Position numbers and translations under genes: made by a program. From positions 7,421,344 through 7,485,343 of the forward strand of contig NC_091217.1 in NCBI RefSeq assembly GCF_040958095.1: a stretch of 64,000 nt of DNA, written 5' to 3'. The notes beneath the pieces are model-generated. The model saw nothing but the letters and a program-made list of their open reading frames with translations, made no database searches and was not told the origin of the DNA. This document shows positions 1 through 64,000 of the stretch, in pieces (position 1 is the first letter of the stretch; each line of letters begins with the position of its first letter). The stretch comes from Procambarus clarkii (lineage: Eukaryota > Arthropoda > Malacostraca > Decapoda > Cambaridae).

Positions 1-559
1 TTAAGACTGAAAACACTGCACTTGCCTCACTTAGGAGGCTGGTTATGAAACGGACTTTGTTTTTGCGAGCTTTGATACCCTGTAAGTTTGCAAATATGAA
101 CGATATTATCATATTTGTGGAAGTGCTAAGTATCTTGCTTGTGTTCATATCTGTGGCTCTAGTGTGAGGTGCTACTGTGTTTCTGTCCTTGACTAACATT
201 TGACGGAGTTAGTGGTAGAGCCTTGACATTTCTTTCCCGGGAATATTGAATTGTGGCAGATTTCAAGTCTTTTTTTTCGGGGGTGGGGGGGGGGGGGGGA
301 GGAGGAGGAGGAAGGCATTCATTTGGTTTTATTTGCTTTGTCCCATCCCCCGGGACATGAAATTCTTCTCAGCCTCTGTCATAGCATTCTTTCTTATTTA
401 GTGATTTGGTGCAATAGTGTTTTTATAACACTAAAGTTACTAGGGGGAATATCTGCCTGATGAAGCTTTATTATAAAATATACATGTTGATGTATTTCTT
501 TAATTTCATTGAGTTTATACTTCTCTGCTGTTTGAATTGCTGCTTATTTATTTATTAAT

Positions 560-800
560 TTTCGTCGTCGAGGATGAGTCTGTACTTGTGGTTATCGAGG
601 TCCCCTTAGATCAACTTCTGACTTTCTCCAGGATGCAACCCACAACAATGGTCCATCTCCAGAGTATTTTACTGGTAGGTGAACTATCTTACAGCATCAG
701 GTGAAAATACACGTGCCCAACTGTTTCTGTCCTCGAGGATTAAACCCAGGTCCCTCGTTTGTGAGTCAAGAATGTAGAGCACTGTGCTACAGGACCCACG
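560..800 (-). mobile_element. tRNA-derived SINE (family 1)
   Basis: On the minus strand a tRNA-like head with a B-box-like GGGTTTAATCC is followed by a body ending near TATCGAGGTCCCCTTAGATC. Related copies lie at 8560-8790, 58990-59150 and 62815-62945, sharing the body blocks CAGGATGCAAC and TTACTGCTAGGTGAGCAGA. Confidence 0.55.
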
Positions 801-852
801 TTATTATACTAGACTCTCATTACACAGCGCTATACAAATCAATTTCTTTCTT

Positions 853-962
853 TATTGTGCACCTCATACCCATCCCGTGGGCGGTGGTGTAAAGGGTTAC
901 AGGGGCACATAATCGGTTAAGGAACTGAACCCCCTAGTTCCTTTAGCTAAGCAAATAACAAT
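853..962 (+). repeat. Dispersed repeat, copy 1 (GTGGGCGGT family)
   Basis: A block of about 110 bp with CATACCCATCCCGTGGGCGG and TTTAGCTAAGCAA. It matches 59264-59372 closely in the same order and orientation, 58 kb away. Confidence 0.6.
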
Positions 963-2690
963 CTTTTGAACGCTATACAAGATGCAGTAGATCATATTGC
1001 GCGTGCGGCTATCTCTTGTAAGGAAGCTATCAAGGTGTGTAGTTCTCGTAGCCAGAGTAGTAAAGTAGCCTATCTGCTCCATGATAGGCTACTATCATGA
1101 AGCCTACTATGGTAGGCTACCACACACAAACAAATTGTGTAACTTAAATTTCTTACTATTCAAATATATATTTTGGCAGTGGGGTTTTAACTAAAATATT
1201 TAACCTGTGCCGCATTGCTTAATCAATGATATAATTTGTGGTGTCCCTTTGTGTTATATGCTCACTAATGCTATCCCTGCCAATTTTTGGTTACGTATTA
1301 AAAATTTTCTTTGTTAAAATACTTTCTAAATACAATACAGTATAACAAACTTATAGTAATTAACAAGTAAATAGATATCATAACAAACATGTAAAATTGG
1401 AAATAGGAACAAGAACATCAACAGTAACAGAAAACAAAAATGATGAGAACATGAATTATGTAAGATATAGGTTTCTACTAACAAACTGAGCTTCCCTCGG
1501 AAAACCCTGTATGAACCAAGGATATACAATATATAACATTGCATTATAACATTCTGAATAAACAAAGATGTATAATATTAGTATATACAGCATATATATA
1601 TACTGTATGATATATCTACTGCATATAATATAGCAAGAGTAAAATGTTCAACAAAAAGTACAGGTACTAGTATGCTGAGCTGGACCATGGCAACCTTAAA
1701 GGATCGCCATCTGAGATTATCCCATGGCAACACTGCTTCCACTTTTTACCCGAAAATGGGATGACAGCATGATGTTGTAGGTGTTTTTATTTTATGGGAA
1801 GCTGTGTTAGTATCAGGGAAGGGGTGGTGTATGGATGCGTGCATAAAAACCGATAAAATGTGTGAATTGATGCCATTAACGCCCAGTCATTATGCCTGAT
1901 GGGGCTACTTGATTGGTATATTAATGATTCGCAATGTTAATTAGGCATCAAAGCTATTAAATAACTTGTCGTGAGCTTGCTAAAAATGCACTAATGTCAG
2001 TAAGTCATCCACTGGTTTATTCCAAAAATATTTAATGATAGTTTAGATTTATTCTTAACAATTAAGCTTTTTGCCTGAAGGACAGAAGTCAAGTATGCTG
2101 GATGAACAACAGATTATATTCTGGTACTGAGTAATGGTATTCAATACAGTGTATTGATATTAAGGAGTGTACCAGCACAACTTTCACAATGTATACATAA
2201 TTTTCACAACTGTTTTTTATAACAAGAACTATGCAACAAACTTATTATGAGGTTGATGGGTTGAATGTACAAATAATATTATCAACCCTACAGCAGTACA
2301 TAAGGAAATGTCATTAACATCTGCAACAATAATAGTTAAATAATTACCAGCTTCGACAGTTTTCTTGTAATCAGCGAATTATCGTTATTAATTGTCATTT
2401 GAAGCAGAGAACATTACCATCGAGAAAGTTTAAGTTCATTAATATTTGCTTCTATCACAGAATAATATTTCATAACAAAATCTGCAACATTCATAAATAT
2501 AAAATCTTTAATTAAAGAACAATAAATATTTAAATTGTAAAATATGTGAACACCATATATGTTTGTAAACAAATTTATGTTTACAGATAATGAAGTAGCA
2601 CATTCAGTTTTTTTGTTTAGCAAAAAAAAAAGTTTAAATAAAATTTATGTAAACATTAAGGAAGAGAATTGGTGATTACCGTTGTAGAGT
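963..2690. other. A/T-rich stretch, no gene recognised
   Basis: No family-like ORF seen. It contains an imperfect inverted repeat of GTAGCCTA/TAGGCTAC near 1065-1125 and short TA runs near 1590. Confidence 0.5.
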
Positions 2691-2692
2691 GA

Positions 2693-2797
2693 AGGAGTAG
2701 ATAGTTGGTAGTACTGTGTTAGTGTAGGAGTAGATAGTTGGTAGTACTGTGTTAGTGTAGGAGTAGATAGTTGGTAGTACTGTGTTAGTGAAGGAGT
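2693..2797. repeat. 33-bp tandem repeat, 3 copies
   Basis: Units starting AGGAGTAGATAGTTGG at 2693, 2726 and 2759 are almost identical. Confidence 0.9.
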
Positions 2798-4597
2798 CTC
2801 ATCCACTACTGAACCCCTCAACTAACATTTGAAGTCTTCTTAATAATGTACAACTTTAAATATTAAAATATTATAGTTGTTGTAATGTTATGCTCTAAAA
2901 TAGCGTTGTACTATATTTTGTTTTACTAAACCATTCAGGCAAGAATGACTAGTCTAATTTAGCTACTTCTAATTTAATATTATATATTTGACATCCAATG
3001 TGCCCAATACAGCACTGGATTACTGTACTGTATATGGAAGAAGAAATGTTATAAACATATCGTATAATCACACGGTCGTAAACATTAAATTTATATAATT
3101 AAAATCGACTCATTTTCATATTTTAAATATTTTACTTTAAAGTAATTATTGTATATTTGATATCAGAAAACTGAGAATTATACCAATGAATTAAATTATG
3201 TCAGAATATTGTCATATCTTATGAATGAATTTGATCATTTGATAGCTGGTCGAAAGTAAACCAATTTAATTGTCAGTCATCGATGTTAACTAAGGGACCT
3301 GCGAAATACTGACTTTACTAAACTAAATTGTGAATGGAGGAAACATTCAAGACGTATCGTAGGAAACCATCCTCGCACTCTTTGCAATATCTTGCTGCTT
3401 AACCTGATGTCCATACCTAAACTTGAAGAAATAATTCAAAAGGTGAATGATAGCCTTTTGTTTGAAGGAAATTTCTTATCCAGCGAATAAAAAGTCTTAT
3501 TTTTTCAACAATTCGCTTATCACTGTCCAATCTAACTTTGGTAGAAATATAACGCGATTGAAAGGAAATACTGTACAACATAAGCTGGATATCTGACATT
3601 ATTAAGGAATTTATGTTTATAAAGAGATGTCTTGTTGGCAAGCATTTTAAATTCTGCTGAAATTCGATTCATGTTACATGAACTATGTGTTCAAAGGGAT
3701 TTTGATCCGGGAAAGTCTCTGAATCTGATGATGTAAAATTAAGAGGCAGTGAACATTTTTTATAATTTAATATAGTGTTTTTTTTTAGTTTTATGCAATA
3801 TATATATATTTTCTATAGTTATTTGTTATGCCTCTTGTCTTGTACAGACATGAAAGGGTGCACCATAAATCCTAACGAAAAAAATATTTTCTCCTTACTG
3901 AACAACGTGTCAACTCAGCATTGCCATGCATCAACTTCAACGATAAACTTGCAAGGAAAATATACAATAGTGGAGTACAAGTTACAGTAATACATAAACT
4001 GCCAAAATTGTGTAAAGAGAGCATGAAGGATTACATACAGTAAAGATACCAACATGGAATAAAAACCGATCAGGCTATAACTAAGTTGGTTAGACCTGCC
4101 TGAAGGCCTTACCACTGTGGCCAGGAGCGGTGTTCCTGGGGGAATAAGGCATCTGTGTTATAGAATATAACAAAATCCGACCATCATAAAAAAATTCCAA
4201 TAACTTAGCACAAAATTTACAAGTATGTATTAAAGGTGTGCACGAGACAATGGCAACAACAAAAATTTGAGGACATATAAAACAATGTATAAAATTCTTA
4301 ACAGTAGGGACTCTGTGTGCAGGAAATGACCTGACACTTGTGTTCAACAAATATGACACTAAATAGCACCAATACGTGTCATAAAGTTTAACGAAAAAAT
4401 TTACTGTGGATAAAGAGCAAAATTCTTCTAAAAAATTGTCAACTTCAGTTTGTGTGAGTATTATTTTAAATATATGTGGCCCTCTTATGTATGTCAAACA
4501 CCTCCAAACAGCATCTACAATTTATGAAAGCCTGGATTCAAGAGGATTAAACAGCTGAATTTGTTGTTTTGCATTCAAGGCATATTCCACTACCGCC
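2798..4597. other. Probable 3' flank of the claudin-like gene, A/T-rich
   Basis: Lies downstream of the stop codon at 4598 on the minus strand. No other gene was recognised. The ORFs here are short and without familiar motifs. Confidence 0.4.
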
Positions 4598-32912
<28,315 letters not shown>

Positions 32913-33017
32913 CCTGTTTGACACTGGTCGTGCGCCTGCCAAGACCCCGTCCTCCACCCCTGGCGGTGCCGCGTGCCCCTTCCGCAACACTCGTACCTCT
33001 TGTTCTTAGGTTGCTTA

Positions 33018-33266
33018 AGATTTATTCACGAAAGCACTTACGAACCTGTACATCTTTTCTCAATCTTTGGCGGCTTTGTTTACCATTATTAAACAGTTGA
33101 TGAGCTCCGAAGCACCTGGAGGCTGTTTATAACAATAACAACAGTTGAATGGGAAGTTTTCATGCTTGTAAACTGTTTAATAAATGTAACCAAAGCCGTC
33201 AAAGATTGAGGAAAGATGTACACGTTCGTAAGTGCTTGCGTAAGTGCTTTCATGAATCTGGCTCCA
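33018..33266. mobile_element. MITE family A, copy 2, upstream of claudin-like gene
   Basis: TTCACGAAAGCACTTACGAA and its inverted end AAGTGCTTTCATGAATCTGG bound the same interior as 12296-12540. It begins 105 bp upstream of the ATG on the gene's strand, so it lies in the 5' UTR or promoter. Confidence 0.8.
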
Positions 33267-33277
33267 GCTACTGGCAA

Positions 33278-33347
33278 TAAAACGTTCCAAGTAGCACGGG
33301 CTAGGGTGAGCCCGTAGTGGACTTACCTGGCACAGGAGCGGGGCTGT
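33278..33347 (-). repeat. Double-hairpin element, copy 7 (minus)
   Basis: GTTCCAAGTAGCACGGGCTA, GGGTGAGCCCGTAGTGG and CCTGGCACAGGAGCGGGGCT, abutting the end of MITE A. Confidence 0.7.
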
Positions 33348-33884
33348 AACTTGACTGTAACTTTAAGTTACAGTCAAGTTACTGTACCTCCTCACCCGTC
33401 ACATTATACCTCTCCTGCTCCAATGTTTTCACATTGTACCATTTTTAGCTGTAAAAAAAAAATCCCTGCCCTTGTGTGGCAGTGCACAACAGAAAGTCGA
33501 TTTTACATATTCATACATTAAAACATTGACTGTAACCATGATATTATATATGTGCTTCAGCCTACAGTTTAGACCTATTGTCTTGTGTATGACCCTCTGT
33601 CCTGTGTGACAGTGAATACCAGCATTATCCTCACTTTAATAAGACTTAATTGAAAATTTTGTCAATAAAGATGTTAATAATAATAATGTAATTTCCGCAA
33701 ACTTTTTTCATTGCTATCTATATGTATCAGCTAAATAGGAATATATTAATTCCTCCTCTATTATGGCTAATCATTATGCAAAGTTTCCTTATAATTTGCT
33801 AATGGTTTGATTGCTTAGAACAGGATTAAGCTTGTTAAGCTCATCGAAGTACTGCCTAGGCTGTACCCACAACAATTGACTAAT

Positions 33885-34072
33885 ACCTAGCCCAACTGGA
33901 CGGAAGAACGACGGTCTCGTTTCATACAGGTCGGCGTTCAATCCCCGACCATCCAAGTGGTTGGGCACCATTTCTTCCCCTCCTCATCCCAAATCCTTAT
34001 CCTGACCCCTAATTCCCAGTGCTATATAGTCGAAATGGTTTGGCGCTTTCCCCTGATAGTTCCCTTCTCTTC
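33885..34072 (+). mobile_element. tRNA-derived SINE (family 2), best copy
   Basis: The head has acceptor-like GCCCAAC/GTTGGGC followed by ACCA, and a T-arm GTCGG...TTCAATCC...CCGAC. The body is CCCAAATCCTTATCCTGACC, CAGTGCTATATAGTCG and GGCGCTTTCCCCTGATAG. Confidence 0.7.
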
Positions 34073-34247
34073 TTGATTTATACATTTGTAGTCCTTCATG
34101 TACTTTAAGATGGCAGCACGATCCTGTGTTCCTATAATTAAGATGCTTAATATAAGGCAACATTTTAGGCAGGATTTGTTTTTTACAAATACTGTACCGT
34201 GTTGTGATACAATCGCAGGACTGTGCAAAGCTAGCTATAGCCGCTGC

Positions 34248-34632
34248 AACCCATCCTCGACTCAAGTCCATTACATTCAGCGGTCGACCCCACAGACGCA
34301 TTCATAAATTTTAACATGCTGTTCATTCAAAACGAGAATTTTCTCAAGTATAAATTAATATTATAATATATTAGCATATTATGTATAAATAGGCATAGAT
34401 TAGGTTAGGTCAGGTGTTTAGGTTCTGTTGGCGATTATTTGTATTTGTAGTACGTGGGTGAAGCATTTACAGCGTTGTGGTTCGAACAAAATTCGTCAGT
34501 GAAGCACTTGTTCCGGATATGTTCGAACGTCAGCAGTTGTGAGTCGTGTGTAAACCGCTTTTCATTAATAAACAGGGGGTTTGGCGGGTGCATGGATTCA
34601 CTTTTGGATCTTTGTTTGGAGGACGGGCTGAG
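34248..34632 (+). mobile_element. MITE family F, copy 1 (about 385 bp)
   Basis: Starts CAACCCATCCTCGACTC and ends GGAGGACGGGCTG, short imperfect TIRs. The interior carries TTGGCGATTATTTGTATTTG and TTCCGGATATGTTCGAACGT. Confidence 0.75.
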
Positions 34633-34711
34633 CCAGATAACCATTGACTGAAGCAATGTCCGATCATTGCTTCGAAGATGGGACACGTATTCTGAGTCAG
34701 GTCGGTCAATA

Positions 34712-35098
34712 ATCAACCCGTCCTCGACTCAAGTCCATTACATTCAGCGGTCAACCCCACAGACGCATTCATAAATTTTAACACGCTGTTCATTCAAAAC
34801 AAGAATTTTCGCAAGTATAAATTAAATTAATATTATAATATATTAGCATATTGTGTATATATAGGCATAGGATAGGTGTTTAGGTTCTGTTGGCGATTAT
34901 TTGTATTTGTAGTACGTGGGTGAAGCATTTATAGCGTTGTGATTCGAACAAAATTCGTCAGTGAAGCACTTGTTCCGGATATGTTCAAACGTCAGCAGTT
35001 GTGAGTCGTGTGTAAACCGTTTTTCATTCATAAACAGGGGGTTTGGCGGGTGCATGGAATCACTTTTGGGTCTTTGTTTGGAGGACGGGCTGCAATAA
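34712..35098 (+). mobile_element. MITE family F, copy 2, with CAATAAT duplication
   Basis: The element runs 34719-35091 with ends CAACCCGTCCTCG and GAGGACGGGCTG. CAATAAT lies directly on both sides, a 7-bp target duplication of the same size as for MITE C. Confidence 0.8.
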
Positions 35099-35099
35099 T

Positions 35100-35388
35100 A
35101 CAGCCCGTCCTGCAAAGATTGCAGTCTCCGTGGTGTAGTGGTAAGACACTCGCCTGGCGTTCCGCGAGCGCTATGTCATGGGTTCGTATCCTGGCCGGGG
35201 AGGATTTAATGGGCGCAATTCCTTAACTGTAGCCTCTGTTTAACGCAACAGTAAAATGTGTACTTGGATGAAAAAACGATTCTTCGCGGCAGGGGATCGT
35301 ATTCCAGGGACCATAGGATTAAGGACTTGCCCGAAACGCTACGCGTACTAGTGGCTGTACAAGAATGTAACAACTCTTGTATATATCT

Positions 35389-35439
<51 letters not shown>

Positions 35440-35797
35440 TCCCAAAGGGATTCCATGCGCCCGCCAACCCCCCTGTTTATGAATGAAAAACGGTTTACAC
35501 ACGACTCACAACTTATTTCGTTCGAACACTTCCGGAACAAGTGTTTCACTGACGAATTTTGTTCGAATCACAGCATTGTAAATGCTTCACCCACGTACTG
35601 CAAATACAAAAAATAATCACCAACAGAACCTAAACACCTAACTTAACCTAACTAATGCCTAAATGTGCACAATATGCTAATGTATAATAATATCAATACT
35701 TATTGGAGAAAATTCCTGTTTTAAATGAACAGCATGTTCATTTGATAAGACATATTGATAAATGCGTCTTTGGGTTGACCGCTGGAGGGAATGGACT
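35100..35797 (-). mobile_element. MITE family F, copy 3, inverted and split by a SINE
   Basis: The first about 20 bp (CAGCCCGTCCTGCAAAGATT) lie before the SINE. The rest resumes after its poly(A) at GATCCCAAAGGG and runs to GAGGACTGGTTG at about 35797. AAAGAT occurs on both sides of the SINE. Confidence 0.75.
35116..35440 (+). mobile_element. Full-length tRNA-derived SINE (family 4) with poly(A)
   Basis: A-box-like TGGTGTAGTGG and B-box-like GGTTCGTATCC in a tRNA-like head, then a body of about 190 bp, the shared core CGAAACGCTACGCGTACTAG, CTTGTATATATCTC and about 48 A. The long pure tail indicates a recent insertion. Confidence 0.85.
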
Positions 35798-36719
35798 GAG
35801 GACTGGTTGCAGCGTGATATTATATTATGTACTCACACAACCCAATGTACCTTTTTAAATATAAATAAATAAAATAATTTTTTAACAAGCTTAGGTAAAC
35901 ACAGCAATGTGCTGCTACATTTGAAAGAATACAAAAAAGTGTGAAATAAATTACTCGCACCGACCGGTGAGAGTATCCCACAAAATCAACAACAACAGTG
36001 TTCAGAACAGCTATTTACAGATCACATAAAAAATTATTTTATTTGTTTTATACTCGCAAAATGTTTAAACTAAGATAAACAATCCTATCAAAATGAATAT
36101 AGTTTTAAATTACTTTAAAAAATAAGCCTGGAAAAATTACAGTGATGAGAATAAGTAAGATTATTACAGGCAAATTGTCTTGTGTGTGAGGCGGATGGTA
36201 CATCTTAGACGGGTCCCGCACCACCCGGCACCCCTTCTGTCTACTGTCCCGTCACTGTCCACTACTCCACTTGCCTGTATTTTTCACCTGCCAGTACTGT
36301 CCATTAACCAATGTTGTCAGAACTGTCCACCAGCCAATACTGTCCATCTGCCGGGTTGTCGGAACTGTCCACCAGCCAATACTGTCCATCTGCAGGGTTG
36401 TCTACCTGTCACTAGACTACTGTCCACCAGCCTGCCAAGTATTGTGAAGGAGAAGCAAACATTTGGTCTTGCTGCAGTGCTTGTTATATAAAGCAGACAC
36501 GGTAATCCTAGCCACATCCTTGTAGGCCTTAATGGTGGAGATTGAGTAGGTTTAGCTATAATAATTTTGGTATATTATCGTGACCAGTAAAATAATGTAC
36601 CGGAGTGTATTTACCCTGCGGGTCACTATTTCTTTAGTGACCTCGACGAGGACAGGAAGCCGACGGCTTGTCTTTGGAGACTTTGTACCCAAGATGGTTC
36701 ACCAATGGATTTTAAAACC

Positions 36720-36850
36720 TTCCTTACACAGTCTAATCTAACAGTATATATATATAAACTATATATATATACATAATATATATATATATAATATATAATA
36801 ATATATATATATAAACTATATATAACTTAATATATAGTTAACAATTTAGA
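36720..36850. repeat. Interrupted TA-rich tract
   Basis: ATATATATAAACTATATATA-type sequence with partial symmetry. Confidence 0.7.
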
Positions 36851-38236
36851 AAAAAAATTGTTGGAATGTCTAGGATTTAACTGTACAAATAACACTAATT
36901 GGATTGCTGCTAATAATTAAATTGATGGGTTAAGTAGTGCCAGAGTGTATTTAGCTGTGGTGGTGTTAAGAGTTTATAAGTACAGTAACATTTTGTACTC
37001 TGTTATAATACTGGGAATGACTTTGTTGTTTCATTAGCTAAGAAAGAATATCAAATTTTGTCCATTGGCAGAATTTTTACTTGGGCGAGTTCTAGTGAGA
37101 TTAGATTGGGATTATATTGATATCTAAGTTCAAACAAATATCCTATTTTGAGGGCTCTACATTCATTTGCATAGCAAATGCCCATATGAATATTACTTCT
37201 ATTGCTCATTATTAATAGACTAGTGAAATAGCTTAAAATAAACCAGGCTATTTTCCCATAAATAATTATATAATTAGTAAAGCTATTTTCTGTGATGTAA
37301 TTTAGCTCATGTCTGGCCATTGTTCTGTGATTGGAAATTTACCCACTGTCTTCCTTAATACTGATATTTCTGTTGAACTGGCAAGTTTTGCAGCTTTAGT
37401 GTAAAGAATGATATACATTAATTGTTAAATTGTCTTATTTTACTCTTTTTGTTATTATATCGTTTTGGGATTTAGGTCTGTGGTCAGGTACTATAACGAA
37501 TTAGGTTATTTAACACCATTTGTGTGTACAGTATTTGTCAGAGGCAGGGGCAGATCACCCAATAGGCTGACTTGGCCATGGCCTAGGGTCTGCCAACACC
37601 AGATGGCCCACCTGCGGTCTATATGTATGAGTTTAATCTTTGAATAGCCACACTGACTATAAGGTGGGGCCCATTTAGTTGTTTTGGCCCTAGGGCTCAA
37701 AAACACATTGTCTCTGGTGAGAGGTGCTTCTGTTGGGTGCATTACATGATAAAAACCATGTTGAGGTGATGGTAAGATTTGCTTACAATTTTGCTTTTCT
37801 GTTTAGTCATGGTTCTGCAATAGTTTCCTATTATTAGGAAGAGGAAACCAGTTAGCCTCTGCATATTCAGGTCCCCCAAGCCAAGGACAACGTTGTCCAC
37901 AGTCGTATAACCTGATACTGGCTAGTTCTAACCATGTGAAACATATTTGCTGAGTAACATGCATATCATCCTCTCCAGCCAAATTAGGAATATACATTTC
38001 TGCCTCACTTGGTCTTCAACAATGAATCCACACCCCTTAATACATTGACTTGTTAGAACTTCCAGCCCGTAAGTGAGCAATTTCGGCTGTGTTGGGGACT
38101 TGGTCCACAAAAGAAAACAAAATCAGCTTAGGTACATTAAGCATCATCTAATTATACTGTATTTTATTACATAATAGGTCTACTGCAAATATCTTATAAT
38201 CTATTTTGGTTATCTGATATGGCATATTCTTTACAG
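36851..38236. other. Upstream region of MRPL9, no exon identified
   Basis: The MRPL9 promoter and any 5' UTR exon should lie here or just before. No coding motif was recognised. 37800-38110 reads in part on the minus strand but matches nothing I know. Confidence 0.4.
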
Positions 38237-41200
38237 ATGCTTCATTCTGTGGTGCAAAGTCTGGCAGGTTTCCACCTCAGCCAGCCAGGTTTGGGAGTAG
38301 CTGCAAGAGCATTGATTACCAAGGATATCAAGGCCAAGGCTTGTACTGGCCCCCTTCTTCAGCAAGTTCGAGTCAGTCACTGTGGCTTTAATTTTATTAA
38401 TGATAATTTAATCCCCAAAGAAGTAACATTTATATATCTACAAAAGTGTGAAGAGTTTAAAAACCAATTCTCAATTTATTGCAGAACCTGGCACTAATAG
38501 ATACACAATGTTAAAAATAATAATATTTATAAAATGTTAAACCATTTGTCTTAATAATGCTAGATGGCAGCCTATTCCACTTATTCACAATCATATATTC
38601 AAACCAGTACTTTTCTACATTCCTCCTAAAACAAAGTTGATCAAACTTGTATCCATTATTGCAGGTGCTTACATGTTCCAAGAGTCTCGGAACCCTTATT
38701 TAAATGCCTAATCCATTTGGAAAACTTTTTTTTTTTTTTTTTGTAATATCCATAACCTACTTTTCCTATATTAAACTTTTCTATCCAGACTGTTGCCTCC
38801 CCAACCTCATAATTGTTTACATATATAAAAACTGTCGAGTTAAATAGTAAAGTTCTATTTTTCTTGTCTTCTGAAACTTCCTCTTTGAGAATGCGGTTTC
38901 ATTTGTTCACTACATTGTGTGACTGAGCCTCCTGCTTATTGGTATGGTTTATTTACAGACAACATTCATATTAAAGCGTAGAACAAAAGTTGAATTGGCC
39001 AAAGCTCATAAGGGACTTACCAGCAGAAGACTGAAGGCACGCCATTTTGTGTATGACTTGGTTGAAGCCACAAATAGCAGGAAACAAGACCCAGTCAAAG
39101 TAATTCTCATGGACTCTGTAGATGGTAAGTAGACCTTGGGTTTCATTGGTAGGTCTCTGTATTTAATATTACTGTACTTTATAGTTAAAATGTGTGGGGT
39201 GTTTCTTTTTTGCTTTCACGACTGCAATGCGTACGTCGCCAATGTACATGTGGCAGACGCTTCACGAAGCTGTCGGAATTAGCAGAATAGAAAATACGAG
39301 AGCAACCGTACAGGGCCTGGGAGCAAGGTCGAGTTAGAGTCCTTGAGGGTCTCTTCTCAGACTAGCCTCACCTGGTCCTGCTCCACGTTGATCGTTGGAA
39401 TCTCCTCAATGATTTAACACCTTAAGGGACTCCTAGGGTCCTCGTCACATTTATAGTTTGTGACTTATAGGCAACTCTGTGTTGAAGACACTTAGAGCTG
39501 AAGGCTTGTGTAATATTTGCAGTATTCAGAAGTGGTTCAATGGAAACACCGCATAAAGCTTAACAGTAGTTTATTTACTAACTTAACCACTAATACACAG
39601 GGTGCTTGATTTACTTTAGATTGGCGTCAGCAAAGCTATGGTTGTATTAGCGAGACTCTTGACGTCTGGCTAAACGACTCGTATCCACTCGTGGAGAAAC
39701 AACTAACTTAACACAGTTGACAGCCAATCATTAACACGGCAACCTAACTGTCGGTATGCAAAGGGATCACAAGAGTTCCAATCGGATACTCGGTAATGAT
39801 GATATGCAATAAATCAACAACTACACTGTCAATGGGACAGGCAATAACATGCACAATAATATTATCACACAATAACTAAATGTGTGCTGTATGTGAAGCT
39901 CACATTCAACAGACGAGTGAAATGCCGTGATACCACACAGATAAACACGCATACACCATCGATTCACCTATGACCTGTGACAGGTATGAGAAGGTGAGAA
40001 CTGTGGTTGATACCTCAGATCAACACAGACACAATAAACAATGACAAGATCTTGTTGTACTTACAGATAGGTACCTTTTCCTTGCTCACTCACTCACTCA
40101 GGCACATTTATACAAGCACTCGTAGGTGGCCTGACAGCTGGCTTCGCTCGTAGACACGGAGGGTACTTGCAGTAGGGCGGGCTGTATGCTTAACAGACAG
40201 ACACACGCACACCCACTGGCACTGGTGATGAGCAAGGTGGTGACGTCACGTAGTAGTGTGAGGGCGGCGGCGGGCGCTCGAGGCACAGAAGTACAGAGGT
40301 ACTGGGGTACTGAGGTGCACGCTCGGGACGAGTGGCGGCGGCTGTGGTACCATGCAGGTACACTTGTGGTAAAGTCACACACAGGTTACTTAGGCGGCAG
40401 CACTGCCTTAGTTCACTCTTAAGTCACTCACAACGATCTTTGTCACCAGGGGTTACCTGATACCAGTCTGTTTCGCTCTGGAGATTTGTCACTTTAGGCT
40501 TCTGAACGATATATTCACACTCGTGATTCTGGGCGAGTGTGGTAGTATACCGTAGAGACGCTGAGTTAACTTGACAGTGAGGAATAGACGGTGTTCAGTC
40601 TATTGGCCGGTAGACTGAACAGAACACGTCCACTTTGCTAGAGATCCCTCACAAGAATGCCTGAAGCTCAGGGCGTCTTGTGGCACACACAAGGGGATTA
40701 CAATTTGACCAATGGCATTGCAGCAAATGAGCGGGAACCAATCATATTACCTCGTTCGATGAGCAGTAGTAGGAGTGACGTCATGAACACGTCACGAACA
40801 CATCATAGCTGTTATTGTCCATCGCGCCGGTTGACCCCAGAGGTCAGACGCTGCTAGCGTCTCCCCTCTGTCCCACGCTCCACCACCGATGTACTCACTG
40901 ACCCTTTGGTGGCAAGTATACTTAATTCCCTGTATCTACTTCCTGCCTGGACATACGGCGGCCTCCGTATTATGAAAGTGTTCCTGGTTAAGTGGGCATT
41001 CTGGAGATACCCAACATGCCAGGACACTATCCAGGGTTAACAGAAATAGGACCTTGTGCACAAGATCGGTGCACTGTGCACAGTAATGAGCCATTCCAGT
41101 CAGCTGTGGGAGAATCTTGAGAGACACTCTCTCACACAATGGGATAAAAGATATCTCTAACCAGTATAATTATTCTAATTAACTTGTCTCGATAGAGAAA

Positions 41201-44200
41201 TGTCAGGTTGAATAATAACTTTAGTAAAGATGACAGCATACATAAGAGCTTTTTAAAATCTGAAACAGTTTTGTGAGACCAGATATAGAAAGGATTAAGC
41301 ATATCACAATTTATATTACGATATTGTAGTGACAATTTAGCAAGTGGTGATTAAACATAAAGTTGTTGTTTTTCAATGCTTTTGTAATGAATGTTGGCTT
41401 TGCAGATTCTATATACTTTCTCTAATTACGTTTTCTTTGATGACGAGTTCAGCATCATTCATCAGGCGTTTCTTTTAGTTTGTGTATGATAAAAATGTTT
41501 GTTGTTGCTGTGGCACGTGGACTTAAGCTCATAAGTCCATGTTTGAAGATAATTTATAGAACGGTGCAATGCTTTTGACCATGTCATGGTATAGTGGTCT
41601 AGAGCATTGCCTGGGAGTTCCTAGATAATAGGTTCAAATTCTCCACATGGCTCCTACTGATTTTCTCATTGATACATCACATGAATGTGATTTCTTTCTG
41701 CAAAAATCTTAAATTGAATGGTGCTATATTTTTAGTTTCTCTACACGCTTTTAAGAATTAACTAACCCTAACACCAGTTTTAATTACCATTATTTTAAAT
41801 AAGAATTTCATCTCTCGCCATTTCTTATTTCCCTTTTCTCGACTAATGTTTTAATACTTTGCGTTTACATTTTAAGTTAAACTTCCTTGGTGGCTACAGT
41901 CCTGTGTAAGTTTTTTTTTTTTTTTTTTTTTTAACGACAACTTTTTGTATTGCTACGCACATGCCCTTGATTATCACACTCTACATCCATTTGAGTAATA
42001 CAGTAGTGTTTTCTTTTCTCATCATTACTGTAGCACTGCATAATTCCTTCCATAACTTGTTTTGCCACATGTAGATGAGGATAATTAAATATACTGTAGT
42101 AACCTGTTTGAGTTTTTCTTTTGTGATCTATCTTATATTCTTCCTAAGTCGCATCTATGATCTTCTCGGTTAATACCGTATCTGAGAACCTGAGATCTTC
42201 TCAGGTTAACTGTTCAAAGTTGGTTCACAGGGAAAACGTGGTTTACAGGAGCTAAGGAAGGTGATTCTCCACCATCATTGTCCATCATATTCCTGTGGCT
42301 ATCCTTGGGTTTGCTTTTGTTTTCTGTTATCTGTCCATCCATTCTCCAGTGTTTTCAACATTTTTTTTTACTTTCTCAACATTTCTAACCCTTATCACTT
42401 TCCCTTTTTCTATTTCCTGCTTATCATTTTTATTAAGTTTCATGCCCTTCTAACTTGCTACTGGCTAATTCCATTTCCAAGCTTTTCTAGGATGTACACA
42501 GTATCTTTTTGATCATGTTGTGTTTATAATTGCTGTTGTATCTTTGCACCCAGTCAGTACATGACATGTCATTTAGTGTGACAGCCACCCACTAGTTATA
42601 GTGGGTCCAGCAAGAGTGAGACCAGAACACATCCTTTTAGGATGAATTGTATTACCTGATTGGACAGCTCTCAAAGTCAGTTCTGCTGTAATTGGATTTC
42701 ATCATAAGAGGGCAGTATTAATGTTGGCCTTTCAAATTCAAAATCTGATCTATAAGAAAAATACTAAACACAAAAGGCATTTTGTGGTAAAAACAAATTT
42801 TTGCTTTGATACTCTTTGATATATGATTTAATATGAGGAAAATGGGTAATGCATTATTATATTTTTAATGGGTATAGATTTGATTTCTTTGTCACCTCTG
42901 TAGTTTATGTAACCTACCATAGTTTTATTTTGAAGTTTACGTTTGAATATTGATGTGTAAATTAACGTCCACCACCAGGTTTGGGTTCTAAAGGACAAGT
43001 ATTGGAAGTGAGACCCAACAAGGCCCGAAACCAGTTGTTGTTGCCAGGCATTGCAGTGTATGCCTCGCCCGAAAATGTAGAGAAATATTCTACATTGATG
43101 ATTGAGGCCTCTAAAGAAGAAGACCAGCCATCATCACAATATGCTCGTCAGGTAAGAATTACTGCATCATGGAGAGTATGGTTTGTGATTGAATAATTGA
43201 ATAATACTTCATTTGGAAAACCTTGTCAAGCTCTTTGTTAATTTCAAGATCTAAATTGTGCTCAGCAATATTTCGTAACATTACCTGTTTATGAGCTGAA
43301 ATGACTCAGACCAGAAGTTGGTTATTTTTTATGGCATGCCTTTTAGTTTTAACTTGACATTTTTGCTATCATTATTGTGGTATGCAAATTAAGAAACCTT
43401 ACTTAATTTATTGAGTGAGATCTCTGAAAGATCTTGTTAATAATTTCTTTTCTAAATATTTATTATTCATGTAAATGACTTGTCTTTTACAAATTGGAAA
43501 TCTACAAAATAAGAACAAATATTATCTTAGCTATTAGGGTATGTTCTTTTCATTAAGTTTTAATAAAAAGATAATCTGTTTAGTTTTTCCAATTGATTTG
43601 AAATTTGATCTACATATTATCTACATATTTTACATTTTTATCATGTTTTAGCACATAAAACTTTCTTCATTTTCCAACATGTTTCACTCTGATGGGACTT
43701 TTAAAGCCTTCTAATTGATGCAAAATCAATCAAAATCATTATTATATTAATATTTAATTTATAAGTATGGGTAATGGCAACAGTAGTGTAATTGTGTTTT
43801 ATCTTTTCAAAGACGGCAGAACAGTTGTCATTGCAAGTCATCTCGGTTAGTATGAACTTGAAAAATCCATGGCAACTTGAACGATGGCATGTGCGAGTTG
43901 CCTTTCGTAAAGCTGGGATTTATTTACCAGATGATGCGCTTACACTCCCTTCCGAGCCCATCATTGGCCCAGATCTCAGCCTGCAGGGCAAGGAATTCGT
44001 GGTCAGAGTAAAGGTAACTAACTTTTCAATGCTTTGGTTATTGTGCCTACCTACAGATTTGTTAATTCTTTACGAGTATATTTCATTTATTTGGATTTAG
44101 AGTAATATAGTTAACAGTACACTGTCCTGCAATATACTAATTTTATTCTACACATGTTTATAAAGTCAGTTTGTGAACATTATATATACTATATTGGCTA

Positions 44201-44497
44201 TGTAATTGCGATTTACATTTGTTTTATATTTCCTTCTCGATGTCTGTGTGAATGTACAAAAGCACAATATAGAATATTGCCCATGTACACTCTATCCTAC
44301 AGATAAATAATAAAGAAGAAACACCAGTTCGGTGTCGAATTAATCACTATGCGACTAACCCACGCGATCGACTACCCTGGATATATCACCACTGGGAGCT
44401 TCCAGCTGAGCCTATCTTTCCAGAGGAGGCTCCTATTCTTCAAGAGCTCACAAAGAAATATCCTAAGCTCCGCACTCTGGAAGAAGAAGAACTCTAA
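38237..44497 (+). CDS. MRPL9: Mitochondrial ribosomal protein bL9m (MRPL9), 5 exons
   Basis: Exons are 38237-38371, 38959-39124, 42979-43151, 43813-44013 and 44303-44497, giving 870 nt and 289 aa (human about 267). The order of conserved blocks fits MRPL9: an N-terminal import region, RRLKARHFVYDLVE, MDSVDGLGSKGQVLEV, then the hallmark LLLPGIAVYASPEN, and LTLPSEPIIGPDL near the C-terminus. The product is a structural protein of the mitochondrial 39S subunit. Internal junctions are phase-matched, with donors GTAAGT, GTAAGA and GTAACT. The exon 1 donor (CGA/GTCAGT at 38371) is weak and was chosen because it restores QVR-TTFILKRR, which parallels the human protein. TTTACAG directly precedes the ATG at 38237, so that ATG may open an internal exon behind an unseen 5' UTR exon. 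An in-frame ATG at 38219 would add six residues. The poly(A) signal is at 45114. Confidence 0.9.
38540..38735 (-). mobile_element. LINE reverse-transcriptase C-terminal fragment in MRPL9 intron 1
   Basis: The minus strand encodes NGYKFDQLCFRRNVEKYWF followed by IVNKWNRLPSSII, matching the NGYKL...FxxRVVNxWNxLP block at the end of LINE ORF2. Confidence 0.6.
39190..41000. other. GC-richer block in MRPL9 intron 2, unclassified
   Basis: About 1.8 kb with higher GC and no family-like ORF, unlike the A/T-rich intron around it. Probably an inserted element, but I see no clear ends. Confidence 0.3.
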
Positions 44498-45113
44498 AAA
44501 TTGTTGTGTGTGCAAGTTCTTTCATAACCAGTTGGCAAAAAAAGTCTAAATGGAAGTAATGCTAAATATTCTTTTATTTTATTCTATTAGACATTTGGTT
44601 ACAGTATTAGCACAGTTTGTAAGTGTTTTGCAATAGTTGTGCAAAATATTTTCCCTATAGTCATCATTATATTTCAAATATTGAGTGGTAAACAGTCACT
44701 GACATTTTTCATTAGAGTTGAGAAGTGCATTGATAAATTGATCTTAAGCTTAGTAATGATCGACTGTCTGAACGGTGGGTTACATTCTTGTCTGTATTTG
44801 TCATCATAAGCTCAGCATGTTGACAGGTAAAAACTGTAAGTAATTATAATTCAGTTTTACATTATATATTACAGTAGTAGTTTTGACAAAGGCTAACTGG
44901 AATGCACTCGACTAAATATACAGACATGACGTTTTTGTAATATGTCATTGTAAAGGTAACTTTGCACACTTAACAGTGCACAACTGTAACAAAAAGAAAA
45001 ACAGCAGCTCTGTTCATAGAATAAAATCATATAAAAATTCTTCCTGAAGGAAATATGCTGTACCAATAGTGTTAATGTTTTAATTTACAGTATATGTAAT
45101 GTAAATACTTTTT

Positions 45114-45119
45114 AATAAA
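45114..45119 (+). terminator. MRPL9 poly(A) signal
   Basis: AATAAA lies about 620 nt after the MRPL9 stop codon in an A/T-rich tract. It is the most likely cleavage signal. A second AATAAA lies near 45020. Confidence 0.55.
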
Positions 45120-46399
45120 ATGTACTGGCAATACAGTATTTGATTTTAAGTTATATTTTGTGAATTATTAAACTTATTATAAATTCTCTTTCATTGGATG
45201 GTTTTGTCATCTTAATTTTATTAATCCTGCAGTGCAGTCGGTTCACAATCCTTTAATCTGATGACTCTGTTTTCCCTAGTAGGAAATAGCTATCAAAAAG
45301 TTAAGCAGCTGTTGTGGGTTGCATACTAAGAAAGGTCAGTTATTGGCCTAGGGTGGGGGTTCCCAACCTTTTCTATCCCCGGCACCCCTAGAAAATATTT
45401 AATATTTGTTTGCATCTCCTACAAAAGTAATATCACATATCAAGATGGTTAAAATTATCCCCTTTATTCATATATGGGATCATTTTTTGGTGAATTGCAA
45501 CACAGCTCTCCTCTTAGTAACACCCCCTGAAATGCCACTTTACAACTCCTGGGAGTATGAGTATGCCAGGTTGGGAACCCCGTGCCTAGATGGACCTCAA
45601 TACATCTAACAGATTTCCTATTCCAGGCAATGGGAAGCCCTTTTCATGTAAAAATAAAAAAGCCAAAATTAAAGGGAAGAGCTTTGCAGTACTTATATCT
45701 TTAGCAAATTAATTAAAGTTGCATACAGAGGCCTTGAAGTATGTAATCGTCAAAGAGAGGACTAATCCAGTATATCTATATACTGTCTTATATTGCCCGT
45801 CACAGAATATACAATTGTTACTAGAATCATTTAGGATGATAATATGAGAGCAGACAGAAAAAAAAGAGTAGGATTCACTGAGGAGTTTATCTGAAGAATT
45901 GACCCGTAAGAACAGTAGGAAAGCAAACTTTCTGATCGCTTTGAAAATCAGAACATTCTATTAGAAGATAAGTGAGTAGAACAGTGCAACTTTGACAATA
46001 TGGTGCAGATTTATGTTTCAGTAAATGCCCATTAATTAATCTTGTGTGGTTTATATGTATCCCCACTTCCTATTTCAGTTATAGGAGCAAAGGCAGAGAT
46101 AGGTCACATTTGATGGTATATAATTTATTTGCATTAGCTAATCATCAACCTTTCCAACAGTTGCTAATTGTTCAACAAATGACAGTAGAAATCTGGGAAA
46201 AGAATGGGTTTCTGCATGATGGGACAGGTATGTATGACTTCTTTAGCAGTGGTGTCTGTTAGGTCATTGGAAGCATCACCAGTATGTCTCATGCCTGCTA
46301 AAGATGAGAAACAACCAAAGCTGAATTTCCATCACAATGAGATAAGAACAGTAAAGACTTGATTGTCATGAGCACACTTGCAGAGTCGACTACAATAAC

Positions 46400-47330
46400 A
46401 TGATTGTTGGTTCATGAAAACTAACTTGGAACATAAAATATTGCAGAAAGTTTTGAAAGTAAGAATATTGGTTTTTGGAGAAAGGCAACAAGGAGGGGTT
46501 ATATCAGAAAAGATAAAAGAAGGGCTAATTCCATTAGCAGATTTCAACCTGCCTATAAAAATAGCTATACAGGGTAGTGTGAATTTTGAGGGAAATGTCA
46601 AAAGGGACAGAGAGGAGTACATGCTTTCACCTTGAGGGTTAGTGCTCTTCAAAATTTCATGAATGGAACTTTCCACAGAGATAAGGTAAGCACAACATGA
46701 GGAAACATTACTGCAAACAGTCAAAGACTTATTGAGACTATTGCATGCTGTTCTTTGCAACAAAAGATGCAAACTTTGATGGGGATAGAAAACTGGCCAG
46801 TTTGTCAAAAGCTCCCCCATTTTTTCTGATAACTTTTGCAACTGGATTTATGAACTGCCTCGGCATTTATAGCTTTGGAGGGTAGACAATTCTATGGGTT
46901 TAGAACTCTATAGATGGGCAAAAAACCCTTATGAAGAGACTAAAAAGCTCTTCATTTACATTTCTAGGATGCCAAATAATAAGGGGTGGCATAATAGAAG
47001 TATGTAAATGGATGAAAGGGGAACTAAATAAAATTTCAGATTTGAACTAAATAAAACTCGAAACAATGGTTATAAATTGGATTAGTTTAGATTTAAGAAT
47101 GACCTGCTTAACAGGCTGATTTGGTAACGGTTGTTAATTTACAGAACAAATTACTGTACAGTATATGACAAATAATAGATATAAGATCGCTGGCTTGTTT
47201 CAAGAGTGGGTTAGGCATATATTTGAATGTATTCGATGGATACAAATAAGAGCTGCCATATATGGACCAATAGAACCATCTTTAAGTTGGCAGAAAACTA
47301 TACACACTAATTAGCCTAACTTAATTTAAT
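46400..47330 (+). mobile_element. Decayed LINE ORF2 remnants
   Basis: PLADFNLPIKIA near 46520 recalls the endonuclease motif GDFNLP. Near 47070, RNNGYKLD, then FRFKNDLLNRL, and later DIRSLACFKSGL recall the C-terminal end of ORF2. Many stops and frame changes lie between. The part between the two motifs is too decayed to name. Confidence 0.45.
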
Positions 47331-47535
47331 TCTTGTTTAGTTTTAGTGTTTGTCTCATTAAACCTATCAATAATATAAACAAATTATATTTTATACCTGA
47401 AATGCTTTACGTTTTAGTGGCTTTATTAAATATTTATTTAATGTAACACCTATTTAATCACTGTACAGTACTGCGTTATCTATTTTTTTAATAAAAACTA
47501 TTATTATTATTATTATTATTATTATAATAAAGGTG

Positions 47536-47604
47536 CAGATTGATTGATTGATTGATGAAGATTAAGCCACGCAAGATGTGGCACGGGCATGAATAGCCCG
47601 GAAA
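47536..47604 (-). repeat. Double-hairpin element, GCCACC type (copy 3, minus)
   Basis: (TTGA)n, GATGAAGATTAAGCCACGCA, GTGGCACGGGCATGAATAGC. A reverse copy of 26240-26328. Confidence 0.7.
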
Positions 47605-47931
47605 TAAATGTGCATACGAAGAGTCACATTAACAAAGGTACTGGAGCTGGTGTACTAATGTGTGGTGTAGGGGTGAGGGTGCTGGACAAGGGACAAGGGT
47701 GGGGCAGGTAATTGTCGCGTCAGGGCAATAACGCAACAATTGCGTCACCCTGACACGACAACATTCACAAACGAATAAAAAAAAATCACGCCCTTATCAC
47801 AAAGTTCTCAACTGAAAAAAAACTCCATAATAAAGTAACAAATCATTCAATAAATTAAATATCAGAATCACAACTACAATGAATAAGATTTAGGAGATTT
47901 AAGAGAGGAAAAATAAATGTTGATATAATGT

Positions 47932-50900
47932 ATGTTTACATTCCTGAGGGCGATGTTGTCTAGCGGCGGCGATCAATCTCGCTCCATCTTCCTTTCCTGC
48001 AGGCTCGTGCTCAACCTCCTCCTCGGGGTGCTGCTCCTCTGCTACCTCGCCCGCTCTGGCTACCACCATGAAGAGTGCCTCCACGCCCTCAAGGTGTATA
48101 GTGTGAGCGTGATCGCCCTCGAGGTCGTGTGGAGGTGGGTGGCGGCTGCCGTCGGCGGGTACAGCGGCTGGACGGCCAGAGGCAAGACTAAGAGGTCCTC
48201 TAGGGTGAGTGGTAGCCTGGTGAAGCTGTATCAGCACAGGGGGTGGTTGTGAGTGAAGCGGTACCAGTACGGGTGGTGGTTGTGAGTGAAGCTGTATCAG
48301 CACGGGTGGTGGTTGTGAGTGAAGCTGTACCGGCACTGGTGGTGGTTGTGTGTGAAGCTGTACCGGCACGGGTGGTGGTTGTGAGTGAAGCTGTATCAGC
48401 ACGGGTGGTGGTTGTGAGTGAAGCTGTACCGGCACTGGTGGTGGTTGTGTGTGAAGCTGTACCAGCACGGGTGGTGGTTGTGTGTGAAGCTGTAACAGCA
48501 CGGGTGGTGGTTGTGAGTGAAGCTGTACCGGCATGGGTGGTGGTTGTGAGTGAAGCTGTGCCAGTACGGGTGGTGGTTGTGTGTGAAGCTGTACCAGTAT
48601 GGGTGGTGGTTGTGAGTGAAGCTGTACCAGTACGGGTAGTGGTTGTGAGTGAAGCTGTACCGGTACGGGTGGTGGTTGTGAGTGAAGCTGTGCCGGCACG
48701 GGTGGTGGTTGTGTGTGGAGCTGTACCTGCACAGGGGGGGGGGGGGGGGGGGAGGTGAGTGAAGCTGTACCAGCATGGGTGGTGGTTGTGAGTGAAGCTG
48801 TACTGTCATGGGGCATGGTAGTGCATGAAGCTGTACCAGCATTGACCATGGTAGTGTGAAGCTCTACCAGGTGGTGGTTGTGCGTGAAGATGTACCAGCA
48901 TGGGGCGTAATTGTGTGTGAAGCTGTGTCCACATGGGGCATAGTTGTGTGTGAAGCTGTACCAACACTGGGGATATGAGATGTAGTCACCTAGTTGTGCT
49001 TTCAGGGGGTTGAGCTTTGGCTCTTTGGTCCTGCCTTTCAACCGTCAATCAACTGGTATTCAGATTCTTGAGCTTACTGGGCTCTATCAAATCTAGATGT
49101 GAGATGCTGCTGGTGCCCGAGTTGGTATTTTAGTGTGTGGAACATCTTGCTGTTCTTATGTTTACCCCATGTGTTGTCCTCTCACCATCTAGTTGTGTAG
49201 AGCAGTCAAACTCTTATGTTTATTTCCCTGTGACTCCTGATAAATATATTTATGCACAATTCTTCCCACCAAGCACCCAAAACTTTTAAAGTACAGTATG
49301 TACTGCAGAGTAATTTAGTGTAGGGCAACAGATGCTTTGTTGAAAGATTGAACACAGTGAGTTTTTTTACCTCTAAAAATTAATTTATATGTTCTTGCAT
49401 ATATATTTAAGTACAGTAGTTGATGCCTGATTTTCTTGTTTTGGCATCTAAGGTAAATTTCAGGAGCTCTTGTTTTTTATATGAGATAGAAATAAAAAAG
49501 TCTTGGATGTTGTCTTAAATGTAAATACAATTTCAGATTGTAGACGTTTTTCTGATTGTCATCTGGAGCATCTGCAGTGTTGTCATCACACACATTGTCA
49601 CTGTTTTGTATGGTGCATATCTGATTGAGTGAGTACAGGACAAGTTACTCTTTTTGTTAGTTTAATTCTCAAGGGGAAGCAAGGTGACTGATGCTCTGGA
49701 TGGGCTGACAAATTTTCATGAATGAATATTGTAATATATATGTGTGTGGTTTATCAATTCCAGTATTGCAGGATGGGAAAAATACTGTATATATTGTTAG
49801 GAAATGTTATAATAAAATGGGTATTCCTTATTGCAATATGATAACAGTGCAGTATCTCAACCTGTTTCTTGATTGGAGAGTTTATAAATACCCCGTACAG
49901 TAGTGTAATCAGTGTATATAGGTATTCTGGTACATCCCAAATTGTTGAAACTAGAAAAGTGTGAAGAATTAAAAGAGGTAAAATTCAGTATGTATTAAAT
50001 AATTTACTGGTGCAGTACAACTGAAAATTGATATCCATAATATGCACAGGAGTGTTAGGAAATATAATGAATTCCTATTGTGGAGGACAGGAAGTCTCTA
50101 GCGACTGGCTAGTAACGCTCCTCAACAGGCACCTCACTGTCGCTCGTCTCTCCCCTTAGCCACTCCCGGGATATGCCGATCTCTTCCAATGCTACTCCAA
50201 TAGCAGACAACACACTCTGCTTCTGATCGGTGGCAACTTACTTAATTGTCTGGTGGGACTAAGTCAGGAGAGCTTAGGCTGCCCAAGGTAAACTGCCATC
50301 CTCAGTACCAGTGCTGCCCCACGTCACCTCTGTGGACACAAACACGTCATTAGTTATTGGACAGTATTGGTGAAACCAAGAAGTAACACTTATTCACTGG
50401 GGACGGTGGCATAGTGCTCTGTAGCACAACCTAGATGGCGCTGATCTTGAGTCGCCACCTCACTAGAGGTCATCCACAATGACCACTTGTTAGCCAAGGC
50501 AGGAATCTTGAGCCATTTGCAGATATCAGGCTGTCACCACCAGATGGCATCGTCCAAATGACATCCGATACTGTGGGGGTTAGAGAGCAGATTCACAGGT
50601 GGCGCTGACGTTGCTACTCCATACTCCGACGATGTTGTCGGGTTCGCAACACCAACAAATATTATACATACAGTACAGTACTGGACAGGAAGGCTTTTTC
50701 AACAGTTGATTACTTCAAAAAGTTTTTAACATGTCCCTAAAAAAACTGTTGTAGTGATTTTGTTAATTTTTAGGTTACGAGCAACAATAGCAGTGTCCTG
50801 ACTGCTCTTGGGCCAAATCTGGGACCAAGCTGCAAGGATAAAATGAATTCTGAAAACTTTTAAAAGTAATGAACAAAAATTTTAAGCTTCAAATTTATGG

Positions 50901-53900
50901 ACTGTTTCTGTTTATAGTTTCCTTATCAAACATAACATTTATAACTGTGAAGCTATACAGTATACCTTGAATAAAGAACAAAGTTTAACTGAAGAACTGA
51001 TTTACAGTATTATTTGGTGTTGAAATCAGTACAAGTTGTTTGGAAATTATTTAGCTTCATCATTACAAAAGGTTGTCATTAAATTTGTGAATTAGATTTC
51101 TGTAGAAATTATCATGAACTTAATAAAATATTATATTGGCAAGTTTTTCCTTAAGGTACAGTATACACAAATGGAAATTGATAAAATGTTGAAAAAAGTA
51201 GTCAGATTTAATAAAAATGTGTGAATTTTTCAAGTACTGTATTACTGTAACTTTAAACACTGTATGAGCATTTCAAGAATTTATATTATTTCTAACCTGC
51301 TTAATGCTTAGGTTGAATAAACACCTATAATTCTGTATTGTGACAAAGCCTGATAATGTGCGAGCTTTGCACATTTGGATCAGTAATATCATTACATAAC
51401 CACACACCTGAAGTTGAAGAAATGACGATGTTTTGGTCCATCCTGGACCGTTAAAGAAGAAACGACGAAGAAGAAATGTATGTTTCTTCATCTTTTGATG
51501 TGTGTGGTTTGGTCATCATATCATCAGCAACGTTATTGTGACTCATTGTCTGCATCAATACTTGAAGTTACTGATGCTACATAGGCCAGTACTGCATGCA
51601 AAGCATCAATAGCGTCAATACTAGATGTTGGTACTGGTGTGATTAGAACATGATAATCTGATCCAGTATTAATGTTCGAGTTTAACTGGCTTGTGTCCCT
51701 TGACCTTTATTACATGTCTGCTTCCTAGCTTGTACCTGTCTAATAGCATCTACCACAATAAATACTTTTTGCTACATTCTTATCTCTAGTATTAACAGTT
51801 GGCAACGACTTTTATAGACTGACCAACATGCAGAATTCTCCCATAGATGTGTTAAGTCAATTACTGTTAAGTCCTAAATGTTATAGTAATTAGATGGTTA
51901 CAAAGTTTCAGTGCTTGGAAGCAGATTTGGTATGCAACATTTTATCTGTAAATACGTTTTTGTTCATGCGAGTCATTCTTAAGGTGAACATAATAAGCCA
52001 TATTACCCATATCTTAAACAAGCTTATTGATCTTGATGGGAATATATTTTGCCAAATTAATGGTATTTTTTTTTTTTTTCCAGGAATTTTGAGGAGACTT
52101 TCACCTTTAGTGTACTTGTAGCATCATTAGCCTTCATAAGGCCACTCATTGCTCTCGGACCATCTGCCCTAATAATCATCCTTGAGAGGTAAACTGTGAA
52201 GCTTTAGACAGTATTTTGTCTTTTTTATTTTTTACTAGACAACTATAGTGAGACCTAACAAAAAGAGATGCCATTGTTACAGAATAACAAGGAAAGATGA
52301 AGTGAAAGCTGTTTAATGTCAATAATATATTTTGTGTGTGAAAAAGTTTGATGGCATCCAAATAGTTTTATTAGAACATTTGTTGTGGTAATCAGGCTGT
52401 ATATAATCCTATTTTCAAGCTAAAGTGATTACATCAGGATGCAATGTATGGATGCAGCTATCACGGGCTGCTTCCTGGGGGTGGAGGCCTGGTCTAGGAC
52501 CGGGCCGCGGGGACACTAAAAGCCCCGAAATCAATTCAAGATAACCTCAAGATAAGATGGTATGAAGGGTCCCTATGCTTGGGAATGCACTCAACCATAA
52601 ACCATCACCAACAGCCATATGCTTGTGGAACCCTGGAGACATGCCATATAGTGACATTTAAGCATGTAAGGTACAAATAGAGCCTATGTGTGTTTCTAAT
52701 TATCATTAAAAGATGGTTAAGAGGCTAGAATTTGGCAAGTTAATGCTTAAGATGAGGCTCTAAGCAATGTTCTATACTTTAAATATATATATCATTCACA
52801 GTATGTATATATATTAAGATTCATTAACAAATGGATTAAGATAGTCATACATTTATGTAAGAAAATGCTAATTTATTTGAATATCTGAGACCATTTTCAA
52901 AGATGAATCTCATATTGGGAAGATGTAATAGAAAATTGTCTCCTGGGTTACAGGACCACCTGCCTCTGGATGTGTGGGCTTTCTTACTTGAATATAGGTA
53001 TTATGTTTGGTGGATACATATGATAAAGTGTAATGTTATGGTTTGGTTATATTTTAATAGGCAACAATTTCTTGTAGCACATGTAGAGATGGAAACAAAG
53101 GTAGATTTTAAGATGACTTTTCTCTCGCTAGCAAAATCATCATCTTAAATTTTGTAATTCGTTTCAAAGCTTACTCTTTTTTTTTCTATTCTAAGTGTTA
53201 ATTTTTCAGATTGAGCTGGGACGAAGAGGTGGATGTTGAGTCCTTTGCCGTGTTGCTTGGTGCGTGGTTGGGAGCCATACCTATTCCTCTTGACTGGGAC
53301 ACTCCTTGGCAGGTAATTCTGGTTACAATACTCTTGTAAGGAATCATAAATACAATGAACTATGGACTATGAATATGAATTTATCTGGTAAGAAAATTTA
53401 AGGAGTGGACAGAACACTGGACGAGTGATCCTGTGGTCCCAGGTTCGATCCCAGGTGCCAGCGAGAAACAATGGGCAGAGTTTCTTTCACCCTGATGCCC
53501 CTGTTACCTAGCAGTAAATAGGTACCTGGGAGTTAGTCAGCTGTCACGGGCTGCTTCCTGGGAGTGGAGGCCTGGTTGAGGACCGGGCCACAGGGACACC
53601 AAAGTCCCGAAATCATCTCAAGATAACTCAAGATAACCTCAAGTACCTCATTTAACTTAGCTCTTTTAATATATGAAAAGTAGTTGATTTTGTTGAAAAG
53701 CCATTGAGTGTAATTGAAACAAAATTCTATATTGGCTTTCATTTTAAGTTTGGTGCATTTTTATTTATTGAGAGTGTGATAAATTAGCACTAATGTTAGC
53801 ACTACGATAAGTTAGTAGTATCGTAAAAAAAATTAGATTTAGAGACTAGGGTACGAGGAAAGATGGGGATAATGGTGAAATCTATGTACAGGTTCTGCTG

Positions 53901-54948
53901 GTAGATATCCTTCATATGACTGGTTGAAATTCAGATTTTGCTGAGTGAGATGTTTACATAAAGTATTAGAAAATGGAGGGTCTGAATGGTATCCTTTAAT
54001 ATAGTTTTGGAGTGAAAGTAATTGAGAAAGTAAGTGTGCATAATTTAAACAAAATTATATTTTTGATTTTTGGCTTTGACAAAATTTACTGTTAAAAAAA
54101 ATCCAGAAAATGTGGTGATTTTTGCCAAATTAAATTAAAAAATCTAAATTATATGGAAATCCCAGTTATTTGTGAATCTGAATTGGGTCCAAAAATATGA
54201 TGCAAATTCGGAGGGTCCATTACAAGAATTAAACCACCTTTATTTTTGTTCTCACTCTTCCTCATAGCCAGCTAGATTGAGTTGCAAATCTCTCCTTGTT
54301 AAGAAGTGTGTCGAGCTATTGTTTATATATATCCTTCGAGTCCATCGACACATTTTTAAGCCAGCAAGCATTCACTTATTATGTATTTATAGTATTACCG
54401 ACAACATTCTCCTTCACTCTCACGTGCACTCATGCTCATAGTGTTTCCATCTCTGTTTCTTCCTTCATTTTGTTTTATGCACCCAATTAATTTTGTTAAT
54501 TATATTACATTTTATTTTACAGTATAAAGATAATTTGAGTTTTCCTTAACTTAAATTATTTGTTTAAAAATAGATACTGTAAAAAATTTCCATAAAATGC
54601 TTAACAAAACATTACGGAGAATGTTTTAGATGGGTTGTGTCTGGTAATACATCCTTATATGAGATGTCTGGGAGCATATACAATATATCAGTTGAGCAGG
54701 AACTTGACTGGGAAGTATTTCTACATCTTTCCTTTGATAAAATATGGCACTCAACTCAGAAGAGCTCTTACACCATTTTAGGTGTAATTTCCTAAATATA
54801 ATTTTGGCTTCAAAACTTTCCTTGTCTACAGGTGTGGCCATTAACGTGCAGTATTGGGGCTGTTCTTGGAGAAGTTGGAGCTTCTGTTTACATCCTTGCA
54901 AAACAGAGGAAGGTGGGAGATTTAAGCAGGAAGAACAAGGCCACATAG
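47932..54948 (+). CDS. PIGF: PIGF, GPI-anchor biosynthesis class F membrane protein, 5 exons
   Basis: Exons are 47932-48204, 49537-49628, 52084-52188, 53210-53312 and 54832-54948, giving 690 nt and 229 aa (human 219). All junctions are GT-AG and phase-matched. PIGF is the multi-span ER partner of PIGO and PIGG, which add ethanolamine phosphate to GPI mannoses. Identification rests on LYGAYLIENFEETFTF (human LYGAPLIELALETFLF), GAWLGAIPIPLDWDTPWQ and VWPLTCSIGAVLG, the near-invariant C-terminal blocks. The N-terminal half is diverged but hydrophobic. The start at 47932 is the first in-frame ATG; the next is at 47953. The exon 1 donor (AGG/GTGAGT) directly abuts a 33-bp minisatellite made of donor-like units. 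Intron 3 (from 52189) and intron 4 (from 53313) each carry a piece of the same SINE family. TRIAP1 starts 167 bp after the stop codon. Confidence 0.92.
48206..48985. repeat. 33-bp minisatellite at the PIGF exon 1 donor
   Basis: About 22 units of GTGAGTGAAGCTGTACCRGC plus ACGGGTGGTGGTT, more diverged after 48760 and broken by a G-run at 48737-48753. 33 bp is 11 codons, so long Pro- or Val-rich ORFs run through it on both strands. They are artefacts. Confidence 0.92.
48990..49110 (-). mobile_element. LINE 3'-region fragment (antisense)
   Basis: CACCTAGTTGTGCTTTCAGG, GGTTGAGCTTTGGCTCTTTG and CAACCGTCAATCAACTGGTA match 22028-22105 and extend further. Confidence 0.5.
50081..50655. mobile_element. 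Possible solo LTR (fossil), TG...CA bounded
   Basis: A GC-richer block of about 575 bp in PIGF intron 2 begins TGTGGAGGACAG and ends GGGTTCGCAACA. No target duplication is evident and the family is unknown. Treated as a possible old LTR fossil only. Confidence 0.25.
51394..51521. mobile_element. Foldback element B, old diverged copy
   Basis: ACCACACACCTGAAGTTGAA, GACGATGTTTTGGTCCATCC and the inverted end GATGTGTGTGGTTTGGTC. The two arms no longer match fully. Confidence 0.65.
52447..52555 (+). mobile_element. SINE family 3, 3' part (PIGF intron 3)
   Basis: ATCACGGGCTGCTTCCTGGG, GGAGGCCTGGTCTAGGACCG and CCCCGAAATCAATTCAAGAT match the 3' half of 53401-53643. Confidence 0.7.
53401..53643 (+). 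mobile_element. tRNA-derived SINE (family 3), near full length (PIGF intron 4)
   Basis: A degenerate tRNA-like head with GGTTCGATCCC, body GCCCCTGTTACCTAGCAGTA, hairpin GGCCTGGTTGAGGACCGGGCC region and an end of repeated TCAAGATAAC. Confidence 0.75.
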
Positions 54949-54986
54949 AGTTAACACAATATTGATATCCTTGTATTTTAATTTAT

Positions 54987-54992
54987 ATTAAA
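54987..54992 (+). terminator. Possible variant poly(A) signal ATTAAA after PIGF
   Basis: ATTAAA lies 39 nt past the PIGF stop and is the only common poly(A) hexamer in the gaps between PIGF, TRIAP1, SPTSSA and RPP38. If used, it separates PIGF mRNA from the genes downstream. Confidence 0.3.
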
Positions 54993-55115
54993 ATGGCAGA
55001 GAAGTGATCTATAATTAATTTTAAAACTAATGCTTTTTTTGCCTGTTGGCGTTGTGTGTGTCATCTCTGTCGTGTCAGAACTCTAAGTTGGTCTTGTATT
55101 TTTCAAGTTAGCTTA

Positions 55116-55337
55116 ATGAATAGTGTGAGCAAGGATTGTCAGGAACTTAAGTCTATGTATGATTCTTGCTTCAATCAGTGGTATAGTGAAAAGTTCTTGA
55201 ATGGACAAACAGATGATACAACCTGCGAGCCCGTATACAAGCAGTACCAGCACTGCGTAAAAGCAGCACTTAAGAAACTAAAGATCGATATTCCAAAAAT
55301 TGAAGAAACTCCATTAAGTGACAAGCCTAAAGAGTAA
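55116..55337 (+). CDS. TRIAP1: TRIAP1-like twin-CX9C mitochondrial protein
   Basis: A single uninterrupted 73-aa ORF. It has the twin CX9C motif (Cys8/Cys18 and Cys37/Cys47) of the TRIAP1/Mdm35 family, which forms a helical hairpin held by two disulfides in the mitochondrial intermembrane space. Family members chaperone PRELI-type lipid-transfer proteins that carry phosphatidic acid to the inner membrane, and in vertebrates they restrain apoptosis. The N-terminus MNSV, the block MYDSCFNQWYSEKFL and the block YKQYQHCVKAALK match the family closely, as does the length (human 76 aa). The ATG at 55116 is fixed by that match. A splice-acceptor-like tract ending GTGTCAG at 55078 suggests a 5' UTR exon further upstream, possibly shared with PIGF. 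No AATAAA lies before the next gene. Confidence 0.93.
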   Translation: MNSVSKDCQELKSMYDSCFNQWYSEKFLNGQTDDTTCEPVYKQYQHCVKAALKKLKIDIPKIEETPLSDKPKE

Positions 55338-55519
55338 TTTAATACTTTATATACAGTCTCTATATTCTGTATATGTGTTTATATATACTGTATAGTGTCT
55401 ACTTTTATATCCTTATGTGATGGCTTATCTATTTTTCTAAATAGGGTTAACATTTCATAAACTGAGTGAACATAAAAATAGTAGTTTTTTGTATATTAGT
55501 AGACAACTTAGAAATCAAA

Positions 55520-55732
55520 ATGTTTCAATCTGTTCGAAAGTTTGCATCACACATGTACCGTCAGTATGAGCTCAACACAGCAATATATATGCTCGAACCC
55601 AAGGAGAAGCTGGCCATGAATGCCTTCTTCTTGTCAATTCTTGGTCTCATTACTTACTCTTCATATGTGTACTTGCCTCACTACACATCCACGATGCTTG
55701 CCTTCTTTGGAATTATTGACATTGATAATTGA
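55520..55732 (+). CDS. SPTSSA: Serine palmitoyltransferase small subunit (SPTSSA/B type)
   Basis: An uninterrupted 70-aa ORF, about the length of the human subunits (71-76 aa). Family members bind the SPTLC1-SPTLC2 dimer in the ER membrane, raise its activity and help set acyl-CoA chain-length choice in the first step of sphingolipid synthesis. The block YELNTAIYMLEPKEKLAMNA matches the human YLLVTALYMLEPWERTVFNS region. It is followed by one membrane span (about residues 35-51, FFLSILGLITYSSYVYL) and a short tail ending FFGIIDIDN, similar to human HYFEIVQ. The ATG at 55520 follows ATCAAA and is the first in this frame. A vs B type cannot be decided by eye, so the symbol is nominal. It begins 182 bp after TRIAP1 and ends 172 bp before RPP38, with no canonical poly(A) signal on either side. 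Confidence 0.9.
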   Translation: MFQSVRKFASHMYRQYELNTAIYMLEPKEKLAMNAFFLSILGLITYSSYVYLPHYTSTMLAFFGIIDIDN

Positions 55733-55904
55733 GCTTTTGAATGTAAGCATTGGTAGGATAAATTTCTTTATTTTAATGTCTAAATTATCATCTGCCTGAA
55801 ATTAATTCTACTTGGTTTAAGTGTTAGAAGTTAAAACTATTATCTGTACTTATTTTGTATTTTGCTTTTATTTCATATATGAACATTTTGCTCATTTGCA
55901 TATC

Positions 55905-57149
55905 ATGGCAACTCAGGGAAAACAAGTCAAAACCCTGTCTAAAGCTGAACAACAGAAAACAATCAAGGGTGCCCAGAAGCCCAAGAGAAATGTTGTAAAA
56001 AACACGCTAGAAAGCCCATTTGCCCTAGACTGGCCTGTTATAAGCACAGAACATAAAGGAGAAATTAAAGTACTTCTACAAAAGACTTGCTCTGGATTAA
56101 AGACACTCGGATGCAAGCCTCCTTGGAATGAAGTGAGAAAATTTAAGGGTGCAGATAGAACAGCTTTTCTGAAAGAATATCGGAAAAAGTTTCTAGACAG
56201 TTTAGATTCTGCTGTTGTAAATCAGAACAGAGAGAATGAAGAATTGTTGTCTCATTTGATTTTTGGCTATAATTCTGTAATGAGAGCTCTAGAGAAAGAC
56301 TGTTTAGCTGGGGTTCTGGTTAAGAAGAATGTTGAGCCCCCATTCCTAGTGAAAGCATTTCTTCCTGGTTGTGCAAATAAGTGTGTTCCTCTAATTCCAT
56401 TAGATGACCTTGATAGCTTGCTAAAAGACGAAGAGACCCTTGCATTGCCTCATGCATGCATGGTGCTTGGACTAAAACCAACTGTCAAGGATGACAATAA
56501 TAGATTTTATGCATTGTTTACCAAGATGTGCGAAGCTGTTGACATGGAAGAGGGTGTGGATGAAGGTTTTGAGGAGGTGGAGTGTAGCACAGCAGTTACT
56601 GTTACAGAAGATAATAAGGAAAACAAAGCTTGTACATCCAACTATTCCTTAACACACGAGCAAGTTCAGTCATATCATTTGAAACGATCTTGTAAAAATA
56701 AACGAGCATTCATTCCAGGGGAAAGAAAAGAAAAGAATGTTGATGCTATGGAGTGTGGGGCAGGTTTTATCAGCCTTGAGCCTACTAAAGTGGATGCCTT
56801 TGTTCAAGAAGAGAAAATGCAGCTTGATAGCAAACCTGCTAAATTATCTAAAAAGAAGTCAAAACAATTGCAGAAAAAAGGAGCTGCTTCTAGTTCCCTC
56901 ACATCTATGGACTTGAATAATATATTTATTGATGTTGGAGGAGATATGGATCAGTCAAATCAGAAAGATGAGAAACAAGAAAGTAGCAGTTTAGATGCAA
57001 GAAATGTTTATAATATGGAAAATGGCCAAGGTAAGAAGAGAAGAAAAACAAAGCCACACAATTTTCCATACGTGTCTGCCAAAACAAAGAGAGTTAAAAA
57101 CAACCCAAACAGAAAAAACAATAAGAGTGGTAAAAAGAAAAAAGAATGA
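55905..57149 (+). CDS. RPP38: RPP38, ribonuclease P/MRP protein subunit p38
   Basis: An uninterrupted 414-aa ORF, longer than human RPP38 (283 aa). RPP38 is an L7Ae-fold protein that binds the kink-turn of RNase P and RNase MRP RNA in the nucleolus. The core lies at about residues 30-220. It begins with NTLESPFALDWPVIS and continues through an L7Ae-like helix (NEELLSHLIFGYNSVMRALE) and LVKAFLPGCANKCVPLIPLDD to the HACMVLGLKP segment. The remaining 190 or so residues are low-complexity and strongly lysine-rich (KKKSKQLQKK, KKRRKTKPHNF, a lysine-rich end), consistent with nucleolar localisation and RNA contact. The ATG at 55905 is chosen because upstream codons in the frame do not look family-like. 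A possible poly(A) signal is at 58632, which would place a MITE (57865-58112) inside the 3' UTR. Confidence 0.88.
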   Translation: MATQGKQVKTLSKAEQQKTIKGAQKPKRNVVKNTLESPFALDWPVISTEHKGEIKVLLQKTCSGLKTLGCKPPWNEVRKFKGADRTAFLKEYRKKFLDSLDSAVVNQNRENEELLSHLIFGYNSVMRALEKDCLAGVLVKKNVEPPFLVKAFLPGCANKCVPLIPLDDLDSLLKDEETLALPHACMVLGLKPTVKDDNNRFYALFTKMCEAVDMEEGVDEGFEEVECSTAVTVTEDNKENKACTSNYSLTHEQVQSYHLKRSCKNKRAFIPGERKEKNVDAMECGAGFISLEPTKVDAFVQEEKMQLDSKPAKLSKKKSKQLQKKGAASSSLTSMDLNNIFIDVGGDMDQSNQKDEKQESSSLDARNVYNMENGQGKKRRKTKPHNFPYVSAKTKRVKNNPNRKNNKSGKKKKE

Positions 57150-57864
57150 AAATACTGTAAATGCAAATTCTCTCTTTAAGCTGGGAATTGAAAAGTAGAC
57201 ATTAATATACTGTTATATGTATTTTTAGTTTCTTTATTGTGAGGGTTATTCAGTTTTTCGTTTATGCTGCATTTTCCTTTGCACTGTTCCTCCGAAAAGA
57301 TAGATGATGAGGTTATATTAACATGGATTCATAAGCTAGCAGCCATAAGGAGTGGTAGGGACATGTGCAACATTTGATAAATGTTACTTGTTGGATAGTA
57401 GCCAAATGTAATGGATATTGCCAGAAATATAAATAATCAGATTACTGTAATACAATTAAGAAAGTCAAAAGTAATATCAAATTTGCTGCTATCCTTTGTC
57501 ATTGTGTGGGCAAGAACCTCTTATTATTTAGCAAAAAGCATAAAGTAGCTGAAATCAGGCTTATAAAAATTACATTTATTTTTAAATACAGTACTGTATA
57601 TAGACACTCCACAAGATTTTTAAGAGCTATTTTGACCAGCTTTGTAGGAACCTAGTACGAGTTAAAACTTTCAGCATGTTTTGATACATAAGTACTGTAT
57701 ATATATATGCCGGTTTCATACACTTTAGAGCAGTGTGTTATTACAAAAAATATTTGTGGTGCATTTAATGTAAACCATAGAAGCTTTTGCAATGCTTAAG
57801 TACTGTTTCTAAATGTTGGTATAGCTTACCTCTTAAGGTGAAGCAGGTGTCTTCTTAAAAACCA

Positions 57865-58112
57865 GGGGGCCAGATTCACGAAGCAGTTATGAACCTGTAC
57901 ATCTTTTCTCAATCTTTGGCGGTTTTGTTTACAATTATTAAACAGTTAATAACTCCGAAGCACCAGGAGGCTGTTTATAACAATAACAACAGTTGATTGG
58001 GAAGTTTTCATGCTTGTAAACAGTTTAATAAATGTAACCGAAGCCGTCAAAGATTGAGGAAAGATGTATACGTTCCTAAATACATGCGTAACTGCTTCGT
58101 GAATCTTGCCCC
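57865..58112. mobile_element. MITE family A, copy 3, downstream of RPP38
   Basis: GGGGGCCAGATTCACGAAGC and GCTTCGTGAATCTTGCCCC are its inverted ends. The interior is almost identical to 33018-33266. Probably in the RPP38 3' UTR. Confidence 0.82.
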
Positions 58113-58631
58113 AGATCTTCTCATTGGTCTTAGGGTTGCTTGAACAAGGATGAGTAGTATAGTTAAAAAAAAAGTAAGAAATCACAAATGAATATAATTG
58201 AAGTTGACAACTGAATAATTACTTACAAGGATTGTGTGTTAATATAAAGAGGTACTGAGGAGTAAATGCCAATGTAGAAATTTGTCATCTTTGGGATCAA
58301 ATGTATTAATTTGCCATATGGAAGATTTAATGTGTACTAAATATATAGTTAACTTGGGGAAATACAAGAAAACTGTTGACAGTCTATCATTCCAATGTTA
58401 ATACAAAGAAAAGGGTGCCACTTACTAGTTAGTGCCTAGTAATTATGTTAACTAGTGGCAGAACCATATGGCTGAATTCTGCATCCTGTTAAGCCATTGG
58501 TACTAAGTAATCATATTTAGCATTTAGTTTCATATTAGTAGAGTTTGTTTTGCTACAAACATTAGATTAGAATTGTACATTAGTTAAAATTTTGGGATTA
58601 GTTTATTTACTTTTTGATTGTAAATTTACAA

Positions 58632-58637
58632 AATAAA
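58632..58637 (+). terminator. Candidate distal poly(A) signal for RPP38
   Basis: An AATAAA on the plus strand about 1.5 kb past the RPP38 stop. It would give a long 3' UTR containing a MITE. Confidence 0.3.
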
Positions 58638-58639
58638 GT

Positions 58640-58810
58640 CATTGATATCTGTAACCCTCTATCATCTCTGAGCAATTACTTCCGCCATCCCATGTGTGAA
58701 ACAGGGCAAAGATGCCTCTCCCATTCCATGTATGAAATAGGGTAGGAATGCTTTTACCGCCCCATGTGTGAAATGGGGAAAAAATGCCCCCTCCCACCCC
58801 ATATATGAAT
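58640..58810. repeat. Short degenerate tandem repeat (CCCATGTGTGAAA)
   Basis: CCATCCCATGTGTGAAACAG, CCATTCCATGTATGAAATAG, CCGCCCCATGTGTGAAATGG and CCCACCCCATATATGAATTA follow one another about every 39-45 bp. Confidence 0.7.
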
Positions 58811-58984
58811 TAAGAGGATACATAGAATTAGCATGATTTTTATTTTGTGATAGTTCCTTTTCTGTGCAACAAAAAAAAAGTAATTGGTGGCAAAGTTTTT
58901 TGCTTTTCTGGTTTTATTATAATTGTATTTAAGATACAGTACAAAGTGTGTCCAAACTATGAGACCAGACACTTTGTGGTGGGG

Positions 58985-59150
58985 ATGGGGTTTACCACGA
59001 TCAATTTAAGGACTGATTTTTCTCCCAGAATGCATCCCACGATTGCCTAACTCCCAGGTATGCCTAATTATTGTTAGGCGAACAGAGGCATCAGGTGAAA
59101 TGAAACATTCCCATGCTAACTCGTAGGAATCGAACCCGGGAGCTTTCAGT
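58985..59150 (-). mobile_element. tRNA-derived SINE (family 1), diverged
   Basis: CCCAGAATGCATCCCACGAT, CTAACTCCCAGGTATGCCTA and GGAATCGAACCCGGGAGC, the last being a reversed B-box region. Confidence 0.55.
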
Positions 59151-59162
59151 TGTGACTTGTCT

Positions 59163-59250
59163 GCGCTTAAACCAGCTTGTATATATAGATTTACTTATAT
59201 ATTGGCGCTTAAACCAGCTTGTATATATAGATTTACTTATATATTGGCGT
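59163..59250. repeat. 44-bp tandem duplication
   Basis: GCGCTTAAACCAGCTTGTAT followed by ATATAGATTTACTTATATAT occurs twice, nearly identical. Confidence 0.9.
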
Positions 59251-59263
59251 TAAATAGTTTTTA

Positions 59264-59372
59264 GTTCATTATTATGCACCCCATACCCATTTTGTGGGCG
59301 GTAGTGGAAAGGGTTAGAGACATAATGGGCTCAGGGTCTCAACCTCACAATTCATTTAGCTAAGCAAGTTAC
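59264..59372 (+). repeat. Dispersed repeat, copy 2 (GTGGGCGGT family)
   Basis: ATGCACCCCATACCCATTTT, GTGGGCGGTAGTGGAAAGGG and ATTTAGCTAAGCAAGTTACA match 853-962. Confidence 0.6.
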
Positions 59373-59941
59373 AAGATGAGCTACTGTAGTTAGTTAAAAA
59401 AAGACATATTGCGCAAAACTGCTCGGACTGTAAAGGCATACATGGGAGGGAGGAGGAGGGAGGGGATGAGTTTGTGAGCCTGGCATGTGTTGCTGGGTCA
59501 TGTGTGTGAGCTGGGGAGGGTTGCCTGCCACGACCACAGCTTCGGCCTCCAACACTCTTTCAAATACTCTCCTCACACTTGTCCTCTACTGTGTAACTAA
59601 GTAGAAATTTGATGTACGTTTAAAGTACAAGGATGCGCTGACGTCGGTAATTAAGTAGCATAATAAATTATCCATATTATGCGGTATGCAAACGGTCGCC
59701 GAAAATGTAAGATGTCGCACTCTGCAAGGTCGCTCTAGTCACTAGTGAGGGGCCCCGCGGCGAGCATACTCGACCCAGAACTGAGCGTAGTCTACGATAA
59801 ATCCTTCAATACACGACCTAATTCACTCGTAGAACAAAGTATGCTCTACTGTATAATAAATATTATTATAACATCCCGATGAGTGAGGATAATATGTTAA
59901 AAATAGACCAATAAGGTACTTTTGTGAGCCATTATCGGTGA

Positions 59942-60086
59942 ATGTCCATGGTGGTGGAGCGTATTGAGCTCCCCAGAATAAGCATAGTGCGAGGAGCAGT
60001 GGACACAGTGTCAGTGTGTCTCCAACAGTGGCGCGAGGAACATGTTTGTGGTCCAAGAATCCCTAAAACACCAACCCAAATGTCGG
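59942..60086 (+). CDS. Possible first coding exon of an unrecognised gene
   Basis: An ATG at 59942 (GGTGAATGTCC) opens 48 complete codons that end at a good donor, ATGTCGG/GTAAGC, leaving phase 1. The peptide begins MSMVVERIELPRISIVRG and has balanced, non-repetitive composition, unlike the surrounding low-complexity frames. I do not recognise the family and found no continuing exon in the remaining 3.9 kb, so the gene would extend past the window. The upstream 200 bp is locally GC-richer (GGGGCCCCGCGGCG near 59750), compatible with a promoter. It could equally be a chance ORF. Confidence 0.3.
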
Positions 60087-60424
60087 GTAAGCATCCCATT
60101 TTTTGGTTAAGTTTACACGAATTTCATTGTTTAACATTTGTACAACAAGTAAGTATACGGTAATGACACGTCTACGCAATTACTAAAAAAAAAATTAATT
60201 TCTTGAGGAAAGTACTTTTATTCTTTAAATGTAAGCTGCATTTCGATTGCATGGGCCTACAATAATTAAGGAAAGTAATTACCATAGATACATGAATAAT
60301 TTAATATTGTGGTATGAGTCATATGGCAATAGACAAGTTTTTATATACTGGTCGCCTGGAGAATGTGGGCAGGCAAGGGTCGAGGGCTGTTATTAAAGGT
60401 CCGGCCAGCGGAAAAGCCAGACAC

Positions 60425-60655
60425 CTCCCCCTCGGGAAGGTCGGGGCCACACCGCCTCCCCTCGGGAAGGTCGGGGCCACACCGCCTCCCCTCGGGGAGG
60501 TCGGGGCCACACCGCCTCCCCTCGGGAAGGTCGGGGCCACACCGCCTCCCCTCGGGAAGGTCGGAGCCACACCGCCTCCCCTCGGGAAGGTCGGGGCCAC
60601 ACCGCCTCCCCTCGGGGAGGTCGGGGCCACACCGCCTCCCCTCGGGAAGGCCGGG
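60425..60655. repeat. 30-bp GC-rich minisatellite, 8 copies
   Basis: Units of CCTCCCCTCGGGAAGGTCGG plus GGCCACACCG. 30 bp is 10 codons, so every frame stays open. CCTCGGGAAGG gives each unit partial dyad symmetry. Confidence 0.95.
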
Positions 60656-61224
60656 CCCCCCCTCCCCTGGCATCCTGGTAGTGGAGGGGACAAATACACC
60701 GCCATGGGATGAAGTTTAATTGAGGGTTGACAACAACCACAAAGCTCTCAGTATGCGGAAAGAATTCAATATACATAACATTCAGGAGAGAATATCAGAA
60801 ATCAGTCTTATGATATGACAAGCTTCTGCATGACAGTGAAAATAACTTTGTATCAGTAGAACTGTTAGAACACTCACGAAGTAGAACTAATGATTCTAAA
60901 TTCAAAGAACAGCCACTTATAATTAAATTATGGGACAGCAAATAGTACCTTTTGACAGCCGGACGCTTATATATCCCACAAAAGAAATTAATCACAAACA
61001 GCCCTCATGGTCAGCTTGCTGCTAAATCGAGTACCTTGGAATACACACACAATCTACCTTATGGAGGTTCCGGGATCAACGGCTCCGTCTTCTGTGTGGT
61101 CTTCAGCTGGTCCGCGGAGCCGTTGAAGTGAGTGCCACTCACCAACGGATCACTCAACTCTGCCACACCACCGACTATACATATTGTAATGATTTTTTTT
61201 TAACTATCTGACACTATCATTATA

Positions 61225-61385
61225 AAGAGTGAAAATTAGATGAAATTATTAATGTATAAATTTCCGCCGAGGTCTGATTAAGACCTCTTGTGCCCTCTGT
61301 AATCACTTTTGTCCAATCGCTCACAAGATGAGTATGGGGTTCACAATAAACCAACTGCCTCCGGAGGCAACAATCAATCAAAGAG
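61225..61385 (+). repeat. Hairpin-tail repeat E, copy 2
   Basis: GATGAAATTATTAATGT, hairpin GAGGTCTGATTAAGACCTC, GCTCACAAGATGAGTATGGG, terminal palindrome GCCTCCGGAGGC and AACAATCAATCA. Confidence 0.8.
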
Positions 61386-62810
61386 GGCAGACTGTTAACG
61401 TCCTGCCAGTGGGGAAGAGTTGGCAATAGGTAAAGAGCACGAGAAGAGGGCAAGACCGTGATGAGAGAACACTAGGGGAGAGAGGTTAGGCCATGACATG
61501 AAAACACTAGGAAAGAAGGAAAGACCCCAGCTTAGATAAACAAAAAGCAAGGTAACCGTCAGAGCAGGAAAGATATGTAAAGGATAATCAGGGTTGGAGA
61601 GAATCGCTGGAAAGACCAGCGGGGAAAAGCTTTCCTAGAAGTTCAAGCTCAGTTTAGTTTATGGATTACAGAAGCCCGTCGTAGTAGGTAACATCTAGGC
61701 CTGCCGCATTTCTGATAGTAGTCATTCAAGGAAAAATATTAGAGCAGTTTTTTCGTCCTGCATCTTGGCATGGCTTGAGGATAAATTAATATGGTAGGGA
61801 CAGGGATTTAGTATACTATTATATAAATATAAGAGGTGCAGATTGCGTGATATACAGAATGCTCCCTCAGGCTATATTACCATGTATCACGACTGTAATA
61901 CAACTGGACTTAATGTGGTTATCGCGGGTGGTATTCGACTTTGTATCCAACATTCGACTTTGGTTCGAATGTTGGCATCACTTCTTCACTCCGGTCTCTC
62001 ATGTCCACCCAATAGCAAACGGTATTTTTATATTAAAACAATTGTAACATACCATGTTTTGGGTAAAATATGGCGTTGAATCAACAAGCCAGATTCCAGT
62101 ACCTGTCCCGAGGCCCTATTTCCCTAACACCGCCATATATGTGGATTCCCACATATTGGAGGAGAATCCAATATGAGAGGATTTCCCTAGCCCCCCAAAA
62201 AACCCCGGGGCAGTGACAATGACTGGAAAGATTTGCCTCACATTTGAAATGTCATGATACGACGATATGAAATTTATATGATATATATAAGAAGTTAATA
62301 AACATCGTTGCTGTCATAACGCACAAGAGAGACTTACGAGTGAAGGTTTTGCTGAAGTGTCACTGAGAATCAGCCCAGAGTGTACATACTATTCATTAAC
62401 TTATCCTAGTTTGTATTTATTATTTGTGCGTGAATTATATTAAAATCGTTATTTATTCAAGTTTGAATTTTTAACACGTTAATGTTACAAGCGTCATGAA
62501 TACTGAGCCCACTTATCAAGAGTTGACAAAATATACCACAACCACACGTCACACATCCGCTAGATATGGTTAGAGGAACTTGATTACAGTATTTGTTTAC
62601 TGTCTTATCAAGTCTGTATACTAGCCTGTTTATCTGTTAGGTTCTTGACACCATTAATTCAGGTTAATTTTTAAACCAGAAATGTGGTTAGGCAAGATCA
62701 GGTTCAATTGATCTGGATTCGGAAAGGTTAGGCGGTTACTTTAAAGTAGGCTTCATAAAGTTAGGATATACCTGTGTGATTTTGTTAAGTAAAGTTTTGT
62801 TTCGTTGCGG
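61386..62810. other. No gene recognised
   Basis: Mixed A/T-rich sequence, with a small repeat of ATTCGACTTTG near 61935-61965 and CCACATATTGGAG near 62150. No familiar motif in any frame. Confidence 0.4.
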
Positions 62811-62814
62811 TTTG

Positions 62815-62945
62815 CCATAGGCTGAAACAAGGCTCCTAAGGTCGACCCGCTGACCCTCCCCAGGATGCAACGCCACAACAAGCTAACTCCTGGGTATCTA
62901 TTTACTGCTGGATGAGCAGAGGCATGAGGTGATAGGAAATGCGCC
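62815..62945 (-). mobile_element. tRNA-derived SINE (family 1), body
   Basis: AAGGTCGACCCGCTGACCCT, CCAGGATGCAACGCCACAAC and TATTTACTGCTGGATGAGCA match the family body. Confidence 0.55.
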
Positions 62946-63714
62946 TAACCATCTGTGTCCCTGATTTTTTATTGTGAGTCGAGAACGAACTGGACTGTAC
63001 TTCCGGTTAAGAGTTAGGGAACTCTTGAATCTAATTCTTGAGTAAACAGTTTATAATTACAGATATTTCATGTTATGTTATTATGACTCTTAGGTAAATA
63101 ATGTATGATACATTTTTGTAAACTAGTCCAACTATAAATGTTCAAAGCAAACGTTTATGAGTGAAGTATTTCAATTCAATTCACTAAAGCCCACCAGTTT
63201 GAATGATGCTTTCAGAAGCGTTCAAATTGAAGTGCATCAAGTGCGAAGGATGTATTGTTAAGCCGTCATCTAGATTTAATATGTCAAGCAACAGTATAGT
63301 TTAATATTACTTGAGAATATCGTCAGTCTAGACAGAAGTCTTTCGTTATACTTTTGTATTTAAGATTCTCCCCGCGCACTTCATGTGACCGTGAGGACAG
63401 ATCACGTACACATATTTCCCAGTATTTTTTCTTAATTACAAGGTTGCAGAGCGCAAGAACATTGACTTGACACAAACGGCTTCCAATGTTAGATGTTCAG
63501 AACTCAATGTTAAGCAAAGTCTGTGTATGAACTCTGCCATATGAAGAGCTATATAGTACAGGTAAAATACTTAGGGAGAAAGAAAAGGGATGTAAAGTGT
63601 CCACTTATAACATTAGTAACAAGACCAAGACTAAATATTGTTTTGACCGCTAAGGAATGCAAGAGAAGAACGATGGATGATGTCACCTCAGGTCGGCAAC
63701 AGCAGCATTGGCGT

Positions 63715-63960
63715 CATCTGGTGGCTGTGGGGCTGGAGGGGGAGGAGGAGACTGTGGGGCCTCATAGGAGGGGGGATAATGTTGTGGGGTTGAAAAGGGG
63801 GGCAGGAGGCTATGGGGTTGAAAATGGGGGCAGTTAATTGTGGGGGATGAAAAGGAGGGCAGGAGGCTGTGGGGTTGAAAAAGGGGGGGGGGGGCAGGAG
63901 GTTGTGGGATTGAAAAGAGGGAGAAGGAGGCTGTGGGGTTGAAAATGGGGGATAGGATAG
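63715..63960. repeat. G-rich degenerate minisatellite
   Basis: Units near AGGAGGCTGTGGGGTTGAAA plus a G-run, of variable length. Many runs of 4-12 G. The Pro/Ser-rich ORF on the minus strand is low-complexity. Confidence 0.8.
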
Positions 63961-64000
63961 TTGGGTGTGAGGGTGGAAGTTGCGACGACCTTGGATACAC

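Follow-up and report, generated by a model that had tools for sequence, protein, structure and literature searches.

Four small, intact housekeeping genes of Procambarus clarkii, PIGF, TRIAP1, SPTSSA and RPP38, lie head to tail on the plus strand and are tentatively regarded here as co-transcribed, at least in part, a reading favoured over the nearly as likely one of separate promoters. The DNA analysed, referred to below as the window, is a 64,000-nt stretch of contig NC_091217.1 (positions 7,421,344-7,485,343; assembly of 4.03 Gb in 2308 contigs), and all positions are those of the window. Transcription would start near PIGF exon 1, pass through TRIAP1, SPTSSA and RPP38, and end at the AATAAA at 58632 or at the alternative candidate at 58027, the earliest canonical AATAAA 3' of the RPP38 stop codon. 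Some mature mRNAs would hold at least two ORFs, like those of polycistronic loci in flies. The genes have functions in GPI anchor synthesis (PIGF), mitochondrial lipid transfer (TRIAP1), sphingolipid synthesis (SPTSSA) and RNase P (RPP38). The features of the cluster are as follows:

47932-48204, plus strand: PIGF coding exon 1 (spliced protein against PIG-F, E = 1e-29)
49537-49628, plus strand: PIGF exon 2 (splice model)
52084-52188, plus strand: PIGF exon 3 (splice model)
53210-53312, plus strand: PIGF exon 4 (splice model)
54832-54948, plus strand: PIGF exon 5, including the stop codon at 54946-54948 (splice model)
54949-55115, plus strand: gap 1, 167 bp, with ATTAAA at 54987 and an acceptor-like site before 55079
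55116-55337, plus strand: TRIAP1 copy without introns, 73 aa (UPF0203, E = 2.8e-23; human TRIAP1 6i3v, E = 3e-16)
55338-55519, plus strand: gap 2, 182 bp, with 0 CpG and an acceptor-like site before 55445
55520-55732, plus strand: SPTSSA, uninterrupted, 70 aa (SPT_ssu-like, E = 3.5e-19; 7k0i, E = 5.1e-11)
55733-55904, plus strand: gap 3, 172 bp, with 0 CpG and AG-free over the final 74 bp
55905-57149, plus strand: RPP38, uninterrupted, 414 aa (RNase_P_pop3, E = 2.7e-4; human RNase P p38 6ahr_C, E = 5.9e-4)
58632-58637, plus strand: AATAAA, candidate poly(A) signal of the unit (motif scan)

The coordinates and order of four same-strand genes given in a preliminary description of this DNA proved correct, and homology backs each name, that of RPP38 weakly. 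RPP38 appears to be the least secure of the four assignments, its RNase_P_pop3 match of 21.4 bits falling just under the family cut-off of 22. The five PIGF exons join into one 229-aa frame with all borders GT-AG, and TRIAP1, SPTSSA and RPP38, described earlier as uninterrupted, each consist of one open frame. The genome search returned one match each for SPTSSA and RPP38, and no relatives of TRIAP1, SPTSSA or RPP38 were found in viral contigs. PIGF may truly start at 47953, its second in-frame ATG. Just 5' of the PIGF ATG are three ATGs that open short ORFs (47879-47963, plus strand), one of them overlapping the PIGF start. Intron 1 of PIGF carries, immediately 3' of the donor, a 33-bp minisatellite of 22.5 copies (48220-48967). 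A repeat with 'cgggctgcttcctggg' was seen by eye in two copies, in intron 3 (52455-52560) and intron 4 (53536-53640), and the repeat from intron 4 had no match in phage records.

The gaps of 167, 182 and 172 bp reported previously were recovered exactly from the coding coordinates. The nearest other same-strand gene identified ends about 3.4 kb before PIGF. It probably encodes mitochondrial ribosomal protein L9 (MRPL9; exons within 42966-44497, plus strand), as suggested by a Ribosomal_L9_N match at 42966-43193 (E = 1.6e-12); its last exon, extending to 44497, has no Pfam match and was placed by eye. Three successive same-strand gaps below 200 bp are not expected by chance in a genome of 4.03 Gb, for which 25,000-30,000 genes were assumed. 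All three lie inside the stop-to-start range of -34 to 319 nt given in the consulted sections of the FlyBase survey for Drosophila loci with solely polycistronic transcripts; these sections also count 159 dicistronic pairs, seven tricistronic and two tetracistronic sets (PMC4528330). The fly loci and the crayfish cluster share adjacent same-strand ORFs, small proteins, short distances and cases of four ORFs, but the shared transcript in flies is backed by cDNA and RNA-Seq (PMC4528330), whereas the cluster is known from genomic sequence alone. Since the FlyBase sets reach four ORFs, even a true polycistron here would be an arrangement of known sort.

Three such gaps in succession in a genome of this size, with lengths like those in flies, thus speak for co-transcription. 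Against co-transcription count the absence from the gaps of a common motif (the longest word present in all three has 6 letters, P = 0.96) and of stable RNA structure (z of -1.3, -1.2 and 0.0), and the lack of a further copy of the joined region. The genome search, as far as it saw, detected no second copy of the region that begins with PIGF exon 5 and ends where RPP38 starts, and hence no reverse-transcribed trace that would reveal a shared mRNA. Open-licence PMC literature, the set searched, contained nothing on this cluster.

Another line of evidence is provided by CpG content. A two-state model of the CpG observed/expected ratio (o/e), run on the window alone and on 164 kb, called the following segments around the cluster:

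47201-48600, unstranded: CpG-undepleted segment, o/e 0.77, covering the PIGF 5' flank, exon 1 and the start of intron 1 (164-kb model; 47101-48600 on the window alone)
48601-59350, unstranded: domain poor in CpG, o/e 0.32, that begins in PIGF intron 1 and ends past RPP38 (164-kb model; 48601-59100 on the window alone)

The former is the probable promoter region of PIGF and the single undepleted segment between MRPL9 and PIGF, MRPL9 being covered by a further low-CpG domain (41801-47200, 164-kb model). The CpG-poor domain ends 0.5-0.7 kb 3' of the AATAAA at 58632. Neither run called an undepleted segment within the three gaps, while the same model resolved a 150-bp one within the probable MRPL9. 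CpG is lower in the 10.5 kb that start at 48.5 kb than anywhere else in the window, and this stretch ranks second lowest among 307 sliding windows over 164 kb. Methylated CpG is lost by decay over time. Methylation in the marbled crayfish is enriched in housekeeping gene bodies, and most repeats are unmethylated, as stated in the portions of the methylome study consulted (PMC6172769). The domain at 48601-59350 has the CpG depletion that a methylated gene body would be expected to show.

A single CpG-poor domain spanning the cluster, with no undepleted segment called in the gaps, therefore favours co-transcription. Its weight is reduced because the PIGF segment hardly exceeds the undepleted background (o/e 0.77 against 0.65-0.72 in the longer high segments), because low-CpG domains make up 54% of the 164 kb, and because the domain is sensitive to parameters. 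It is stable for 25-, 50- and 100-bp bins with 201-bp smoothing and repeat masking; 501-bp smoothing or omission of repeat masking fragments it, leaving TRIAP1 and gap 2 partly outside.

At the individual starts (-170 to +150 of the ATG), the likelihood ratios of the low against the high state are 0.66 for TRIAP1, 2.1 for SPTSSA, 14.6 for RPP38 and 0.04 for PIGF, and the RPP38 start contains 1 CpG against 9.2 expected. Start regions in the first coding exon of Ras-family genes served as a control: 20 were taken from 136 matches, drawn from the 28 whose profile match begins at position 1 or 2, the other eight comprising three with stops and five in excess of the set size of 20 regions. Eighteen of the 20, those whose in-frame ATG lies no more than 200 nt away, were counted; the two uncounted ones are L057, without an in-frame ATG (o/e 0.46), and L062, 201 nt from its ATG (o/e 0.56). 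The o/e was at most 0.51 in nine of the 18 counted controls, at most 0.35 in five and at most 0.11 in one, and the same formula gives 0.52 for TRIAP1, 0.36 for SPTSSA and 0.11 for RPP38. The TRIAP1 and SPTSSA starts are ordinary in CpG, which weakens the case for co-transcription, and RPP38 alone stands out. The CpG mark at single starts argues against an own promoter for RPP38 only and is, judging by the control, unreliable. Some control starts may lie in second exons, a suspicion raised by the other TRIAP1 gene of the genome, on contig C6, which seems to be such a case: an acceptor-like site is located just 5' of its ATG, and its CpG count is 0 against 10.3 expected.

The closest competitor of partial co-transcription, credible to almost the same degree, is that the cluster consists of four separate genes, each transcribed from a short promoter in the gap before it and ending at a weak poly(A) site of its own. 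The compactness would then be a by-product of retroposition, or of genes being shuffled locally next to the active promoter of a housekeeping gene. In CpG, both the TRIAP1 and the SPTSSA start fall inside the range of the 18 control starts. Gap 1 has the ATTAAA at 54987, 129 bp 5' of the TRIAP1 ATG, and its 3' half rises to a GC content of 0.40 with 2 CpG. A TATA-like element (55380) is present in gap 2 together with the weaker poly(A) variants CATAAA (55456 and 55471) and AAAATA (55475), and gap 3 contains CCAAT-like (55749) and Inr-like (55892) elements and GATAAA (55757). However, a 3' UTR, a promoter and a 5' UTR would have to be squeezed into 167-182 bp three times over, gaps 2 and 3 lack CpG (2.5 and 2.7 expected), the RPP38 start is CpG-poor, and gap 1 contains none of the scanned core-promoter motifs, a set that did not include DPE.

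The preliminary description had used the absence of AATAAA from all gaps, with ATTAAA solely at 54987, as evidence for a shared transcript. Both counts are right, but the argument carries no weight and was rejected: 0.60 AATAAA are expected in the 521 bp from the gaps' own composition, and 55% of simulated gap sets also had none in any of the three (P = 0.55). The density of AATAAA on the plus strand of the window is about one per kb. Of the polycistronic reading itself, the fly-like gap sizes and the single CpG-poor domain stand, the poly(A) argument falls away, and promoters of TRIAP1 and SPTSSA are still allowed by the controls.

It is improbable that one pre-mRNA is cut to monocistronic mRNAs by spliced-leader trans-splicing, or that a common 5' exon is joined to the ORFs by alternative cis-splicing. 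Spliced leaders are used by Parhyale, also a malacostracan, according to the excerpts of PMC5111886 consulted. Spliced-leader operons of nematodes and tunicates resemble the cluster in that genes on one strand are closely spaced, at about 100 bp in Caenorhabditis elegans in the available text of PMC7986045, but differ from it in that the one leader type sought is absent from P. clarkii and gap 3 lacks a good acceptor. Acceptor-like sites precede TRIAP1 (before 55079, 99.0th percentile) and SPTSSA (before 55445, 98.6th), each 3' of the last upstream ATG in its gap. The percentiles are ranks among the AGs of the window under untrained splice-site weights, a scale that misses real sites, as PIGF's own exon-2 acceptor reaches only the 41st. 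Since 18 AGs were scored in gaps 1 and 2, two high values are mildly unexpected at most, and in gap 3, where the last 74 bp contain no AG, the best acceptor 5' of the ATG ranks at the 85.6th percentile.

The amphipod-type leader pattern CCTTTACCAN{2,7}TWACTGGTA, modelled on the four leaders of Parhyale given in PMC5111886, matched nowhere in the 4.03 Gb, where a reversed control pattern matched once; the search covered this one leader type, and unrelated leaders, or leaders with a different donor behind them, would escape it. Rfam matched nothing in the window but a tRNA-Thr (CGT) at 22322-22392 on the minus strand, and no spliced-leader RNA was detected there. The earlier suggestion of trans-splicing is accordingly disfavoured by these two limited tests, the genome-wide leader search and the lack of a good acceptor in gap 3, as far as a leader for all three downstream ORFs is concerned; a leader of other sequence on some ORFs is compatible with the data.

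Under the preferred reading of partial co-transcription, translation of the four ORFs from one mRNA would be uneven. The TRIAP1 start context is weak, with T at -3, the SPTSSA ATG stands in CAAAATG, and the RPP38 context is strong. Drosophila sloth1/sloth2 is a bicistronic gene with a weak first start and a strong CAAAATG at the second, as given in the sections consulted of PMC9681215; small conserved ORFs and the weak-then-strong order are shared by TRIAP1 and SPTSSA, and this asymmetry argues for co-transcription. In contrast to the sloth ORFs, likely paralogues 5 nt apart (PMC9681215), TRIAP1 and SPTSSA are unrelated and 182 bp apart, with seven ATGs between their starts. Inspection by eye of 3.1 kb surrounding the P. 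clarkii genome's match to Brawnin (sloth2) showed no obvious SMIM4 partner. Between successive starts of the cluster there are 6, 7 and 10 ATGs, of which 3, 1 and 3, respectively, have a purine at -3, and these numbers argue against simple scanning. Leaky scanning could carry ribosomes past the TRIAP1 start to that of SPTSSA, and translation of RPP38 would depend on reinitiation, on internal initiation or on a start site of its own.

That the genome contains two TRIAP1 genes is the firmest of the new findings. The copy on C6 encodes 80 aa; its first coding exon spans 50 codons and is followed, after a GT-AG intron of 8,100 bp, by a second exon. The second exon was chosen by eye among eight residue-pattern matches, tblastn having given nothing convincing, and its assignment is good, although not proven. 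Identity to the human TRIAP1 stretch is 53% for the C6 copy and 44% for the window copy, and the two copies are 46% identical to each other. As the window copy has no intron and its paralogue on C6 has one, retroposition is its likely origin, and it would have been inserted into the trailer of PIGF or behind it; loss of the intron after an ordinary duplication is a conceivable alternative. With the copies this divergent, a poly(A) tract and a target-site duplication would not be expected to have persisted.

It is unlikely that these unrelated housekeeping genes are expressed from an obligate tetracistronic mRNA, built up in a giant genome as small ORFs were retroposed into the trailer of PIGF. 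If one transcript did carry the four ORFs, it would represent a large animal polycistron where genome space is no constraint and an example of how retroposed ORFs acquire expression. Expression counts for TRIAP1, SPTSSA and RPP38 would here derive from one promoter, a warning for the use of expression data. Were the genes separate, their close packing would have no special consequence.

Elsewhere in the window, a Claudin/PMP22-like exon is located at 32658-33005 on the minus strand (Claudin_2, E = 3.3e-6, below the cut-off), and a 32-bp tandem repeat of 32 copies with 97% matches occupies 30775-31797.
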